64,000 nt of DNA from Phycisphaera sp. (lineage in GTDB: Bacteria; Planctomycetota; Phycisphaerae; Phycisphaerales; Phycisphaeraceae): positions 1 through 64,000 of the forward strand of contig WGMF01000008.1 in the NCBI GenBank assembly GCA_016125215.1. The letters run 5' to 3'. The notes below the pieces were generated by a model, which had not been told where the DNA came from, did not search any database, and saw nothing but the letters and a program-made list of their open reading frames with translations. Below are positions 1 to 64,000 of the stretch, piece after piece. A program made the translations under genes and the position numbers. Position 1 is the first letter of the stretch. Each line of letters starts with the position of its first letter.

Positions 1-2
1 AC

Positions 3-125
3 CCGCACAGACCCGGTAGACACGAACCGCGTGTGGTCAAACGAAGGAAAGACCGCTACAGCTACATGACCCAACCCCGCGACCAACTACGCAAACACCT
101 TGAAATCACAAGCGTTGCCGCTTAA
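3..125 (+). CDS. C-terminal end of an IS4-type transposase (5' part outside window)
   Basis: The frame is open from the window edge and ends at TAA (123-125), giving about 40 residues. They contain EPRVVKRRKDRYSYMTQPR, which resembles the arginine/lysine-rich tail common at the end of IS4-family DDE transposases (PRVVKRR...L.T.PR). The catalytic residues would lie upstream of the window, so whether the element is intact cannot be judged. Short repeats begin just after the stop. The call is by recognition of the tail motif only. Confidence 0.5.
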   Translation, partial: PHRPGRHEPRVVKRRKDRYSYMTQPRDQLRKHLEITSVAA

Positions 126-138
126 GTTGATGGCGTTC

Positions 139-232
139 GTATCCGACACCGTTTCTTAACCTTAACCCCCATAAACGGTATCCGACACCGTTTCTTAACC
201 CGACACCGTTTCTTAACCCCGTTTCTTAACCC
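139..232. repeat. Degenerate tandem repeat, GACACCGTTTCTTAACC units
   Basis: A 23-bp unit beginning GTATCCGACACCGTTTCTTA occurs at 139-161 and 178-200, followed by an 18-bp piece at 201-218 and a 14-bp piece at 219-232. Copies shorten toward the right, as if eroded from one side. They lie directly after the transposase tail and may be terminal or REP-like sequence left by a mobile element. The irregular spacing rules out a CRISPR. Confidence 0.6.
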
Positions 233-311
233 AAGTCTGTTCAAAACCCAGCAACAGCCGGGGCCCTGCAGCGGGCACAAGCGTAACGAAAACGCCGCTA
301 CGGTCGGGCAC

Positions 312-340
312 ATGGAATGGAGCCTGGGGGAGAATCGAAC
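312..340 (-). other. tRNA/tmRNA-like 3' end (T-loop plus acceptor-like segment)
   Basis: Read on the minus strand the segment has GGTTCGATTC, a T-loop-like stretch, followed by a pyrimidine-rich arm and ...GGCTCCA, as in the 3' end of a tRNA or tmRNA. No D-arm, anticodon arm or tmRNA body is visible upstream, and the T-stem pairs imperfectly. It is therefore not a functional RNA gene but may be an attachment-site remnant; a similar piece lies at about 2566. Confidence 0.35.
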
Positions 341-351
341 CACCCGTCTTG

Positions 352-2379
352 CTACTTTCGAACTGTGTCTTCAATGGGCCAGGATGCTCGGCGGGGGTCT
401 TCGTATAAGCCGATCTTCTCGACGGGGATCGTCTTGAATGCGATTTTCTCGATCGCGGCGGGGTCTTTGAAACGGATGTCGGTGAGTTTGCCAGCTTTGT
501 CTTTGACCAGCGTGATCCATGTGGGGTCGTTGTCGAAGACGAGGTTATTATCGATGACCTGATCCTTCTTCGTGCTTGCCTTGATGTCGTCCCATTTTCC
601 GCCGGCGCTGATGTTGGCCCGGATGAGATTGCGCTTCGGCGCACCGGGGTCGTCTTCGAGGATGTTGGCAAGTGTCGGGTATTGCTTTTGCCAAAGCTCA
701 CTCTTATAGGGAACGGCCCGCAGCCTTTTTTGCAGCGTTTCGTCCGGATCGGTGACCATCTTCCTTTGCCAGTTCATGCCGCGGTCATCGAGGTGGACGG
801 ATCGCCAGCAGTTGACAAAGACGTTGTATGTGACGGTGTGGTCGCAGCCCCCGCCGAGGAAGACGGCGCGGTTAACGTTTTCAAAAATATTTCCTGTGAT
901 GGTTTGACCGCTGATCTGGTCGTCCTGATAGATGGCCATACCTTTTAAGCCGGTCTCACCGGTGATGTCGTGCCAGTAGTTGTAGCGGATCACGGTGCCG
1001 CGTTTCGTCCAGTCGCGGCCGGCGTAGAGTGCGCCGGCGTCGCCACTTTCCCGGATGACATCGCTGATTTCGTTGAACTCGATGGTGTTGTTGTTGCCGT
1101 TGCCTAAGATCGCGGTGTGGGGCGCGTGGTGGATCAGGTTGTGCGCGATGCGGATGCCTACGCCGTCGAACTGCACAGCACCCCGGTATGTCCGGTTGCG
1201 ACGCGAGTAGTGGTGGATGTGGTTGTTCTCGATGTTGTGACCGGCGGGCGTGAGAGTCGGCGTATCGCCGCCGCTGACCATGATGCCCCCCGCGCCGCAA
1301 TAGCCGATGTCGCAACCGTAGACGAGGTGGTCCGTTCCGCCGGTGATCTCGACCGCGCGCGTGCCGACGTTGCGGATCGTGCAACCCACTACCCGCAGGT
1401 CAGACCCTCCGGAGGACTTCACAGCCGTGTCCCGGCAGGCTCCCATGACAAAGCCACGGAACGTGACGTGTGACAGCTCGCGGCCCTCGATGAACCCCGT
1501 GGCTTGGGAGAGCACGGTCAGCCCGTCACCCTCGGGCGGCCAGAGATACACGAGCCTGTTCTGGCGGTCGATGTAATACTCCCCCGGTGTGTCGAGTTCG
1601 CAGAACATGTTGTCGGCAAACCAACGGGCTGATTTTGCGGTGATCCCGTATTTCGGTTCGATCTCTTTCGACCGCTTGATGATGTGCTTTTCAGCGTCGA
1701 AGCCGACGATCGGCTCGTGGACCTCTGCCCAGTCGTGGTGCCAATAAGCCAGGACCCACGGGTCGGGCTCTTGTGCCCACCGTGCGATACGATCGGTGTC
1801 CACGACGAGGTGTTGCGGGTCGAGCACTTTGTCGACCTTGTTGAACCCCACGTTGGGCCAGCGTGCAGGCGTGAGGGGTCGATCACCAAAGAACAACTCC
1901 GCCTCGGCGGGATTCACGCCGATACCAAAACCATAGACTTTCAATTCGCCAAGCTCGGTGATGTCTTGTGCGTTAAGGTCAGCAACCCGGACGTGGGGAC
2001 GCGCCTCAACAGGCAGGCGTTCGAGCACAGGCTTGTCGGTGACCGGTTTCCATGCGGTCACGTTGACGCCACCGGTAAATCGGACAATTGCGTGGTCATC
2101 GGCTCTGTAGGTGATGTGTGACCGGGTGGTTCCCGAGTCTTGCGCCTCAAATTCGACCGGTTCCGAGAAGCGATATGTGCCCGCGGCGAAAATCACCGTG
2201 ATCGGCCGGTCCTTGTCGAGTGTTCTGACACGATCGCGCGCGCCGGCTAACGTCGCTAAAGGCTCAGCTTCGGTCCCCGCTTGAGTATCCCGGCCGGTCG
2301 GGCTGACATACAACATCACCTCGGCGGATACAGGCATTGCGAACAAGATCATGCACACGACCATGAGCCATGGATTCAT
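352..2379 (-). CDS. Secreted right-handed beta-helix protein (glycosidase-like, possibly GH141-type)
   Basis: 675 residues from the ATG at 2379, chosen because it opens a clear signal peptide (MNPWLMVVCMILFAMPVSA) right before the mature domain; a longer frame to 2454 adds an unlikely N-terminus. The mature protein opens with YVSPTGRDTQAGT...PLATLAGARD, the entry motif of many parallel beta-helix glycosidases, then AELFFGDRPLTPARWPNVGF, and later Asn/Gly/His-rich coils (NNHIHHYSRRN, NNNTIEFNEI). This pattern recalls GH141-like proteins, but the family is inferred. It would act on a polysaccharide outside the inner membrane. A regulator, PEP-CTERM protein and pseudopilin follow to the right, suggesting a carbohydrate-use neighbourhood. 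Confidence 0.7.
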   Translation of the reverse strand: MNPWLMVVCMILFAMPVSAEVMLYVSPTGRDTQAGTEAEPLATLAGARDRVRTLDKDRPITVIFAAGTYRFSEPVEFEAQDSGTTRSHITYRADDHAIVRFTGGVNVTAWKPVTDKPVLERLPVEARPHVRVADLNAQDITELGELKVYGFGIGVNPAEAELFFGDRPLTPARWPNVGFNKVDKVLDPQHLVVDTDRIARWAQEPDPWVLAYWHHDWAEVHEPIVGFDAEKHIIKRSKEIEPKYGITAKSARWFADNMFCELDTPGEYYIDRQNRLVYLWPPEGDGLTVLSQATGFIEGRELSHVTFRGFVMGACRDTAVKSSGGSDLRVVGCTIRNVGTRAVEITGGTDHLVYGCDIGYCGAGGIMVSGGDTPTLTPAGHNIENNHIHHYSRRNRTYRGAVQFDGVGIRIAHNLIHHAPHTAILGNGNNNTIEFNEISDVIRESGDAGALYAGRDWTKRGTVIRYNYWHDITGETGLKGMAIYQDDQISGQTITGNIFENVNRAVFLGGGCDHTVTYNVFVNCWRSVHLDDRGMNWQRKMVTDPDETLQKRLRAVPYKSELWQKQYPTLANILEDDPGAPKRNLIRANISAGGKWDDIKASTKKDQVIDNNLVFDNDPTWITLVKDKAGKLTDIRFKDPAAIEKIAFKTIPVEKIGLYEDPRRASWPIEDTVRK

Positions 2380-2559
2380 GCGGCGGTTTCCCGAGAAACC
2401 AAGGCACGCCTGCCTAGGTGGATTTTCTACGCCATCCCAAGTCCCGCGTAACACAAACAGAATACACCAACCCGTTCCCGATCCGGGGTGGGGCTGAGCG
2501 TCAATAGGAGTTGTGGCTGCGCCGTTTGCTCATCACAAACACATGCCAATCGCGTTGGC

Positions 2560-2738
2560 AAAATGGTGCCGGGAATCGAACCCCCCGGAAAACCCGCTCT
2601 TGTGCAACGCTAAGCGGGGTCACATCACAAAAAGGGTCACAATCTGACCGCGATCTGACCTTCATCCTATCGACCTGGCCCACGCTGACGCCCACACAGC
2701 GGCGGGCTGTGTTGCGCCTGTTGCGTTCTTATCTCAAG
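2560..2738 (+). pseudogene. Integrase-associated debris with a tRNA-like 3' end
   Basis: The minus strand at 2566-2586 reads GGGGGTTCGATTCCCGGCAC followed by CA, a tRNA-like 3' end. On the plus strand the same DNA translates as MVPGIEP, and 2652-2738 gives an in-frame stretch with STWPTLTPTQRRAVLRLLRS. That resembles the short W-P-x-L-P tail found behind XerC-type integrases in planctomycetes. No integrase gene remains. I read this as scar tissue of an integrated element. The rest of 2380-3209 holds no gene I can support apart from the remnant at 3016 and the repeats listed. Confidence 0.35.
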
Positions 2739-2911
2739 GGCACCCTCGACAGGCCAGCAAGGACCGATTGCCAAGGCCGAGCCCTTCCGGGGGTCGTGGG
2801 TGATATCGGGGGACACGGCACAAGGAGCACCACCGCGTCAACTGGTCTCTGCCGCGCCCTTCGGGCAGCGCATCACTTTAATTTTCTGCATTTTACAGCC
2901 ATGGTCAATAG

Positions 2912-2938
2912 CCTGCCTGACCTGCCTGACCTGCCTGA
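2912..2938. repeat. Three tandem copies of a 9-mer (CCTGCCTGA)
   Basis: Three exact head-to-tail copies of CCTGCCTGA followed by a degenerate fourth (GCCTGCCCG). It sits in the gene-poor stretch 2455-3209, just before a GC-rich hairpin around 2996-3014 (CCGCCGCAGGCGG). No coding meaning seen. Confidence 0.75.
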
Positions 2939-3015
2939 GCCTGCCCGTGGCCTGCGACCCGTGAACGTTAGCCTGCGGAGCGTCGTTCGGGCGGACGCCC
3001 GCCGCCGCAGGCGGC

Positions 3016-3177
3016 AGTAGACTTGATCTCAAGACATTAAACGGAACCTGTGATGATGATGAGTCACGCTCCAATATCATCAGCAATCTGCTGGAACGCG
3101 GTATCGAAGAGCAGGAAGAGTTCTTCCGTGACATGGAGAACCCGCTCTATCGGGGGCTGATCGGGCGCAAAAAATAA
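3016..3177 (+). pseudogene. Truncated small ORF, possibly a ribbon-helix-helix antitoxin remnant
   Basis: An open frame without a start codon ends at TAA 3175-3177. Its last residues include SRSNIISNLLERGIEEQEEF and end NPLYRGLIGRKK. The pattern R-S-x-x-I-x-x-L-L-E-x-G-I-E resembles the second helix of ribbon-helix-helix antitoxins. A GC-rich hairpin replaces the expected N-terminus, which suggests the gene was broken by insertion of a palindromic repeat. No toxin partner is visible. The call is weak. Confidence 0.25.
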
Positions 3178-3209
3178 CACGGTGATGACAGATTTATCCC
3201 GTGACCCCT

Positions 3210-4385
3210 TTATCCTGATCGGTACGACCCGGCGTGTCCTTGGGCGGTGAGCTTTCGGTTTCGGCCGGGGGATTGGTTGCGGAACTGGATCAGAGTCTGG
3301 CCGGTCTGTTCTTTGAACAGGCGTGACATGTGCGACCTTGAGACGAAACCCGCGGCGTCGGTCAAAGCCTGGGTGTCCAGGTCGGTGGTCAGAAGAAGCT
3401 CCTTGATTGCCTCGATGCGTGCTTCGACGATCCGTTGATGCGGCGTGGTGTTGAGCGCCTTGCGGAACTTCCAGGTGAGCGTCCTGCGGTTGGTCTTGGC
3501 GTGTCGCACCACGTCTTCGATGCGGACTTCCCGCCGGGCGTTGGCGTGGATAAACGCGATGGCTCTGTCGACGACCGGGTCCTCCGTGGTCGCATATCCG
3601 GTCGATTCTCGGGCGACCAGTCGCACCGGCGGGACGGGGGGGAGGTCGGTTTCGATGCCCTCGCCGTCGAGTTGCCGAGCGAGGATACGCGCCGCTTCGT
3701 AGCCCCGGCCCTTCATGTCCAGTTCGATGCTCGTGAGCGGGGGGAAGCTGGACTCGCAGATGAAGGTGGCGTTGTTGGCAGCGACGAAACCGACCCGCCG
3801 GGGGACATCGATCCCCGCATCCCGGCAGGCATTGACCAGCGGTGCGCCACGCGAGTCATCGACCGCCAAACACCCGATCGGCCCAGGGTCATCCTCCAAC
3901 GCCGCGGCAAGCAGGGTTGAGTCGTCCGCCCCCCAATCCCGGGCATCAACCACCAGCCGATCCATCTCGAACCCACGGTTAATCAGGGCATCGATGAAGC
4001 CCTGTCGCCTTCGGTCCGCGGTGACGCTGAGCTGATCCCCGAACCAGCCGAAGCGGCGGTACCCTCGCTGGATCAAGTGTTCCGCAGCCAGTCGGCCGAC
4101 CTCCGCATCGTCGTGCCAGACCTGCGGCAAAAGGGGATCGATGAATCGGCTGGACAGGCTCGACGCGGGCAGGCCCCGGTCGTGGATGTACCGACGCGTG
4201 GCCTCGTCGTGCGTGGCAAGAATCCCGCCGACCAGAGGCTTGTAGGCATCGGGCGAATCCTTCCACCGCCCGACCATAACCAGTCGCCAGTTTCGTTCGT
4301 GTCGTCGGACGAACTCGCAGATGCCGCGAAATGCTTCGCGGTTATCGAAGTTCTCATGGGTGAAATGGATTCCGATCTGGAGCAT
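3210..4385 (-). CDS. XylR-type transcriptional regulator (sugar-binding domain plus AraC helix-turn-helix)
   Basis: 391 residues. Roughly residues 1-270 form a LacI/periplasmic-binding-like sensor (LVGGILATHDE, RRFGWFGDQLSVTADRRRQGF, GCLAVDDSRGAPLVNACRDAGIDVP cannot be mistaken for an enzyme), and 275-375 an AraC-type DNA-binding domain (RTLTWKFRKALNTTP, then ALTDAAGFVSRSHMSRLFKE). Regulators of this architecture sense sugars and activate catabolic genes. The start is ATG at 4385, just downstream of a promoter with a palindromic operator (4401-4444), which suggests autoregulation. The PEP-CTERM and pseudopilin genes diverge from it and the beta-helix enzyme lies beyond its 3' end; these are possible targets. 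Confidence 0.88.
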   Translation of the reverse strand: MLQIGIHFTHENFDNREAFRGICEFVRRHERNWRLVMVGRWKDSPDAYKPLVGGILATHDEATRRYIHDRGLPASSLSSRFIDPLLPQVWHDDAEVGRLAAEHLIQRGYRRFGWFGDQLSVTADRRRQGFIDALINRGFEMDRLVVDARDWGADDSTLLAAALEDDPGPIGCLAVDDSRGAPLVNACRDAGIDVPRRVGFVAANNATFICESSFPPLTSIELDMKGRGYEAARILARQLDGEGIETDLPPVPPVRLVARESTGYATTEDPVVDRAIAFIHANARREVRIEDVVRHAKTNRRTLTWKFRKALNTTPHQRIVEARIEAIKELLLTTDLDTQALTDAAGFVSRSHMSRLFKEQTGQTLIQFRNQSPGRNRKLTAQGHAGSYRSG

Positions 4386-4400
4386 AGAGGAGTACTAAGT

Positions 4401-4444
4401 TGCCTATTTAGGCACAAAATAGTACCGAATAGGCATTGCGTCAA
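4401..4444 (-). promoter_or_regulatory. Promoter and palindromic operator of the XylR-type regulator
   Basis: On the minus strand TTGACG (4444-4439) is followed after 17 bp by TATTTT (4421-4416), a good sigma-70-like pair. A palindrome TGCCTATTTAGGCA (4401-4414) lies just past the -10, at the expected transcription start. A further half-site, TAGGCA on the plus strand, lies in the spacer (4430-4435). This layout suits negative autoregulation. That the adjacent regulator binds it is inference. Confidence 0.6.
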
Positions 4445-4571
4445 CCCCTTTTTGTGGCAAAATACATGACATGTCTTTGGATGTTCTTCGGAGGGAGGTC
4501 CTCCGCGGCATCCAGTCATGTGGTCCAGAATGTCTCCACATAGAGGCATTCACAACTAGGAGGTCAGATTC

Positions 4572-5270
4572 ATGTTGCTTAAACCCTCACCCACCAAGCC
4601 CCGTGCAAGATTGGTAATCTCCTCCGCTGTTCTATCTTTGCTGCTCTTTGCCGCTACCGCTCCAGCCGCGACGATCTTGTTCGACTTCCAGAATGATTTG
4701 ACTACGGACATTGCCGCAGGTGCTGTGCCAGTGACTGATCTCTCGTCTCCCGTCAGTGGAACGTTTGGCTCAAGCACCGTCACTCTCACCGCGTCAGTAG
4801 GTAACGATACCAGTAAATCACGCGACCGCGGTGCCAATTCGGGTCCTAACAGCGATATCACTCGGGATTTCATCCAGTGGGGCATTTCTACCCCAATCAC
4901 CATCACGATCTCCGGTCTCACAGCTAACCAGGAATATGCGTTCACGATCTGGTCCGGAGATTTGTCCTCTGGTCAGATCAAAACAACCGACCACACGATC
5001 GCCGGTACCTCGGGTGGAGGGACTATACAACACACATCAGTCTCTTTGGCCGTTGAAAATGCAACTGGCGGTAGCCAAATCGACTTTGCCAATGTTGTCT
5101 CCACTGCCAGTGGCACACTTACCTATACGATCGATTATGTCACTGGTGGAGGTACTGCCGCTACCCTGAATGGGATGCAACTTGATCCCGTCCCTGTCCC
5201 CGAGCCCGCGTCGCTGGTGCTGCTGGGCATCGGCGGCCTGATGATCGCCGGCTATAGTCGTAAGGCTTGA
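4572..5270 (+). CDS. PEP-CTERM sorting domain protein
   Basis: 232 residues with an N-terminal signal peptide (about residues 12-33, ending APAA) and a classic C-terminal tripartite tag: VPEPASLVLLGIGGLMIAGY then SRKA. PEP-CTERM proteins are exported and processed by an exosortase, often with exopolysaccharide. The middle is Thr/Ser/Gly-rich and beta-like with no recognised catalytic motif. A strong Shine-Dalgarno AGGAGG lies at 4558-4563. A rho-independent terminator follows the stop. No exosortase gene is in the window. Confidence 0.9.
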   Translation: MLLKPSPTKPRARLVISSAVLSLLLFAATAPAATILFDFQNDLTTDIAAGAVPVTDLSSPVSGTFGSSTVTLTASVGNDTSKSRDRGANSGPNSDITRDFIQWGISTPITITISGLTANQEYAFTIWSGDLSSGQIKTTDHTIAGTSGGGTIQHTSVSLAVENATGGSQIDFANVVSTASGTLTYTIDYVTGGGTAATLNGMQLDPVPVPEPASLVLLGIGGLMIAGYSRKA

Positions 5271-5304
5271 AGGAAGTAGACCCTTGAACAACGTGACCTC
5301 CTCC

Positions 5305-5342
5305 AACGGCTGCGCAGGCGAGAGTGCCGCGCAGCCGTTTTC
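5305..5342 (+). terminator. Rho-independent terminator after the PEP-CTERM gene
   Basis: Perfect 11-bp stem: AACGGCTGCGC (5305-5315) pairs with GCGCAGCCGTT (5329-5339) around a 13-nt loop, followed by a short T run. It separates the PEP-CTERM gene from the pseudopilin-like gene. Confidence 0.8.
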
Positions 5343-5395
5343 AAGTTCCGATTCAGCCGATGGGCGTGAATGATCCCCTGATGGGAAGCCCCGAC

Positions 5396-6277
5396 ATGTC
5401 CACGCTTCAATCCCGATCCAAGGCGTTTACCCTTGTCGAGCTTTTAGTCGTCATAACCATCCTTGTTGTGCTGGTCGCGATCCTGCTGCCCGCGCTGGAC
5501 CAGGCCCGCTACAAAGCCCGGCTGACGGTGTGTGGCACCAACCTGCGACAGGTCCTCATCGGTGCGAACACGTATGCCAGTGACAATAACAGCTATTACC
5601 CCAACGGGCCTGGTCTGAATCATCCCGCATTTTGGCCCACCGGAGTGGCGATGGCGATGCGTCAGCAGCTCTTTGCGGAACACCCGGCGGTGTTCGGTGA
5701 GTATCTGGGCGGAAGTGTCAGCCCGAGTAAAAATAAATTGATACGTTGTCCGCAGGTCATGGCGGAGGGGGCCGGTGTCCTCTATTCCTCCCTGTCCAAC
5801 GCGCAGTATTACCTTCACTTCAACGCCACCGCATCCGTGCGCAGCGGTTCCGATGTCGTATCGGGAACAAGCGGGTATTACGCGGTGCCAAGACAACCCA
5901 ATGAAGCGATGACCCGCGTGGACGACACACGTATCCAGAAAGGCTACCCATTCCTCGGTGCCGGGGTCTGGGAATCCGCCGTGGTTGGTTCCGACATTGC
6001 GTACATGCGGATCACGGGCGGCCTGGCGCGTATCATCACCGGCCACATGCGGGGCGGGACGCGAGAAGACATCAGCGCGACGGGTAACCCCGCGCTGAAC
6101 CTGGCCAGCCCCGACGCCAACGGGACCGCCAACTACGTTTTTTCGGATGGCAGTGTCTCGCGCTACTCATTCTTTGCCGCTTACATCAATACAACGATGG
6201 TTTATATCGACGATGGCTCTGCGGGCAGCCAAGGCGGCTACCTCCTGCCCCGCGAGCGCAGCAACAAGCTGCAATGA
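5396..6277 (+). CDS. Pseudopilin-like protein with prepilin N-terminal methylation motif
   Basis: 293 residues from ATG 5396. The leader MSTLQSRSKAFTLVELLVVI has the prepilin peptidase site before F-T-L-V-E-L-L, with Glu at +5 and a hydrophobic helix. The mature part has N-L-R-Q near residue 55 and a C-terminal A-N-Y-V-F-S-D-G-S motif typical of the large planctomycete pseudopilin-like families. Such proteins are inserted like type II secretion minor pilins, but their exact role is unknown. The upstream in-frame ATG at 5324 overlaps the terminator and is rejected. Confidence 0.85.
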   Translation: MSTLQSRSKAFTLVELLVVITILVVLVAILLPALDQARYKARLTVCGTNLRQVLIGANTYASDNNSYYPNGPGLNHPAFWPTGVAMAMRQQLFAEHPAVFGEYLGGSVSPSKNKLIRCPQVMAEGAGVLYSSLSNAQYYLHFNATASVRSGSDVVSGTSGYYAVPRQPNEAMTRVDDTRIQKGYPFLGAGVWESAVVGSDIAYMRITGGLARIITGHMRGGTREDISATGNPALNLASPDANGTANYVFSDGSVSRYSFFAAYINTTMVYIDDGSAGSQGGYLLPRERSNKLQ

Positions 6278-6390
6278 GCGGGCGGTCTGTTGGGTCCATC
6301 ATTCCCGCATCAAGTCAGGAGTGGTCAGGGGTCAGTCCCATGATTACGGGGTGTCGGTTACGGTCGGCGGGTGTTTGATAGACTTGGTTT

Positions 6391-6915
6391 GTGTCTGACG
6401 CGCTGCCGATTATCCAGGGTTCGGACCCGCGACAGCGGCGGGGGTGTGACGGGTGTACCGCTTGCTGTCACGTGTTCGATGTGCCGGACATCCCGTCGGA
6501 GGCGTTCGAGCCTTGCCGACACCTGGGCCAGCGAAGCGACGGGCTGGGGCAGGGGTGTACGATCCACGGTTCGACGCCGGCCTTGTGCAAGGGTTATCTG
6601 TGCGAGTGGGCGCTGGGGAACGCGCCGCAGTGGATGAAGCCCAGCGAGTGCGGGGTCGTGCCGGGGCACACCGTGGGGCACAGCGCGATGCAGCTCAACG
6701 AGGTCTGGCCCGGGGCGTCGGATTCCGAACAGGTCCAGGGTTTCATCCGTGAGTCCAACCAGCGGCGGATCAACGTGCTGGTGATGCGTCACCCGACGCA
6801 GGCGGAACAAGCCTCGGGCACAGAACCGAAAAACCGCGTCTACCTATTCAATGGTGAGGTGCGCGAAGTCGAGGGCGGGGACCACACGCTCGTATACGCT
6901 GCCCCGTTGAGTTAG
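6391..6915 (+). CDS. YkgJ-like cysteine-cluster protein
   Basis: 174 residues from a GTG start. The N-terminal CDGCTACC is the CxxCxxCC motif of the YkgJ/UPF0153 cysteine-cluster family, and further cysteines (PCRHL, GCTIHG, ALCKGYLCEW) complete a probable zinc or Fe-S site. Family function is not established. There is no signal peptide, so it is probably cytoplasmic. It stands alone between the pseudopilin gene and the sulfatase, and a dispersed palindromic repeat begins at its stop codon. Confidence 0.75.
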   Translation: MSDALPIIQGSDPRQRRGCDGCTACCHVFDVPDIPSEAFEPCRHLGQRSDGLGQGCTIHGSTPALCKGYLCEWALGNAPQWMKPSECGVVPGHTVGHSAMQLNEVWPGASDSEQVQGFIRESNQRRINVLVMRHPTQAEQASGTEPKNRVYLFNGEVREVEGGDHTLVYAAPLS

Positions 6916-7085
6916 AACACGTATCAAAATGACTTGAAATGAGATCACAGGATATACGGGGCCGGGGAAGAAACCGCAGATTGCGCAGATTTCACAGATC
7001 GATCCGGGTTGATGACAGAGGAAAGCAACCTGAATATCGCCTTGAATCTGCGTCATCTGCGCAATCTGCGGTTTCTGTCTCCACG
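6912..7085. repeat. Dispersed palindromic repeat, copy 1 (second copy at 40585-40755)
   Basis: This fills most of the 300-bp gap before the sulfatase. It opens with TTAGAACACGTATCAAAATG, then two long arms in inverted orientation: 6972-7003 (CCGCAGATTGCGCAGATTTC...) and 7045-7075 (...ATCTGCGCAATCTGCGGTTT). Within an arm the word GCAGAT recurs every 9 bp. A copy with the same borders and arms lies 33 kb away. No transposase is encoded, so this is a MITE- or REP-like non-autonomous element. Confidence 0.7.
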
Positions 7086-7223
7086 CTTGTCATTGACGCG
7101 GGCATGGTGGTCGCCTGGGTGGGGCTATCTTTTGGGTGGCCATGGTATAGCCGTGGCCTTATTGGTTTTTCAGTGTCGCACCGCCCGCTCCCCAACGGCA
7201 ACACTTTTCCCTAAACTATGGCC

Positions 7224-8726
7224 ATGCGTATCCTCTACATCGACATCGATTCCCAGCGGCCCGACCACCTCTCCTGCTACGGCTACCACCGCAAGACCTC
7301 GCCGACCATTGACCGCATTGCCGCAATGGGCCTGCGGTGCAAGCGGGTCTACACCTCCGATGCGCCGTGCCTGCCCTCACGCACCGCATTCTACTCCGGC
7401 CGTTTGGGCATCCAGACCGGCGTCGTGGGCCACGGCGGCAGCGCAGCCGAGCCTAAGAACACCGGGACCATCCGCGGCTTCCGCGACCTCTACGATCAGT
7501 TCGGCCTCGGTCGCCAACTCCAGGAGCTGGGCTTCCACACCGCGATGGTCAGCCCGTTCGGGCAGCGTCACGCGGCCCACTGGTTCTACGCGGGGTTCAA
7601 CGAGATCCACAACACAGGCAAGGGCGGCATGGAGTCGGCTGAGGAAGTCATGCCCGTCGTCAACGATTGGCTCAAGCACAACGCCAAGAAGGACAAGTGG
7701 TACCTGCACCTGAACCTCTGGGACCCCCACACGCCCTACCGCGTGCCCATGTCATATGGCGACCCCTTCAAGAACGAGCCGATCCCCGATTGGATCTCCG
7801 ACGACGTGCTCAAGGAACACATCCACCACACCGGCCCGCACTCGGCCAGCGACCTGGGCATGTACCGTGACGCCGACCCCAAGGCTTACCCGCGCCAGCC
7901 CGCACGCATCACCGACCGGGCCACCCTCCGCCAATGGCTCGACGGCTACGACACCGCGGTCAAGTATGTCGACGACCAGATCGCCTCCATCGTCAAACAA
8001 CTCGAAGAGGCCGGCGTCTACGACGACACCGCGATCATCATCTCCGCGGACCACGGCGAAAACCAGGGCGAACTGGGCCTCTACGGTGAGCACGCCACCG
8101 CAGACGAACAGACCTGCCACGTCCCGATGATTATCAAGTGGCCCGGCGGGGTGAAGGGCAAGACCGATGACGCGCTGCACTACTCACTCGACCTGGCGCC
8201 GACGCTCATGGACCTGCTCGGCGGGAAAAAGCCCGAGATCTGGGACGGCCGATCCTTTGCGGATACGGTCAAGTCCGGTGCCCCGTCCGGGCGTGAAGAA
8301 CTGGTCGTGAGCCAGTGCTGCCACGTGCTGCAGCGCTCCGTGCGCTACGACAACTGGCTCTACATCCGCACCTACCACGACGGGTTCCACCTCTTCCCCG
8401 ACGAGATGCTCTTTGACATCGTCAAGGACCCGCACGAGCAACACAACCTCGCGGCGTCCAAGCCCGAGGTCGTGCGCGAGGCGTCTTACAGGTTGTCACA
8501 GTGGCACGCCGACCAGATGCAGAAGATGACGCACTATGCGAGCAACCCGACCGACCCGCTGTGGCTCGTGCAGTTCGAGGGCGGCCCGGCCCACGCCCAG
8601 CACAACCCCGACCCCCGGAAGGGAGAGAGTTACCTGGTCAAGTATCTCCCACGCCTCGAACAGACCGGCCGCGCCGACGGGGCGGCAGCCCTGCGCGAGA
8701 AGTACGGAAAGTTCCTCAAGGGTTGA
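7224..8726 (+). CDS. Sulfatase (type I, formylglycine-dependent, no signal peptide)
   Basis: About 500 residues. The motif APCLPSRTAF near residue 50 is the C-x-P-S-R signature in which Cys is converted to formylglycine. Metal ligands are present: the DID pair near the N-terminus and SADHGE near residue 270. Sulfatases hydrolyse sulfate esters, here probably on a sugar. There is no export signal, so action on imported substrate is likely. TAAACT (7212-7217) ends 6 bases before ATG 7224, favouring this start over ATG 7218, two codons upstream in frame. A dehydrogenase of sugar-derivative type follows 45 bp downstream. Confidence 0.92.
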   Translation: MRILYIDIDSQRPDHLSCYGYHRKTSPTIDRIAAMGLRCKRVYTSDAPCLPSRTAFYSGRLGIQTGVVGHGGSAAEPKNTGTIRGFRDLYDQFGLGRQLQELGFHTAMVSPFGQRHAAHWFYAGFNEIHNTGKGGMESAEEVMPVVNDWLKHNAKKDKWYLHLNLWDPHTPYRVPMSYGDPFKNEPIPDWISDDVLKEHIHHTGPHSASDLGMYRDADPKAYPRQPARITDRATLRQWLDGYDTAVKYVDDQIASIVKQLEEAGVYDDTAIIISADHGENQGELGLYGEHATADEQTCHVPMIIKWPGGVKGKTDDALHYSLDLAPTLMDLLGGKKPEIWDGRSFADTVKSGAPSGREELVVSQCCHVLQRSVRYDNWLYIRTYHDGFHLFPDEMLFDIVKDPHEQHNLAASKPEVVREASYRLSQWHADQMQKMTHYASNPTDPLWLVQFEGGPAHAQHNPDPRKGESYLVKYLPRLEQTGRADGAAALREKYGKFLKG

Positions 8727-8771
8727 GCGGATCGTGATGAGATGAGCCACCGTGAAGTGAGTTGAACACAG

Positions 8772-9785
8772 ATGAGGACACGTTTCGCACTTGTTGGGGT
8801 CGGTCAGCACGCCAAGTGGTCGATCATTCCCGCCCTCAAGGCCGCCGAGCACTGCGAACTCGTGGCTGCTTGTGACCTCAAGCAGGAAAACCTCGAGGCT
8901 ATTCAAGACCCCTCGGTGATCAGATACACCGAGTACGCTGCGATGCTAGACGCCGGCGGATTCGATGTGGTCTACGTCGCCACGCTTGAAGACCTGCACA
9001 AGGAGATGGTCATCCGGGCTTTTGAGGCTGGCTATCACGTGCTCTGTGAGAAGCCGCTTGGGATGAATGCCGGCGAATGTGAAGCGATGCTCGCCGCGGC
9101 CGAGTCTGCGGGCAAGCACCTGGCGGTGGGCTTTGAGAAGCGATACCACCCGGACCAGATCAAGATGAGGCAGTGGATTGGGTCGGGCCGATTGGGCCGG
9201 GTCGAGGCAGTGCATATCCAGGAAATGTGGGATATGCACAAGACATTCACCGACCTCTCGCCGCGGCGCGCAGCGCACCTCGACCGGTCAGGCAGTCTCG
9301 ACTGCGGTATCCATTCTCTTGACAGTATCCGTTACATCACCGGGGGTGGCGATTGGCACAATATTGTCGCGCGCGGCCGATGGTTCGGCGAGCTCGAGCG
9401 CCGGCAGATGCCGCACATCTCCATCATGGCCGACCTCGATAACGGGGTTCTGGCCACCCTCACCGAAAGCTATGCCTACTGTGCCAACATCACACCACGC
9501 AAAAGCTGCATGACCTACACCGTGGTGGGTACCCAAGGCGTCATCAACTGGGCCAGGGACGGTGACAATGAGTTAGCGCTTTCACTGGTCACAGAAGGCC
9601 ATATCGAAACCCTGGCCTATGAACACATGGGGCACGACCGGGCTATCGCACGGTTGGCGAACGATTTCTCTCGAACACTCCAGGGTGTGTGCGATTGGCC
9701 CGCGAGCCTGGCAACCGGCGCGGACGGGCTCGTCGCTCAACGCATCGTCGATGAGGCCCTGAAGCAGACCCACCTGCAATCGTGA
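8772..9785 (+). CDS. Gfo/Idh/MocA-family oxidoreductase
   Basis: 337 residues. The N-terminal Rossmann fold starts FALVGVGQHAKWSIIPAL, and CEKPLGM at about 92-98 is the E-K-P motif of this family. The C-terminal alpha/beta domain has DCGIHSLDSIRYITGG, where the His is a usual catalytic-site residue. Members oxidise or reduce sugars and inositols with NAD(P). Lying 45 bp after a sulfatase and on the same strand, it may act on the desulfated sugar; that link is inference. No strong ribosome site is visible. Confidence 0.88.
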   Translation: MRTRFALVGVGQHAKWSIIPALKAAEHCELVAACDLKQENLEAIQDPSVIRYTEYAAMLDAGGFDVVYVATLEDLHKEMVIRAFEAGYHVLCEKPLGMNAGECEAMLAAAESAGKHLAVGFEKRYHPDQIKMRQWIGSGRLGRVEAVHIQEMWDMHKTFTDLSPRRAAHLDRSGSLDCGIHSLDSIRYITGGGDWHNIVARGRWFGELERRQMPHISIMADLDNGVLATLTESYAYCANITPRKSCMTYTVVGTQGVINWARDGDNELALSLVTEGHIETLAYEHMGHDRAIARLANDFSRTLQGVCDWPASLATGADGLVAQRIVDEALKQTHLQS

Positions 9786-9788
9786 GCG

Positions 9789-9857
9789 AAGGTCATAAAG
9801 GTGAAGGTCATAAAGGTGTCAAGGTCATAAAGGTGTCAGGTCATAAAGGTGTCAGGT
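9789..9857. repeat. Tandem repeat of AGGTCATAAAGGTGTC (four copies plus partial)
   Basis: AGGTCATAAAGGTG recurs four times with spacings of 14-17 bp directly after the dehydrogenase stop codon. The last copy runs into AGGTTGA, the left end of the inverted-repeat element at 9844-9984, suggesting slippage or repeated insertion at that end. Confidence 0.75.
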
Positions 9858-9984
9858 TGAATAATGACGGAGACTTTTCGATTCGGTAGCCTCTGGTCAT
9901 GAAAGACCGTTTTATGGCCAATAAATGGAATTTTGAACCCGATCATCAAACGATGTTAGTCAATAAATCAACCTGACACCTTAT
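9844..9984. mobile_element. MITE/REPIN-like element with terminal inverted repeats
   Basis: The left end AAAGGTGTCAGGTTGA (about 9845-9860) and the right end TCAACCTGACACCTTATT (about 9967-9984) are inverted repeats of about 16 bp around 105 bp of AT-richer DNA with no gene. Its right end contains the stop codon of the last integron cassette gene, and it lies where that cassette's attC would be expected. This suggests it replaced or truncated the array end. No transposase is present here. Confidence 0.6.
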
Positions 9985-10196
9985 TCTTCTCTGCGCTTGG
10001 GTGTGTCATCTGCAAGGCGTTCAAGGTAGTAGATCACATCAGCTTGATTAAACCAACTGCGCGCGATCAGCCTCGGTGGATTGGACTGCTCAACGATGAC
10101 GTATCGGCTTGCCGGATGGCGATTGAATCTCACCGGAATAGTGATGCCGTTCCGTTCGCAGAAACGACGTACCCTGTCTGACGTGCGTTCGGCCAT
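9981..10196 (-). CDS. Integron cassette gene 3: small uncharacterised protein
   Basis: 71 residues, not recognised. It is basic near the N-terminus (SDRVRRFCERNG) with a central stretch RFNRHPASRYVIVE and a charged C-terminus. Its start codon lies 4 bases beyond the core site of attC 1 when read on the minus strand, as expected for a cassette gene. Its own downstream attC is missing; instead the stop codon lies in the inverted repeat of a MITE-like element, so the C-terminus may be altered. Confidence 0.55.
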   Translation of the reverse strand: MAERTSDRVRRFCERNGITIPVRFNRHPASRYVIVEQSNPPRLIARSWFNQADVIYYLERLADDTPKRREE

Positions 10197-10200
10197 GGCG

Positions 10201-10309
10201 GCATAACGAAAAAGGCTCAGTTGCCGGTCGCCCGCGGAAGGGGGCTACCAACCGACAAGTCTATTGTCCATCGCGGGCGTCGCCGGTCAACTGCAGCCGG
10301 TGGTTATGC
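10201..10309 (-). other. attC site 1 (integron recombination site)
   Basis: Bounded by GCATAAC (10201-10207) and GTTATGC (10303-10309). Between them the arms pair almost fully with single unpaired bases, e.g. GGCTCAGTTGCCGG against CCGGTCAACTGCAGCC, then CGCCCGCG against CGCGGGCG, around a variable middle. The stop codon TAA of the lipoprotein cassette lies in the inverse core. It is more than 90 percent identical to attC 2. Confidence 0.82.
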
Positions 10310-10684
10310 GAACACCGCGGCGGGCACGATCTCGACTACTTTCCCGTCTTTGAATCGGATGGTGAGCATACCACCTCCCGGTGCCGCACCGCTCCCGTTG
10401 CCATATGTAAGCTGCCAAGTATCGTCAGTCTCCATTGCCGCAGGCGGGGGCGTGATGCCGTATTGACCGTTCCAGTCAAGTAAGCCGCTGCGGGCGATCT
10501 GTTCGAGTGCCTCGTGTCGATTCATCCCGACAGCAATGCGGGCTTCGCCCCACTCGAACGCCTGAACCGACGGCAACGGCAAACCATTGCGTACCGGCGA
10601 CCCAGCGACGGGCTGTGAATATTGCCCGCACCCAACCGGCAGCAGCAGGACGGCCACAAAAAGAAGGAGGACCACAGTTCGCAT
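10304..10684 (-). CDS. Integron cassette gene 2: predicted lipoprotein
   Basis: 126 residues. The N-terminus MRTVVLLLFVAVLLLPVGCG is a lipoprotein signal with lipobox LPVGC, so the mature protein would be acylated at Cys19 and anchored to a membrane. The rest (ARIAVGMNRHEALEQIARSG, then GMLTIRFKDGKVVEI) resembles small SmpA/BamE-like folds (G-M-x-x-x-E-A... and F-x-x-G-x-V), but I do not claim the family. The start ATG is inside the core site GTTATGC of attC 2, and the TAA stop is inside the inverse core of attC 1. Confidence 0.75.
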   Translation of the reverse strand: MRTVVLLLFVAVLLLPVGCGQYSQPVAGSPVRNGLPLPSVQAFEWGEARIAVGMNRHEALEQIARSGLLDWNGQYGITPPPAAMETDDTWQLTYGNGSGAAPGGGMLTIRFKDGKVVEIVPAAVFA

Positions 10685-10789
10685 AACGTAAAAGGCTCAG
10701 TTGCCGGCCGCCCGCGGAAGGGGGCTACCAACCGACAACACTATTCTCCATCGCGGGCGTCGCCGGTCAACTGCAGCCGCTGGTTAGAC
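10681..10789 (-). other. attC site 2 (integron recombination site)
   Basis: Ends are GCATAAC (10681-10687) and GTTAGAC (10783-10789); read on the minus strand the inverse core is GTCTAAC, a full RYYYAAC match. The internal arms are the same as in attC 1, with about nine substitutions over 109 bp. The TAA stop of the VOC gene lies within GTCTAAC. Near-identity of the two sites is typical of chromosomal cassette arrays. Confidence 0.82.
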
Positions 10790-11236
10790 GCCCTCAGATT
10801 CCTTGAGCTCCTGTGCCAGTCCGATGAGTATTCCTTCGGGGCCCCGGATGTAGCAGAGCCGGTAGGTGTCTTCGTAATTGACGATTTCATCGACCACTGT
10901 CGCGCCGAGTTTACTGAGCCGGGCGAGAGTGCTGTCAATATCCTCGACGGTGAACATGACGCGCAGGTATCCCAACGAGTTCACGGGGGCTGTGCGGTGA
11001 TCGGACGTAATGGCGGGGGCGTCGAAGCGCGAGAGTTCGAGGCGGCTGTGGCCGTCGGGGGTGCGCATCATCGCGATTTCGATGCGCTGGTCACGCACTC
11101 CGGTGACGCGGCCGGACCATTCGCCTTCAATGGGCATGCGGCCTTCGAGTGAAAGGCCGAGCTCCATGAAAAACGCAATGGCGTCGTCGAGGTCTTCCAC
11201 CACGATGCCGACATTGTCCATACGCTTGACTGTCAT
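10784..11236 (-). CDS. Integron cassette gene 1: VOC/glyoxalase-superfamily protein
   Basis: 150 residues from ATG 11236. It opens MDNVGIVVEDLDDAIAFF, the first beta-alpha of a vicinal-oxygen-chelate domain. The second module is LGYLRVMFTVEDIDSTLARL...YEDTYRLCYIRGPEGILIGLAQEL, ending with the usual E-x-x-x-x-E region. Members include lyases, dioxygenases and drug-binding proteins; the reaction is unknown here. The longer frame to 11479 is rejected because the ATG at 11236 lies 14 bases past a core site and downstream of two promoter-like boxes. The stop lies in attC 2. Confidence 0.8.
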   Translation of the reverse strand: MTVKRMDNVGIVVEDLDDAIAFFMELGLSLEGRMPIEGEWSGRVTGVRDQRIEIAMMRTPDGHSRLELSRFDAPAITSDHRTAPVNSLGYLRVMFTVEDIDSTLARLSKLGATVVDEIVNYEDTYRLCYIRGPEGILIGLAQELKESEGV

Positions 11237-11250
11237 GATGTGTACTTGGC

Positions 11251-11311
11251 GTCTAACAGTGATTATACAGAATCCACATACCAGTATCGTAACGGGCGAC
11301 GGGGTTGTCAA
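11251..11311 (-). promoter_or_regulatory. Core site GTTAGAC with cassette promoter(s), possible attI remnant
   Basis: The minus strand shows TTGACA (11311-11306), 17 bp, GATACT (11288-11283), then a perfect TATAAT (11267-11262) and a GTTAGAC core (11257-11251) before the VOC gene. Unlike the attC sites the sequence outside the core is not palindromic, which fits an attI-type site better. A promoter beside attI normally drives the cassettes. The rest of the gap, 11312-11565, holds nothing I recognise, and no integrase frame. Confidence 0.55.
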
Positions 11312-11565
11312 GGGGGATTTACACCTTGTGTAGTCAGGTGTTAGGGGTCGGTGAGTTGGGCGTATTGGAATACGAAAAGCAGAATTGGTGACAGGGTCAT
11401 GTGAGGGGGTGCTGTCGTCGGGTTTTCGACTTCGGCTAGATGCAACAAGACTCAACCTGCGGGGATTCGTCCGTGGCAACCCTTAATCGGTCGTTTCATC
11501 CACGGGCGGGCGGGCCGTCGGTGGGATACCCAATGATGGCACACCCAAGCATCTCACGTGTTTCG

Positions 11566-12504
11566 TCAGGGGTTGGCCACGGCGCGGTTGATGAAGACCA
11601 CGTCGCTTGAGAGGCTCAGGTCGACGGTTCGGCCGGGCAGTTCGATGGAGCGCTGGTTTTGTGAGTAGAAGCTGGCCAGGGCGTGGAGCTTGTCGAGCGC
11701 GTCGGGTTCGATGGGGTGTTCTTTGCCGGGGGGCAGGCCCCAGAGGACCTGGCCGGTGCGTGTGGCAAGCATGAGCTTGATCCGGCCGCGGGCGTCACGG
11801 GCGGAGACATCGATCGCACGGATTTCTTTGGCGTAGGGCTGGGGTGTGAGGAGGGTGGCCAGGTCGAGGCCGGCTTTGAGGTCGTCACCGGGCCAGACCA
11901 CGCCCGCACGGAGCGGGGCCGACGCCACGCCGACGATCACCGGCAGGTTCAGGCTGTCCACCCGCTCGATGGGCCAGGGGCCGGCGACCCAGATCGAGGC
12001 CTTGTCCACGAGGATGTACCCGCTGTGCGATTGCACCGCGGCCACGGGTTTGCGGAAGTCGGCCTGCACACGGACGGACTGGTCCGCGCAGCGTTCGATT
12101 GATTCGACGCCATTGATCCAGGGCGACTGCGCCAGCGCGACGGCTGCGCGTGAGAGGCTGTCCCGGTCGAGCGGGTCGGCGGTCACGCGGCCGGCCACGA
12201 GCATGCGCAGGTGGTTGATGTCCTTGTCGTCGAGCCAGGTCGGCGGATTGACCATGGCCACACGGTCGAGGTTGAGCGGGCGGTTGACCGCCTCGGCTCG
12301 CTGGCCGGCGTAGGCTCGCAGCGCCAGCTCGGCGTAGTGCCACCCTACGAAGAACCCGACCACCGCGCAGGCGATGGCCAGACCCTTGAGGCCCGCCAGT
12401 GTGCGCTTGGGGTCCCACTTCGGGCTGACCGTGCGTGAAGACTTCTTACGCGGCTTGCCACGACCGGCCCGTCCGCCTTTTTGACCGCTTAAAAACCAGC
12501 CCAT
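11566..12504 (-). CDS. FtsQ/DivIB-like bitopic membrane protein
   Basis: 312 residues from ATG 12504 (GAGG about 11 bases upstream). A basic cytoplasmic tail rich in Lys, Arg and Gly is followed by one membrane segment (LAIACAVVGFFVGWHYAEL, about 45-63). Then comes a POTRA-like stretch with ALAQSPWINGVESIER, VRVQADFRKPVAAVQ and YILVDKASIWV, matching the W-V-x-x-V...V-x-V-x-x-R-x-P-V-A...L-V-D pattern of FtsQ. The periplasmic C-terminus ends with a Ser/Leu-rich strand. No other division gene is adjacent, so the role in division is inferred. Confidence 0.5.
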   Translation of the reverse strand: MGWFLSGQKGGRAGRGKPRKKSSRTVSPKWDPKRTLAGLKGLAIACAVVGFFVGWHYAELALRAYAGQRAEAVNRPLNLDRVAMVNPPTWLDDKDINHLRMLVAGRVTADPLDRDSLSRAAVALAQSPWINGVESIERCADQSVRVQADFRKPVAAVQSHSGYILVDKASIWVAGPWPIERVDSLNLPVIVGVASAPLRAGVVWPGDDLKAGLDLATLLTPQPYAKEIRAIDVSARDARGRIKLMLATRTGQVLWGLPPGKEHPIEPDALDKLHALASFYSQNQRSIELPGRTVDLSLSSDVVFINRAVANP

Positions 12505-12652
12505 TCCCTTGCCCGCCTCTTGTCCGATAAAACCGTTGAAGATTGAAAAAACAATGCGTTTTGTCATACATCGGCTAAAACGCCGGTTTGGCCGTATGAC
12601 CCGATAATCCAGTCGGCCCGCTACCGGCATAAATCCCCACCCATCATGTTGT

Positions 12653-12725
12653 GTGCCACTTGCGGTTTTATCCGCCAGTGCTTGAATTGCACGTCTTTCA
12701 CTGGCGGGCAAGCCGCCAGTGGCAC
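12653..12725. repeat. Hairpin repeat with GTGCCACTGGCGG-type arms, copy 1
   Basis: Arms at 12653-12680 and 12699-12725 (CACTGGCGGGCAAGCCGCCA...) are inverted around an 18-bp loop. A second copy is at 26665-26737. It lies just downstream of the P450 stop codon on the minus strand and may end its transcript. The left arm here is partly decayed. The rest of the 12505-12757 gap holds no gene I can support. Confidence 0.65.
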
Positions 12726-12757
12726 CCCGCGGACATGCCGCCGGTGGCATCCCGGCG

Positions 12758-14113
12758 TCATGGTTGACCGGAGCGCGGCAGGACATGGGCCATGAGAACG
12801 CCGTCACGGGGTTGCATGGTAAAGCCGTTGACGGATTCGAGGGGAGGGCGGGGCTGGTTGGGGGTGACCTGCCATGCGGGGAGGATGGCCGTCAGCGCGA
12901 CGATGGCCGAGAGCCTGCCCATGTGCTCGCCGATGCAGATGCGTGGCCCGCCGCCGAAGGGGATGTAGGCGTAGGGGTGACGGGCTTTGCAGCGTTCGGG
13001 GGTGAAGCGCTCTGGGTCGAAGCGTTCGGGGTCTGGGTAGAGGTCTGCGCGGCGGTGGAGCGTGTAGGGGCTGATGAAGAGGCGGTCGCCGGGTTGGAGG
13101 GTCAGGCCCGTCGGCAGCGTGTCGCGCTCGACGGTCATGCGTGTGAGCAGCCAGGGCGAGGGGTTGAGGCGCAGGGTTTCATCGAAGACCATCCGGACGC
13201 CGCGGAGCGATTCGAGGTCCGCCAGGGTGGGCGTGCGTGGCCCGAGGGTCTGGCTGATCTGTTGGATCACCTTTGATTCGATGTCGGGGTGGTCGGCGAG
13301 GTTGGCCAGGGACCAGATGATGGCGTTGGCGGCCGGCTCGTAGGCGGCCAGGAAGAGGCCGGTGGCCTGGTCGCGGACCTGGATGTCCGTGCGTGAATCG
13401 GGGTGTTCTTTCTGCCAGCGTAGCATGAGTGAGAGAAAGTCGTCGCCGTCGAGCGGGCCTTGCCTGCGTTCGTCCATCAAGCGTCGCATGAACCGGTCCA
13501 GCTCACCGGTGAAGCGGGCGTAGCGCCGATTGGCACGGGTCGGCATCCAGGCGAGCCATCTCGAGAGCGTCCGCCTTCGTTGGATCGTGGCCTCGTGGAC
13601 TTTGTGGATGAGCCAGAAAAGTTCATCGACGCTTGACGACTGGTCGAGGCCCAGCCCGAGCATCATCTGTGCGGAGACGCCGACCATCGCGTGCATGACC
13701 TGTTTGGCCAGGTCGATCTGTCCCCCGTCGGGCCAGTTGGCGGTCATGGCGCGGACATGGGCGGTCACACACGCGGGCCAGGCCGACAGGGCACGCTGCT
13801 GGAAGTGGGGGGCCAATTCCTTGCGTGCCGTGCGGTGCGGGTCCCCCTCGAAGTTGATGAGAGATCGGCCGAACACCCCGACGAGTTCGACCTCGAAGCC
13901 TGCTTTGAGATAGTTGAGGGGGTTGACAGTCAGGATGTGGCGGATGTCTTCGACGCTGTTGAGCAGGTAGGTCGGGCGGTCGAGTTCGAGTTTGACGGTC
14001 TGGCCCAGCTCACGGGAGCATCGGAGCAGGCAACCGACGGGGTCAGCCTTGAAATCGCGTCGGGCGTGGCTTTTGATCGGGGGAGCGGTCGAGAGAGACG
14101 GCGGGCGCATCAT
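12758..14113 (-). CDS. Cytochrome P450
   Basis: 451 residues from ATG 14113. The heme-binding loop FGGGPRICIGEHMGR supplies the cysteine ligand, the K-helix E-x-x-R is DETLRLNPSPW, and PERFDPERF is the usual downstream Arg region. The I-helix reads FLAAYEPAANAI: the acidic residue is present but the usual Thr after it is not, as in some P450s with altered oxygen activation. It has no membrane anchor, so it needs a ferredoxin or other redox partner, none of which is adjacent. Its ATG overlaps the TGA of the upstream glycosyltransferase gene, implying translational coupling. Confidence 0.92.
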   Translation of the reverse strand: MMRPPSLSTAPPIKSHARRDFKADPVGCLLRCSRELGQTVKLELDRPTYLLNSVEDIRHILTVNPLNYLKAGFEVELVGVFGRSLINFEGDPHRTARKELAPHFQQRALSAWPACVTAHVRAMTANWPDGGQIDLAKQVMHAMVGVSAQMMLGLGLDQSSSVDELFWLIHKVHEATIQRRRTLSRWLAWMPTRANRRYARFTGELDRFMRRLMDERRQGPLDGDDFLSLMLRWQKEHPDSRTDIQVRDQATGLFLAAYEPAANAIIWSLANLADHPDIESKVIQQISQTLGPRTPTLADLESLRGVRMVFDETLRLNPSPWLLTRMTVERDTLPTGLTLQPGDRLFISPYTLHRRADLYPDPERFDPERFTPERCKARHPYAYIPFGGGPRICIGEHMGRLSAIVALTAILPAWQVTPNQPRPPLESVNGFTMQPRDGVLMAHVLPRSGQP

Positions 14114-15078
14114 CGTTCCCCCTGGGCTGACAGGTCGCTGGCCGGCGAGCGTGTGGGGTGGGTACCGGGCCACATCGCAAAGAGCGAGCAGAGAAAGAAC
14201 CTGCGGGCGTGCCGTGAACTCATCATGGCGCGGGGCCGGGTGGCCATCACTTCCCGGTAGCGGGCCGCGGCCTGTGCGTAGAGTTTTTGCTGGTAGAGCA
14301 GTCGGGCCTGTTCGATGAGCACGTCCGCGCGGAACCACGAACGGTAAGCCAAGGCCCAGGTCGGCAGCATGTCGGGGTTGAACAGCCCCTCGACCGCCTG
14401 TGTCCCCGCGCCCAGGACCGAAGCGATGTTGTCGCGCATCCGTCCCTCGTGTACCCGCAGCTCGAAGAGGGGTCGCTCTGTGCCCAGCGCGCCGTACCAC
14501 GCAAACCCCTGCCCCAGCAGCACACGGTCGTAACCGTGATAGAACGGCTCGGGCACGGACCAGATGCGGTCAAAAACTTCACGGTGCAGCACCGCCCCCC
14601 CCGCGGAGACCTTGAGCTTGCCCGTGATGTAACGCACAAAATTATCGCGGTTGTCTCCGCTGAGGATCGGGGGATCGTTCGGGTGCCTGACGCCGTCTGG
14701 GTAGAGCGTCACACACGTGCCGATGAGCATCCTGGCACCCGGGTGCTTCGCAAGTGTCTCCTGTGCATGCGCCAGTGCGCCGGGACACAGGCGGTCGTCC
14801 GCGTCGAGGAACACGACCCACTTGCCGGTGGTCCGCTCCAGCCCGCGCTTGCAGGCGACATAAGGCCCCTGGTTGGACTGGCGGAAGTAACCCACCCGGT
14901 CGCGGTAGCCCTCGACAACCTTGCGGGTGTCGTCGGTGGAACCGTCGTCGATGACGATCACCTCGAAGTCCACACCTTGTTGAGCCAGCACGGAATCCAA
15001 AGCCTCGGGCAGGTATCGCCCGTAGTTGTACGCGGGGACGATGACACAGAAGTCCGGATTGGGCGTTTTGTGGTCCAT
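14110..15078 (-). CDS. Family 2 glycosyltransferase
   Basis: 322 residues. The GT-A core is clear: VIVPAYNYGRYLPEALDSVL, VIDDGSTDDT, and the D-x-D metal site VFLDADDRL around residue 95. After residue 240 the C-terminus has an alpha-helical stretch (EQARLLYQQKLYAQAAARYRE) that looks TPR-like. It transfers a sugar from a nucleotide-sugar donor, probably in the cytoplasm. It begins 22 bases after tRNA-Lys on the same strand and overlaps the P450 gene by 4 bp (ATGA), so the two proteins may modify one metabolite or glycan. Confidence 0.88.
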   Translation of the reverse strand: MDHKTPNPDFCVIVPAYNYGRYLPEALDSVLAQQGVDFEVIVIDDGSTDDTRKVVEGYRDRVGYFRQSNQGPYVACKRGLERTTGKWVVFLDADDRLCPGALAHAQETLAKHPGARMLIGTCVTLYPDGVRHPNDPPILSGDNRDNFVRYITGKLKVSAGGAVLHREVFDRIWSVPEPFYHGYDRVLLGQGFAWYGALGTERPLFELRVHEGRMRDNIASVLGAGTQAVEGLFNPDMLPTWALAYRSWFRADVLIEQARLLYQQKLYAQAAARYREVMATRPRAMMSSRHARRFFLCSLFAMWPGTHPTRSPASDLSAQGER

Positions 15079-15099
15079 CGTCGGACAGACAGGTGAAAG

Positions 15100-15172
15100 T
15101 GACCGGGGTGGGACTCGAACCCACGACCAACGGCTTAAAAGGCCGATGCTCTACCGACTGAGCTACCCGGTC
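15100..15172 (-). tRNA. tRNA-Lys (anticodon TTT)
   Basis: 73 nt on the minus strand. The acceptor GACCGGG pairs with CCCGGTC. The D-arm is GCTC...GAGC, the anticodon loop is CTTTTAA between CGGC/GCCG stems (anticodon TTT), and the T-arm is GTGGGTTCGAGTCCCAC. The discriminator is A and no CCA is encoded. All canonical arms are present. Confidence 0.96.
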
Positions 15173-15289
15173 GGGCGGATTGAGCATCTTAGCGGTCGAC
15201 GGCGTTTGACTCAATTGCGTGGAGGGATGCGCAGACCTTGCCGACGGTCGGACCGCATGCGGCGACGTGGCGTGAGCCGGTCTCACGGT

Positions 15290-17710
15290 TCACTCGGCGG
15301 TCATCTCGAACCCGACCGGGCCGTCGGCTTGCGTGGTCTGGCCGGTGTCGTCATCGATCTCGAACATCCGTACGCGCCAGAGGATCGACCTCGTGCCGTC
15401 TTGGTGTTCATCGACGTAGAACCTGCCGCTCCATCCCAGGGGTTCGGGCAGCGGTCGCTCTTGTTTGATGTCCCTGATGTGCTGGTCGGTCTTGAGTTCC
15501 ACGGTGTAGTAATAGTCCGTGGTGTCGTGGCGTTCTTGCGAGTCCCACCGTTTCTCGTTGCCGATGCCGGGCGCGGCCGCGGAGAAGATTTTTTCGTGCG
15601 GGCACTTCCAATCCGGGTTGGGGGCGTGGCTGCCGCAGGTCCACTTGCCGGGGCTGTGAACGGTCACACGCGAGCCATCGCGCTCGAAAAAGGCGGGTTG
15701 CTCTTGAGACGGCGCGGGCAGTTTGATGCGCAGCGCGGGGTCGCCATACAGGGCACGGATGTAGAACTCATACCGGAACCCGCCGCGGTCGGTTTCGTCA
15801 TTTTCAAGCACAGCCATGAGCTGACGGTTGAGCGCGTCGCGGTGGGCCTGCCCGACGGTTTGGTTACGCATCAGCGCGTTCCAGAACTCCGAGCGATAGA
15901 GCCCCTGCTTGCCGATGCCGTTGCGGGTGTTGCCCGCGACGCAGACCGCGCCGTTTCGCAATTGCCTTGCGGGGATCGAGCGTGCGAGCTTGTCCCGGTC
16001 CAGCCGCATCGTCGAGCACCCGCTTGACTCGATGAGCGTCGGGGCAAAGAGCACGTTGGAACCGCTGTACATGAACCCGCCCATGCCCTGCCACGAGGAA
16101 TGCTCGCCGTGCATGATGGCGGCGGTTTGGCACATCGCCGAGTCCTGCGTGATCTTCCCCTCTTTGCTCGCGTGCAGGGCGATGTCCTCGAAACCGTAGC
16201 CTCTGTATTCGTCTTCCTGCATCACGCACCACCCCGACAGCCCCAGTCGCTGCGACCACGACGGGTCGATCAGGTCGTCGTAGACCAGCCCCCGTGTCGC
16301 GGTGAGGATCGTGCTGTAGAGGTCTTCACCCAGGAGCCGACCCAGCGCCAACTCGACAAACGGGTCGTCGTCCGTGTCAGCCAAAGGCACGTCGCTGGGC
16401 AGGTCCATGTTTTGACCCGGCGTGTTGCGGATGATCGCCTGGGGGATGACATCGGGCCAACCCAGCAGGCAGAGGTACTGGGGCTCTCGGCCCATCGCGT
16501 CGTAGTATCCCTTCATCGTCGAGCGCATCTCCGGCACGCCCGGCCAGGTCAGCCAGAGGTCCGCCTTGCCCCGCCCGGATTCGGGGTCCAGGGCCACGGT
16601 GTACATGCGGTCGCCCAGAGGCAGGCGGCCGCCGGTCTCGTATGTGCCACGGGGCTTGCCATCGGGATCGAAGAGCTTGAGTTTCGTGCTTTTGCTGTTG
16701 AGTGTGAACAACGCGGTGTGCCCGTCCAACGCAATCGTCCCAGCCTTCCCATCGGGCGGGACTTTCACGGATTCGGGCAGCGTGAGGGCGTCGGTCGGCA
16801 TCGCCTCAATCGGCTGTTTATAGACCGTGCCAAAGTCCAGCAACGCTACGGCTCCCGACCGCCCGGCGGCCAGCAGCGGCGCACCCAATGAGCTTTTCAG
16901 AACCCGGCCCAGCGCCCGGTCACGCGGGTTGGCCACCGCCAGATAGTCCACGGGCAACCCCTGTGATCGCATCCACGCAAGCACCGCCACGGCGTCGGTC
17001 AGACGGACGCCGGTCACGCCTTCCACCGGCGGCGCTTGTGTCCCCACGAAGACGCACCGCTTGACACCGAGGTCTTGCAGACTCTTTTGGCTCACCGGCG
17101 ACAACGCGGCGTTTGACGAGTAAAGCAGCGGCGCATCCAAGCGTGAAGCGAGTGCGGATGCGCAAAGCGCGTTTGCGTAATCGCCCGCATCACAGATCAC
17201 GACCGTGTCGGATTGCTTCCAGAACGCGGTTGCCAGAACGCACGCGGCTTGTTCCGCGGAAGTTGCTGACAATTTTTTGCAGCCGACCAGCTCGAGGGGC
17301 AGGGCGACCGGGTTTTCTTGCGGGTTTTCTTCACCGTTCTTCTGTGGGTTCTCTTCCGGGGGCTGACCCGCGGTGGGGAAGTCGAGTTCGTAAACCTCGG
17401 TCGGTTTGTAGCGACGGAGGAAGTCGCTCGTTTCAGGGCGGAGCGTGATGGGTGAGTCCACCACCAGCAACGCGGGGTGGCCCGAGTTGGCCCGTGTCCC
17501 GGCCGGCACCGCGGCAAGGAAAGCAAAATCCTGCTCACAGGCGGCCTCGTTCATCGGGACCACGATGACCACCCGCCGCGGCGAACGACTCTTTGCGCCA
17601 GACTCCTGTGCCGCTGCGGACGCCGCATCCGGTCTCAGGACACAACCCGCGAGGGCAACGGCCAACGCCACACGGCAGGTGATCGATAAACGCTTGGCTT
17701 TGCGACGCAA
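15290..17710 (-). CDS. Large secreted protein: cell-wall-binding-2-like domain plus gingipain-like region
   Basis: 806 residues from a TTG start at 17710, with an N-terminal signal (about 1-33, ALAGCVLRPDAASAA; the Cys could be a lipidation site). Residues about 155-210 (ALASRLDAPLLYSSNAAL, then LGVKRCVFVGT) match the pattern of cell-wall-binding repeat 2 domains. The second half has a C25/gingipain-like look: a conserved His in AAIMHGEHSSW, a Cys in ESSGCSTM and the closing LYGDPALRIKLP. The catalytic assignment is tentative. A Glu/Asn-rich insert near residue 115 (EENPQKNGEENPQENP) looks like slippage. Likely periplasmic or surface. Confidence 0.6.
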   Translation of the reverse strand: MRRKAKRLSITCRVALAVALAGCVLRPDAASAAAQESGAKSRSPRRVVIVVPMNEAACEQDFAFLAAVPAGTRANSGHPALLVVDSPITLRPETSDFLRRYKPTEVYELDFPTAGQPPEENPQKNGEENPQENPVALPLELVGCKKLSATSAEQAACVLATAFWKQSDTVVICDAGDYANALCASALASRLDAPLLYSSNAALSPVSQKSLQDLGVKRCVFVGTQAPPVEGVTGVRLTDAVAVLAWMRSQGLPVDYLAVANPRDRALGRVLKSSLGAPLLAAGRSGAVALLDFGTVYKQPIEAMPTDALTLPESVKVPPDGKAGTIALDGHTALFTLNSKSTKLKLFDPDGKPRGTYETGGRLPLGDRMYTVALDPESGRGKADLWLTWPGVPEMRSTMKGYYDAMGREPQYLCLLGWPDVIPQAIIRNTPGQNMDLPSDVPLADTDDDPFVELALGRLLGEDLYSTILTATRGLVYDDLIDPSWSQRLGLSGWCVMQEDEYRGYGFEDIALHASKEGKITQDSAMCQTAAIMHGEHSSWQGMGGFMYSGSNVLFAPTLIESSGCSTMRLDRDKLARSIPARQLRNGAVCVAGNTRNGIGKQGLYRSEFWNALMRNQTVGQAHRDALNRQLMAVLENDETDRGGFRYEFYIRALYGDPALRIKLPAPSQEQPAFFERDGSRVTVHSPGKWTCGSHAPNPDWKCPHEKIFSAAAPGIGNEKRWDSQERHDTTDYYYTVELKTDQHIRDIKQERPLPEPLGWSGRFYVDEHQDGTRSILWRVRMFEIDDDTGQTTQADGPVGFEMTAE

Positions 17711-17830
17711 GTCAGGTCTGTCCTGGGTTATGCACGGTGTGTAAATACACGAGATAGGGTATCACGTCCCGGTGATATCTCGATCCGGGTCAAACGTGGC
17801 CCGCGCGGAATATCAATCATTTACTTGTCC

Positions 17831-17857
17831 AAAGCGGAGGGCTGGCCATCCCCCCGC
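17831..17857. repeat. AAAGCGGAGGG-type palindrome, copy 1
   Basis: AAAGCGGAGGGCTGGCCATC followed by C-rich DNA; the left arm pairs with CCCCCCGC. This is a slightly decayed copy of the 30-bp palindrome at 35245-35274. It sits between the divergent large secreted-protein gene and ilvN. Confidence 0.6.
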
Positions 17858-17942
17858 CCCCTCCGCGTCTTCCAGCCACCCCCCCGTGTCACACCGACGC
17901 AAAGGCGTGCAATCTCACCCCGCCAGCCGTATCATGTCCACC

Positions 17943-18536
17943 ATGAAAGACCATGCGTCCCCAACCCTTCGGCACGTCATTGCCGCGATGGTCACCAACG
18001 AGCCCGGCGTGCTCGCGCAGGTCGCCGGCATGTTCGCGGCGCGCGGGTTCAACATCGACAGCCTCGTCGTCGGTCGCACCGAGAACCCCGAACTCTCACG
18101 CATGACCATCGTAGTGAGCGGCGACGACCTGACGCTCGAACAGGTCCGCAAGCAGCTTGCCAAGCTCGTGCCCGTCGTGCGCGTCGTCGATTACCAGGGC
18201 AAGCCCTACGTCGAACGCGACCTCATGCTCGTGCAGGTCTCGACCGCAAACGAACACGGCCCAGCCGACAAACGCGAGGAGGTCATCACACTGGCCAACC
18301 TCTTTCGCGCCAAGGTCGTCGACGTCGCACCCGACCAGCTCATGATCGAACTCTCCGGCACCGAGGAAAAACTCGAAGCCTTCGTCGAACTCGTCCGCCC
18401 CTACGGCATCGTGGAACTGGCCCGCACCGGCGTCATCGCCATGCCGCGCGGCCACACCCCCGCAAGTTCAAATGCGACAGCCCTCGTCGGGACCGGCTCA
18501 TCCACGCCCGACCTGGGCGACCTCCCGCCGGGCTGA
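17943..18536 (+). CDS. ilvN: Acetolactate synthase small (regulatory) subunit
   Basis: 197 residues. The N-terminal ACT domain has the family signature TNEPGVLAQVAGMFAARGFN followed by IDSLVVGRTE, and the second half (YVERDLMLVQVS, ANLFRAKVVDV, GIVELARTGVIAMPRG) matches IlvN/IlvH throughout. It binds valine and regulates the large subunit, which makes acetolactate for branched-chain amino acids. TATCAT (17930-17935) ends 7 bases before ATG 17943, favouring this start over ATG 17934. The C-terminal 20 residues (Ser/Thr/Pro-rich) extend past the usual family end. No ilvB lies next to it. Confidence 0.93.
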   Translation: MKDHASPTLRHVIAAMVTNEPGVLAQVAGMFAARGFNIDSLVVGRTENPELSRMTIVVSGDDLTLEQVRKQLAKLVPVVRVVDYQGKPYVERDLMLVQVSTANEHGPADKREEVITLANLFRAKVVDVAPDQLMIELSGTEEKLEAFVELVRPYGIVELARTGVIAMPRGHTPASSNATALVGTGSSTPDLGDLPPG

Positions 18537-18556
18537 CGCAACCATCCATCGTGATT

Positions 18557-18660
18557 CACGCCAAGCAAGCCAAGAAACAGAGAGACCGCCAAGCCCGATG
18601 AATGTTTAGCTTTGGCTTGACCTTGGCTGCTCTCCCGCCTTGTCTTGGCGATCTTGGCGA
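18557..18660. repeat. Palindrome built from periodic GCCAAG words, copy 1
   Basis: The left arm ACGCCAAGCAAGCCAAGAAA (18558-18577) is answered by CTTGTCTTGGCGATCTTGGC (18639-18658) on the right. GCCAAG recurs every 8-10 bp. A related palindrome lies at 21007-21099. It occupies the gap between ilvN and the glycogen-synthase-like gene. Confidence 0.6.
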
Positions 18661-18694
18661 TTCAATCGGATATCTCACCACGCAAGGACGCACC

Positions 18695-20527
18695 ATGACC
18701 ACCCTCCGCAAACCCCTGACCCTGGCCCACGTCACGCACGAAGCCGTCGAGCAGCTCGGCGGCATCGGCACCGTGCTCGAAGGGCTCATGACCAGCCCCG
18801 TCTACAAGAAACACGTCAAGCGCTCGATCCTCATCGGACCCACCGGCGCGTGGCACGGCGGCGAACCCGAGTCGCGCCTCGGCGACGCAGGCACCGTCCT
18901 CTACTCCACCGTCGACAAGATCGACCGTGCCAACCTCGGCGTCAAACTCCGACCTATCGAGTGGGCGTTCGGCGTCGCCTTCGTCTACGGCAAGCGCACC
19001 TACAACCCCCCGCAACAGGGACGCAACGGCGAGGCTGAGGTCCTGCTCATCGACGTCTCGCAGGTCAACCGCGAACGGCTGGCCCTCACCAAGCTACGCC
19101 TGTGGGAGACGTATGGCATCGACAGCGCCAAGTTCGAGCACGGATGGGATTTCGAGGAATACGTCCGCATCGCCGGCCCGGCGTTTTACGCCCTCAATGC
19201 GCTGCTGGGCGACTCGACCGACCCCTGCGTGATTTTCAGCCACGAGTTCATGGGCATCTGCACCGCGCTCGTCGCCAAGATGGACGACGGCCAGCGCTTC
19301 CGCACCGTCTACCACGCCCACGAGTGCTCCACCGCACGCAAGGTCCTCGAAGACCACGACGGACACGACGTGATGTTCTACAACGTCATGGACCGCGCGG
19401 TCTCGGACGGCCAGTACATCGAGTCAGTCTTCCCCGAAGTCACGCACTTCTTCCGCCACGTCCTGGTGAGCAAGACGCACCTCTTCGACGGCATTATCGC
19501 GGTGGGCGACCGCACACGCGACGAACTCAAGTTCCTCAACAAGGAACTGGCTGAGCACAAGATCGACCTGGTCTACAACGGCGTCCCCGCCAGCCGGGAG
19601 ACGCTCGCGCTCAAGAAAAAAAGCCGAAAGATGCTGCTCGATTACTCCGAAGCCCTGCTCGGCCATCGGCCCGACATCCTGCTCACCCATGTTACCCGAC
19701 CGGTCATCAGCAAGGGCCTGTGGCGCGACCTGGGCGTCTGCCACGAACTCGACACGCTGCTCGGCAAGAAGAAACAGACCGCTGTGCTTTACATCCTCAC
19801 TTCCGGGGGCGGCGTGCGGTCGCAGCAGGATGTCGAACACATGGAGCGCGAGTACGGCTGGCCACGCCACCACCGCGTCGGCCACCCCGACTTGTGCGGG
19901 CCGGAGGTCGACCTCAACCACATGATCGAACCCTTCAACGCGAGCCACAAGAACGTGCAGGTCGTCCTCGTCAACCAGTTCGGCTGGTCCCCGCAGCGCA
20001 TCGGCAAACGGTTGCCCAAGGGCATGGACATCGCTGACTTTCGCAGGGCCACCGACGTCGAGTTCGGTATGGCCACCTACGAACCCTTCGGCATCAGCCC
20101 ACTCGAACCGCTCGGCTCCGGCGCGCTGTGCGTCATCTCCTCCGTCTGTGGCTGCATGGGCTTCGTCCAGCACGTCACCGGCAACCGCGGCGCGAAGAAC
20201 GTTATCGTGGCTGACTACATCCGGGGCCAGGACCACCACGCCGTCGATACGCTCAAGCAGATCGGCCGATCGCAGCGCGACGCGGTGGAGAAGGAAGTCT
20301 CGCGCGAACTGGCAAGAGAGATCGTCAAACGCCTGCCCCGCAACGACGCACAGCTCAAGGCCCTGATCGCCTCGGGCCAGAAGCTCGTCAAGAAAATGGG
20401 CTGGGACCAGGTCTGCCAACAGGAATTGTTGCCCATGCTCGCGCGGATCACAGCCAAAAGCCCGCAATCCGGGGGCAAGCCCAGAGCCATCCGCACCGCC
20501 AAACCCCGCCAGGCCAAGCATAAGTGA
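18695..20527 (+). CDS. Glycogen/starch-synthase-like glycosyltransferase
   Basis: 610 residues from ATG 18695, with AAGGA 6 bases upstream. The N-terminus LAHVTHEAVEQLGGIGTVLEGL resembles the ADP-glucose-binding entry of GT5 enzymes (K-x-G-G-L-x-D/x-V). The C-terminus EFGMATYEPFGISPLEPLGSG is the E-x7-E signature of retaining GT-B enzymes. There is a His-rich middle (VYHAHECSTARKVLEDHDGH). It is longer than bacterial GlgA, closer in length to the eukaryotic-type GT3/GT5 relatives. It most likely builds or extends an alpha-glucan; the substrate is inferred. Confidence 0.75.
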   Translation: MTTLRKPLTLAHVTHEAVEQLGGIGTVLEGLMTSPVYKKHVKRSILIGPTGAWHGGEPESRLGDAGTVLYSTVDKIDRANLGVKLRPIEWAFGVAFVYGKRTYNPPQQGRNGEAEVLLIDVSQVNRERLALTKLRLWETYGIDSAKFEHGWDFEEYVRIAGPAFYALNALLGDSTDPCVIFSHEFMGICTALVAKMDDGQRFRTVYHAHECSTARKVLEDHDGHDVMFYNVMDRAVSDGQYIESVFPEVTHFFRHVLVSKTHLFDGIIAVGDRTRDELKFLNKELAEHKIDLVYNGVPASRETLALKKKSRKMLLDYSEALLGHRPDILLTHVTRPVISKGLWRDLGVCHELDTLLGKKKQTAVLYILTSGGGVRSQQDVEHMEREYGWPRHHRVGHPDLCGPEVDLNHMIEPFNASHKNVQVVLVNQFGWSPQRIGKRLPKGMDIADFRRATDVEFGMATYEPFGISPLEPLGSGALCVISSVCGCMGFVQHVTGNRGAKNVIVADYIRGQDHHAVDTLKQIGRSQRDAVEKEVSRELAREIVKRLPRNDAQLKALIASGQKLVKKMGWDQVCQQELLPMLARITAKSPQSGGKPRAIRTAKPRQAKHK

Positions 20528-20560
20528 TTCCCCCGGTCGGCAGGCCTGATACCTTAAGAC

Positions 20561-20566
20561 TACAAT
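20561..20566 (+). promoter_or_regulatory. -10 box TACAAT, 6 bases before the panD start
   Basis: TACAAT at 20561-20566 is followed by GGTGTG and then ATG 20573. With the -10 this close, transcription would begin at or next to the start codon, so the mRNA would be leaderless. There is no Shine-Dalgarno and no clear -35. Confidence 0.55.
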
Positions 20567-20572
20567 GGTGTG

Positions 20573-20965
20573 ATGCTGCGCAGCATGATGCGAGCCAAGG
20601 TCCACCGCGCCACCGTCACACGGTGCGATGTCGATTACGTCGGGTCGATCACCATCGACGCCGAACTGCTCCGAGCCGTGGACATCCGCCCCAACGAACT
20701 CGTGCATGTCTACGACATCGACAACGCCGCACGCTTCGAGACCTACGTCATCCTCGGTGCCCCCGGAAGTGGGGAGATCGGCATCAATGGCGCCGCGGCC
20801 AGGCTTGTGAACAAGGGCGACCGCGTCATCATCGTCGCCTTCGGCCTGCTCGAAGAGAGCGACCTGGACACCCACGTCGGCCGGGTCGTCATCTGCGACC
20901 GCCACAACAGGATCGAGCAGCAACTCGTCTACCCCAGCCTGATCGACATGCCGCAGAGGGTCTAA
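20573..20965 (+). CDS. panD: Aspartate 1-decarboxylase proenzyme
   Basis: 130 residues. Gly24-Ser25 in DYVGSITID is the self-cleavage site that creates the pyruvoyl cofactor. Other family residues are present (RAKVHRATVT, YVILGAPGSGEIGINGAAAR, GDRVIIVAFGLLEE). It makes beta-alanine for pantothenate and CoA. The start ATG 20573 gives the standard MLR-x-M N-terminus; GTG 20570 is rejected. A leaderless promoter box lies directly before it. Length is typical. Confidence 0.97.
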   Translation: MLRSMMRAKVHRATVTRCDVDYVGSITIDAELLRAVDIRPNELVHVYDIDNAARFETYVILGAPGSGEIGINGAAARLVNKGDRVIIVAFGLLEESDLDTHVGRVVICDRHNRIEQQLVYPSLIDMPQRV

Positions 20966-21006
20966 CCCCCGGAAGTTTCAAGGGCTGGCCCTGCAACAAT
21001 CGAATC

Positions 21007-21099
21007 AACCGCCAAGACGCCAGGTGCGCCAAGACATGAAATAGGAAGGTCGCATGATCCAGATCGGCCTTGCTTGGCGGCCTTGGCGTCTTGGCGGTT
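21007..21099. repeat. Palindrome built from periodic GCCAAG words, copy 2
   Basis: Left arm AACCGCCAAGACGCCAGGTG (21007-21026) continuing GCGCCAAGA; right arm (21073-21099) ends CTTGGCGTCTTGGCGGTT. The right arm runs to within 12 bases of the histidine kinase start and supplies the first bases of its -10 box. Confidence 0.65.
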
Positions 21100-21110
21100 A
21101 AGATGGAACG

Positions 21111-22757
21111 ATGGCCAAAGCCGTCCGCATCAGTCTGGCCAACAAGTGTCAGTTGCTCTTCGGGGCGGCGGTGGTGCTCATCCTGACCGCGGCGCTGGCG
21201 GTGGTGTGGGTCCGCATGGACAAGCTCGTCCACGAGGCGCAGCAGGCGCGTGCGCGGGTGATCGCCAACGCCTGGCTGACGGGCAAGATCGAGATCGGCG
21301 GGAACCTCGTCAGCCGGGACAGCCCGCTCACCGTGCCCGGCCCGGGCGAGCTGACGCTCTCCGTGATCGACCGTGAGCAGTGCCAGTACCTCAAGATCAG
21401 CCGCAAGGACCCGTTCCTGGCACGCGCGATCGAAACCTTCGAGGCACAGCGCGACCGCAACGAGTTTTTCACCGATGCGCGTGACGACAAGAACAAGCCC
21501 TATTACCGCTACGCCCGTGCGATCCGCAAGTCGCATTTGCCGGGCATCGGCGGGGGGACGGCCGCGGGCTTTTCGCCCGGCGTCGATTCGAGCTTCGTGG
21601 CAGACCCCCTCGAGATGGTCCTCGTCCTCCAGGTGCGCGACAGCCAGGTGCAGGCGCAGCTCGTGCTCAACCGCATCTACATCGTGGCCGCCGGCTCGCT
21701 TGCGGGGCTCTTGGCCATTGCGGTCTTCTACTTCATCACCACCAAGCTCATCCTCTCGCCCGTGCGCGTGCTGCGCGACACCGCCCAGAAAGTCTCGGAG
21801 GGCGACCTGAACATCCGCGCACAGGTCTCGACCGGCGACGAGTTCGAGCAGCTCTCCGACATGTTCAACACCATGCTCGAGAACCTCAAGAAAAACCAGG
21901 ACCAGGTCCGCAGCGCCTACAAGAGCCTGGACCTCAAGCTCGGTGAACTGGCGGAGCACAACGTCGCGCTCTTCGAGGCCAACCGCATCAAGACCGACTT
22001 TTTGGCCAACGTCTCACACGAGCTGCGCACGCCGCTCAACTCGATCATCGGCTTTGCCGAGCTGCTGGGCGAGAGCATGGGCGTCGGTCCCGCCCAGGCG
22101 CCCGACGACAAACGCTCGCGCTACCTCTCGAACATCATCACCTCGAGCCGACACCTGCTGGACCTCATCAACGACCTGCTCGACCTGGCCAAGATCGAGG
22201 CCGGCCGGATGGACGTGAACCCCACGACCGTCAGCGTGCTCGACACCGTCGAGGCGCTGGCCAACCTCATCCGCCCGCAGTCGGACAAGAAGAAACTCAC
22301 CCTGCGTACAAAGGTCGGCAAAGACGTGCCCGTCGTGCAGACCGACCCGGGCAAGCTCCAGCAGATCGTCTTCAACTTCCTCTCCAACGCGGTGAAGTTT
22401 TCGCCGACGGGTTCGGAGGTGCTGGTCTTTGCTGAGCCTGTCGCCACCGGGCCGCCGGGGGGCGAGGTCACGCACGTGCGCATCGGTGTCACGGACCACG
22501 GCCCGGGCATCCCCGCGCAGCTTCAGGACAAGATCTTCGAGAAGTTCACGCAGCTCGACACGTCGGTGACCAAGGAAGCCGGCGGCACCGGGCTGGGCCT
22601 GACAATCAGCAAGGAACTCGCGGCGCTTTTGCAGGGACGGATCGAACTCGACTCGGACAAGGGACGCGGCGCGACGTTCACGCTCGTGATCCCCGTGACG
22701 ATGCGTGCCCGCAGCGTGGCCCTGATGCCCGACCTGGCCAAACCCGAGGCCGGTTGA
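21111..22757 (+). CDS. Membrane sensor histidine kinase
   Basis: 548 residues. TM1 is about 12-34, then a periplasmic sensor of 150 residues, TM2 about 188-210, HAMP (LSPVRVLRDTAQKVSEGDL), a coiled coil, HisKA with phosphorylatable His303 in NVSHELRTPLNSIIGF, and HATPase with N (FNFLSNAVKFSP), G1 (DHGPGIP) and G2 (GGTGLGLTIS) boxes. The sensor (PYYRYARAIRKS) resembles Tll0287/DUF3365-type domains, but the heme-type C-x-x-C-H is missing. No response regulator is adjacent. TAAGAT (21099-21104) ends 6 bases before the ATG. It is an orphan kinase in this window. Confidence 0.93.
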   Translation: MAKAVRISLANKCQLLFGAAVVLILTAALAVVWVRMDKLVHEAQQARARVIANAWLTGKIEIGGNLVSRDSPLTVPGPGELTLSVIDREQCQYLKISRKDPFLARAIETFEAQRDRNEFFTDARDDKNKPYYRYARAIRKSHLPGIGGGTAAGFSPGVDSSFVADPLEMVLVLQVRDSQVQAQLVLNRIYIVAAGSLAGLLAIAVFYFITTKLILSPVRVLRDTAQKVSEGDLNIRAQVSTGDEFEQLSDMFNTMLENLKKNQDQVRSAYKSLDLKLGELAEHNVALFEANRIKTDFLANVSHELRTPLNSIIGFAELLGESMGVGPAQAPDDKRSRYLSNIITSSRHLLDLINDLLDLAKIEAGRMDVNPTTVSVLDTVEALANLIRPQSDKKKLTLRTKVGKDVPVVQTDPGKLQQIVFNFLSNAVKFSPTGSEVLVFAEPVATGPPGGEVTHVRIGVTDHGPGIPAQLQDKIFEKFTQLDTSVTKEAGGTGLGLTISKELAALLQGRIELDSDKGRGATFTLVIPVTMRARSVALMPDLAKPEAG

Positions 22758-22794
22758 ATCTCACCCTTCAAACCCCTTCCCACCCCGGCTTTTC

Positions 22795-24429
22795 ATGGAC
22801 ACCGCCCCCGTCACACACTTGACCGCCGCGGATATGGAATCGGGCCTGCTCGCGTGGATCGACCGTTACCGATACTGGCTTTTGGGCGGGGCTATCGCGC
22901 TGTTGCTCGCGGGGTTCAACGGGCAGTGGCAGGTCAGCTCGGACATCTGTTCGTACTACGCCTGGGCGCGCGAGATGGCGCTGGGCGAGACGTTCCCGCG
23001 TGACACGATCGCACGTCACCAGGCGCCGGGCATGGCGTACCTCTTGGCGCTGGCGTTGTGGGCCGCGGGGGAGGGCCGCGCGATGGGGTGGGCACACGCG
23101 GGGTTGATGGGCTTTGCGCTGGTGGGCCTGGGCGTGAGCTATCTCTTGATTAGACGTGTCGCCGGCCGACCGATGGCCGTGATGGCAACATTTGCGGTGG
23201 CGATCAGCTACACCTATGTCAAGCACGTCTACTGCATGATGGTGGACGTGCCCTTTGCGGTGTGCGTCTGGCTGGCGCTTTACGGGTGGGAGCTGCGTCG
23301 GTCGGACCGGGCGGTGCGGGTCAAAATCTCGGGTTGGCTGCTGGTGGCCGTTTCGCTCGTGGCGGGGTTGATCCTGCGACGCGCGGTCGTGCTGGTGGTC
23401 GCGGCGCTGGCGGTGGAGGGGGTGCATCACCTCTATGTCACCGGCAAACGCCGGGCGGCGTTGGGCGCGGTGATGGTCGGCTGCGCGCTGCTGGTGCTGA
23501 CGCTCTGGCTCACGGGGGCGGTCAGCGCCGGGGCCTGGCTCAGCCCGAAGAATGTCATGGGGCAATTCGAGGACGCGGGACTCATCGGCGCCAACGGCTG
23601 GCAGCGCCTGGTCCTGCCGGGGTGGAAGATGGTGAGCGAAGACCTGCCCGAGGTCGGCACGGGGATCGAGTGGGGGCCGGTGATCGACGAAGTGATCTCA
23701 CTGCTCATCATTCTGGCGTGCGTGAGGCTCTGGCGGTTGCGGGCGTCGTGGTCGGCGATGCTCGTGGTCCTGCTGCTGGTGTGCCTCGTGAAGATGCCCA
23801 CGCCGCGCTACTGGGTCATGGCGATCCCGATGCTCGCGGTGGCGTGGTGGCGCACGGTCTGGTGGCTGGCTGCGATGTGTCCAGTCAGAGCCAGGCATTG
23901 GGTGGTGATCGCGCTGTTGGCAGGCTGCGTCGTGCCCAACCTCGTCAAAGACATCGAGGCCGTCGTCCACCAGCGACAGACGCCTTTCATCGAGAAGCAC
24001 AAGGACGGGCGCTACGCTTCATTGACCCACGTGTGCGATTTCCTGCGGACGCTCGACCCCGACGTGGTGGTGGTCGGCCCGTACTCCGCGGAGCTGCGGT
24101 TCTTCTCCCGTCGGACATCCTACGGCCCGTGGTTCCTGCTCAACCACCCACGGTGGGACGACGCGCAGGTCCGCCAATGGCTCGACCGGCACAAGGGCGT
24201 CTACCTCGTCGAGCCCGCCCCGGAACAGAGCGCAGCGTTTCTCAACCGCATGGGCCTGGTGAAATCTAACAAGGTGTATGAGTCGCCCGTGTTCGGCAGG
24301 CAACCGCCCTGGACCGTCTGGCGGCTGCAACCGGTCCGGGACAATACGCCCTCAACGCCCGGGGGCACGGCGGGAAGCGTCACGCAGGGTCAGCAGCAGG
24401 CTCATGGCGACAAAGACAAAGAGCCCTAA
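22795..24429 (+). CDS. Multi-pass membrane glycosyltransferase-like protein (PMT/ArnT type)
   Basis: 544 residues with about ten membrane helices and an acidic loop after TM1 (SSDICSYYAWAREMA, followed by RHQAPGMAYLLAL). This is the arrangement of dolichyl/undecaprenyl-phosphate-sugar-using transferases such as PMT and ArnT, where the loop Asp is catalytic. The C-terminal soluble part (residues about 400-520) has VVVVGPYSAELRFF and ends in a Gln/Lys-rich tail. It starts an exopolysaccharide region. Its 3' end overlaps the converging Wzz-like gene by 78 bp, so the last 26 codons are shared on opposite strands. Confidence 0.7.
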   Translation: MDTAPVTHLTAADMESGLLAWIDRYRYWLLGGAIALLLAGFNGQWQVSSDICSYYAWAREMALGETFPRDTIARHQAPGMAYLLALALWAAGEGRAMGWAHAGLMGFALVGLGVSYLLIRRVAGRPMAVMATFAVAISYTYVKHVYCMMVDVPFAVCVWLALYGWELRRSDRAVRVKISGWLLVAVSLVAGLILRRAVVLVVAALAVEGVHHLYVTGKRRAALGAVMVGCALLVLTLWLTGAVSAGAWLSPKNVMGQFEDAGLIGANGWQRLVLPGWKMVSEDLPEVGTGIEWGPVIDEVISLLIILACVRLWRLRASWSAMLVVLLLVCLVKMPTPRYWVMAIPMLAVAWWRTVWWLAAMCPVRARHWVVIALLAGCVVPNLVKDIEAVVHQRQTPFIEKHKDGRYASLTHVCDFLRTLDPDVVVVGPYSAELRFFSRRTSYGPWFLLNHPRWDDAQVRQWLDRHKGVYLVEPAPEQSAAFLNRMGLVKSNKVYESPVFGRQPPWTVWRLQPVRDNTPSTPGGTAGSVTQGQQQAHGDKDKEP

Positions 24430-25590
24430 GCCGACGGTGATGCGCCCGCGCCGGGGCCAGGACTTGTCCGTGGGCGGCTGGGGCGCGGCGGCGACACGCA
24501 CAGCGGCGTTCTCCGGCAGCGACGCCATGCGGAGCTGTTCGATCTGGTTGATTGTCGTCTCGTAGTTCCGCCGGGCCACGTCGCGCTGCGTGAGCACGAG
24601 GGCCTCGGTGTGGCGGGCCTGTTCGAGTTCCACCACGAGCCTTCCGATCCGCTCCTGCAGTTCGTCGGCCATGGCACGCAGCGACTCGGTCAGCTCCTGC
24701 GATGCAAGGATGACCTGGTCCAGCGCGTCGAGCGCCTGTTGGACGGTCATGATCGGCTTATCAAACGAGTCGGCGTCGACCTGCATCTGCATCGCATCGC
24801 CGGGCATGTTCCCCGCGCCCTGCAGGCCCATCACCGCCAGCGCGTTGCCCAGGCCCACCTGCTCCGTCGCGGGCTGGGTTCTGGCAATGCGGTCGCGCAA
24901 CGCCTTGGCCTGTTCGAGCACGATCTCCGAATGCTGTGCGCGGTCGAGCAGTTGCACCATGTTGTTGCGCAGCTGCTCGGAACGGGATTGGCGGGTCATC
25001 ACGTTGGTCTGACCGAGGGTTTTCTCGGCTTCATCCTGGGCCTTTTGCCAGGCGAGCTTGTTTTCCTCCAGCCGGGCCTGTGCGTCCTTGAGCGGGTCGG
25101 TCCCCGTGCCCATCATCTCGTTGAGCCTCCGTGTGACGTGAGCCACCCAATCGCCGCACAGGGCCGCGGCGGTCTGCGGGTCTTCATACTTGACGGAGAG
25201 GATGAGCAGGTTGTTGCCCGTCAACTCGGCGGAGCACCCACGCTTGAAGAGATCGAAGGTCGTATCCTCTTTGAACCGACCCGACTCCAGCGCGCTTTTG
25301 TAGACCGGGGTGAGGATGTCATCACTCTTGGCCAGGTCGTCCAGGCCCTTGGCGGGAAGCGGTGACAGATTCATGGCAACGCGAGGGTCGAAGCTCGTGG
25401 TCATGCTCGGCTTGTCGAAATAGATGATGCCGGAAGCGGTGTATTGCGGCGTGACCAGGTAGGTCGCCGCGTACGCCAGCGCCGCCGCGATGAAACTCAC
25501 GATCACGATCCAGGGCAGGCGTTTCTTCCAGCAGTCGATCAGGTCGAACAGGTCGACGGTCTGTGCGGGCGGAGTGGTGGGTGTGTTCAT
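24352..25590 (-). CDS. Wzz-type polysaccharide chain-length determinant
   Basis: 412 residues from ATG 25590. After a short cytoplasmic N-terminus (DLFDLIDCWKKRLPW) comes TM1 (IVSFIAAALAYAATYLV) with the following QYTASGIIYFDKP, typical of Wzz. A long coiled-coil periplasmic region follows (LEENKLAWQKAQDEAEKTLG, Gln/Glu-rich), with TM2 near the C-terminus (RITVGLGLFVFVAMSLLLTL). There is no fused tyrosine kinase. Such proteins set polysaccharide length with the Wzy polymerase, here encoded at 28880-30325. Confidence 0.85.
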   Translation of the reverse strand: MNTPTTPPAQTVDLFDLIDCWKKRLPWIVIVSFIAAALAYAATYLVTPQYTASGIIYFDKPSMTTSFDPRVAMNLSPLPAKGLDDLAKSDDILTPVYKSALESGRFKEDTTFDLFKRGCSAELTGNNLLILSVKYEDPQTAAALCGDWVAHVTRRLNEMMGTGTDPLKDAQARLEENKLAWQKAQDEAEKTLGQTNVMTRQSRSEQLRNNMVQLLDRAQHSEIVLEQAKALRDRIARTQPATEQVGLGNALAVMGLQGAGNMPGDAMQMQVDADSFDKPIMTVQQALDALDQVILASQELTESLRAMADELQERIGRLVVELEQARHTEALVLTQRDVARRNYETTINQIEQLRMASLPENAAVRVAAAPQPPTDKSWPRRGRITVGLGLFVFVAMSLLLTLRDASRRAPGR

Positions 25591-25690
25591 AGGCTTGGGG
25601 GTCTTGTGGACGGAACGGACATTATGAGCGAAAGCACGGGGCAACGCCAAGCCTCTTGCCGGGGTCCGGGACTGCTGCTAGCCTGACCCG

Positions 25691-26635
25691 ATGAGCACGA
25701 GCGTCAGCGTGGGCGTGGTGGTGGTCACGCACCGCGCCAGGGAACATCTTGCCCATTGCCTGCCCAAGTGGGTCGGCTCGCCGATTCAGCCGCGCGTGCT
25801 CGTGGTCAATTCGTCATCGAACGACGGCACGGTCGAAGAAGCCCAACGCCTCGGGGCGCAGACACTCGTGGTCCCACGAAAGAGTTTCAACCACGGCTCG
25901 ACGCGCGAACTGGCCCGCAAACACCTGGGCACCGACATCGTGGTCATGGCCACGCCCGACGCCTACGCGCAGAGCACCGACACGCTGGGTCTGCTTGTGG
26001 AACCGATCATCCGTGGCGAGTCCGCGGTGGCGTATGCGAGGCAGGTCCCACGCGAGGGGGCGGACCTGTTCGAGACTTTTTTAAGGTCGTTCAACTACCC
26101 CGAGTCTTCGCATGTCCGTTCGCTGGATGACGCGGATAGCTACGGGTCGTACGTGACGTTCTGCTCCGATGCGTGCTGCGCGTGGTCTAATCAAGTGTTG
26201 GATTCGGTGGGGGGCTTCCCGTCAACATTGACGCATGAAGACGCGATCGCGCTATCTCGGGTGCTGCGCAAGGGGCACCGGGTGGCCTACGTGGCCGAAG
26301 CAGTGGTGGGCCACTCGCACAAACAATCACTCGTCAAAGAGTTCAAAAGGTATTTCGACACGGGGCTGGGGCGGGCCGCCTACCGGGACGATCTGAACGT
26401 GGCCGGCGGCGACGGGGCACGGGGGCGGGAATACGCCGGTCAGCTTTTGCGGTACGTCAGGCATCGCAAGCCCGCGCTCTACCCCGTAGCGGTCGCCCAC
26501 CTGGGTGCCAAGTGGCTCGGTTACAAACTCGGTGCCGCATCGAAAGGCTGCCCCACCTGGTGGAAACGCGCGCTGAGCACGCAGGATTACTTCTGGACGA
26601 GCGAAGACTACCTCGCCGGCAAAACGGGCGTGTGA
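25691..26635 (+). CDS. Family 2 glycosyltransferase (rhamnosyltransferase-like)
   Basis: 314 residues. GT-A start VGVVVVTHRAREHLAHCLPKW, followed by VLVVNSSSNDGTVEEAQRLG and HGSTRELARKHL. The late motif SVGGFPSTLTHEDAIALSRVLRKGH marks the acceptor side. The pattern N-H-G-x-T-R-x-x-A is common in rhamnosyltransferases of polysaccharide loci. TAGCCT (25679-25684) ends 6 bases before the ATG, suggesting a leaderless transcript divergent from the Wzz gene. A hairpin repeat follows the stop codon. Confidence 0.87.
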   Translation: MSTSVSVGVVVVTHRAREHLAHCLPKWVGSPIQPRVLVVNSSSNDGTVEEAQRLGAQTLVVPRKSFNHGSTRELARKHLGTDIVVMATPDAYAQSTDTLGLLVEPIIRGESAVAYARQVPREGADLFETFLRSFNYPESSHVRSLDDADSYGSYVTFCSDACCAWSNQVLDSVGGFPSTLTHEDAIALSRVLRKGHRVAYVAEAVVGHSHKQSLVKEFKRYFDTGLGRAAYRDDLNVAGGDGARGREYAGQLLRYVRHRKPALYPVAVAHLGAKWLGYKLGAASKGCPTWWKRALSTQDYFWTSEDYLAGKTGV

Positions 26636-26664
26636 TCTGAAGATTATCCAGAGGGGTTGTTGGG

Positions 26665-26737
26665 GTGCCACTGGCGGCTTGTCCGCCAGTGCAAGAATGT
26701 CACGAACTCACACTGGCGGGCAAGCCGCCAGTGGCAC
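26665..26737. terminator. Near-perfect hairpin repeat, probable bidirectional terminator (copy 2)
   Basis: GTGCCACTGGCGGCTTGTCC (26665-26684) continuing GCCAGTG pairs with 26711-26737, with one mismatch, around a 19-bp loop. It lies between the converging glycosyltransferase and sugar transferase genes. It matches the element at 12653-12725. Confidence 0.6.
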
Positions 26738-26779
26738 ACGGATCGAGTCATTTGAGCAACCTATGCAAGTGTCAGATAT

Positions 26780-27538
26780 TCAATACGCGCCCTTGCCCCA
26801 CAGGACCACGAAGACGGTCTTGAGGAGGATGAGCGTGTCGAGCAGGAGCGTGCGTTTGCGGGCGTAGTAGACGTCCATCGCAACGCGGCGGCGGAGGGGG
26901 ATGTCGCTTCGGCCGGAGGTCTGCCAGAGTCCGGTCAAACCGGGGCGGACGCGGGTGATGGTCGGCTTACGCTGGCCCATGAGCGAGACCTGGCGTCGCA
27001 GGAAAGGGCGTGGGCCGACGAAGCTCATGTCGCCGAGGAAGATGTTGATGAGCTGCGGCAGTTCGTCGAGGCTTGAACGCCGAAGAACCTTGCCCACACG
27101 GGTGACGCGTGGGTCGGACTTGGCTTTGCCGAAGCTCTCGAGTTCGTCGCGCACCGAGGCGTCCATCGGTTTGAGGTAGCGGGCCTCGCGCTGGTGCATC
27201 GTGCGGAACTTGTAGATGCGAAAGAGCTTGCCGTGCAGCCCGGGGCGCTTCTGCACGAAGAAGACCGGACCGGGCGAGTCGAGCTTGATCGCCACCGCGA
27301 TGAGCAGCATCATCGGCACGGAGAGCGGGCAGGAAAGTAGCACGAGGAACAGGTCCATCAGCCGTTTGGCTGAGAACGAGATTTTCCCGACCACGGTGCG
27401 GATGTCGGGGATCGGTCGGGAGGGTTCGTCAAGCGCGTCCTCGACCCAGCCTTCAGCGCTGATCGCGGCGGCTTGTGACCGCTGAGGGATGAAGCCGTCC
27501 ATCACCTCCTCCAGTGCCCCTCGTTTGGTCATGCTCAT
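26780..27538 (-). CDS. Undecaprenyl-phosphate sugar-1-phosphate transferase (bacterial sugar transferase)
   Basis: 252 residues. One membrane-entering helix ([20 protein letters not shown]) is followed by the catalytic family signature: [39 protein letters not shown] and GPRPF, then [15 protein letters not shown]. It lacks the N-terminal multi-TM part of WbaP, so it is a short PssY/PglC-like form with a 50-residue extension. It loads the first sugar-phosphate onto the lipid carrier to start polysaccharide synthesis. A promoter lies at 27616-27644. Confidence 0.93.
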
Positions 27539-27615
27539 ATCGCCGGCCCCTGCATCCCGTCTTATGGGGAGTGATCTCTGGGAATCACCCGTTTTTAACT
27601 CATCGGGTACACAAT

Positions 27616-27644
27616 GTGATAATCGTGATTGTTAGAGTTGTCAA
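27616..27644 (-). promoter_or_regulatory. Sigma-70-like promoter of the sugar transferase gene
   Basis: Minus strand TTGACA (27644-27639), 17 bp, TATCAC (27621-27616), about 75 bases upstream of the ATG at 27538. The -35 is a perfect consensus. The leader between carries short inverted words near the -10 (ACAATGTG / ATCGTGATTG) that could bind a regulator. Confidence 0.5.
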
Positions 27645-27695
27645 TATTGGGGAAATTCACGGGGGCGTGAGCGGGCTGAGGCTCTTGTTTGGCGA

Positions 27696-28883
27696 TCAGG
27701 GCGTTGGGTCGATCAGGCCCGCTCGTTCGAGGACCTCTCGTGGACCGTAGGCCTTTCGGATGATGGTGGCCGATTCTTGAGCCGCGGCCGAAGCCTGAAC
27801 CGGGTCGGCCCGGACCGCCAGCAGGCCCTCGACAAGCTCTGAAGCGGTTCGACCAAGATGAAGCCCCCGGCTCGTGTCTGGCTGGGCAAACTCGGTGCCT
27901 TGAAGTGCTTCACAAGTTGCCACGGTCGGGACACCGAACGCCAGCGCGTCGATGCTCTTAAGCTTCACCCCCGCGCCGTGCCGCAGCGGGATCACGATCA
28001 CGTCGAGCGATTCGATGAACCCCAGCAGGTCATCCACAAACCCCATCGGCTCGACGCTCGGCCCACGGAATCGCTCCGACCCGAACCCCGCGACACGCAA
28101 GCGCGCTCTGCCGTCACACCGCTTGATGAAGCTCGGCCAAACCTCGTCGAGGAACCACGACAGCCCCTGCGCGTTGTTGGCCACTTCAAGATCGCCGAAG
28201 TACCCGACCTCGAACACCGAATCCTGTTGCGGCGTGCGCGCTCGCAAAGGTCGGTCCGGTGCGCGGGCGATCGGCGGAACCAGTCGGCTCTTTGCGCCGA
28301 CACCCGGCATGTGTTTGCGTAACCATTCCAGCTCGGTCGATGAGATGCACCAGACCTCGTCGAAGCCCGGCAGGACGCGCCTCTCGTAACCCCGGTACTG
28401 CCACGCGACACATCGGCTGGCCAAACCGCGCAACCCGCCGACGGATCGGCCAAGCTCCATGAAGTAGTGGCTCTCGATGTTCAACGGCCGCAACACCACA
28501 CGCCCCGCGCCGAGCCTGCGGATATCCCCGAGGTAATCCGCCATCTGCAGGCCCTCGACCAGAACCAGTTTGCCCTCGACGCCGACTCGCTCCATCGTTT
28601 GCACCACGCGCTTCGTGTACCGCGTCGCGCTGGGGAAAGGCGAACGCACACAGCGCAGCAAAGCCGACAACTCACGCATAGCGGGCCGGGGGTGGACGAC
28701 GATCCGCATCCCCCTGGGCGAGTTTTTCATGTCGAGGTTGTCGGGTTTGTCCACAGCGATCAGGTCGGCGTCGATCCCCGCCTCGGCAATGGCCCGGGCA
28801 CGCCTGCCCACGTCGACCGACCCGCCCGTCACGCGCGAGCCGAAGGGGTTGACCAGCGACAGGATGACCATCGGCTTGTTCAC
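27696..28883 (-). CDS. Glycosyltransferase (GT-B fold, group 1/GT4-like)
   Basis: 395 residues. The N-terminal Rossmann half starts MVILSLVNPFGSRVTGGSVDVGRRARAIAE (a G-G donor loop), and the C-terminal half has FEVGYFGDLEVANNAQGLSWFLDEVWP and VIVIPLRHGAGVKLKSIDALAFGVPTVAT, which is the donor-binding region of GT4-like enzymes. It adds a sugar during repeat-unit assembly. The ATG overlaps the stop of the polymerase gene by 4 bp. Order on the minus strand is glycosyltransferase, polymerase, this gene. Confidence 0.85.
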   Translation of the reverse strand: MNKPMVILSLVNPFGSRVTGGSVDVGRRARAIAEAGIDADLIAVDKPDNLDMKNSPRGMRIVVHPRPAMRELSALLRCVRSPFPSATRYTKRVVQTMERVGVEGKLVLVEGLQMADYLGDIRRLGAGRVVLRPLNIESHYFMELGRSVGGLRGLASRCVAWQYRGYERRVLPGFDEVWCISSTELEWLRKHMPGVGAKSRLVPPIARAPDRPLRARTPQQDSVFEVGYFGDLEVANNAQGLSWFLDEVWPSFIKRCDGRARLRVAGFGSERFRGPSVEPMGFVDDLLGFIESLDVIVIPLRHGAGVKLKSIDALAFGVPTVATCEALQGTEFAQPDTSRGLHLGRTASELVEGLLAVRADPVQASAAAQESATIIRKAYGPREVLERAGLIDPTP

Positions 28884-30325
28884 GCAACGCCCCGTTGTTC
28901 AGCTTGGGCGGGTGAGCCCGGCGACCGTCGGACCATCAGCGCCCGCTCCACCGGTTTGGCCAGGATGAACATGAGCATCCCGACGAGGATGTAACCGTTG
29001 GCCGCACGCGTGATCTCGATGTAACCCCGCCACTCCAGCAGCGACCAGAGCACGAACGGGTAGAGCGACACGCCGATGAACCGCCCCTCACGGAACCAAC
29101 GCCACGTGAACGCGGTCAGCACGCCGTAGAAAACAAAAGGCAAAAAGCCCCACCAGCCAAAGTCCACGAACGAGTGCGTGAAGATCGTCAGCGAGGTGTA
29201 TTGCCCGTCGAGCCCCGCGTTGCGTACCGGCAGCGTCACCTCGCTCCAGTCCTGCGCAACGCCCTGCGTCAGCGTGTCGTGTGCCAGGTGTTCGAGCGGC
29301 AGTGTGTGCTTGAGGAAGGGGAACTCCCAGAGCCACTGCGTCCAGTAGTAGCCCCCGCCCTGACCGGGCATGTTGAGCTTGCCGTCGATCGCTGCGCCGA
29401 AGCGGTTGTACGACCCGAGGTAGTAGGCGACCGCGTCATTCGTGGCCGGTGCGATGCTCCACTCTTCTACGGGGATGCCGCGGCGGGTGTTGGTGACCAT
29501 CGCAAAAAACCCCACCGCAATCGCCAGCGCCAGAAGCAGCACCGCCGCGGTGCGCACGAAGGGCAACCCGCCCCTGCACCAGCGATGCAGCGCCCAGACC
29601 ACCACGAGTGAAAACACGGGCAACAGCGCGCTGCCTCGCCCGCCGACGAGCACCATGTCCACCAGGTACGTCGCGATCAGCATCCCCACCAGCAGCCAGT
29701 AACCCAAACGCAGCAGCCACGAAACCGTCCGCCCCTTTCGCAGGCCGACCCACACCAGCCACGGGATCATCGCGCGACCCAGCACGGTAATGAAGCCGAT
29801 GTTCTGGTTGGCCAATACGTCGCTGAGTGTCTCTCGGACCTCGCTGCCCTTGAACGACCCGGTCATCGCACCGAGCAGCTCGCCCAGGGGCATCGCGTTC
29901 ATCAATTTGTAAAACACGAGCAGGTGCCCGAGCACAAGGCAGCCGCACAACGCCAGCTCGGCTAACAGGCCGGCGGTGTCGGGGCTGAGGGGGTGCTGGT
30001 GTATTGTGTGTTGTCTTCGCGTGTAAGGCGTCGCCATGAGATAGCCCACCGCAAACGTCACGACGCACAGGGCGATGAAGAGCGCCGCCGGCCCGTTGTG
30101 GTAGATATAGTTCGGCTCGTCGATGACATCGCTGTACCAGCGCGGGGGATAGACCCACGCCGCCGCCGCGATGAGGAGGTTGATCCCCACGATCACGCCC
30201 GGCGAAAAGAGCACGAGCGCACCGAGCGGCCGCCCGATGGGTTGAATAGGGCTTCCGGGGTTAAGACTTCCGGGGTATTGACTCCCGGGGGTTTGACTTC
30301 CGGGGGTTTGGCTTCCGGGGGTCAT
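28880..30325 (-). CDS. Wzy-type polysaccharide repeat-unit polymerase
   Basis: 481 residues with about ten membrane helices and a long loop (WSIAPATNDAVAYYLG...YYWTQWLWEF) before the last helices, as in O-antigen polymerases. VLVGGRGSALLPVFSLVVV carries the R-G-S motif frequent in oligosaccharide repeat-unit polymerases. The first 26 residues are five copies of a PGS pentapeptide (TPGSQ), encoded by a 15-bp repeat containing CTTCCGGGGG. The ATG overlaps the stop of the upstream glycosyltransferase. It joins lipid-linked repeats in the periplasm. Confidence 0.78.
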   Translation of the reverse strand: MTPGSQTPGSQTPGSQYPGSLNPGSPIQPIGRPLGALVLFSPGVIVGINLLIAAAAWVYPPRWYSDVIDEPNYIYHNGPAALFIALCVVTFAVGYLMATPYTRRQHTIHQHPLSPDTAGLLAELALCGCLVLGHLLVFYKLMNAMPLGELLGAMTGSFKGSEVRETLSDVLANQNIGFITVLGRAMIPWLVWVGLRKGRTVSWLLRLGYWLLVGMLIATYLVDMVLVGGRGSALLPVFSLVVVWALHRWCRGGLPFVRTAAVLLLALAIAVGFFAMVTNTRRGIPVEEWSIAPATNDAVAYYLGSYNRFGAAIDGKLNMPGQGGGYYWTQWLWEFPFLKHTLPLEHLAHDTLTQGVAQDWSEVTLPVRNAGLDGQYTSLTIFTHSFVDFGWWGFLPFVFYGVLTAFTWRWFREGRFIGVSLYPFVLWSLLEWRGYIEITRAANGYILVGMLMFILAKPVERALMVRRSPGSPAQAEQRGVA

Positions 30326-31164
30326 GCTTCGCGCCAGCCTTTCCAGACGGCGGCGCAGCGTTTGAAATCGCCTTGCAGCGCGCGTTTAGCCCACTGCCCG
30401 CCGATGCCGACCGTCACGGGCCACGCCGACCCCCGGTAGTGTTTTTTGAAGAAGCGCACCATGGAACGCGAGAAATGGTACTCCATCGACGGGCTGCGCT
30501 TCTGTGTCGTGGCGGATTCCTTGTGCCAGATGCGTGAGCTTTCCGCGACGCCGAGCTTCCAGCCAGCCTTGCGTACGCGCGTGCCGAAGTCCGCATCGTC
30601 CCAGTAGAGAAAAAACGCCTCGTCGAGCATGTCGAGTTGTTCGAGCACTTTTCGGGGGATGAGCATGCTTGCGCCGGTGAGGTAGTCGAGTGTTGCGTCA
30701 TCGACCTTGTGGGAAACATGCCTTGCCCGGCCCATGAAATAACTCACACGTCCGCCGCCCCACGCCTGGATTCGCTCCCGGTCGGCCATGTCCATCACCA
30801 CGCTGCCGACCGCGCCGTAGCGCTCATCGCTGCGTAACTTTTCAACGAGTTTCGACAGCGCATCGGGTGCGACCACCGTGTCGTTGTTGAGCATCCACAC
30901 CAGCTCCGCGCCGCGGTCGAGCACGTAGCGCATGGCGGTGTTCTGTGCCCTGGTGAACCCGCAGTTGGGCGTAACGGTCTGCAAATCCAACTCCGGTCGC
31001 GCCGCCCGCAACCGTTCGACCGAATCGTTCTCCGACCCGTTGTCGAGCACCATCACGTGGAAATCGGGGTAGTCCAGTTGATCCAGCGACCGCAGGCACT
31101 CGAGCGTGTCTTCGTAGCGGTTGTAGTTGATGAGCGTGATGTGGACGGGGGGCGTCTGGGTCAT
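30322..31164 (-). CDS. Family 2 glycosyltransferase
   Basis: 280 residues from ATG 31164. HITLINYNRYEDTLECLRSL, VMVLDNGSENDSVERLR, WMLNNDTVVAPDAL (N-N-D metal site) and the later AFFLYWDDADFGTRVRKAGW (E/D-D-x-D acceptor motif) place it in the rhamnosyltransferase-like GT2 group. It is the first gene of a three-gene, overlapping minus-strand unit with the polymerase and GT4 genes. The longer frame to 31221 is rejected because the family N-terminus begins right after this ATG. Confidence 0.88.
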   Translation of the reverse strand: MTQTPPVHITLINYNRYEDTLECLRSLDQLDYPDFHVMVLDNGSENDSVERLRAARPELDLQTVTPNCGFTRAQNTAMRYVLDRGAELVWMLNNDTVVAPDALSKLVEKLRSDERYGAVGSVVMDMADRERIQAWGGGRVSYFMGRARHVSHKVDDATLDYLTGASMLIPRKVLEQLDMLDEAFFLYWDDADFGTRVRKAGWKLGVAESSRIWHKESATTQKRSPSMEYHFSRSMVRFFKKHYRGSAWPVTVGIGGQWAKRALQGDFKRCAAVWKGWREA

Positions 31165-31316
31165 GGCGTCGCGGGTCGGGCCAAAGGGTGAAGCATAACG
31201 CCGGGGGGTTCGTTGTACCACGCCGATTGCCCCGGCCGTCGTTCTTGGTGCCGTGACATCGCGGTGATATCCTGCACCATCCCACGCCCCGTGCGTTCCA
31301 TCAGCCGGAGTACCCC

Positions 31317-32660
31317 TTGAGCCTCACCGACCTCTGGCAATCCGTGATGCGACGCCTCGGTCGGTCCAAAGACACGCAGAAGCTTGCGTCGGGCGCGGGG
31401 TTGGCCTTGGTCGTGATCGCGTGCGGCGCGTTGATGCGCTACGGCTTGAACGTGAGCCTGGCGCGGTGGATGGGCGGGCCCGAGCCGCTGGGACGATACG
31501 CAGTAGCGCTGGCGTGGATGCAGGTGCTGGCAGTCCTGGCGTCGCTGGGCATGAACATCGGCTGCCTGCGTTTCGTGCCCGAATACATCGAACGCAAAGA
31601 TTGGCCGCACCTGCGCGGGTTGATCGGCTTCTCACGCATCACCACGCTCATCGTCGGCACACTCATCGCGATGCTTGCCACACTCGGCGTATGGATCGTC
31701 GGCAGGGAGTGGTCGCACGAGTGGCCGGTCGTGCTGGGGTTCTGGGCCGTGCCCCTCATGGCGCTGGCCGACATGCACTCGCAGCACCTGCGCGGCTACC
31801 ACCGCATCCTCCGCGCGTTCGTCCCCTTCTTCATGCTCCAGCCGATCCTCATCCTGGCGATCTCGGCAGGCATCTACCTCGTCACCGGCCAACTCCACCC
31901 CGCCGACGCGGTCATCGCCACGGCCATCGCTTTGCTCATCGTCATTGCCATCGGGTTCTTCGATGTCCACAGGGTCTCATCGACACAGCTACGCGAAGTC
32001 AGGCCCGCGTTCGATTACACCAAGTGGATCAAGGTCTCGCTGCCGCTGCTGGTCGTGACGGGGTTCAACCTCGTCATCATCCAGACCGGCGTCGTCTTCG
32101 TGGACCTGCTCTCGGATGCGAGGCAGACCGGGCTTTACCACGCAACGGACCGCACCGCGATGGTGCTCAACCTCCTGCCCCGCGCGGTGCTTGCGATCTG
32201 TGCCCCGATGGTCTCCAAGGCCCACACCCGCGAAGACCACGACCAGCTCCAGCGTTTGGCCACCCACGCCGCCAACCTGCTCTTCTGGCCGACGCTGGCG
32301 TTCGGGATCGTCTTCATCCTCATCGGCAAGCCGGTGCTCGGGGTGTTCGGGCCGCAGTTCGTCGCGGGGTACCCGGTGTTCGTCGCGCTGCTCATCGGTC
32401 ACCTCGTTGCCCGTTTTGCCGGCGGGTCAGCCGGGATGGTCCTGGGCATGACCGGGCACGAAAACACCTCCGCCCTTGCCGTGTGCTGCGCCGCGGTCGT
32501 TTACCTGGCGCTCAACTTCATCCTCATCCCCCGTTACGGCGCGATCGGCGCCGCGGTCTCCACAGGTGTGAGCATGTCCATCAGCAACGGCACCATGAGC
32601 GTGCTGGCCTACCGACGCAAAGGCGTGCTGACCCTGGCCATCCCGTGGCGCATGCGATAA
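31317..32660 (+). CDS. Wzx-type polysaccharide flippase (MATE/MOP superfamily)
   Basis: 447 residues from TTG 31317 with GGAG at 31307-31310. It has twelve to fourteen predicted helices, an N-terminal ASGAGLALVVIACGALMRYGLN, and VGLARFxP-type neighbours (IGCLRFVPEYIERKDW) as in membrane proteins exporting O-antigen and teichoic acid. It flips lipid-linked repeat units to the periplasm for the polymerase. It diverges from the polymerase operon and completes the Wzx/Wzy set. Confidence 0.87.
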   Translation: MSLTDLWQSVMRRLGRSKDTQKLASGAGLALVVIACGALMRYGLNVSLARWMGGPEPLGRYAVALAWMQVLAVLASLGMNIGCLRFVPEYIERKDWPHLRGLIGFSRITTLIVGTLIAMLATLGVWIVGREWSHEWPVVLGFWAVPLMALADMHSQHLRGYHRILRAFVPFFMLQPILILAISAGIYLVTGQLHPADAVIATAIALLIVIAIGFFDVHRVSSTQLREVRPAFDYTKWIKVSLPLLVVTGFNLVIIQTGVVFVDLLSDARQTGLYHATDRTAMVLNLLPRAVLAICAPMVSKAHTREDHDQLQRLATHAANLLFWPTLAFGIVFILIGKPVLGVFGPQFVAGYPVFVALLIGHLVARFAGGSAGMVLGMTGHENTSALAVCCAAVVYLALNFILIPRYGAIGAAVSTGVSMSISNGTMSVLAYRRKGVLTLAIPWRMR

Positions 32661-32728
32661 CACGCAGGCCAAAGCGTGCAAAAGGTGCGGCTGTTCCCAC
32701 GACGCACCGCTTGGCCTACACTTGCGTT

Positions 32729-33613
32729 GTGGATGAACAAGTCCCCCAACACGATGCAGCCGACCCGGAGCATGGGTTGGATGACGGCGAGGTCACTGCC
32801 GAAACCTCGACAGAGGGTGTGGTGCCGTTGACGGAAGATGACGCAACACGGGCATTGCCCACAGCTTTACAGGGAAACAATCCGGGGACGGGGTCTGAAC
32901 TCTCGGGGGCGGTGTCTCAACTTCCGGGGGTTCCGGGGGCGGGGGCGAGGGGGGTGGTGATGGGGTGGTGTGTGTGGTTGATTGCGAGTTGGGCGCTGGC
33001 GTTGTCGATCCGGTCGGTGGCGGGGGCGTCGCGTCTGATGGTGTATGCGGCGTGGGTGGGTTTGATGCTGGTTTGGCCGACGATTGAGCTGAGTTTGTCA
33101 CCGAGCGTGCAGCGCAGCGACGAGGGCACGTGCCGGGGGGTTTCGGTGGTGTGGGTGCTGTCTCAGTGGGTGTCGCTCAACGCGGTGTTCCAGGTGGTGG
33201 CCTGGCCGATGCGGTTGTACGCCGGCTGGGACATCGACCAGACGATCTGGCTGACGGTGGCGACGGCGGCGTGGTCGCTCGTCGTGGCGCTGGCGGTGGG
33301 GTGGGGTGTGGGTGCCCGTGTCGGTCGGTCTGTTCGGGCGGTGTTGGCCATGGTGTTTGTGGTGCTTGTGTTTTTTGCTGAGCCGATGGTCATCGCGCTG
33401 CTTCAGCCGACGCATTGGCCGATGCGCATCGCGCCGTGGGAGGTGTTGTGGCAACTGACGCGCGAGCCGGCGGATTACGCGGGGCTGGGGCAGGCTCCCG
33501 TGACCATCCTCTGTGTCGGTGCAGCCGGGGCGCTGGGATGGTGCGTGCTGTGGATCGCTCAATTTGCCGGCCACGGTGTCGTGTCGACGCAGGCCACGCC
33601 GCACGCCGATTGA
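32729..33613 (+). CDS. Uncharacterised multi-pass membrane protein
   Basis: 294 residues from GTG 32729; TACACT (32717-32722) ends 6 bases upstream, supporting this start. The first 75 residues are acidic and low-complexity and contain two inserted repeat words: a GGGCATTGCCC hairpin and CTTCCGGGGGTTCCGGGGG. Then about six membrane helices follow (WCVWLIASWALAL, LMVYAAWVGLMLVWP, and others). No catalytic motif seen. The order after the flippase suggests a possible role in the same envelope process, but the function is unknown. Confidence 0.6.
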   Translation: MDEQVPQHDAADPEHGLDDGEVTAETSTEGVVPLTEDDATRALPTALQGNNPGTGSELSGAVSQLPGVPGAGARGVVMGWCVWLIASWALALSIRSVAGASRLMVYAAWVGLMLVWPTIELSLSPSVQRSDEGTCRGVSVVWVLSQWVSLNAVFQVVAWPMRLYAGWDIDQTIWLTVATAAWSLVVALAVGWGVGARVGRSVRAVLAMVFVVLVFFAEPMVIALLQPTHWPMRIAPWEVLWQLTREPADYAGLGQAPVTILCVGAAGALGWCVLWIAQFAGHGVVSTQATPHAD

Positions 33614-33652
33614 CGCAATGCCTCTCCACGGTTCTCATGGGTCACCTAGCCC

Positions 33653-34693
33653 ATGCCCCGCATGACGCCCATCCTCGGTGGTGAAGACAGGTCCGCTCTG
33701 GCGGGCGTGGTGCGCACGGGCCTGCTCCTGGGCGAGCCTTTCTACCGTGCAGCCGTGGCCACACGCAACACGTTGTACGACCGCGGCCTCGCGGCCACGC
33801 ATGCGCTGGGTCGGCCGACCGTCAGCGTCGGGAACCTGAGCGTCGGCGGGACGGGCAAGACGCCGATGGTCGTGGAGCTATCCAGGCGTTTACTTTCGAT
33901 GGGCCACCACCCCGCAATACTCATGCGCGGCTACAAACGCTCCGCGGGCATCAGCGACGAGGAGCAGGTCTACCGCCAAGCCCTGGGCCAGACCGTCCCC
34001 GTGGCCGCCAACCCCGACCGCGTCGCGAGAGCTAATCAATTGTTAGTAGGCCATCCGGGGGTGAGCGTCTTTCTCCTCGACGACGGCTTCCAGCACCGGC
34101 GGGTCCAACGCGACATCGACCTCGTTCTTGTGGATGCCCGCAACCCGTTCACCCTCGGCCACACGCTGCCGCGAGGCCTCTTGCGTGAACCGGCCTCTTC
34201 GCTGCGTCGGGCCACCGCCGTCATCGTCACCCACGCCGACCACGCGCAGGACCTTGCGGCGCTCGACGACGAGATCACCCGGTACCACGGCAAGAAACCC
34301 ATCGCCCACACGCGCCACGCCTGGCAGGGATTTTTATGGGGTGACGAACGCATCGCCTCTCTCGAGGGAATGAAAGTCACCGCGGTGGTCGGCGTCGGCA
34401 ACCCCAGCGCGTTCGAGAAAACGCTGCGTTCCCGGGTCGGCGTCGACGTGCTGGCGGTCCGCATCGAAGACGACCACGCCGCCTACACGCGCAAGCGTCT
34501 CGAAGAGCTTTTTGCCCACGCACGCGACCGCGGCGCCGACGCCGTGGTCACGACGGAGAAAGACCACGTCAAGTGGTTAGCGGTGTGGGGCGACTCCCCG
34601 ATGCCCCTGCGCGTCGTGCGGCCGGTGCTGGCTATTGAGTTCATCGACGGCTCGGACGCGCTGGACGCGCTGCTGCGTCGTAACTTGAGCTGA
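33653..34693 (+). CDS. lpxK: Tetraacyldisaccharide 4'-kinase (lipid A synthesis)
   Basis: 346 residues. The Walker A loop is VGNLSVGGTGKTPMVVEL at about 61-78, and the diagnostic ILMRGYKR, GDE-like (ISDEEQVYRQAL), FLLDDGFQHRRVQRDIDLVL and TTEKDHVKW motifs are all present. It phosphorylates the lipid A disaccharide at the 4' position on the inner face of the inner membrane. Its presence implies an LPS-type outer membrane. The start could be ATG 33653 or 33662. No other lpx gene is nearby. Confidence 0.95.
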   Translation: MPRMTPILGGEDRSALAGVVRTGLLLGEPFYRAAVATRNTLYDRGLAATHALGRPTVSVGNLSVGGTGKTPMVVELSRRLLSMGHHPAILMRGYKRSAGISDEEQVYRQALGQTVPVAANPDRVARANQLLVGHPGVSVFLLDDGFQHRRVQRDIDLVLVDARNPFTLGHTLPRGLLREPASSLRRATAVIVTHADHAQDLAALDDEITRYHGKKPIAHTRHAWQGFLWGDERIASLEGMKVTAVVGVGNPSAFEKTLRSRVGVDVLAVRIEDDHAAYTRKRLEELFAHARDRGADAVVTTEKDHVKWLAVWGDSPMPLRVVRPVLAIEFIDGSDALDALLRRNLS

Positions 34694-34704
34694 AAACATT
34701 GTGT

Positions 34705-35211
34705 TTATGGCTGCATCGTGTCCGTCATGAGCAGCTTGCCCATCGTATCCGGTCCGCACCATCGGCAATACGCCCGGCGGAGGTGGGACTCGCGCATCAC
34801 GCGGTGACGATTCGCCAGGACCTTCCGGCAACTCGGGCAGGTGAGTTGATAACGCGCCGCCGGCGTGTGGACGGTGTCGTCCATCAGCCGCCGGGGGTTG
34901 GCGCCGATGCGTCGGCAGGTCTGCTTCCACACCTCGTCGTGGCCGTGCTTCGTGCCGGCTAAGGCGTGGGCGATCTCGTGCAGGATGGTGTCACGCACCT
35001 CGGCGTCGGTGTTGAGCAGGGCAAGGTGCCGAGAGAGACGGATGGTGCGCGTGGTGGTGGTCTTGCCGGTGCGCCGGTTGCGAGTGTGTTTGATTTCACA
35101 CACGCCAAACTGCCTGCGTCCGTTGCCCCAGCGCAGGAGCCAGCCCCCGGCAATCAAGCCGTGCTCCGTCATCAACGACAGGGCGAGTTCATGCGCCTGC
35201 TTGAGGTCCAT
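34705..35211 (-). CDS. SprT-like zinc metallopeptidase-fold protein
   Basis: 168 residues. H-E-x-x-H is seen in TILHEIAHALAGTKHGHDEVW, and a C-terminal zinc ribbon in CPSCRKVLANRH...CRWC, as in SprT and Spartan relatives. The eukaryotic relatives cut DNA-protein crosslinks; the bacterial role is uncertain. TAAACT (minus strand, 35223-35218) ends 6 bases before the ATG, so the message is probably leaderless. It converges with lpxK with only 11 bp between stops. Confidence 0.85.
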   Translation of the reverse strand: MDLKQAHELALSLMTEHGLIAGGWLLRWGNGRRQFGVCEIKHTRNRRTGKTTTTRTIRLSRHLALLNTDAEVRDTILHEIAHALAGTKHGHDEVWKQTCRRIGANPRRLMDDTVHTPAARYQLTCPSCRKVLANRHRVMRESHLRRAYCRWCGPDTMGKLLMTDTMQP

Positions 35212-35244
35212 GACGAGAGTTTAGAGCCGCGGTGAAATGCGTGT

Positions 35245-35274
35245 AAAGCGGAGGGATGGCCATCCCTCCGCTTT
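35245..35274. terminator. Perfect 30-bp palindrome, likely bidirectional terminator (bioB end)
   Basis: AAAGCGGAGGGATGG is followed at once by its exact reverse complement. A-rich and T-rich ends make it terminator-like in both directions. It lies just after the bioB stop codon. Related copies are at 17831-17857 and 63871-63896. Confidence 0.75.
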
Positions 35275-35282
35275 GAAAGAAA

Positions 35283-36413
35283 TTACTGCGACAACACCGG
35301 CAGGGCGACCATGGCGCCGGTTCGGCGGGACATCAGACCCTCGCTCAGTCCATTGGCACGCGCGGCGGCGGGGTCGGCTTCGTGTTCGACTTCATCAAAA
35401 GTCGTGTAGGCCAGGCCCAGGTCGCGGAGCATCTGGTGGTCCTGAGCGGGCGTTCTGCCGAACGTCGTGAGGTAGTTGCCGATCAGGAAGCTCGAGCCGC
35501 CGGCGTAGAACATCCAGCTCTGCATGTCACGCAAGATCTTCTCGCGTCCGCCGGCGATTTTCAGTTCGCGGTCGGGCAGGATCAGGCGGTAGATTGCCAC
35601 GATCTTGAGGGCCTCGGTCGGGGAGAGCGGAGGCTGCTTCTGGTAGAGCGGCGTGCCCTGGATGGCGTTGAGGAAGTTGATGGGCACGACATCCGCGCCC
35701 AGGTCGCGCAGCTCCAATGCCATGTCGATGCGGTCGTCCCAGTCCTCGCCCATGCCGAAGATCCCGCCGGAGCAGATGGACAGGCCGGCCTCCTTGGCAA
35801 TGCGGATGGTGCGGAGGCGGTCTTCGTAGGTGTGGGTGGTGGTGATCTTGTCGAAGTGGCGTCGGGAGGTTTCGAGGTTGTGGTTGATGCGCTGCACGCC
35901 CATGTCGCGCAGTCGGCCGGCGTGCTCGGGAGAGAGTTCGCCGAGGGTCGCACAGGGCCGGACGTTGCCCTCCTTGACGGTCTTTTCGTAGAAAGCCTGG
36001 AGCCAGTCGAGTTCGCGGTCGGTCGGCCCGCGTCCCGAGTTGACGATGCCGAAGCTCGAAGCGCCGTTCTTCACCGCTTCATCCGCCGCGGCCGACATCT
36101 CTTCGACGGTCATCTTCGAGGGGGTGACGTGCGTGTCGTAGTGCTTGGACTGGGAACAGTAAGAGCAGTCTTCGCTGCATGCGCCGACCTTGGCGGCGAC
36201 GATGGAGCAGAACTTCACCTGCGGGCCGACGTATTTGATGCGGACCTTGTTGGCCCAGTAGAACAGCTCGTAAATGTCCTGGCCTTGGGCGCGGGCGAGT
36301 TCGCGGGCCTCGTCACGGGTGATCGGTTGGTCGAGGCCATGGGCGAGGACCCGTGCGCCGAGCTGGGCAATGCGGTCAGAGAGAGAGGAAACGTCGGCGT
36401 GGGGTTGGATCAT
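35283..36413 (-). CDS. bioB: Biotin synthase
   Basis: 376 residues. The radical SAM cluster motif CSEDCSYCSQS (C-x3-C-x2-C) lies at about 78-88, and BioB-specific stretches include NVRPCATLGELSPEHAGRL, GVQRINHNLETSRRHF, CSGGIFGMGE and VPINFLNAIQGTPL. It inserts sulfur into dethiobiotin using S-adenosylmethionine. No other bio gene is close. It is slightly longer than E. coli BioB at both ends. Confidence 0.97.
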   Translation of the reverse strand: MIQPHADVSSLSDRIAQLGARVLAHGLDQPITRDEARELARAQGQDIYELFYWANKVRIKYVGPQVKFCSIVAAKVGACSEDCSYCSQSKHYDTHVTPSKMTVEEMSAAADEAVKNGASSFGIVNSGRGPTDRELDWLQAFYEKTVKEGNVRPCATLGELSPEHAGRLRDMGVQRINHNLETSRRHFDKITTTHTYEDRLRTIRIAKEAGLSICSGGIFGMGEDWDDRIDMALELRDLGADVVPINFLNAIQGTPLYQKQPPLSPTEALKIVAIYRLILPDRELKIAGGREKILRDMQSWMFYAGGSSFLIGNYLTTFGRTPAQDHQMLRDLGLAYTTFDEVEHEADPAAARANGLSEGLMSRRTGAMVALPVLSQ

Positions 36414-36420
36414 GGTGGGC

Positions 36421-36462
36421 AGAGTGAGTAGAGAGTAGAAAGTACAGAGTAGAGAGTCGTGA
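36421..36462. repeat. 7-bp tandem repeat, GTAGAGA type
   Basis: Six consecutive heptamers with consensus GTAGAGA (AGAGTGA, GTAGAGA, GTAGAAA, GTACAGA, GTAGAGA, GTCGTGA). They lie immediately upstream of bioB. One of several 7-bp arrays in this window. Confidence 0.75.
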
Positions 36463-36472
36463 ACTGTTACAG

Positions 36473-36492
36473 CCCCGCATGGATATGCGGGG
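36473..36492. terminator. Hairpin CCCCGCAT/ATGCGGGG after the small-protein operon
   Basis: CCCCGCAT, loop GGAT, ATGCGGGG. It lies downstream of the 103-residue gene on the minus strand and is preceded by TCGTGAACTGTTACAG. The hairpin at 36887-36905 has the same stem and similar flank. Confidence 0.6.
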
Positions 36493-36519
36493 GGGCAGCA
36501 ATTACCCTTGCGGGAGGGG

Positions 36520-36831
36520 TTAGCGGGATTTTCGGCCGGTGCCGGTGTCGGGCTGGGTTTGGGCCAGGTCGATGACGTCAGCGAACTTGAGTTGTTTGCG
36601 GACGATGTCGGTCTTGTAAACGAGCAGTTTTTCGCTCATGTTGTCGAGAACGAAGAGCGACTCGGCGTTCTGGCTTGTGCGAGCGGTGAGGATGGTGAAG
36701 TTGTCGCGGTTGACGACGAGTTCAGCGTGGGCCTGGGGCGTAAGCCGACCGGAGAGCGAGGCCAGCAAGAGACCGGAGAGGACAAACGCCGAGGCAAGCA
36801 GGCAGCAGCAGGCGGTTTCGATGCGTGTCAT
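36520..36831 (-). CDS. Small secreted or membrane-anchored protein (paralog of 36928 gene)
   Basis: 103 residues, not recognised. The N-terminal hydrophobic segment ACCCLLASAFVLSGLLLASL is followed by a probable cleavage site (QAHA). The mature part, NRDNFTILTARTSQNAESLF then VLDNMSEKLLVYK, parallels the neighbouring 98-residue protein (GNYTMVAGQMQGQPQSAIY, ILDLNRGMCYWIVY). Both look like short beta-sheet proteins. It is the third gene of a minus-strand set of very small proteins. Confidence 0.65.
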   Translation of the reverse strand: MTRIETACCCLLASAFVLSGLLLASLSGRLTPQAHAELVVNRDNFTILTARTSQNAESLFVLDNMSEKLLVYKTDIVRKQLKFADVIDLAQTQPDTGTGRKSR

Positions 36832-36886
36832 GGTGGTTTCTCGTGTGTGAGTGTGTGGTGGATGGCGAGTCGTGATCGGTCACAGG

Positions 36887-36905
36887 CCCGCATGAATATG
36901 CGGGG
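36887..36905. terminator. Hairpin CCCGCAT/ATGCGGG between the two small paralogs
   Basis: CCCGCAT, loop GAAT, ATGCGGGG, preceded by TCGTGATCGGTCACAGG. It closely matches the hairpin at 36473-36492. Each small gene is thus followed by the same stem, suggesting duplication of a gene-plus-terminator unit. Confidence 0.6.
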
Positions 36906-36927
36906 AGATGCGGTTGAGCGTGCGGGT

Positions 36928-37224
36928 TTACTTTCCGCCGATCGCCGCCCGGAGGTCGGCCCCGACGTCGGCCCGGGCGATGACGGTGGTCTTGTCGTTG
37001 TCCGAGTTGTAGACGATCCAGTAGCACATGCCGCGGTTGAGGTCGAGGATGTAGATCGCGGACTGCGGCTGGCCCTGCATCTGGCCGGCCACCATGGTGT
37101 AGTTGCCCTTGCCCGCGCCGAACTGGGCCTGGGCCGGCTGGGGTGAGAGCACGGTCACGACGAGCGATGCCAGGAGCACAACATTGAAGAGCACCAGCGC
37201 CGCGAGGGTCTGTTTTCGTTTCAT
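36928..37224 (-). CDS. Small secreted protein (paralog of 36520 gene)
   Basis: 98 residues, not recognised. It has a clear signal peptide (LAALVLFNVVLLASLVVTVL, then PAQAQ) and a mature part of about 65 residues with a beta pattern (NYTMVAGQMQ, AIYILDLNRG, MCYWIVYNSD, TTVIARADVG). AAGGA lies 7 bases before the ATG. It shares order, strand and hairpin terminator with the 36520 gene. Possible envelope-associated partner proteins; no domain is claimed. Confidence 0.7.
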   Translation of the reverse strand: MKRKQTLAALVLFNVVLLASLVVTVLSPQPAQAQFGAGKGNYTMVAGQMQGQPQSAIYILDLNRGMCYWIVYNSDNDKTTVIARADVGADLRAAIGGK

Positions 37225-37306
37225 ACCTGGTCCTTTCGGTGGAGCGGAATGAGGGGGTCTGGGGTATTGGACGCGGGGTGGGAGCGGGGGTTTCCGGGGG
37301 GATCTG

Positions 37307-37367
37307 GGGACCGGCGATACTTCCGGGGGTTCCGGGGGTCGGGGTTTCCGGGGGTCGCCGGCTTTAT
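37307..37367. repeat. Dispersed hairpin element with CTTCCGGGGG core, copy 1
   Basis: GGGGACCGGCGA...TCGCCGGCTTTAT brackets three TTCCGGGGG words. The same brackets surround a single word at 56408-56447. The ACCGGCGA/TCGCCGG arms can pair. It fills the gap before the 40-residue gene. Confidence 0.6.
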
Positions 37368-37368
37368 G

Positions 37369-37391
37369 GGATTAGCCCGTTGGGCTAATCC
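37369..37391. terminator. Perfect 10-bp hairpin overlapping the end of the 40-residue gene
   Basis: GGATTAGCCC (37369-37378), loop GTT, GGGCTAATCC (37382-37391). It includes the TAG stop of the small gene. No T run follows on the minus strand, so it may protect RNA rather than terminate. Confidence 0.5.
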
Positions 37392-37507
37392 TGGTGTCCA
37401 CGTCGGGAGCTCATCATCGAGGCGAGCACGACGGAGATCGTCAGGATCACCGCGATGGTGATCGAGATCGAGATCGAGTCGGGTTTCTGGGCAAGCACGG
37501 TGAGCAT
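37385..37507 (-). CDS. 40-residue single-helix membrane protein
   Basis: ATG 37507 to TAG 37385: MLTVLAQKPDSISISITIAV, then ILTISVVLASMMSSRRGHQD. One membrane helix spans about 12-32, with a basic C-terminus. GGAGG lies 6 bases before the ATG (37518-37514), a strong ribosome site on an otherwise empty stretch. It is the first gene of the minus-strand set with 36928 and 36520. Function unknown; it could be a small regulatory or complex subunit. Confidence 0.65.
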   Translation of the reverse strand: MLTVLAQKPDSISISITIAVILTISVVLASMMSSRRGHQD

Positions 37508-37648
37508 GTTGAGCCTCCGTTGTGCGAGGGATTATAGACATGGTAATCCCCGCGGTCGGGCGTGTAAATGATTGTGTGACGGGCCTGTTTCACCAAGCGT
37601 GTGAACGTGCCCCCCTCACGCTCAGCGAACCACTGGTACGATTGGGCC

Positions 37649-38311
37649 ATGTCGCAACAGACGTGGTGGCTCTGGATGGCGGGGGCGTACCTCTGCGGGT
37701 CGGTCCCGTTCGGGTTGCTCATCGGTTTGGCTCACGGTGTGGACATCCGCAAGCGGGGCAGCGGCAACGTCGGGGCGACCAACGCCGGCCGGGTGCTGGG
37801 CAAGAAGTGGGGCATCCTCTGTTTCGTGCTCGACGTGCTCAAGGGCGCAGGCCCGGTGCTGGCGTGCGGGATCAGCGTCGGCTTCGTGTCGCAGGCCGCT
37901 TCGATCACACCGGTCCAGGCCGGCCAGTGGCTCGCGGTGGCCGCCTGTGCGATGCTCGGGCATATCTTCCCCGTCTGGCTCTACTTCAAGGGCGGCAAGG
38001 GCGTGGCGACCGGCCTGGGCGTCATGCTCGGCATCTACCCCACGCTCACCTGGCCCGCAATGGCGGCGTTTGTCACGTGGGTCGTCGTCGTCAAGCTCAG
38101 CAAAATGGTGAGCCTGGCCAGCATCGTCGCCGCGGCGCTCCTGCCTATCTATGTGTTAGTCACACTCCATCTCCACCGTCAGCCGATCGCGCAGGCCTGG
38201 CCCTTCCCCGTCGTCGCGGCGGTCCTTGCCGCGCTGACCATCCTCCGCCACCGCACGAACATCGCCCGCATCCTCGCGGGGACGGAGTCGAAAATCGGGA
38301 AGAAGCATTAG
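37649..38311 (+). CDS. plsY: Glycerol-3-phosphate acyltransferase
   Basis: 220 residues and five membrane helices. Family motifs: AYLCGSVPFGLLIG, RKRGSGNVGATNAGRVLGKKWG (the acyl-phosphate and glycerol-3-phosphate sites) and FKGGKGVATGLGV. It uses acyl-phosphate to acylate glycerol-3-phosphate at the first step of phospholipid synthesis. TACGAT (37637-37642) ends 6 bases before ATG 37649, which decides the start over the upstream in-frame codon at 37601. The stop runs into a palindromic repeat. Confidence 0.95.
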   Translation: MSQQTWWLWMAGAYLCGSVPFGLLIGLAHGVDIRKRGSGNVGATNAGRVLGKKWGILCFVLDVLKGAGPVLACGISVGFVSQAASITPVQAGQWLAVAACAMLGHIFPVWLYFKGGKGVATGLGVMLGIYPTLTWPAMAAFVTWVVVVKLSKMVSLASIVAAALLPIYVLVTLHLHRQPIAQAWPFPVVAAVLAALTILRHRTNIARILAGTESKIGKKH

Positions 38312-38449
38312 CCGCAGATAAACGCAGATGGACGCAGATATAAGACAAATGGCCATCAATGTCTGATCCACGTGCGGTTCAACGCCCGACCATTGGGCTT
38401 TGTTATGGCTCATTCTCCCCATCTGCGTTTATCTGCGTTTATCTGCGGC
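38311..38449. repeat. Inverted repeat of periodic GCAGAT words between convergent genes
   Basis: Left arm GCCGCAGATAAACGCAGATG (38311-38330) plus GACGCAGAT; right arm (38421-38449) ATCTGCGTTTATCTGCGTTT then ATCTGCGGC. GCAGAT recurs every 10 bp. It separates the 3' ends of plsY and the NAD-binding gene, so a bidirectional terminator role is plausible. Confidence 0.7.
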
Positions 38450-38461
38450 TATATCTTCCGG

Positions 38462-39403
38462 CTAAATCTTCCCCGCGTAATCCGCAAAGCTCTCTTCGAA
38501 CGGCGTCATCGTCATCGCAAAGTCGTGGCAGACCTTGGCGGTGTCGCAGGTCGATTCCTCCTGGCTCATCAGGACCTGATCGCGGTTGAACGGCACACCC
38601 GGGAGGCCGGCGATCATCCTGGCGTACCACGCGGGCACGGCGACGATCTTCTTTTTCGCCTTCACCCCCGGCAGATGCTTTCGGCAGGTCTCGTACAGCC
38701 CCGGCCATGTGAAGACATCCGGCCCGCCGACGGGATAAGTCTCGCCTACGCTCTTGTCGTGGGCCACCGCGTCGGCAAAGACTTTGGCCACGTCTTCGAT
38801 GTAGACCGGTTGCAAGTGCCCCGCGCCCTTTGTGCCCAACGCCCCTGCGCCGAAGTAGGGGACAAACGGCGGGAACAGGCCGGTGAGAAAGCCCTTGACC
38901 ATCCGCATGAACTCACCGTCGTGCCCGTGGATCAGAGAGGGGCGGAAGATGGTGAAGGGGATGCCGCTGTTACGCACGGCCTGCTCGGCGATAAACTTGG
39001 TCCGGTGGTAATCGCTCACGGGCGGGTTGTCGTCTTGTGGGCGTGCGCCCAGCGCGGACATGTGGACCCAGCGTTTGACGCCGGCGGCTTGGGCGGCGGT
39101 AACAAGTCGCCGCGTGGCCTGTGCGTGGATTCGTTCGAAGGTCTGCCCCTTGGAGGGGATTTCCATGATGATGCCGACGAGGTGGACGACCGCGTCGACG
39201 CCGTCGCAGAGCTGGGAGAGGGCAGAATCGTCGAAGAGTCCGCCCTTAACGGGTGTGAGTCGGTTGTCAACGCTCTTGAGGCGGTCGGGGTTCCGCACGA
39301 GGACGCGGACGTGGTGGCCCGAATCGAGTAGATGCGGTACAACGTGTCTTCCGACGAAACCCGTTCCGCCGGTGACAGCGACGCGCAGGCTCTTGGTCGT
39401 CAT
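38462..39403 (-). CDS. NAD(P)-binding atypical SDR protein (NDUFA9-like)
   Basis: 313 residues from ATG 39403. The Rossmann motif VAVTGGTGFVGRHVVPHLLD is followed by VRVLVRNPDRL, DAVVHLVGIIMEIPSKGQTFERIHAQAT and RWVHMSALGARPQDDNPPVSDYHRTKFIAEQ. It resembles complex I subunit NDUFA9-like and YbjT-like SDRs, lacking a strict YxxxK pair in the usual place (DYHRTKF is close). Function uncertain; often a redox-linked scaffold. It converges on plsY and diverges from hemC. Confidence 0.82.
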   Translation of the reverse strand: MTTKSLRVAVTGGTGFVGRHVVPHLLDSGHHVRVLVRNPDRLKSVDNRLTPVKGGLFDDSALSQLCDGVDAVVHLVGIIMEIPSKGQTFERIHAQATRRLVTAAQAAGVKRWVHMSALGARPQDDNPPVSDYHRTKFIAEQAVRNSGIPFTIFRPSLIHGHDGEFMRMVKGFLTGLFPPFVPYFGAGALGTKGAGHLQPVYIEDVAKVFADAVAHDKSVGETYPVGGPDVFTWPGLYETCRKHLPGVKAKKKIVAVPAWYARMIAGLPGVPFNRDQVLMSQEESTCDTAKVCHDFAMTMTPFEESFADYAGKI

Positions 39404-39492
39404 GGTTATTTTTCCCGATGGGGCCGGTGTGGGCGTCACGCAAAGACGTGGCGCGGGGGTATAGTAGTAGGCTGTTCTGGAGTATTCAATCC

Positions 39493-40494
39493 GTGCGTAA
39501 AAGCAGACGACCGATCATCATCGCCTCCCGCCGAAGCACTCTGGCCAAGGCCCAGGCCCAGGCCGTCGGCTCGACCCTTGCCCGTCTCCACCCGACCATC
39601 GAGGTGAGGTACCTGTGGATCGAATCCGAGGGCGACAAGCTCACGCAAGCCTCGCTGGCCGACGCGGGTGGCAAGGGGTTGTTCGTCAAGGCCGTCGAAG
39701 AGGCGCTGCTCAATAACAAAGCTGACCTTGCGGTCCACAGCCTCAAGGACATCCCCGTGACGATGACGCCCGGCCTCGTCCTTGCGGCCACGCCCAAACG
39801 CGGCGACGTGCGCGACTGTCTCATCACACGTGGCGGGCTCGAATCAATCGACAAGCTTCCGCACGGCGCGACGGTCGGCACGTCCAGCCCACGACGTGCC
39901 GCGCAGCTCAAACGCATCCGCCCCGACCTGGTCATCCACCCGCTGCGCGGCAACGTCGAGACCAGGCTCAACAAGGTCATCCGTGACGGCCTGTTCGATG
40001 CAACGCTGCTGGCCATGGCGGGCCTCGAACGCTCGGGCATGGGTGAGCACGCTCGCTTCCCCGTTGACCCGTCGGTCATGGTCCCCGCGGCGGGGCAGGG
40101 GTGTCTGGCGCTGCAGTGCCGGATGGACGACCACGTGACCCTATCCAGGTGTTTGCCCCTCAACGACACAGTGACGGGCGAAGCGGTCCACGCGGAGCGT
40201 CAGGTGATTGCGGGTTTGAGTGGTGATTGCCACTCACCGATCGCGGTGTACGCCCAGCCGGTCGGCGACGCGGCGCTGGAGTTCGATGTCCACGCGCTCG
40301 TGCTCGGGCCGGAGGGAGTGAAGACCGTCGAAGCCCGTGAGCGTTGCCCCGCCAAGAGCGTGCGCCGCGTGGTGAAGAGGATGGTCAAGGCCCTCAAGGA
40401 CCAGGGCGCGATGGCCCTGCTCGAACAAGCCGGCGCCCACGCCCGCCACAGCGCGATGCAGCCCAAGACCCCCGAGGGCGTCCGCGTGGGGTAG
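39493..40494 (+). CDS. hemC: Hydroxymethylbilane synthase (porphobilinogen deaminase)
   Basis: 333 residues from GTG 39493. Motifs: IIASRRSTLAKAQAQAV, GKGLFVKAVEEALL, DLAVHSLKDIPVTMTPGL, VGTSSPRRAAQL and LRGNVETRLNKV. The Cys carrying the dipyrromethane cofactor is in LSGDCHSPIAVYA, where the usual G-G-C reads G-D-C. It polymerises four porphobilinogens for tetrapyrroles. GGAG lies 10 bases upstream and TATAGT at 39460-39465 may be the -10. No other hem gene is near. Confidence 0.95.
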   Translation: MRKSRRPIIIASRRSTLAKAQAQAVGSTLARLHPTIEVRYLWIESEGDKLTQASLADAGGKGLFVKAVEEALLNNKADLAVHSLKDIPVTMTPGLVLAATPKRGDVRDCLITRGGLESIDKLPHGATVGTSSPRRAAQLKRIRPDLVIHPLRGNVETRLNKVIRDGLFDATLLAMAGLERSGMGEHARFPVDPSVMVPAAGQGCLALQCRMDDHVTLSRCLPLNDTVTGEAVHAERQVIAGLSGDCHSPIAVYAQPVGDAALEFDVHALVLGPEGVKTVEARERCPAKSVRRVVKRMVKALKDQGAMALLEQAGAHARHSAMQPKTPEGVRVG

Positions 40495-40500
40495 GTCGTG

Positions 40501-40961
40501 GCCGCAAATGAACGCGAATGAACGCGAATGATGAGTTTGGGCGGGCCTCTTGAAACGCCCAGTGCGCCAAGACAAGGCAAGAGATTTAGAACACCTATCA
40601 AAATGAATCTGGACGGGTACATCAGGCACATCGGCAGCGGGGAAGTCACCGCAGATTGCGCAGATTTCACAGATCGATACAGATTGAAGATCGGGAATAG
40701 CTGCCTTGAATCTGTGCCATCTGCGAAATCTGCGGTTTCTGTATCGACGCTCAAGATATTTCCATGCTTGGCAATGTGGATCATTCTGTTTGGGGTTCTT
40801 AAAAAGCAAAGTCTCACGCGGCTGGGTTTTTAGCGCGAGTTTATCAAGCTAGCTCGCCTGTCTTGACTGTGCTTTTTAATCTCCCCGGCAAGCTCTGAGA
40901 AACATGGCGCTCTTGACGCTTCAACATGAATTATTCGCGTTCATTCGCGTTCATTCGCGGC
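40501..40961. repeat. Nested repeats: outer periodic inverted repeat around a second copy of the 6912 element
   Basis: This fills the 479-bp gap between hemC and the aldo/keto reductase gene. Outer arms GCCGCAAATGAACGCGAATG (40501-40520) and CATTCGCGTTCATTCGCGGC (about 40942-40961) are inverted, with CGCGAATGAA words every 10 bp. Inside, 40585-40755 repeats the 6912-7085 element (TTAGAACACCTATCAAAATG border and GCAGATTGCGCAGATTTC arms). From 40756 to 40930 I see only AT-richer unassigned DNA. Confidence 0.65.
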
Positions 40962-40967
40962 TAGAAT
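40962..40967 (+). promoter_or_regulatory. -10 box TAGAAT, 6 bases before the aldo/keto reductase start
   Basis: TAGAAT, then ACCCCC, then ATG 40974. Same spacing as panD and others in this window. The box abuts the right arm of the periodic inverted repeat. It implies a leaderless transcript. Confidence 0.55.
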
Positions 40968-40973
40968 ACCCCC

Positions 40974-42044
40974 ATGCAATACCGCACCATCCCCGACACC
41001 GACCTGTCCGTCTCCGTCCTTGGGTTTGGCAATTTCGTCTTCGGCACCAATTGGTGGGGCGACTTCTCCGACGAGCGCGGCGTGGCGCTGCAGAATTTTG
41101 CATTCGACAAGGGCGTGACGTTTTTCGACTCCGCCGCGGCGTATGGCAACGGACGCGCCGAGTCATTGCTGGCGCAGACCATCGAGTACGCCGGCCGGGA
41201 GAACCTGGTCATCTCCACCAAGTTTGGCTACGACTTCTACTCCGACCCCGGTGACTCGGGCCACCGCGAACGCAAGCAGGATTTCTCTGCCAAGTTCGTC
41301 CGTTACGACCTCGAACAATCTCTGCTCCGCCTCAAGACCGATTACCTCGACCTCTACCAGGCGCACAACCTCAAGCTCCCGCAGTTCCAGGACGAGTTGT
41401 TTGAACTCATGGACAAGTTGCAGAAAGAGGGCAAGGTCCGCTACTGGGGCGTCGCGCTCGGCCCGGCCATCGGGTGGCGGGAGGAGGGTTACGAATCCTT
41501 CCGCGGCCTCGACGCCGACGTGGTCCAGACCGTCTTCAACCTCTACGAACAGGACCCTGGACGCGAGTTCTGCGAACTTGCCCAGCGAAGAGGCCACGGC
41601 GGCGTCATCGCTCGCGTCCCGACCAACTCCGGCATACTCGACGAAGAATTCAAGTCCCCCGACCACACGTTCCCCCCTCAAGACCACCGAAAATTCCGCG
41701 ACAAAAACTGGCTGATCTACGGCTTGAAAAAGAACGAGGTCATCCGACCAATGGCGCAGGCGGTGAACCTTTCCATCCGACAGTTTGCGTTCCGCTGGCT
41801 GCTGTCGTTCCCGACGCTCGTGAGCATCGAGCCGAATATCTTGACCGAGGATGACATCACCGAGTTCTGCGCCGCCGCCGATGCGCCCGATCTTGACGAG
41901 AACACGCTCGAAGCGCTCGACACGCTCTACGCCAATGATTTTTACATGGGCCAGCACGCCCACCCCTGCGACTGGAAGAGCAGCGTCACGCCGACCGGCA
42001 CGATCCGCAGCGAATACCACCCGATCCAGTCCCTCGAAAAATAA
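40974..42044 (+). CDS. Aldo/keto reductase
   Basis: 356 residues with the family tetrad visible: Asp in GVTFFDSAAAYGNGRAE, the Tyr in the same stretch, Lys in VISTKFGYDFY and His in YQAHNLKL. The start YRTIPDTDLSVSVLGFGNF is typical. It reduces an aldehyde or ketone with NADPH, probably in the cytoplasm. The TAATG junction overlaps the next glycosyltransferase start by one base, so the two are co-translated. The substrate is unknown. Confidence 0.92.
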   Translation: MQYRTIPDTDLSVSVLGFGNFVFGTNWWGDFSDERGVALQNFAFDKGVTFFDSAAAYGNGRAESLLAQTIEYAGRENLVISTKFGYDFYSDPGDSGHRERKQDFSAKFVRYDLEQSLLRLKTDYLDLYQAHNLKLPQFQDELFELMDKLQKEGKVRYWGVALGPAIGWREEGYESFRGLDADVVQTVFNLYEQDPGREFCELAQRRGHGGVIARVPTNSGILDEEFKSPDHTFPPQDHRKFRDKNWLIYGLKKNEVIRPMAQAVNLSIRQFAFRWLLSFPTLVSIEPNILTEDDITEFCAAADAPDLDENTLEALDTLYANDFYMGQHAHPCDWKSSVTPTGTIRSEYHPIQSLEK

Positions 42045-43357
42045 TGACGCCGCGGAGCTTCCTGCTATTGCCCGTCGGCTCGTCAGGCGATGTCCACCCC
42101 TTCGTCGGGCTTGGGCTTGAGCTTCAGGCGCGCGGCCACCACGTCACGCTGGCCACCAGCAGCCACTTTGCCGACCTCGTCCGGCGAGTCGGCATCGACT
42201 TTGTCGAACTGGGCACGAGCGAGGATTTCGTCGAGACGCTGCGCGACAAGTCGCTCTGGGAGGGCGGGTCCAAGGCGCTCAAACGTGTCATGCAACTGAC
42301 CGAGCGCGGCATCCGCCCGCAGTTCGACCTGATCGCCCAGCGCGTGAAACAGAACCCCGATTTCGTAATGGTCGGCGGCGTGCTGGCCTTTGGCATGCGC
42401 ATCGCGCAGGAGAAGTTCAACCTTCCGGGGGCGACGGTGCAACTCTCGCCCGCATCGATCCAGAGCGCGATCGACCCGCCCGCGATCCCGGGGCTGCCCA
42501 TGCGAAAGGGCTGGCCGCTCTGGATCAAGATGGGCCTGTGGCGCATCGTGGACATGGCCATCGACCGCGTGGCCGGCCCGGGGATCAACAAGGTCCGACG
42601 CGGGCTGGGCATGCGGCGCGTCAAGCGTGTTTTTGGCCGGTGGTGGAACTCGCCCGACATGGTCATTGCCATGTGGCCAGAGTGGTACGCACCCGACCCC
42701 GGCGACTGGCCCCCCAACACCCACCCCGTCGGCTTTGGCCTCTACGACGAACGCGGCGCGACGGGCATGTCTAATCAACTGTCGGATTACCTCGGGAAGG
42801 GTTCGCCCCCCATCGCCTTCACGCCCGGGTCGGCCAACCTCTTCGGCACGGCTTTCTTCGAGGCCTCCGCCGCCGCGTGTGTTGCCCTCAACCGCCGGGG
42901 CATCTTCCTCACACGACACCCCGAGCAATTGCCCGAAAATCTCCCGTCGTGCGTCGCCCACTTCGATTACGCCCCGTTCACCGAACTGCTGCCACGCTGC
43001 GCCGCCCTCGTCCACCACGGGGGCATCGGCACGACCTCGCAGGCCCTGGCCGCCGGCGTCCCGCAGATCGTTATGCCCTTGGCGCACGACCAGTTCGACA
43101 ACGCCGCCCGCGTCAAAAACCTCGGCGTCGCGCGGGTCGTGCCCGGCAAACACTACACCGCACAAACCGCAACCCAGGCCCTGCGTGACCTGCTCGGGTC
43201 CCCCACGGTCCGGGCACGCTGCTCGGCGGTCTCGGCCCTCTTCGACACGCGCGACGCCTTTGCCCGGTCGGCTGACCTGCTCGAAAAACTCGCTGACGAC
43301 AACCCCAAAGAAACCGCCCCGCCTCACCGGTATGATGAGAAAACCCATGCTGCCTGA
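42044..43357 (+). CDS. UGT-like glycosyltransferase (GT1, sterol/rhamnosyl-transferase type)
   Basis: 437 residues. The N-terminus FLLLPVGSSGDVHPFVGLGLELQARGHHVTL is the G-S-x-G-D-V-x-P motif of GT28/GT1 lipid or sterol glucosyltransferases. The C-terminal donor site is RCAALVHHGGIGTTSQALAAGVPQIVMPLAHDQFDNA, nearly canonical. It glycosylates a small hydrophobic acceptor, perhaps a lipid. It is co-translated with the aldo/keto reductase (1-base overlap), and its 3' end overlaps the Nudix gene start, making a four-gene run to the rhomboid. Confidence 0.9.
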   Translation: MTPRSFLLLPVGSSGDVHPFVGLGLELQARGHHVTLATSSHFADLVRRVGIDFVELGTSEDFVETLRDKSLWEGGSKALKRVMQLTERGIRPQFDLIAQRVKQNPDFVMVGGVLAFGMRIAQEKFNLPGATVQLSPASIQSAIDPPAIPGLPMRKGWPLWIKMGLWRIVDMAIDRVAGPGINKVRRGLGMRRVKRVFGRWWNSPDMVIAMWPEWYAPDPGDWPPNTHPVGFGLYDERGATGMSNQLSDYLGKGSPPIAFTPGSANLFGTAFFEASAAACVALNRRGIFLTRHPEQLPENLPSCVAHFDYAPFTELLPRCAALVHHGGIGTTSQALAAGVPQIVMPLAHDQFDNAARVKNLGVARVVPGKHYTAQTATQALRDLLGSPTVRARCSAVSALFDTRDAFARSADLLEKLADDNPKETAPPHRYDEKTHAA

Positions 43358-43895
43358 CTCACTGCAACATCACCCGGTGGCTTACGAGGGCGTGCGCTTC
43401 AAGGTCCGCCGCGTGGAACTCGACCGACGCGACGGCGGCAAGCAGCGGCGCGAGGTCGTCGAACCCGCCGACGCCGTGCTCGTCGTCCCCGTGCTCGACG
43501 ACGGACGGGTCGTCATGATCCGAAACGAACGCTTCGCCGTGGGTAAGACACTCTGGGAACTGCCGGCCGGCACACTCGAACCGAGCGAAAACCCCGACGA
43601 CTGCGCCCCACGCGAATGCGAAGAAGAAACCGGCTACGCCCCCCGGAAGTGTGAGAAGCTCGTCACTTTTTTCACCTGCCCGGGCTTCTGCACCGAACTC
43701 ATGCACGTCTATCTGGCCACCGGACTCAAGCACGTCGGCCAAAGCCTCGATGAAACCGAGAAGATCGAGGTGTTCCCCATGACACTGGACAAGGCCATGA
43801 CGCTCGTGAAGAACGGCGAGGTGCAGGACGCCAAGACCCTCGCGGGCTTGTTGTTCTACGCCGCCTTTGTCCGCGACGGGAAGGGGCGTGCGTGA
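43347..43895 (+). CDS. Nudix hydrolase (ADP-ribose pyrophosphatase-like)
   Basis: About 182 residues. The Nudix box is present, GTLEPSENPDDC then APRECEEETGY (G-x5-E-x7-R-E-x2-E-E-x-G). N-terminal ADAVLVVPVLDDGRVVMIRNERFA and the late FTCPGFCTELMHVYLA resemble ADP-sugar pyrophosphatases. Several in-frame starts exist (43332, 43335, 43347); the last gives 11-bp overlap with the upstream gene. It hydrolyses a nucleoside diphosphate-linked compound. The stop overlaps the rhomboid start (TGATG). Confidence 0.9.
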   Translation: MLPDSLQHHPVAYEGVRFKVRRVELDRRDGGKQRREVVEPADAVLVVPVLDDGRVVMIRNERFAVGKTLWELPAGTLEPSENPDDCAPRECEEETGYAPRKCEKLVTFFTCPGFCTELMHVYLATGLKHVGQSLDETEKIEVFPMTLDKAMTLVKNGEVQDAKTLAGLLFYAAFVRDGKGRA

Positions 43896-44773
43896 TGGGT
43901 TTTCAGGACCGCACCTACTACCGTGACGAGCCGCAGCCCGCCGGGCCGATCGGCTCGATGCGCGGCATGTCCGTCGTCACCTGGCTCATCGTCATCAACG
44001 CTGTCGTCTTCGTGCTCGACTCGATCTTCACCGGCAGCGCACGTGCCTCGGCGATCTCCTTCACACGCTGGGGCAATTACAACATCTACGACGCGATCTA
44101 TGGCTTGCAGTTTTGGCGGTTCCTGACTTACCAGTTCCTCCACGCCAACTTCATGCACATCCTCTTCAACATGATCGGCCTGTTCTTCTTCGGCAGGATC
44201 ATCGAGCAGTGGTGGGGGCCGCGACGGTTTTTGGCGTTCTACCTGTTATGCGGCGTCAGCGGTGCGGTAGTCTTCACCGCTCTTTCATTGATCCCCAGCC
44301 TCCTCCCGACCGGGCCGGGCACATACCTCATCGGCGCGTCGGGATCGGTCTTTGGCATCCTCGTCGCTTGTGCGGTGCTCTTCCCCAACCAGCGCGTCAT
44401 GCTCATGTTCCCGCCGATCCCCATGTCAATGCGGACGATGGCGCTGATCTTCCTGGGCATCGCGGCGCTGCAACTCATCGCCGGCTCACACAACGCCGGC
44501 GGCGAGGCGGCGCACCTCGGCGGGGCGCTGCTGGGTTTCATCCTCACGAAGAACCCGTCGTGGATGGCCTTTGCCGACGGCGGACAACTTGCGTCGATCA
44601 AGAAGAGCCAGTGGGAACGCAGACAACGCAAGGCCCGCGAAGCCGAGCAAAGCGAACAAGCCGAGGTCGACCGCATCCTCGCCAAAGTTAAAGAGCACGG
44701 CCTGCACAGTCTGACGAACAAAGAAAAGAAGACGCTCCAGAACGCCACCGACCGCCAGCGCCGCGCGGGGTGA
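43895..44773 (+). CDS. Rhomboid-family intramembrane protein
   Basis: 292 residues. The catalytic serine loop is YLIGASGSVFGILVACAVLF (G-A-S-G), the partner His is in GGEAAHLGGALLGF, and the H-A-N-F-x-H-I-L-x-N motif of the first helices is present (FLHANFMHILFNMIGLFF). It is a membrane serine protease that cuts single-pass proteins. Residues after 225 form a charged, Lys/Glu-rich cytoplasmic tail (ERRQRKAREAEQSEQAEVDR). ATG 43895 follows GGAAGGGG by 8 bases and is coupled to the Nudix stop. Confidence 0.92.
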   Translation: MGFQDRTYYRDEPQPAGPIGSMRGMSVVTWLIVINAVVFVLDSIFTGSARASAISFTRWGNYNIYDAIYGLQFWRFLTYQFLHANFMHILFNMIGLFFFGRIIEQWWGPRRFLAFYLLCGVSGAVVFTALSLIPSLLPTGPGTYLIGASGSVFGILVACAVLFPNQRVMLMFPPIPMSMRTMALIFLGIAALQLIAGSHNAGGEAAHLGGALLGFILTKNPSWMAFADGGQLASIKKSQWERRQRKAREAEQSEQAEVDRILAKVKEHGLHSLTNKEKKTLQNATDRQRRAG

Positions 44774-44875
44774 GAGGGGGACAGACCCTGTCCATTCCTG
44801 AGGGGCTGTGCTCCCATGTTTGCGGTCCGCTGTATTTTTGACGATTGCCCACACCACTGACAGAAGGGATTTTCG

Positions 44876-46036
44876 ATGTTTTCACGGGTTTACACGCGGG
44901 GTTTGTGCCTGGCATTTATCGTGGGACTGGGTTTGCCGTTCTCGGCCTTTGCGGGCGGTCCGGTCGTGATGAAAGAGTACCCGGTCACCGACCCGGGCAT
45001 GAACAACACCGTGGCGTACACGCTGCTGGTGCCTAAGGGCTGGACGGTCAAGGGCGGGCTCAAGCGTCCGGTGGCACAGCTTTACATGATGCCGGTGCTC
45101 AACGACGTGGCCATCAGCGCGCCCGACGGCCGACAGGTCCACCTTTTCCCGTCGATGTCGTTTGAGTTCAACCGACAGGCGCCCGGCCAGTCGCTCCAGC
45201 CCACGCTCGGGGGCAACCTCTACCTCGACATGCCCCAGTCACCGGGACGGTGGCTGATGGAGATGGCTCAACGTAGCCCCGACCCGACGGTGGCCGACCT
45301 CGCGCTCGTCTCCGAGGAAGACGTGCCCGAATTGACGCAGGCTTTGCGACAACAGAACGCCGCGATGTTTCAGAGCGTACAGATGCTCAACCAGAACGGC
45401 GCGGCGCTGGGCATGGCTTACAAGTACGACACGCAGGCGACCCTCGTCAAGCTCCAGTACACGCAGAACAACCTGCCACTCGAAGAGTCCGTGCTCATCA
45501 CGTGGAATTGTTTTATCACCGGCATGCAGGGGCAAGCCGTCAGCGGCAACTGGGGCATCCCGCTGATGATCTCGCTGCGCGGGCCGATCGGCACGGACTA
45601 CATGCACGACCCGGTGCTCAACGCCATCACGCAGGCGGTCCGCATCAACCCGGCGTGGCAGCAGGAGATGACGAAATACTGGCAGGAGATCGCACGCATC
45701 CAGCAACGCGGCGCCCAGCAACGCCAGAACGACTGGGCCCGGCACAATCAGAAGATGAACCAGATCAACAACGACATCAGCGACATCATCACCAAGGGCT
45801 ACGCCCAGCGCCAGGCCATGCAGGACGCCGGCCACGAACGCGCCACCGACGCCATCCTCGACCAGACCCCCTACACGACGCCGGACGGCCAGACCGTCAA
45901 GCTCCCAAGTTTCTACGACCATGTCTACACGGACGGCAACGGAACTTACCTGCTCAACAACGACGCCAATTATCAACCCAACACCGACCCGACGGTCAAC
46001 AGCGTCGACTGGCAACGCATCGAGCCCAGGGAGTGA
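44876..46036 (+). CDS. Secreted uncharacterised protein
   Basis: 386 residues, not recognised. The signal peptide is about 1-24 (LAFIVGLGLPFSAFAGG). A central beta-rich part (YTLLVPKGWTVKGGLKRPV and QVHLFPSMSFEFNRQ) is followed at about 245-300 by a Gln/Asn-rich coiled-coil segment (QQRQNDWARHNQKMNQINND, then ISDI). The C-terminus has YTTPDGQTVKLPSFYDHVYT and ends in acidic residues. AAGGGA precedes the ATG by about 7 bases. It may be a periplasmic binding or structural protein. It stands alone. Confidence 0.75.
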   Translation: MFSRVYTRGLCLAFIVGLGLPFSAFAGGPVVMKEYPVTDPGMNNTVAYTLLVPKGWTVKGGLKRPVAQLYMMPVLNDVAISAPDGRQVHLFPSMSFEFNRQAPGQSLQPTLGGNLYLDMPQSPGRWLMEMAQRSPDPTVADLALVSEEDVPELTQALRQQNAAMFQSVQMLNQNGAALGMAYKYDTQATLVKLQYTQNNLPLEESVLITWNCFITGMQGQAVSGNWGIPLMISLRGPIGTDYMHDPVLNAITQAVRINPAWQQEMTKYWQEIARIQQRGAQQRQNDWARHNQKMNQINNDISDIITKGYAQRQAMQDAGHERATDAILDQTPYTTPDGQTVKLPSFYDHVYTDGNGTYLLNNDANYQPNTDPTVNSVDWQRIEPRE

Positions 46037-46103
46037 GCGTGCAGGTGGCAATAACTAACACGATGTAAGTGCGCTTCTTGCTGTGCCCCCTCAACGCAGC
46101 CGG

Positions 46104-46511
46104 TCAGCCGGCTAAGCACCACGCGTAGATGCCCTCTTCCCAGTGCATGTCGCGTTCTTGCGCGATTGGTTCGGGGACGAAGCCGGGTGGGCCGACCTTC
46201 AGGCCCCAGCGTTTCTTGCCCTGGGTCCAGGTCAGGCGGACATAAGGCGTCGAACCGCTGGTCTCCACCCGCCCTTGCCTGGGCATCTTGGAAGAGGTCC
46301 ACCCCACGAAACCGGGGAGCTGCTCGATGACCGTCGGTTGACCGCGGGCGGCCCGGATCTCCTCGCGGGCCCAGCGGTAGAGGTCTCTGGGGTTGGTCTG
46401 CATGCCCATGTCCTGCAGAAATGCCCGCATGTTCTCCGGGGAGCCAAGCTCCACAACGGGGGTCTTGAACATGGTTTTGACCAGCGAGATGGTTTTAGAG
46501 AAGTACCGCAT
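46104..46511 (-). CDS. Uncharacterised 135-residue protein
   Basis: Not recognised. It is Trp- and Pro-containing, predicted soluble, with LYRWAREEIRAARGQPTVIE and VRLTWTQGKKRWGLKVGPPG. There is no signal peptide or catalytic motif. Codon use resembles the neighbours. It lies 66 bp downstream of the secreted-protein gene stop and converges with it; gatB lies on the same strand upstream. The start ATG 46511 lacks a clear Shine-Dalgarno. Confidence 0.55.
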   Translation of the reverse strand: MRYFSKTISLVKTMFKTPVVELGSPENMRAFLQDMGMQTNPRDLYRWAREEIRAARGQPTVIEQLPGFVGWTSSKMPRQGRVETSGSTPYVRLTWTQGKKRWGLKVGPPGFVPEPIAQERDMHWEEGIYAWCLAG

Positions 46512-46580
46512 GGCGTTGAAAGGTAAAGCCGGGTTGAGGCCCGTCGTGTCGAGAAGCCGGAGGGATAAAATTCAATAGGA

Positions 46581-48125
46581 TCAGCCGGCCGCGGTTTTCT
46601 TCTTGACCAATTCCGTCACGATCTTCGCGTTGGCCTGGCCTTTTGAGAGTTTCATGATCTGGCCGATCAGGGCGCCGATCGCTTTGTCTTTGCCCTGCTT
46701 CAGGTCGTCGATGGCGCGGGCGTTTTTCGGGTCGGCCAAAACCCGATCGACGAACGCCTCCAACGCGCCGGTGTCGCTGACCTGCAGGAGGTTGTGCTTA
46801 TTCGCCAACGCTTCCGGGGAAACCTCCGGGTTGTCACAACACAAACCGAACAACTGTTCCGCGGCGCTCGATCCGACCTTGTCCGACGCAAGCAGGTCGA
46901 GGATGCCCTTGACCTGCGTCGGGGTGATGCCCAATTCGTGCAGGGGCACGCCTTGATCGTTGGCACGCTTGGAGCCGGTGTTGAGCAGGAAGGCGGCGGC
47001 TTTCCTGGCGTCGGCCCCTTGTGCGAGCACCGCCTCGTAAAACCGCGTCAAGCCCGGCTCATCTAACAGAGTGTCACACGCCTTGGCGTCCAGGCCAAAT
47101 TCCCCCAGGTACCGCCTGCGCTTGACTGCCGGGAGCTCGGGCATATCCGCCTGCATTTCACTGAGCCAAGCCTCGCTCACGTTCAGCGGCACGAGGTCCG
47201 GGTCGGGGAAGTATCGGTATTCGTCGGCGTCTTCCTTGTGGCGCTGGTGGGTGGTGACGCCCTTGGCGTCGTCCCAGCCGCGCGTGCTCTTGGCACGCTG
47301 GCCCATCACGCGCCCGGTCTGGAGCCACTCCTCGACCTGCCTTGTGAACTCGTGCTTCACCGAGCCATAGACCGCCTTGAACGAGTTGAGGTTCTTCACC
47401 TCGACGATGGGCGTCTTGTAAGTCTGGCCGTCGCGGTGGATCACGACGTTGATGTTCGGCTCGAACCGCATCTGCCCGCGCTGCAATATGCCCTCGGTCA
47501 CGCCGAGGTGTCGGCAGATGTCACGCAGCGTTTTGCAGAACGCCACCACTTCCTCCGGCGATCCCATGTCCGGGTGCGTCACGATCTCCAAGAGCGGCGT
47601 CCCCGCACGGTTGAGGTCGATGATGGAATAGTCGATGGCGTAGCCCCCCGGCGCTTCGTGCAGCAGCTTGCCCGCGTCTTCCTCGAGGTGAGCACGCATG
47701 ATGCGCACACGCTTGGTCGGGCCGGTCGGGTCGTCGGTGATCGGCACCTCGAGCGTCCCCTCGCCGCAGATCGGCTCGTCGTATTGGCTGATCTGGTAAT
47801 TCTTCGGCAGGTCGGGGTAGTAGTAACTCTTGCGGTCCCACTTGGTGTGCCGCGCGATCTCGCAGCCCAGCGCCAGCCCGACGCGGATCGACATCTCCAC
47901 CGCCTCACGGTTGATGACCGGCAAGACACCCGGAAGCCCGAGCACGACGGGATCGCACAGCGTGTTGGGCTCAGCGTCGAAGTAGCCGCGGTTGGCGACG
48001 TTGGGCGTCGAGGTGAAGTTCTTGGTCTTCGTGGCCAGCTCGACGTGGACCTCGAGCCCGACCATCAGCCGGGCGGTCGTGCCGTTGGGCAGGTCGATAT
48101 CGAGTGCGGGAGAGGCGGATGTCAT
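46581..48125 (-). CDS. gatB: Aspartyl/glutamyl-tRNA(Asn/Gln) amidotransferase subunit B
   Basis: 514 residues. GLEVHVELATKTKNFTS, DRKSYYYPDLPKNYQISQYD, HLEEDAGKLLHE, DLNRAGTPLLEIVTHPDM and EYRYFPDPDLVPL are all GatB signatures, and the C-terminal YqeY-like domain ends IVTELVKKKTAAG. With GatA and GatC it converts mischarged Glu-tRNA(Gln) and/or Asp-tRNA(Asn). TACAAT (minus, 48138-48133) ends 7 bases before the ATG. gatA and gatC are not nearby. Confidence 0.97.
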   Translation of the reverse strand: MTSASPALDIDLPNGTTARLMVGLEVHVELATKTKNFTSTPNVANRGYFDAEPNTLCDPVVLGLPGVLPVINREAVEMSIRVGLALGCEIARHTKWDRKSYYYPDLPKNYQISQYDEPICGEGTLEVPITDDPTGPTKRVRIMRAHLEEDAGKLLHEAPGGYAIDYSIIDLNRAGTPLLEIVTHPDMGSPEEVVAFCKTLRDICRHLGVTEGILQRGQMRFEPNINVVIHRDGQTYKTPIVEVKNLNSFKAVYGSVKHEFTRQVEEWLQTGRVMGQRAKSTRGWDDAKGVTTHQRHKEDADEYRYFPDPDLVPLNVSEAWLSEMQADMPELPAVKRRRYLGEFGLDAKACDTLLDEPGLTRFYEAVLAQGADARKAAAFLLNTGSKRANDQGVPLHELGITPTQVKGILDLLASDKVGSSAAEQLFGLCCDNPEVSPEALANKHNLLQVSDTGALEAFVDRVLADPKNARAIDDLKQGKDKAIGALIGQIMKLSKGQANAKIVTELVKKKTAAG

Positions 48126-48132
48126 GGCAGCG

Positions 48133-48138
48133 ATTGTA
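48133..48138 (-). promoter_or_regulatory. -10 box TACAAT, 7 bases before the gatB start
   Basis: On the minus strand TACAAT is followed by CGCTGCC and ATG 48125. No Shine-Dalgarno is present, so a leaderless transcript is likely. The upstream DNA is a 7-bp tandem repeat (48151-48185), with no recognisable -35. Confidence 0.55.
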
Positions 48139-48150
48139 GCGAAGTGGGGA

Positions 48151-48185
48151 GGGGTGAGGGGTGACTGGTGACTGGTGAGTGGTGC
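48151..48185. repeat. 7-bp tandem repeat, CTGGTGA type
   Basis: Five heptamers: GGGGTGA, GGGGTGA, CTGGTGA, CTGGTGA, GTGGTGC. On the other strand this is the CACCAGT word also seen at 52344-52392 and 61896-61930. Confidence 0.75.
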
Positions 48186-48214
48186 GGGGAGGCGGTATCC
48201 CCCCGGTTTCCAAG

Positions 48215-48282
48215 ATCATCAATCATCAATCATCAACGGGTCGGCTCGAGCATCAGACATCACACTTAAAACATCAAACATC
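48215..48282. repeat. 7-bp tandem repeats, ATCATCA and ATCANAC types
   Basis: Three exact ATCATCA units (48215-48235), then after a 16-bp gap ATCAGAC, ATCACAC, TTAAAAC, ATCAAAC, ATC. The 7-bp period holds over both blocks. They fill much of the gap between gatB and the riboswitch. Confidence 0.7.
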
Positions 48283-48308
48283 CACTTGGCTCCCCCCATC
48301 CTGCCCGC

Positions 48309-48314
48309 TACACT
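48309..48314 (+). promoter_or_regulatory. -10 box TACACT of the riboswitch-led transcript
   Basis: TACACT lies about 11-16 bases before the first riboswitch helix, a suitable position for a transcription start near 48321. No clear -35. Confidence 0.4.
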
Positions 48315-48324
48315 TAATCGAGTT

Positions 48325-48405
48325 CGCTGGGGGTGGTCGGCCTGTTCCGCGGTCGGCCTGAGATGATACCCCGGAACCTGAACCGGTTAATGCCGGCGTA
48401 GGAAA
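48325..48405 (+). promoter_or_regulatory. TPP riboswitch (THI element)
   Basis: The conserved parts appear in order: a G-rich first strand (GCTGGGGGT), CTGAGAT followed by ACCCC, GGAACCTGAACCGGTTAATG and CCGGCGTAGGAA. These match the TPP-binding core (CUGAGA...ACC...GAACCUGA...UAAUGCC.GCGUAGGAA). It binds thiamine pyrophosphate and would repress the genes below. Its last bases overlap the AGGAA ribosome site of the DinB-like gene, suggesting translational control, with thiC next in line. Confidence 0.92.
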
Positions 48406-48411
48406 GCGACC

Positions 48412-48909
48412 ATGGCACTAAGCGATCCCCTGGACATCCTCCTTGCGCACGACCGTTGGGCCACACGTCAGGTGCTCGACGCCTGCCGACCGCTGACGCA
48501 CTCACAGTTCCATCACAGGTTCGAGATGGGCGTCGGCTCGCTGCACGACACGCTTGCGCACATGAACGGCGCCATGCAGGGCTGGACCGACCGCATGATC
48601 GGGCGCGAGTTCCGCAGGTTGGCGTTCCCGCCGTTCGAGGAAAAAAACGTGGACCAGTTGCTCACTACACACGCACAGGCCGCGGACGAGTTTGTTTCCG
48701 AGGCCCGTCGCCTGCCGCTCGACCAGACCGTCGAACGCGCACGCGACGGCAAGGTCTACCGCTTCACACGCGGCGCAGTGCTCATGCAGGTCCTGACTCA
48801 CGGCGTCCACCACCGGGCCCAGTGCCTGAACATGCTCCGACAACTCGGCATCGAAAAACTCCCGCCCGTCAGCGTCATCGAATGGGTCTGGCACCTCGAC
48901 CCACCCTAG
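48412..48909 (+). CDS. DinB/YfiT-like putative metalloenzyme under TPP riboswitch
   Basis: 165 residues. Three His residues at the usual DinB metal-site positions: LLAHDRWATRQVLDAC, LHDTLAHMNGAMQGW and VLTHGVHHRAQCLNML. The helical four-bundle family includes thiol-dependent transferases. It lies right behind a TPP riboswitch and 134 bp before thiC, with the AGGAA site partly inside the riboswitch, so a thiamine-linked role is likely, though not described for this family as far as I know. No catalytic partner is seen. Confidence 0.85.
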   Translation: MALSDPLDILLAHDRWATRQVLDACRPLTHSQFHHRFEMGVGSLHDTLAHMNGAMQGWTDRMIGREFRRLAFPPFEEKNVDQLLTTHAQAADEFVSEARRLPLDQTVERARDGKVYRFTRGAVLMQVLTHGVHHRAQCLNMLRQLGIEKLPPVSVIEWVWHLDPP

Positions 48910-48932
48910 TCACAACCTGTTAGTATCCCCCT

Positions 48933-48995
48933 CCCCGGACCCCGGACCCCGGACCCCGGACCCCGGACCCCGAACCCCGAACCCCGGACCCCGAA
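48933..48995. repeat. 7-bp tandem repeat, nine CCCCGGA/CCCCGAA units
   Basis: Nine consecutive heptamers, CCCCGGA (six) or CCCCGAA (three), between the DinB-like gene and thiC. This is the cleanest array in the window. No gap or spacer between units, so it is not a CRISPR. Confidence 0.9.
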
Positions 48996-49043
48996 CCCTG
49001 TCCCCACATCGCATCCACCGCACCGCAGACCAAAGAGCCGACC

Positions 49044-50957
49044 ATGACCACGACAAGCACTCGCCATCAACCCGCCGCGCCCTACACCCTCCCGGCCGTC
49101 GGCCACAACCCCGGCTCGCACCCCACCGCCACCACCCCCGGAAGTTTTGCCAATGCACCGAAAATCCTACCGGGCCTCCGCGGCGCGATGACATTCAGCT
49201 CCCCCGATACCCCCGGCATGCCCAAACCCTCCGACAAAACCGCCTGGGACTTCCTGCCCGAAGGATGGTCCACCTCTGAGATCATCAATCATCAATCATC
49301 AATCATCAATGGTTCGGTCCCCACATCATCCATCATCCATCATCCATCATCCATTTCTTTTCTCCAGTCCGACGGCTCTCTCCGCACTGTGACCTGCCCC
49401 GCCGGTTTCAAGCCGATCACCCAGCTCGAACACGCGCGATTGGGCGTCGTGACAAAAGAGATGAAGCGTGTGGCCGAGCGTGAGCCGCACCTCACGCCGA
49501 TACAGGTGCGTGACGAGGTGGCCGCGGGCCGCATGGTGATCCCTGCCAACACGGTGCACCTGTCCTACAAGCTCGACCCGATGGCCATCGGCCGCGCGAG
49601 CAAGACCAAGATCAATGCCAACATGGGCGCGTCGCCGGTGTCGTCGTCCACCGATGAGGAGGTCGAAAAACTCAAGTGGGCGGAGCGCTGGGAAGCCGAC
49701 ACCGTGATGGACCTGTCAACCGGAGGGAACCTCGATGCGACGCGCGACGCCATCGTCCGCAACGCACGCGTCCCCATCGGCACCGTGCCCATCTATTCCA
49801 TGATTATTGGCCGAAAGATCGAAGACCTCGACGAAAAAATCATCCTCGACACGTTGCGACACCAGGCCAAACAGGGCGTGGACTACTTCACCATCCACGC
49901 GGGCATCCTGCGTGAGCACCTCAGATTGGCAAAGGACAGGCTCATCGGTCTGGTCTCACGTGGCGGCTCGCTGCTTGCCAAGTGGATGCTCACGCACGGC
50001 CGAGAGAACCCGATGAACACCGCGTGGGAAAAGATCTGCGACGTGATGCGCGAGTACGACGTGACGTTCTCCATCGGCGACGGCTGCCGACCGGGCGGGT
50101 TGGCGGATGCGTCGGACGGACTGCAGTTGGCGGAGCTCGTCGAGTTGGGCAAGCTCACCGAACGTGCCTGGCGAAAGGGCGTGCAGGTCATGATTGAAGG
50201 CCCCGGCCACGTCCCCTTCGACCAGATCGAATACAACATGAAGCTCGAACGCACGCTCTGCCACGGCGCACCTTTCTATGTGTTAGGCCCGCTCGTGACC
50301 GACATCTTCCCCGGCTATGACCACATCACCAGTTGCATCGGTGCCACCAGCGCCGCTTACCACGGCGCGAGCATGTTGTGCTACGTCACGCCCAAGGAGC
50401 ACCTGGGCCTGCCGAAGAAGGACGACGTCAAGCAGGGCTGCATCGCCTACAAGATCGCCGCCCACGCCGCGGATGTCGCTCTTGGGATTCCGGGGGTGCG
50501 AGACCGTGACGACGAACTGACCAAGGCCCGAGCGGCCCTGAACTGGGAAAAACACTTCGAGTTGTCCTTCGACCCCGATACCGCGAGGGCGTACCACGAC
50601 GAAGACCTCGACGTGGACACGGACTTCTGCGCGATGTGTGGCCACGACTGGTGCAGCGTGCGGATCAGCAAGGAGATCACCGAGTGGGCCAGCGGCAAAT
50701 CGGAGGGTTACGAAGCGGGGAAAGCGAAGAAATCCGCCGCCCTCACCCCCGACCAACGCGCCATCCTCGAACAGCGCGGCAACCTCCCCCCGGAAGTGAT
50801 TCATAAACTTGCGAGCAAAGGCAAACACGAAAAAGCCGCCTGCCACAGCGACCTTGTCGACGACGAATCCGAAGCCCGCGAGAAACAAGCCGAGGAACTG
50901 GTACAGTTGGATGTCAGGCCGGCGCTGGGGCTAAGTAAACAGGATTCGATGATTTGA
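49044..50957 (+). CDS. thiC: Phosphomethylpyrimidine synthase
   Basis: 637 residues. ThiC signatures: [20 protein letters not shown] near 35, [53 protein letters not shown] and the C-terminal cluster site [10 protein letters not shown] (C-x2-C-x4-C). It makes the thiamine pyrimidine from aminoimidazole ribotide by radical SAM chemistry. Near residue 80 the frame carries Ile/Ser/His repeats encoded by 7-bp arrays (49281-49356) that normal ThiC lacks. It belongs to the riboswitch-led transcript. Confidence 0.95.
49281..49356. repeat. 7-bp tandem repeats inside thiC
   Basis: About four ATCATCA units followed, after an interval of about 14 bp, by four CATCATC units. They code for the segments [12 protein letters not shown] and [11 protein letters not shown]. 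Reading frame is kept through the whole block. The same heptamers occur between genes at 48215. Confidence 0.85.
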
Positions 50958-51030
50958 CCCGGTCATGATCTGGGTCATCAGATCTGGCAAGTATTCCCCA
51001 GGACCAGTTTTTTGCAGAGGGCGCAGGAGC

Positions 51031-51047
51031 GCGGGCACTGCCCGCGG
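51031..51047. terminator. Hairpin at the thiC/corA convergent junction
   Basis: CGCGGGCA against TGCCCGCG with almost no loop, followed by GGCTTTA on the plus strand. It lies between the two facing 3' ends. A relative (CGGGCATTGCCC...AGCTTTACAGG) is found inside the N-terminus of the membrane gene at 32729. Confidence 0.45.
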
Positions 51048-51049
51048 CT

Positions 51050-52243
51050 TTACAGCCAGCCGCGTTTGCGGAACCACCAGACCATGCCGCTGGCGGTGAC
51101 GGCGCAGAAGACCCAGAACAGCGGGTAGGAGACCCACCAGTCCAGCTCGGGCATGTGGTGGAAGTTCATGCCGTAGACGCCGGCGAGGAAGGTCAGCGGG
51201 ATGAAGATCGTGCCCATGAGGGTGAGGACCTTCATGATCTGGTTCATGCGGTTGCCCACAGCCGACATGTAGGTTTCGGTCAGGGCGGTGGCCATTTCAC
51301 GGAAGGTCTCGAGGATGTCGATGATCTGCACGGCGTGGGAGTAGACGTCTTTGAGATAGACGCGCGTGGCGTCGGACATGCACTCGTGCGTTTCCTGCTG
51401 GAGTGCGTTGACGACCTCGCGCATCGGCCAGACATCGCGGCGGAGCAGGAGCAGCTCGCGTCGGATTTCGTGGACCTTGTGCATGATCTTTTCGGAGGGG
51501 TCCGCCAGGACGAGGTCTTCGAGTTCTTCTAATCGGTCGCTGTAGTGTTCGAGGATGGGGAAGCAGTGGTCGACGATGGCGTCGAGCAGGGCGTAGACGA
51601 GGAAGCTTGCGTCGTTGGTGCGCAGGCGTGAGCCGGCGGTGTGGATGCGTTGTCGGATGGGGTCCCAGACGTCGCCGGGCGTTTCCTGGAAGGTGATGAC
51701 GGTGTTGTGCCCGAGGACGAGGGTGATCTGCTCACGGTGGAGCTTGTCGTCCTGGAGCTGGATCATGCGTGTGATGACGACGAGCCTGGCGCGTCGCCCG
51801 TCGGCCTGGGGGTAGGCGTCGAGCTTGGGGCGTTGCGGGACGTGGAGGATGTCTTCGACCGCAAGCGGGTGGATCTCGTACTTGTTGGTCAGGGCCTGGA
51901 TGAGTTTGAGGTCGGACAGGCCGTCGAGGTTGATCCAACGGACGGTGGACCATTCGGGTCGGTGGTGCTCGATGAACTCGTCCGCGTGGGTGATGTCGCG
52001 GTGCAGGACGTTGTCGGGCGAGTAGTCGATGCAGGAGAGTCGGACGTTCTGGCCGTGCGCCTTGGCGGCGTGGGCGGCGTCGGCGGCCATCTGGGCAAGC
52101 TGGTGCGGCTCGATCCCGGGCGAGGCCCCGGGCCTGTGTTTTCGCAGGGGGACGCGTTCGAGGCCGGTCTGGATGACCTTGCCAATCAACCCGGTGATCG
52201 CGGGCTTGGGTGCGGGCGGGGGCTGGGGGGACGGGTCGGGCAT
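51050..52243 (-). CDS. corA: CorA-type magnesium transporter
   Basis: 397 residues from ATG 52243. A long soluble domain (IHPLAVEDILHVPQRPKLDA) leads into coiled helices (HEIRRELLLLRRDVWPMREVVNAL) and two C-terminal membrane helices, with the selectivity motif YGMNF in FLAGVYGMNFHHMPEL and a positively charged end (WWFRKRGWL). It forms a pentameric channel for Mg2+ or related divalent cations. The upstream frame to 52360 is rejected because that part is 7-bp repeat DNA. Confidence 0.93.
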   Translation of the reverse strand: MPDPSPQPPPAPKPAITGLIGKVIQTGLERVPLRKHRPGASPGIEPHQLAQMAADAAHAAKAHGQNVRLSCIDYSPDNVLHRDITHADEFIEHHRPEWSTVRWINLDGLSDLKLIQALTNKYEIHPLAVEDILHVPQRPKLDAYPQADGRRARLVVITRMIQLQDDKLHREQITLVLGHNTVITFQETPGDVWDPIRQRIHTAGSRLRTNDASFLVYALLDAIVDHCFPILEHYSDRLEELEDLVLADPSEKIMHKVHEIRRELLLLRRDVWPMREVVNALQQETHECMSDATRVYLKDVYSHAVQIIDILETFREMATALTETYMSAVGNRMNQIMKVLTLMGTIFIPLTFLAGVYGMNFHHMPELDWWVSYPLFWVFCAVTASGMVWWFRKRGWL

Positions 52244-52250
52244 GGGGGAA

Positions 52251-52289
52251 TGTCTGATGTCTGATGTCTGATGGATGATGGATGATGTC
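52251..52289. repeat. 7-bp tandem repeat, TGATGTC/TGATGGA type
   Basis: TGATGTC, TGATGTC, TGATGGA, TGATGGA, TGATGTC directly upstream of corA. Its complement contains ATCA and CATC words like the arrays at 48215 and inside thiC. Confidence 0.75.
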
Positions 52290-52343
52290 AGAGGTGGAAC
52301 ATCTGTGATTGATGATCTGAGAACGCTCTGGCCCGTCACCCCA

Positions 52344-52392
52344 CACCAGTCACCAGTCACTATTCACCAGTCACCCTTCACCCGTCACTACT
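52344..52392. repeat. 7-bp tandem repeat, CACCAGT type
   Basis: Seven consecutive heptamers (CACCAGT, CACCAGT, CACTATT, CACCAGT, CACCCTT, CACCCGT, CACTACT). The array reaches into the last codons of the large TPR gene, supplying its stop codon region. Same word as at 48151 and 61896. Confidence 0.8.
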
Positions 52393-55258
52393 TCGCGTAG
52401 CGAAGCGCCAGGCGTTCGAGTTCGCTCTTGTAGGGTTCGCCGCCGAGGTTGGGGTCGACAACGCTCTTGAGTTGTTGCACGCGGAACGAGATGTCCTGAG
52501 TGTTCTGGTTGAGTTTTTCGCAGATCTGGAACCATCGCATCCACGCGTTCCAGTAGAGGGGTGACTTGGGCGTGTCGTTCTGCAGGCCGGTGATGAGTTT
52601 GTTGAAGAGCGGGCCGGCCCCCTTGAGCAGCGAGTCGGCGTCGCCTTTGGCAAAGTAGGCCTCGGCGGTCTGGGTCATGATGTCGGGGTCGTTGGGGAAT
52701 TTTTCGACCAGCGGCTTGAGCGCCGCCAGCGCGAGGTCGGCCTGACCGTCGAGCGTGAGGGCCTTGGTGTAGAGCAGTTCATACGCCAGCCTTTCGCCCT
52801 CTTGCATGTCGGGCCGTGTCAGCGACCAGTCGCGCAGCAGCGTGGCAAGCTTGACACACGCGCCGGTCCGTGCGGCCGCGTCCTTGAGCAGCTTGTCTTT
52901 AACCGCGGGGCGGAGCTCGACGAGCGCCTTGCGACGGTTGTCCTCGACCTCCTCAAACAGGCGGTCGACGAGCAGGTTCATCACGTTGACCGCCACGTCG
53001 GGTGCCTGCTTCATCAAGCGGTCAGCGACCTTGACCGCCTCGTCGATCTGGCCGGAGGCGATGAAGACACGGATGCGTTTTTCCTGGGCCTGTCGGACGA
53101 GCTGGACGAGCGCGGGGTCGTTGTAGGTCGTGTCGAAATCCTTGAGCAGGTCCTGCGCGGTCTTGAACTCGCCCTCGTCGATGGCGATGTCGACCTGCAC
53201 GAGCTGGGCCGAACCGCGTGCGTCCATGACCCGCTGCGTCTGGTCGGCCCCGGCGCCCTGGAGGGCCGCGTCGGCGTCGGCGACGACTTTGGCAGCCTCT
53301 TCCTTGGCCACGCGCAAGGCCTCGGGCGCGTCCGCCGCATCGGTGTGCTTGAACGCCTGGTAGAGACAGTCGAGCCTGAACCGCCGGGCCTCCCAGTAGA
53401 AGGGGTGGCTGAACGGAAGCTTCTCGAGCACCGCGGCCGCCTCGGCGTAACGCCCCGTGGGTTCGAGGATTTTTGCGGCGTAATACAGCCTCGCGTCGTC
53501 CGCCACGCTCGACGAGCTGAACTTATCGAACATCACCTTGGCCGTCGCCTGGTACTGCTCGGCCACACCCTGTGGCGGGGGGGACATCTCGTTGAGCGGA
53601 CGCAGCAGCGCCTCGGCGTATTTGATGGCGTCTTCGGATTTTTTCTGCGCGGGCAGGGAGTCAGCCAGTTGGGTCAGGACCTTGGCGGCCTGCACGGTGT
53701 AGGTCGGGTTGGTCACGTCGAGGAAGTAGGTCGCCACGCCGAGGTTGAACATCGCGGTGGCCTTGACGCCCTCGGGGCAGTCGGGCCGGGCGATGAGTTT
53801 TTCGTTGACCTCGATAGCGCGCTGGATGTGGGGCAGGGCCTCGTCACGCTTGGCGTTGATGGTCGCTTCGTCGGCCCCGCCCTGCGCCAGGTTGATCGCC
53901 TCGACCATGAGGTTGCGACCGTCGGTGCATTCGAGGTCGCCCACCGCCATGGGCACAATGGGCGGGAGCTTGGTGAGGTCAGCCCCGGGAGGCAGGTTCT
54001 CTTTCCACCGCTTGTAGATGAAGCCCTTCAAGTCCGGGCTTTTCTCGATCAGGTCGAGGTAGGGCTGGTACGCCTCGGCAGTCGCCTGGGCGCGCTGGTC
54101 CTCGGGCAGGGCCTGCGCGTGGGTCAAGAGCAGGCGGTGGACAAAGTCCGTCACCAGCAGGTTCATGAGCGAGTCGTTGGCGACGGTGGTGTGCTGGTAG
54201 AGCGACCTGGCCAGTTCGATCGATTCGTTGAAGCGGTCCATCGCCAGAAAAGCGCGGGCCTTGCCCATCTGGGCCTTGAGGTCTTCGAGCGTGATCGACG
54301 CGGCCCCGGTGGCGGATTCGAGGCTCTCCATCGCCTGCTGCGGTTTGCCCTCGAGCAGGAGCGCCCGACCGATGAGCGAGAGCATCGGCACCTTCACGTC
54401 GTTGCCGGCGTTGGCGTCGGTGGCGATCTTCTCGATGTCCGGGTTCTTCGTAACCAGCGCGAGCAAGCGGGCGCGCTCGTCCCTGGCGTTAGTCTTCTTG
54501 TCGGGGCTTTCGAGCTCGGCGGGCTTGGTCCAGTAAGGGTCATTGTCGGGCAGGAGGGCCACGGCATAGGCCGCGGTCGCGAGGAAGAACTGCGTCTTGA
54601 CCCGCCAGTATTCGTCGATGAGGCGCTTGACCTCGACGTCGTCGAACCGCTCGGCAAAATCCTTCTGGCTGAGCTTGCCCTGGAAGTTGAAGAACCCGAT
54701 GTTGGCCGACTCAAGCTGTTCGAGGGCGTCGATGGCGGTGTCGCGGAAGGCGGTGGCCTGTTCGTGGTCGGTCACGCCGAACTCGTAGAACATCGCGGCA
54801 AGCTGGTGCGCGGCGGGGAGGTATTCAAGGAAGACCATCTCGGCCATGTCGGTCTGCCAGACCGGTCGGCGGGGCCGATCGTGGAAGTCCTTGACCATCT
54901 TGCGGAAGTCCGTGAGCGCGTTGTTGATGGCGGTGGTGGCGTCGTTGATGACCTGCTGGCGTTCTTCGGGCGAGAGCGAGGCGCCCTGCGTGCGGACCTT
55001 GTCGAGCAGCGTGCGGAAGCGGATGCGTTCCTGCGCGATGCGGATCTGGACGTTGACGACGGGGTCGTCGAACTTTTCGGTGTCGGCCAGGTGGATGAGC
55101 AATTCACTCATGCCCTGCTTGCCCAGCCCGTCGATGAGTTGCGACGGGTCGAGACGAGAGACCTGGGCCATTGCGGGCGTGGCGGTCAGGAGGCCGATGG
55201 CCACAAGGGATAGCGCGCCGCTGGCCGACATCCTCAATGATCGTGTCAATCGGGGCAT
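52388..55258 (-). CDS. Large secreted TPR-like protein of the ExbBD-vWA cluster
   Basis: 956 residues from ATG 55258, with GGAG 5 bases upstream. A signal peptide (LSLVAIGLLTATPAMAQ) is followed by a long alpha-helical solenoid with repeated TPR-like helices (ALLLEGKPQQAMESLESATG, AKAFLAMDRFNESIELARSL, LYYAAKILEPTGRYAEAAAVLEK). No enzyme motif. It is probably a periplasmic scaffold. It is the last gene of the single-strand cluster that contains ExbB, two ExbD and two vWA proteins. Its stop lies in a 7-bp repeat array. Confidence 0.8.
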   Translation of the reverse strand: MPRLTRSLRMSASGALSLVAIGLLTATPAMAQVSRLDPSQLIDGLGKQGMSELLIHLADTEKFDDPVVNVQIRIAQERIRFRTLLDKVRTQGASLSPEERQQVINDATTAINNALTDFRKMVKDFHDRPRRPVWQTDMAEMVFLEYLPAAHQLAAMFYEFGVTDHEQATAFRDTAIDALEQLESANIGFFNFQGKLSQKDFAERFDDVEVKRLIDEYWRVKTQFFLATAAYAVALLPDNDPYWTKPAELESPDKKTNARDERARLLALVTKNPDIEKIATDANAGNDVKVPMLSLIGRALLLEGKPQQAMESLESATGAASITLEDLKAQMGKARAFLAMDRFNESIELARSLYQHTTVANDSLMNLLVTDFVHRLLLTHAQALPEDQRAQATAEAYQPYLDLIEKSPDLKGFIYKRWKENLPPGADLTKLPPIVPMAVGDLECTDGRNLMVEAINLAQGGADEATINAKRDEALPHIQRAIEVNEKLIARPDCPEGVKATAMFNLGVATYFLDVTNPTYTVQAAKVLTQLADSLPAQKKSEDAIKYAEALLRPLNEMSPPPQGVAEQYQATAKVMFDKFSSSSVADDARLYYAAKILEPTGRYAEAAAVLEKLPFSHPFYWEARRFRLDCLYQAFKHTDAADAPEALRVAKEEAAKVVADADAALQGAGADQTQRVMDARGSAQLVQVDIAIDEGEFKTAQDLLKDFDTTYNDPALVQLVRQAQEKRIRVFIASGQIDEAVKVADRLMKQAPDVAVNVMNLLVDRLFEEVEDNRRKALVELRPAVKDKLLKDAAARTGACVKLATLLRDWSLTRPDMQEGERLAYELLYTKALTLDGQADLALAALKPLVEKFPNDPDIMTQTAEAYFAKGDADSLLKGAGPLFNKLITGLQNDTPKSPLYWNAWMRWFQICEKLNQNTQDISFRVQQLKSVVDPNLGGEPYKSELERLALRYAK

Positions 55259-55292
55259 CTTCACTCCGGGGCGGGGGGCTGCGGGTTGTGGT

Positions 55293-55820
55293 TTATTCGC
55301 TCCGCGCCTGGGCGAAGCTGATGTTCTTGTAGCGTGCGGCGATGGAGGCGTTGAAGGCGTTGACGACGTGCTGCCAGCGGGTCTCGCCATCGGGCTTGAT
55401 GATGACGGGGTCGTCGGGCTTGTAGGCGCCGGAGTGTCGTCCGTGCGACGGGTCGAACTGGAGGTCTTCGAGCGTCTGCTTGAGCGCGGTGAAGTTGGCA
55501 ATGCGGTCGCTCGAACCCTCGATGGTGATGATGCAGTCGTAGACGTTGAGGTGGGAGAGGACGATGTTGAGCTTGAGGTCGGGCATCTCGGTGGACGCGG
55601 CCGCCGCGCCGCCCCGGGGCAGCTCCGCGGTGATGACGCCCTCGCCCACCGCGAAGTTGGAGGTGAGCACGAAGTAGATGAGCAACTGGAAGATCACGTC
55701 GATCATGGACGTGAAGTTCAGGCCCATCTTGGCCGGCTCCATGTCCTTCTTGGCCTTCTTGTGGTGCGGGACCTCTTCGGTCGTCATCGCTTCAAACGGG
55801 TTGTCTGGGGCCTGGGTCAT
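55293..55820 (-). CDS. exbD: ExbD/TolR-family protein 2
   Basis: 175 residues from ATG 55820. There is one N-terminal membrane helix with the conserved proton-path Asp in GLNFTSMIDVIFQLLIYFVL, then a periplasmic domain (ELPRGGAAAASTEMPDLKLN, VIIKPDGETRWQHVVNAFNA). It would join ExbB in an inner-membrane complex driven by proton flow. It starts 16 bp after the first ExbD gene stops, indicating one operon. The domain differs markedly from ExbD 1, so the two may form a heteromer. Confidence 0.9.
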   Translation of the reverse strand: MTQAPDNPFEAMTTEEVPHHKKAKKDMEPAKMGLNFTSMIDVIFQLLIYFVLTSNFAVGEGVITAELPRGGAAAASTEMPDLKLNIVLSHLNVYDCIITIEGSSDRIANFTALKQTLEDLQFDPSHGRHSGAYKPDDPVIIKPDGETRWQHVVNAFNASIAARYKNISFAQARSE

Positions 55821-55836
55821 GGGTGGGGTCGGGGTT

Positions 55837-56349
55837 TTATCGTTTGTCTTCGGGCATGAGCGCGACAAGGTGGACGGTGGTGATGCCCGCGTTGGCGATG
55901 GCGGCCATGACGGGCTGGACCTCGGTGTAATAAAGCGCCGCGTCGGCCCGAAGGAGCACGCTCACGGTGGGCTTGCCGTCCTTGTCCTTGGGGCTTCGCT
56001 CCGCGGAGTCCTTGAGGATCGCGGTGATCTGGTCGAGCTGGTCGTACTGGTATTCCTTGCCGAAGAGCACCACGCCCGTCGCCTCGCCGGGGTAGTTGAG
56101 CGGGTTGCCCTGCTGGCGGGACTTGAAGTCCTCGTCGATCTTGGGCGCGACGTTGACGACGATGCGGTTCTCATCCTCGAAGAGCACGGTCTTGGGGTTG
56201 GACAGGTCGGGCGGGATGAGCTGGACGTTTTCGCTGCTGACGATGTTGTTGACGAGCATGAAGAAGATGATGAGCTGGAACGTGACGTCGATCATCGGCG
56301 TCATGTTCATCTCGGGCGTCTTGCTCCCGCGTTTGTGGATCTTGGACAT
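55837..56349 (-). CDS. exbD: ExbD/TolR-family protein 1
   Basis: 170 residues from ATG 56349 (AGGA 10 bases upstream). The membrane helix carries the key Asp in EMNMTPMIDVTFQLIIFFML; the periplasmic domain (VQLIPPDLSNPKTVLF, VSVLLRADAALYYTEVQPVM) ends AGITTVHLVALMPEDKR in the usual ExbD C-terminal fold. It is the first of two tandem ExbD genes behind ExbB. The hairpin element at 56408-56447 separates it from exbB, which may adjust stoichiometry. Confidence 0.92.
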   Translation of the reverse strand: MSKIHKRGSKTPEMNMTPMIDVTFQLIIFFMLVNNIVSSENVQLIPPDLSNPKTVLFEDENRIVVNVAPKIDEDFKSRQQGNPLNYPGEATGVVLFGKEYQYDQLDQITAILKDSAERSPKDKDGKPTVSVLLRADAALYYTEVQPVMAAIANAGITTVHLVALMPEDKR

Positions 56350-56407
56350 GGCGCTAAATCCTAGGGCGCTCGGGGAAACGGGGGGTTCACCGATACGGTG
56401 AGCGTGC

Positions 56408-56447
56408 GGGGACCGGCGAGACTTCCGGGGGACATCGCCGGCTTTAT
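56408..56447. repeat. Dispersed hairpin element with CTTCCGGGGG core, copy 2
   Basis: GGGGACCGGCGA, then GACTTCCGGGGGACA, then TCGCCGGCTTTAT. Arms can pair. It lies in the exbB-exbD gap. Copy 1 is at 37307; a partial minus-strand relative (GACTTCCGGGGGCCATCGCT) is at about 61349-61369. Confidence 0.65.
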
Positions 56448-56452
56448 AGCGG

Positions 56453-57271
56453 TCAGGCCTGCGGGGTGGCCTGGGGTTTGGGGGTGGCCTGTTGCTTGCT
56501 GCTGGAGGAGGAGGACTTCTTTCCGCCGGGCTTGAAGGGGCGGATGAGGTCTTCGACCATGAGGATGCCCTCACTGGTGGATTCGTCGATCTTGTTTCTA
56601 ATCAAGGCATAGGCCGCCAGGGCGGGGATGGCCACGATCAGCCCCCAGAAGGTCGTGACCAGCGCGGTGGAGATACCCGCGGCCAGCGCGGCCGGGTCGG
56701 GCTTGCCGCCGGATGAGACGAGCTGTTGGAACGCGAGGATCATGCCGTACACCGTCCCGAAAAGCCCGAGCATCGGCGAGATGTTGCCGAGGATGTTGAG
56801 GTATTCCAAAGGCCGGAGCAGGCGGGTGATCTCGGCGTCGGCGGTCTCTTCGAGTGCGCGCTCCATGGCGGAGTACCCGTTGCTGGCCTCGGCCATCGCG
56901 CCGCTGACGACCTTGCCCAGGAAGCTCGGGTCGGCGTTGGCAAAGTCGATCGCCTCGCGGTAGCGCTTCTCGTTGAGCATGGTGTCGATCTGGTTGAAGC
57001 TCTCCTGCGGGGTGATGTTGATCTTCCTGGCCATGAGTGCGAACTTGATGGTCAGCCCCATCGCGACGACGGAGAAGAGCACGAGCACCCAGATGTTCAC
57101 CAGGCCGATCGGGTCGGAGGTGTAAAGGAACTGGGAGAACCAGCTCGTGGTCTTGGGTGTGGCTGGCGCGGCGGTTGCCGCGTCCTGGGCCATGACGTTC
57201 GCGGTCAGGAGCATGACGCTCATGGTGGCCAAAACGGCGGTCAGAAGCAGTCGTTGAGATCGGGCGCGCAT
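56453..57271 (-). CDS. exbB: ExbB/TolQ/MotA-family proton channel subunit
   Basis: 272 residues. An N-terminal signal-like helix (1-29, MAQ) is followed by TM (IGLVNIWVLVLFSVVAMGLTIKF), a cytoplasmic loop (YREAIDFANADPSFLG), and the two conserved helices with the family signature ILGNISPMLGLFGTVYGMIL and ALVTTFWGLIVAIPALAAYALI. A Ser-rich tail ends the protein. It uses the proton motive force to drive periplasmic partners. AAGGAG lies 6 bases before the ATG. Confidence 0.93.
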   Translation of the reverse strand: MRARSQRLLLTAVLATMSVMLLTANVMAQDAATAAPATPKTTSWFSQFLYTSDPIGLVNIWVLVLFSVVAMGLTIKFALMARKINITPQESFNQIDTMLNEKRYREAIDFANADPSFLGKVVSGAMAEASNGYSAMERALEETADAEITRLLRPLEYLNILGNISPMLGLFGTVYGMILAFQQLVSSGGKPDPAALAAGISTALVTTFWGLIVAIPALAAYALIRNKIDESTSEGILMVEDLIRPFKPGGKKSSSSSSKQQATPKPQATPQA

Positions 57272-57493
57272 GCGGTCTCCTTGCCTGGTGGGATGGTGTG
57301 CGTATTACGTTATTTTCAAGCCGTCACAGAATAGCGAATCTTGGTCAGGGATTCGAGCGGGGGGTGGATATTGGGAGAGTAGGTTAACGAATTTTCCGGC
57401 GGGGGGCATCTTGCGGGGGGCTTGAGGGGGGGGGTGGAGCGGGGGGATCAGGGGTCTATCCCGCCGCTGGACACGGCGGGCATTGCAGGGGGG

Positions 57494-58636
57494 TCAGCTT
57501 CCGGGGGCGGTGGAGGCTTGTTCGATGAGTTTGTCGAGGCGCTTGGCGTAATCGGGTTCGGACTCGTTGTCGACGAGGTTGCGGGCCTGGTCGAAGAGGG
57601 TCTTGGCAATATCGGGGCGGTTGATCTTGAGGTGGACGTAGCCGGCCTCGACGAGGCTGGGGGCGATCCAGGCGGTGCGGGACTTGCCGAAGTAGATCAC
57701 GACGCGCATGAAGCTCAGGCCCGCGTCCTTGTAGCCGTCGATGTTGCCGGATTTTTCTGCCAGGCCCAGTTGAGCCATGCCCTTGAGGTAGAGGTAGAAC
57801 GACAGGCGTGGCGTGGCGGCGACGAGTTGTTCGTTGGCCAGCTTGAGGGCTTCCTCGAAGTTGCCCAGATAGACGGCTCGGAAGGCGGGGTCGCGTGAGT
57901 TCTGCGTGTCTTTGGCCAACTCGATGGGCATGGGGATGGCCGGCTTGTCGGGCAGGTCGGCGTTGTTGGCGGCGTTTTCGAGGACCGTGTTAACCGCGTC
58001 GGCGGCACCGGGCCTCGTCGCGCCTCCGCCGGCCAGGGTATACATCGCACGCAGCGCGGTGGCCACGTCTTCGTTTTTCATCCTGGCGGATTTGCCCTCG
58101 AGGATGTCCGCGATCTCTTTCTTGGCTTTGTCGTTGGCAGCCTGAAGCGACTCGACCGGGGGGTTGGCCAGGAGCAGCGGGTCGGTGCCGTCTTCCGCCA
58201 ACTCCACGAAGAGCTTGACCGCACGCACCGCCTTGTTGTTCTTGTCGTAGGCCTTGATGAGCATCGACCCGGACCATGACTTAAGCCACTTTGTCTTGGC
58301 TGAGCCGTATACCGATTCGAGCAGCGGCAGGGCCTTGGCGTAGTCATTGGCCTCGAAGGCTTCCTGTGCCTGCGCGAGCTTGGGGTCGGCGGTCAGGCGG
58401 ATGCCCTCGACCTTGCTTAATGCCTGGCGGACCTCCGCGCCGGTGCTCGTGGTGTAAACGACCATTCCACCGGTGATGTCACTGATCGTCACCTCGTTGA
58501 TCCAGAACCCCGAGAGCTTGATGTCGTCGGCCAGCGTAACGGACGAAACGCCGATCAACGGCAACATCAAAGCGAGTGCAGCGGCCAACCCCGGGCGTGT
58601 AACCTTGCGTGAGTTTGTCGGTGTCGTCATCGTCAT
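57494..58636 (-). CDS. Secreted TPR-like protein of the ExbBD-vWA cluster
   Basis: 380 residues. Signal peptide 1-36 (ALALMLPLIGVSSVTLA). The N-terminal mature part is a small beta region (DDIKLSGFWINEVTISDITG, GMVVYTTSTGAEVRQALSKV), then TPR-like helices (AQEAFEANDYAKALPLLESV, FEEALKLANEQLVAATPRLS). It precedes exbB and follows the second vWA gene by 13 bp. A periplasmic adaptor is likely. GAGG precedes the ATG. The leader gap to exbB (57272-57493) shows only G-rich runs and one CTTCCGGGGG word. Confidence 0.8.
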   Translation of the reverse strand: MTMTTPTNSRKVTRPGLAAALALMLPLIGVSSVTLADDIKLSGFWINEVTISDITGGMVVYTTSTGAEVRQALSKVEGIRLTADPKLAQAQEAFEANDYAKALPLLESVYGSAKTKWLKSWSGSMLIKAYDKNNKAVRAVKLFVELAEDGTDPLLLANPPVESLQAANDKAKKEIADILEGKSARMKNEDVATALRAMYTLAGGGATRPGAADAVNTVLENAANNADLPDKPAIPMPIELAKDTQNSRDPAFRAVYLGNFEEALKLANEQLVAATPRLSFYLYLKGMAQLGLAEKSGNIDGYKDAGLSFMRVVIYFGKSRTAWIAPSLVEAGYVHLKINRPDIAKTLFDQARNLVDNESEPDYAKRLDKLIEQASTAPGS

Positions 58637-58649
58637 AAAACTGCCTCAG

Positions 58650-59666
58650 TCATTCGAGGTTCAATGCGCGGGCGTTTAGAAACGTGGGGGTGCCGCCGGT
58701 CATGTCAGCGATGGCTTTGAGTGTGGGGGTCATCCCCTGTGCGGCGAGAGGGTCGGGGTAAAGAAACTGAATGGTGTTGATCTTCGTCCCGCCGGTGTTC
58801 GCTTTCTGGATCTCAGCCAAAAGGTCGCGTTGTCGGATTTCGTAGCGTGACCCGCCGGTGCCGGTGCCCGTGATGTTGTCCGAGAGCAGGTACATCATCT
58901 GCGGCTTGTAGCCCAGGGCGGTGCGGATCGCGGTCAGGGGGCTTGAGCGTCCGTGTGCCTCGACGTGCCCGGAAGAGAGCGCGACCCACCGGGTGGCAAA
59001 ATCCTTGTTCTCCTGCGTGGCGTAGCGCAGGCCGGGCGGGGGCAGCTGCACCGCTTCACCGTCACGGAAGAAGATCACCGAGAACTGCTGGTCATCATTG
59101 AGTTGGGAGATCGACCTCTGCAGCTCCGCAATGACAAAGGGCATGGTGTCGATGATCGAGCCGGAGGCGTCGATGAGGTAGACGAGCTTGTGGACGTTGC
59201 CGACGGGGGGGTCGGAAAAGAAACCGGGGATGTTGTTCGTGCCGGTCTGCAGGTTCGTGAACGGGCTGGGTGTGCCGACGTTGATGTTTGCCAGGCCGAC
59301 CAGTCGTTCGTTCTGCGTGGGGTTGGTCATCAGTTGTTGCTGGGCCTGTGTCGTGCTCTGATTGACCGAGCGGACGCTTGAACGATCCAGTTTGGGCTGA
59401 CGGGTCACGGTCGTAGTGAGCGGGACACTGGGCGTCGGGCCGGTGGTGACCAGGGGCACGACAGGGGGTTCGTCGGGGGTCGACGGGATCGCCCAGATGA
59501 CGAAACACGCAAAGATCACCAGCGCCAGATGGACCAGCACCGCCAGCGTCCACGGCACGAAGTCCTCGACAACCTTGTGGACCTCCTCCCGCAACTCGAT
59601 TTCCTCTGACTCGGCCACGAGGTCAACCGCCTGATCCATCTGCCGATCTTGCGTGGGTCGTTTCAT
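58650..59666 (-). CDS. TonB-like anchor fused to a von Willebrand A domain, copy 2
   Basis: 338 residues from ATG 59666, 10 bases after GGAG. A short cytoplasmic tail, then one membrane helix (PWTLAVLVHLALVIFACFVIW), like the TonB anchor that contacts ExbB, then a Pro/Thr-rich linker, then a vWA domain with the metal site LIDASGSIIDTMPF (D-x-S-x-S) and a later Asp in LSDNITGTG. The C-terminal half is almost the same as the neighbour at 59732. It probably moves in response to ExbBD and binds a periplasmic or wall partner. Confidence 0.85.
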   Translation of the reverse strand: MKRPTQDRQMDQAVDLVAESEEIELREEVHKVVEDFVPWTLAVLVHLALVIFACFVIWAIPSTPDEPPVVPLVTTGPTPSVPLTTTVTRQPKLDRSSVRSVNQSTTQAQQQLMTNPTQNERLVGLANINVGTPSPFTNLQTGTNNIPGFFSDPPVGNVHKLVYLIDASGSIIDTMPFVIAELQRSISQLNDDQQFSVIFFRDGEAVQLPPPGLRYATQENKDFATRWVALSSGHVEAHGRSSPLTAIRTALGYKPQMMYLLSDNITGTGTGGSRYEIRQRDLLAEIQKANTGGTKINTIQFLYPDPLAAQGMTPTLKAIADMTGGTPTFLNARALNLE

Positions 59667-59731
59667 GGCGGGATGCTCCATTAGTAACAACCTGTTAGTC
59701 TGTCAGTCACCGTGGGCCGGGTCCGGGGGGG

Positions 59732-60778
59732 TCATTCGAGGTTCAGCGCCCTGGCGTCGAGGAACTTGTAGACCCCGCCGGTCGAGTCGGCGATGGCCTT
59801 GAGCGTCGGCTCCATACCCTGTTCAGCCAGCGGGTCGGGGTAGAGGAACTGGATGGTGTTGATCTTGGTCCCGCCGGTGTTGGCCTTCTGGATCTCGGCC
59901 AGCAGGTCGCGCTGCCTGATCTCGTAGCGTGAGCCGCCCTGGCCCGTGCCGGTGATGTTGTCCGAGAGGATAAAGAGCAGTTGCGGTTTGTATCTTAGCG
60001 CGCGCTGCAGCGCGGTGATCGGGCTGGATCGGCCGTGGGCCTCGACGTTGCCGGCCGAGAGTGTGATCCAGTCCGAGAGCCTCTGCTTGGTCTGCGAATC
60101 GGCTTTCTTGAGGCCCGGCGGGGGGGCCTCGACCGCTTCGCCGTCACGGAAGAAGATCACCGAGAATTCCTGGGCATCCGAGAGCTCCGAGATCGAACGC
60201 TTGAGCTCGACGATGACGAACGGCAGCATGTCGATGAGCGAGCCGGAGGCGTCGACGAGATAGACCAGCCGTTTGGCGTTGCCGCCCGTTCCGTAGAACG
60301 AGGCCTTGAAGTTCGACCCGTTGCCGACGCCGACACCGAAGGGGTTGCTGGCCGAGGTCGCCCCGCCCAGTGCGCCGATCAACTCGGTGTTGGCGGTGAC
60401 CTTCGAGGTCAGTTGCGCGGTCGATTGCGTGGCGGCCTTGGTGACCGAGCGACGGGCGCTCGACTGGCTCATGGTCTTTTGCACCTGGGGCGTCATCGGG
60501 GCGCCGGGCGTCGGGCTGAGCGTCGCGATGGGGATGATCGGCTCTTCCTCGGGAACCGCGGCGCCGATGGTCCAGATGATGAAATATGCCAGGATCACCA
60601 GCGCCACGTGGAAGAGCACCGCGATGGTCCACGGCACGAAGTTCACGATGATCGTGTTGACCTCTTCGCCGAGGTCTTCTTCCTCTTCTTCCACCACCGC
60701 GCCGGGCTGCGTCTGGGAAGGGTCGGTGGGCCGGGCGGGGCTTCCGGGGGTGGGGTTCTCGGCAAAGTTGAGCCACAT
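59732..60778 (-). CDS. TonB-like anchor fused to a von Willebrand A domain, copy 1
   Basis: 348 residues; GGGAG lies 8 bases before the ATG. Layout as in the next gene: a Glu-rich cytoplasmic tail (VEEEEEDLGEEV), anchor helix (VPWTIAVLFHVALVILAYFI), linker, vWA domain with LVDASGSLIDMLPF and FILSDNITGTGQGGSRYEIR, ending ARALNLE. It heads the seven-gene minus-strand cluster. The N-terminal PTPGSPARP includes a CTTCCGGGGG repeat. A duplicate of the downstream gene, it has diverged most in the linker. Confidence 0.87.
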   Translation of the reverse strand: MWLNFAENPTPGSPARPTDPSQTQPGAVVEEEEEDLGEEVNTIIVNFVPWTIAVLFHVALVILAYFIIWTIGAAVPEEEPIIPIATLSPTPGAPMTPQVQKTMSQSSARRSVTKAATQSTAQLTSKVTANTELIGALGGATSASNPFGVGVGNGSNFKASFYGTGGNAKRLVYLVDASGSLIDMLPFVIVELKRSISELSDAQEFSVIFFRDGEAVEAPPPGLKKADSQTKQRLSDWITLSAGNVEAHGRSSPITALQRALRYKPQLLFILSDNITGTGQGGSRYEIRQRDLLAEIQKANTGGTKINTIQFLYPDPLAEQGMEPTLKAIADSTGGVYKFLDARALNLE

Positions 60779-60810
60779 CGCAGGGTCTCCCGTATCGGAT
60801 GAACATCGAT

Positions 60811-60862
60811 TCGGTCAGTCCACTCGGTCAGTCCACACGGTCAGTTCATTCAGGTCAATCCA
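60811..60862. repeat. 13-14-bp imperfect tandem repeat (CGGTCAGTCCAC)
   Basis: About four copies of CGGTCAGTCCAC/CGGTCAGTTCAT just upstream of the vWA gene 1 start. The rest of the 60779-61091 gap shows no gene, promoter or RNA I can support. Confidence 0.6.
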
Positions 60863-61091
60863 ATCTGATCATTGAGTCCACGCCACCGACGACACCCCGT
60901 CAGGGCGTCTGGCGACCACGGCGGGTCCAGCGTCACATATTTAGACGCCTCAATGGACTTCGCGTTCATTGAACCGGATATTTGTGTGTTTGTCTAGTCC
61001 CCCATGCAAAAAAACTTGATGTGCCCACCCCGCATGTACACCCCCGAACTTCGCTGTAAGCTATGGTCCCCACCCCGAGAGGCCACCCGTC

Positions 61092-61346
61092 ATGCCGCAC
61101 ACCACCGACCACTTCGCCCCAGGTACCCAGGTCACCCTCACCCAGCAGGTCCCCCACGGCAACACCGTCTGGACCACACGCATCACCGGCAAGGTCGTCC
61201 GTTACGAACAGAAGAAGACCGGCTCGTGGTTCGCACACGCCAAAGACGACAAACTCTGGCTCGACCGACTCGTCATCCAGAAACCCGACGGCGAACTGGT
61301 CATGGTCAACCTCGATCAATACACCCACGTCGAATCCACCCCATAA
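61092..61346 (+). CDS. Small uncharacterised cytoplasmic protein
   Basis: 84 residues, not recognised. It looks like one beta-barrel domain: APGTQVTLTQQVPHGNTVWT, then TRITGKVVRYEQKKTGSWFA, KLWLDRLVIQKPDGELVMVN. This is the pattern of small SH3/Tudor-like folds. GAGAGG lies 9 bases before the ATG. It resembles short proteins often found near translation or metabolism genes, but nothing specific is claimed. A CCCCCGGAAGTC word follows its stop. Confidence 0.65.
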   Translation: MPHTTDHFAPGTQVTLTQQVPHGNTVWTTRITGKVVRYEQKKTGSWFAHAKDDKLWLDRLVIQKPDGELVMVNLDQYTHVESTP

Positions 61347-61489
61347 AGTCAGCGATGGCCCCCGGAAGTCACGCGTCAGAAGTAAACCCCTATCAAAATT
61401 AACCCCCTGCAAAGCCCGCCGCGTCCAGCGGCGGGACCCCGCGGCGGAACCCCACAGCGGAACCCCACAGCGGGACCCAACAGCACCCC

Positions 61490-61495
61490 TATAAT
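61490..61495 (+). promoter_or_regulatory. -10 box TATAAT, 6 bases before the rhodanese start
   Basis: Perfect TATAAT, then CCCCGC, then ATG 61502. This is the clearest leaderless-type promoter in the window. No Shine-Dalgarno is present. Confidence 0.65.
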
Positions 61496-61501
61496 CCCCG
61501 C

Positions 61502-61891
61502 ATGCCATCTTCCACCCTCAAACTCGACGAACGCGGTCTGCCCGAGGGCTACCCCCTCCGCACGGATTACGAAGTCACCCCCCGACAGGTCAAAGCCCGC
61601 CTCGACGCCCAAGACCCCGAACTCTTCCTCCTCGATTGCCGACTGGACAAAGAGCACCAGTTCGCGCGTATCGACGGCTCAAAACTCATCCCCGTCCAGC
61701 ACCTCTCCGAAAAGCTCGACGACCTGGGCCAACACCGCGACAAACAGATCGTCGTCTACTGCCACCACGGCTCACGCTCGATGCGCGCCACCACCTATCT
61801 CAGACAACTCGGCTTCGACAACGTCTACTCCATGGCCGGCGGGATCGACCTGTGGTCCCTCGACATCGACCCCAAAGTCCCACGCTACTAA
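61502..61891 (+). CDS. Rhodanese-like protein
   Basis: 129 residues, a single rhodanese domain. LFLLDCRLDKEHQFARIDGS, the active-site Cys in VVYCHHGSRSMRATTYL and the closing NVYSMAGGIDLWSLDIDP are canonical. It transfers sulfane sulfur to an acceptor or serves in signalling. It is cytoplasmic. The start is fixed by the TATAAT box 6 bases upstream. The gene is followed by a 7-bp tandem repeat and then a TIM-barrel gene. Confidence 0.93.
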   Translation: MPSSTLKLDERGLPEGYPLRTDYEVTPRQVKARLDAQDPELFLLDCRLDKEHQFARIDGSKLIPVQHLSEKLDDLGQHRDKQIVVYCHHGSRSMRATTYLRQLGFDNVYSMAGGIDLWSLDIDPKVPRY

Positions 61892-61895
61892 CCTC

Positions 61896-61930
61896 CATTC
61901 ACCATTCCCCAGTCACCAGTCACTTACCCC
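61896..61930. repeat. 7-bp tandem repeat, CAGTCAC type
   Basis: CATTCAC, CATTCCC, CAGTCAC, CAGTCAC, TTACCCC. The word is a rotation of CACCAGT at 52344. It sits between the rhodanese gene and the TAAGGT promoter box of the next gene. Confidence 0.7.
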
Positions 61931-61945
61931 TTGTAAGGTTCCCCC

Positions 61946-62740
61946 ATGCGATTCGGTTGTTGCGTCCCACCCGACAACGCCCCGTTGGCCAAAGAGCTTG
62001 GCTTTGATTTCATCGAGGTCAACGTCCAGAAGATTCTCCAAGGCGAACTCGACGACGCCGACTGGGCTGCGCAGGCGGTCGACCCCGACAAGACCGAGTT
62101 ACCCATGGAGGCCGCCAACGGCCTGGTCCCCGGCACGTTGCCTATCGTCGGCCCGGCGCGCGACCTGTCTGCATTGAAGACCTACATGCAGCGCGTCGCA
62201 TCCCGTGCCCACAAGCTGGGCATCGAGGCCCTTGTCTTCGGCTCAGGCGGCGCACGCAAACGCCCCGACGACACCGACGAAAAAACCACGGACGACCACC
62301 TCGCCGACTTTCTCAAGATCGCCGGCGACGCCTGCGCACCGCACAACGTCACCATCGTCATCGAACACCTCAACAAGAAAGAGACCAACACCCTCAACAG
62401 CCTGGCCTCGGTCAAGGCCCTGGCTGACCGTGTCAACCACCCCGCGATCCAAACCCTCATCGACACCTACCACTTCGGGATGGAGGGCGAGAGCCTCGAC
62501 ACCGTGGCCACGCTCGGCCCCTCGATCCGACATGTCCATGTGGCCGAGCCCAACGGTCGTCGTCAGCCCGGCGCCCCGGACGGTCAACCCTTCGATTTCG
62601 TCGCGTTTTTCCGCAAGCTCAGGGCCATCGGTTACCACAAGCGCCTCAGCGTCGAGGCCCGATGGGAACCCCCGATCGCAGAGTCCGGTAGCGCGTGCAC
62701 CGCCTTTTTGCGTCAAGCGTGGGACGCCGCGGGCCGATGA
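61946..62740 (+). CDS. Sugar phosphate isomerase/epimerase-like TIM barrel
   Basis: 264 residues. MRFGCCVPPDNAPLAKELGF, then DFIEVNVQKIL, IVIEHLNKKETNTLNSL (metal Glu), IQTLIDTYHFGMEGESLDTV (metal Asp/His), HVHVAEPNGRRQPG and SVEARWEPP fit the AP endonuclease 2/xylose isomerase-like barrel. It probably isomerises or epimerises a sugar. TAAGGT (61934-61939) ends 6 bases before the ATG. The neighbour downstream is an NAD-dependent epimerase. Confidence 0.88.
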   Translation: MRFGCCVPPDNAPLAKELGFDFIEVNVQKILQGELDDADWAAQAVDPDKTELPMEAANGLVPGTLPIVGPARDLSALKTYMQRVASRAHKLGIEALVFGSGGARKRPDDTDEKTTDDHLADFLKIAGDACAPHNVTIVIEHLNKKETNTLNSLASVKALADRVNHPAIQTLIDTYHFGMEGESLDTVATLGPSIRHVHVAEPNGRRQPGAPDGQPFDFVAFFRKLRAIGYHKRLSVEARWEPPIAESGSACTAFLRQAWDAAGR

Positions 62741-62841
62741 GATATCAGCCCCAATCCTGTTCACGGACCCGTCAGAAGTCCGCAATCGGTTGGGGATGCG
62801 TATCGATCTGAATCTCACGTCCGATAGCTCAGGGGCACGAC

Positions 62842-63846
62842 ATGCTTGTCAACTGGCCTTCCCTCCACGGCTCACACTTTGCGGGCGTCAAGACCCTCGT
62901 CACCGGCGGCGCGGGGTTCATCGGCTCCCACATCACCGAGGCCCTGATCGACCTGGGCGCACACGTCACCGTCATCGACGACCTCTCGGGCGGCGACGTG
63001 GCCAACCTCGAAGCCTTCCGGGCCAAGTGGGACAACCGACTCACCTTTGTCGAAGGCTCCATCCTCGACACCGACACCCTCGCACGGTGTGTGACAGGTT
63101 GTCGGTACGTCTTCCACCAGGCGGCGCTCGGCTCGGTCCCGCGCTCCATCGAGCAGCCCGCGCGTTACCACGAGGTCAACGCCACCGGCACGCTCAACGT
63201 CCTCGAAGCGGCGCGCAAGACCAAGGTCCAGCGCGTCACCTTTGCCGCCAGTTCGAGCGCGTACGGTGACAGCGAGACACTGCCCAAGATCGAGACGATG
63301 CCCCCCTTACCCAAGAGCCCTTACGCCGCCAACAAGCTCGCGTGTGAGGGTTTGATGCGCGCTTACGCTTCGAGCTACAACATCGACACCGTCAGCCTGC
63401 GTTACTTCAACATCTTCGGCCCGCGCCAGAACGCCAACTCCGCCTACGCCGCCGTGATCGCCGCCTTTGCCAAGGCGCTCAACGCCGACCAGCCGCCCGC
63501 GATCTTCGGCGACGGCGAACAGTCCCGCGACTTCACCTTCGTCGACAACGCCGTCCACGCCAACCTGCTTGGGGCGCGCAGCGACAAACCCCTCAAGGGC
63601 GAGGTCGTCAACATCGCCTGCGCCCAGCGCGTCACCGTCAACGAACTGGCGGTGATGATGGCCGAGCTCTTCGGCAAGACACACCTCACAGCTGTCCACA
63701 ACCCCGAACGGGCCGGCGACGTGAAGCACTCCCTGGCCGACCTGACCCGCGCGGAAAAACTCCTGGGTTACAAGGTCGTCGTCCCCTTCGCCGACGGCCT
63801 AAAGCCCACCGTCGCCTGGTACCGCGAAGTCCTCGCCGCGGTGTAA
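62842..63846 (+). CDS. NAD-dependent nucleotide-sugar epimerase/dehydratase
   Basis: 334 residues. TLVTGGAGFIGSHITEALID is the G-x-x-G-x-x-G NAD site; VFHQAALGSVPRSIEQP is typical of UDP-GlcNAc/GalNAc C4-epimerases of WbpP/WbgU type. Catalytic Ser/Tyr/Lys are in AASSSAYGDSE and SPYAANKLACE. RYFNIFGPRQN and GDGEQSRDFTFVDNAV complete the family. It supplies a modified nucleotide sugar, perhaps to the polysaccharide locus. AGGGG lies 6 bases before the ATG. Confidence 0.92.
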   Translation: MLVNWPSLHGSHFAGVKTLVTGGAGFIGSHITEALIDLGAHVTVIDDLSGGDVANLEAFRAKWDNRLTFVEGSILDTDTLARCVTGCRYVFHQAALGSVPRSIEQPARYHEVNATGTLNVLEAARKTKVQRVTFAASSSAYGDSETLPKIETMPPLPKSPYAANKLACEGLMRAYASSYNIDTVSLRYFNIFGPRQNANSAYAAVIAAFAKALNADQPPAIFGDGEQSRDFTFVDNAVHANLLGARSDKPLKGEVVNIACAQRVTVNELAVMMAELFGKTHLTAVHNPERAGDVKHSLADLTRAEKLLGYKVVVPFADGLKPTVAWYREVLAAV

Positions 63847-63870
63847 AACTTTCATACAACTTTTCTCACA

Positions 63871-63896
63871 AAGCGGGGGGATGGCCATCCCTCCGC
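63871..63896. terminator. AAGCGGGGGGATGG palindrome, probable terminator of the epimerase gene
   Basis: AAGCGGGGGGATGG pairs with CCATCCCTCCGC with one wobble. It follows the epimerase stop by 25 bases. Third member of the family at 17831 and 35245. Confidence 0.65.
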
Positions 63897-63910
63897 ATTC
63901 CCCCAGCGCC

Positions 63911-63916
63911 TATAAT
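63911..63916 (+). promoter_or_regulatory. -10 box TATAAT, 6 bases before the last gene
   Basis: Perfect TATAAT, then TCAACC, then ATG 63923. Same arrangement as upstream of the rhodanese gene; indicates a leaderless transcript. Confidence 0.6.
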
Positions 63917-63922
63917 TCAACC

Positions 63923-64000
63923 ATGTCCCAAGCCCCCGTCGATCAGGCGACCACCGGCGGATACGAGACGCCCCGCAACATCCAGTTCTCCGTCTTCCTC
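63923..64000 (+). CDS. Start of a gene running off the window (possibly ACT-domain protein)
   Basis: Only 26 codons are present: MSQAPVDQATTGGYETPRNI, then QFSVFL. The frame is open to the edge and has a TATAAT box in the leaderless position. The phrase NIQFSVFL resembles the first strand of small ACT-domain proteins (Q-x-S-V-F-L-x-N-x-P-G), but this is a guess from a few residues. Confidence 0.5.
   Translation, partial: MSQAPVDQATTGGYETPRNIQFSVFL

Follow-up and report, generated by a model that had tools for sequence, protein, structure and literature searches.

An integron cassette array without a local integrase

The window, a stretch of 64,000 nucleotides from a Phycisphaera draft genome, carries a short array of gene cassettes on the minus strand (Table 1). 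A first-pass annotation had read this region as cassettes without an integrase, with genes for a VOC protein, a lipoprotein and a 71-residue protein and with two repeats more than 90% identical. All three open reading frames (ORFs) are present, and the two repeats of ~109 bp (10201-10309 and 10681-10789) are 94% identical over 106 nt. The 126-aa ORF matched no Pfam or NCBIfam family, and by inspection of its sequence the product is a putative lipoprotein. The 71-aa ORF had no family match.

Table 1. Features of the array in the window, with strand and basis of assignment (C44 and C13, other contigs of the genome; R1, covariance model described in the text; G/TT, crossover point).
Feature	Position	Strand	Basis or remark
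MITE-like repeat with AAGGTGTCAGGTTGA inverted ends	9786..9982	.	Copies on C44 and C13
Start of third cassette, 71-aa ORF	9981..10206	-	Begins at G/TT of the cassette 2 attC
attC of cassette 2	10201..10309	-	R1, 129.9 bits; fold z -4.0
Cassette 2 (480 bp), lipoprotein gene and attC	10207..10686	-	G/TT limits; 11-bp closure
126-aa ORF, N-terminal hydrophobic segment and lipobox-like LPVGC	10304..10684	-	Translation
attC of cassette 1	10681..10789	-	R1, 132.7 bits; fold z -2.5
Cassette 1 (570 bp), VOC-family gene and attC	10687..11256	-	Limits from G/TT crossover; 10-bp closure
VOC/glyoxalase-family ORF, 150 aa	10784..11236	-	Pfam Glyoxalase PF00903, E 2.4e-12; translation
attI/Pc leader	11246..11415	-	Homology to C44 sequence upstream of intI
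attI core TTCTGTATAATCACTGTTAG, 20 bp	11253..11272	-	Predicted crossover G/TT between 11257 and 11256
Pc-like promoter TTGACA-17-GATACT	11283..11311	-	Consensus scan

The repeats are genuine attC sites. This conclusion rests on a covariance-model match that they have in common with a complete integron, on unpaired bases confined to one side of the fold, and on the closure of the cassettes over 10 to 11 bp. The covariance model (R1) was built in-house from the two sites of the window's contig (C45) and six sites of contig C44. It gave minus-strand matches at 10199-10310 and 10679-10790 of ~130 bits each; since both sites are among the rows of the model, its independent evidence consists of the matches on C44 and in other genera. 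Across the 4.04-Mb genome, R1 found only one other cluster besides the C45 repeats, at C44:54.6-59.97 kb, and it found no attC in the C45 array beyond the two. For minus-strand cassettes, the plus strand is the bottom (recombining) strand. The bottom strand of both repeats forms the expected hairpin with unpaired bases on one arm, with a folding energy of -32.3 kcal/mol for 10201-10309 (1 of 200 shuffles equally good) and -27.0 kcal/mol for 10681-10789 (3 of 200). GCATAAC/GTTATGC is not an exact fit to the RYYYAAC and GTTRRRY ends ascribed to the repeats in the first-pass annotation, and the two sites have unlike R boxes (GCATAAC and GTCTAAC).

Cassette closure is the strongest test of the array as real integron cassettes. 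A cassette that was circularised through its own attC must start with the complement of the end of that attC. The VOC cassette starts with GTTAGACGCC and closes against the end of its own attC, GGCGTCTAAC, over 10 bp; the lipoprotein cassette starts with GTTATGCGAAC and closes against GTTCGCATAAC over 11 bp. When starts and attC sites were swapped, only 4 bp matched. In the C44 array, one cassette starts with GTTAGGTGGAT, not with GTTTTATGG, and closes against ATCCACCTAAC. The test discriminates poorly in another genome, G003, where many cassettes have the same start. The region 9981-10206 is a putative third, truncated cassette: it has no attC and runs into the adjoining MITE-like repeat.

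The attI and Pc-like promoter at the head of the array

The extent given in the first-pass annotation, 9981-11257, is too short, because an attI/Pc region continues beyond 11257. This region is 73.5% identical over 170 bp (E 7e-22) to the C44 stretch between intI and the first cassette, and when the whole genome was searched with it, C44 was the only second place found. The attI core is identical at 20 of 20 positions to the attI of C44 and to the attI beside intI in G003, and variants of it adjoin intI in three further genomes (G011, G045, and G006). With up to two mismatches allowed, a scan of 400 genomes of the order found the core at five places, confined to 3 of the genomes, and the reversed control gave none. 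An exact scan of all genomes for TTCTGTNNAATCACTGTTAG was set aside, as it returned eight records from unrelated taxa, about the chance expectation.

The Pc-like promoter upstream of the core agrees with the consensus at 10 of 12 positions (shuffles, mean 0.3). Its hexamers align with the same hexamers in C44 and with similar ones in G011 and G003, and it is predicted that the promoter could read into the C45 cassettes. Judged from the homology of the leader, the identical core, the upstream promoter, and the rarity of the core, a second attI with its Pc-like promoter stands at the head of the array. This attI, which is recognised by its homology to an intI-linked attI, directly adjoins the first cassette.

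The attI bears on how the cassettes came to lie on C45. An integrase can insert freed cassettes at non-canonical GTT sites in the genome (attG), a known route of cassette scattering that is discussed in the Xanthomonas study (PMC12444791), and the arrays on C44 and C45 have the same type of attC. Insertion of freed C44 cassettes at such a site was nevertheless rejected as very improbable, because 170 bp of attI/Pc homology immediately precede the first cassette, unlike what is expected of a random target. Cassettes that landed at a random secondary site would not be preceded by an attI, and the array is therefore better described as a second integron platform than as scattered cassettes.

The integron integrase of the genome

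No integrase is present in the window (tblastn with IntI, best E 0.4), and neither intI nor a remnant of it was found by tblastn beside the attI. With two attC sites and no IntI nearby, the array falls under the definition of a CALIN (at least two attC, no IntI nearby), and intI does not adjoin its attI. The first-pass annotation had proposed that the cassettes are a fragment mobilised by an integrase elsewhere in the genome. Such an integrase does exist, at C44:60465-61685 (L018:8466-9686), beside an array of the same attC type; what failed is the idea of a mere cassette fragment, for the array has its own attI and Pc-like promoter. The C44 IntI is 407 aa long, scores 334.8 bits against TIGR02249 (cut-off 265), and is the sole IntI over the cut-off in the genome. 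It reads away from its cassettes. The solved structure closest to it by sequence is that of the integron integrase 2A3V, its catalytic positions are conserved, and judged from the sequence the protein is intact. Seven further attC sites of the same type, one of them degenerate, were found in the C44 array by DNA similarity, and R1 added one more divergent site (C44:59252-59353). The C44 locus is thus laid out as a sedentary chromosomal integron (intI-attI-Pc-array).

In the IntI proteins of C44, G003, G006, G011, and G045, an extra stretch of ~30-80 aa separates the WQYVFA motif from the RRHLHE region. It is longest in G011 and absent from the IntI of G019, and may represent a lineage-specific addition close to the IntI-specific region.

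Integrase-less arrays with attI heads in other genomes

Other attC clusters were searched with the region upstream of each genome's own intI. An attI with cassettes but without intI also occurs in G003, G011, G019, and G106, and attI-like heads occur in G083; no second attI was found near the stray attC sites of G006 and G045 in the loci examined. The orphan array of G003, a two-contig genome of another genus, lies at C1:1345926, one of the five places of the attI core. The stretch examined contains 13 attC, and of intI no more than the first 27 codons can be recognised. In G019, the orphan attI on C7 is 88.7% identical over 159 bp to the upstream region of that genome's own intI, and the homology ends just inside the intI start. 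In G011, the orphan attI on C133 is 83% identical over 90 bp to the corresponding region. In G106, from the same genus as G019, an orphan attI occurs but no IntI exceeds the cut-off, in a genome that is only 89% complete. The single-contig G083 likewise has no IntI above the cut-off, and two of its arrays have attI-like heads.

These genomes also bear on whether the C45 locus is an artefact of assembly or binning. In that case the contig would be chimeric or foreign, or the locus would be a collapsed copy of the integron on C44. The genome is a draft of 58 contigs, and near-identical attC sites hamper the assembly of integrons (PMC9024848). On the other hand, the locus lies ~10 kb inside a contig of 114,680 bp, the layout recurs in the two-contig genome and the attI-like heads in the single-contig one, and the C45 attI has diverged from that of C44 and is therefore not a collapsed copy. 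An artefact is accordingly held to be highly unlikely.

Do the orphan arrays descend from one inherited locus? In the four genomes that have both, orphan and main attI pair by genome, with scores of 96-195 compared with at most 42 between genera, and the genes flanking the orphan arrays are unrelated between genomes apart from generic enzyme matches. A single inherited locus was rejected on these grounds. Because each orphan attI matches the main attI of its own genome and the flanks are not shared, the orphan arrays probably arose independently, by copying within genomes. Gene conversion between attI copies could also produce the clustering by genome.

Two other observations concern these arrays. 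Several cassettes of G003 (orphan array L057; L055:1500-2560) are near-repeats of one another, apparently with no obvious long ORF, and the array looks like a set of amplified, possibly gene-less cassettes. In G083, a degenerate attI-like stretch (C1:4397536-4397662, L102) is 72% identical to that of G019, had no attC found adjoining it, and is apparently a decayed platform.

Probable cassette movement between platforms

Evidence that cassettes pass between platforms comes from G019 and G003. The main array of G019 was pieced together across two contigs, C21 and C13, whose matching insertion-sequence ends suggest that an insertion sequence divides a single main integron between them. The second cassette of the G019 orphan array is 100% identical over 396 + 44 bp to pieces on these contigs, while the orphan and main attI regions are only 88.7% identical. 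In G003, the first cassette of the main array is 96.5% identical over 537 bp to an orphan cassette, with edges at the cassette limits, and the two attI regions are 77% identical. Given the near-identity of cassettes beside diverged attI regions, the passage of cassettes from one platform to the other most likely postdates the divergence of the attI regions in both genomes. When alignments of the four main/orphan pairs were anchored at the crossover, the 25 bp adjoining it were more conserved than the rest (94/100 compared with 479/658, p 3e-7).

IntI works on an attI carried by a separate replicon in laboratory assays (PMC9668308), and mobilisation of CALIN cassettes in trans is accepted (PMC9668308, PMC12690207). 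No cassette common to the C45 and C44 arrays was found, so for this genome we can only infer activity in trans.

Proposed origin and operation of the C45 array

The C45 locus is probably an integrase-less satellite platform, made up of attI, Pc, two complete cassettes and a truncated one, that is worked in trans. According to this model, the chromosomal integron would have been the source of the attI/Pc head, whether or not intI was copied along with it, and a local intI, if there was one, would then have been lost. The C44 IntI would act in trans, inserting circular cassettes at both the C44 and the C45 attI, and Pc would transcribe the VOC and lipoprotein genes. How much of intI was copied? 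The intI start retained in G003 and G019 suggests that at least part of the gene was copied with their heads and then lost. In all four cases the breakpoint is close to the start of intI and not at some other point of the gene, and the copied unit could therefore have been smaller. The copies keep the attI side, and in G019 the homology begins at GGTTT; a weak suggestion is that IntI itself makes the head copies by recombination at a non-canonical GTT.

The main alternative is that the locus is a dead relic. A duplicated or second integron would have been without intI for a long time, and its remains would at most still be expressed from Pc, with no exchange of cassettes. The absence of a shared cassette, the divergence of the attI leader and the truncation of the third cassette by a repeat are in keeping with it, and a short array with such a cassette has the look of decay; the arrays of G083 and G106, which have no IntI over the cut-off, are also what relics would look like. 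Against a relic stand the identity of the attI core to the intI-linked core, the intact IntI in the genome, the two complete cassettes, which still close and whose ORFs are open, and the probable movement of cassettes between platforms in G019 and G003. A relic is judged unlikely, and a satellite platform worked in trans is preferred. It is a real possibility, put forward tentatively, that in this bacterial family one IntI per genome serves several attI-Pc platforms in trans and that some CALINs are active secondary integrons and not debris. The attI-Pc heads would then have been copied repeatedly to new loci, with a functional attI kept, and would capture and express cassettes there.

Relation to known integrons

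The C45 array consists of known components in a variant arrangement and is by definition a CALIN. As in the IntegronFinder class of that name, there are at least two attC sites, no intI adjoins them, and the genome encodes an integrase at another locus. The definition says nothing of an attI or a promoter, whereas the C45 array keeps a Pc-like promoter and an attI with a conserved core; it could thus take up new cassettes and express them, and not just donate them. With sedentary chromosomal integrons it has in common attI, a Pc-like promoter, and cassettes with near-identical attC sites typical of one host lineage; it differs in having no intI and only two complete cassettes. In Xanthomonas, the attI side and the cassettes outlast intI function and CALINs occur at other loci, but intI is broken in place at ilvD (PMC12444791); the present genome combines an intact intI with a separate array that is headed by attI. 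In the delta-attI cassettes of mobile integrons, an attI away from its usual place is still recombined by IntI; there, a partial attI replaces an attC within an array, whereas on C45 a whole attI/Pc heads a separate array (PMC12901181).

CALINs are common in bacteria, where they are as a rule taken as degraded integrons or scattered cassettes. This reading stems in part from the standard tool: outside class 1, attI goes undetected by IntegronFinder (PMC9024848), and attI-headed CALINs would be overlooked. No description of CALINs with their own attI and Pc beside an intact integron was found in a literature search that took in few subscription journals. Comparison within genomes makes attI recognisable, and several integrase-less arrays prove to be headed by a conserved attI, several of them with a recognisable Pc. 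If operation in trans is true, several first-position cassettes would be expressed simultaneously under one integrase, and the counting of integron content and expression would change.

The distal repeat

The MITE-like repeat, whose inverted ends can also be written AAGGTGTCAGG(T/A)TGA, apparently truncates cassette 3, and in the window it provides the stop codon of the 71-aa ORF. Copies of the repeat occur at C44:54745-54906 (85% identical), near the end of the C44 array, and at C13:52473-52598 (69%), and its end motif is present on six contigs. With copies near the distal ends of both arrays, it was considered as a marker of integron ends. The inverted repeat is also found on C8, C12, C13, and C48, and it is therefore a dispersed MITE-like repeat. 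Adjoining it, at 9790-9854 of the window, AGGTCATAAAGGTGTCA occurs in four tandem copies.
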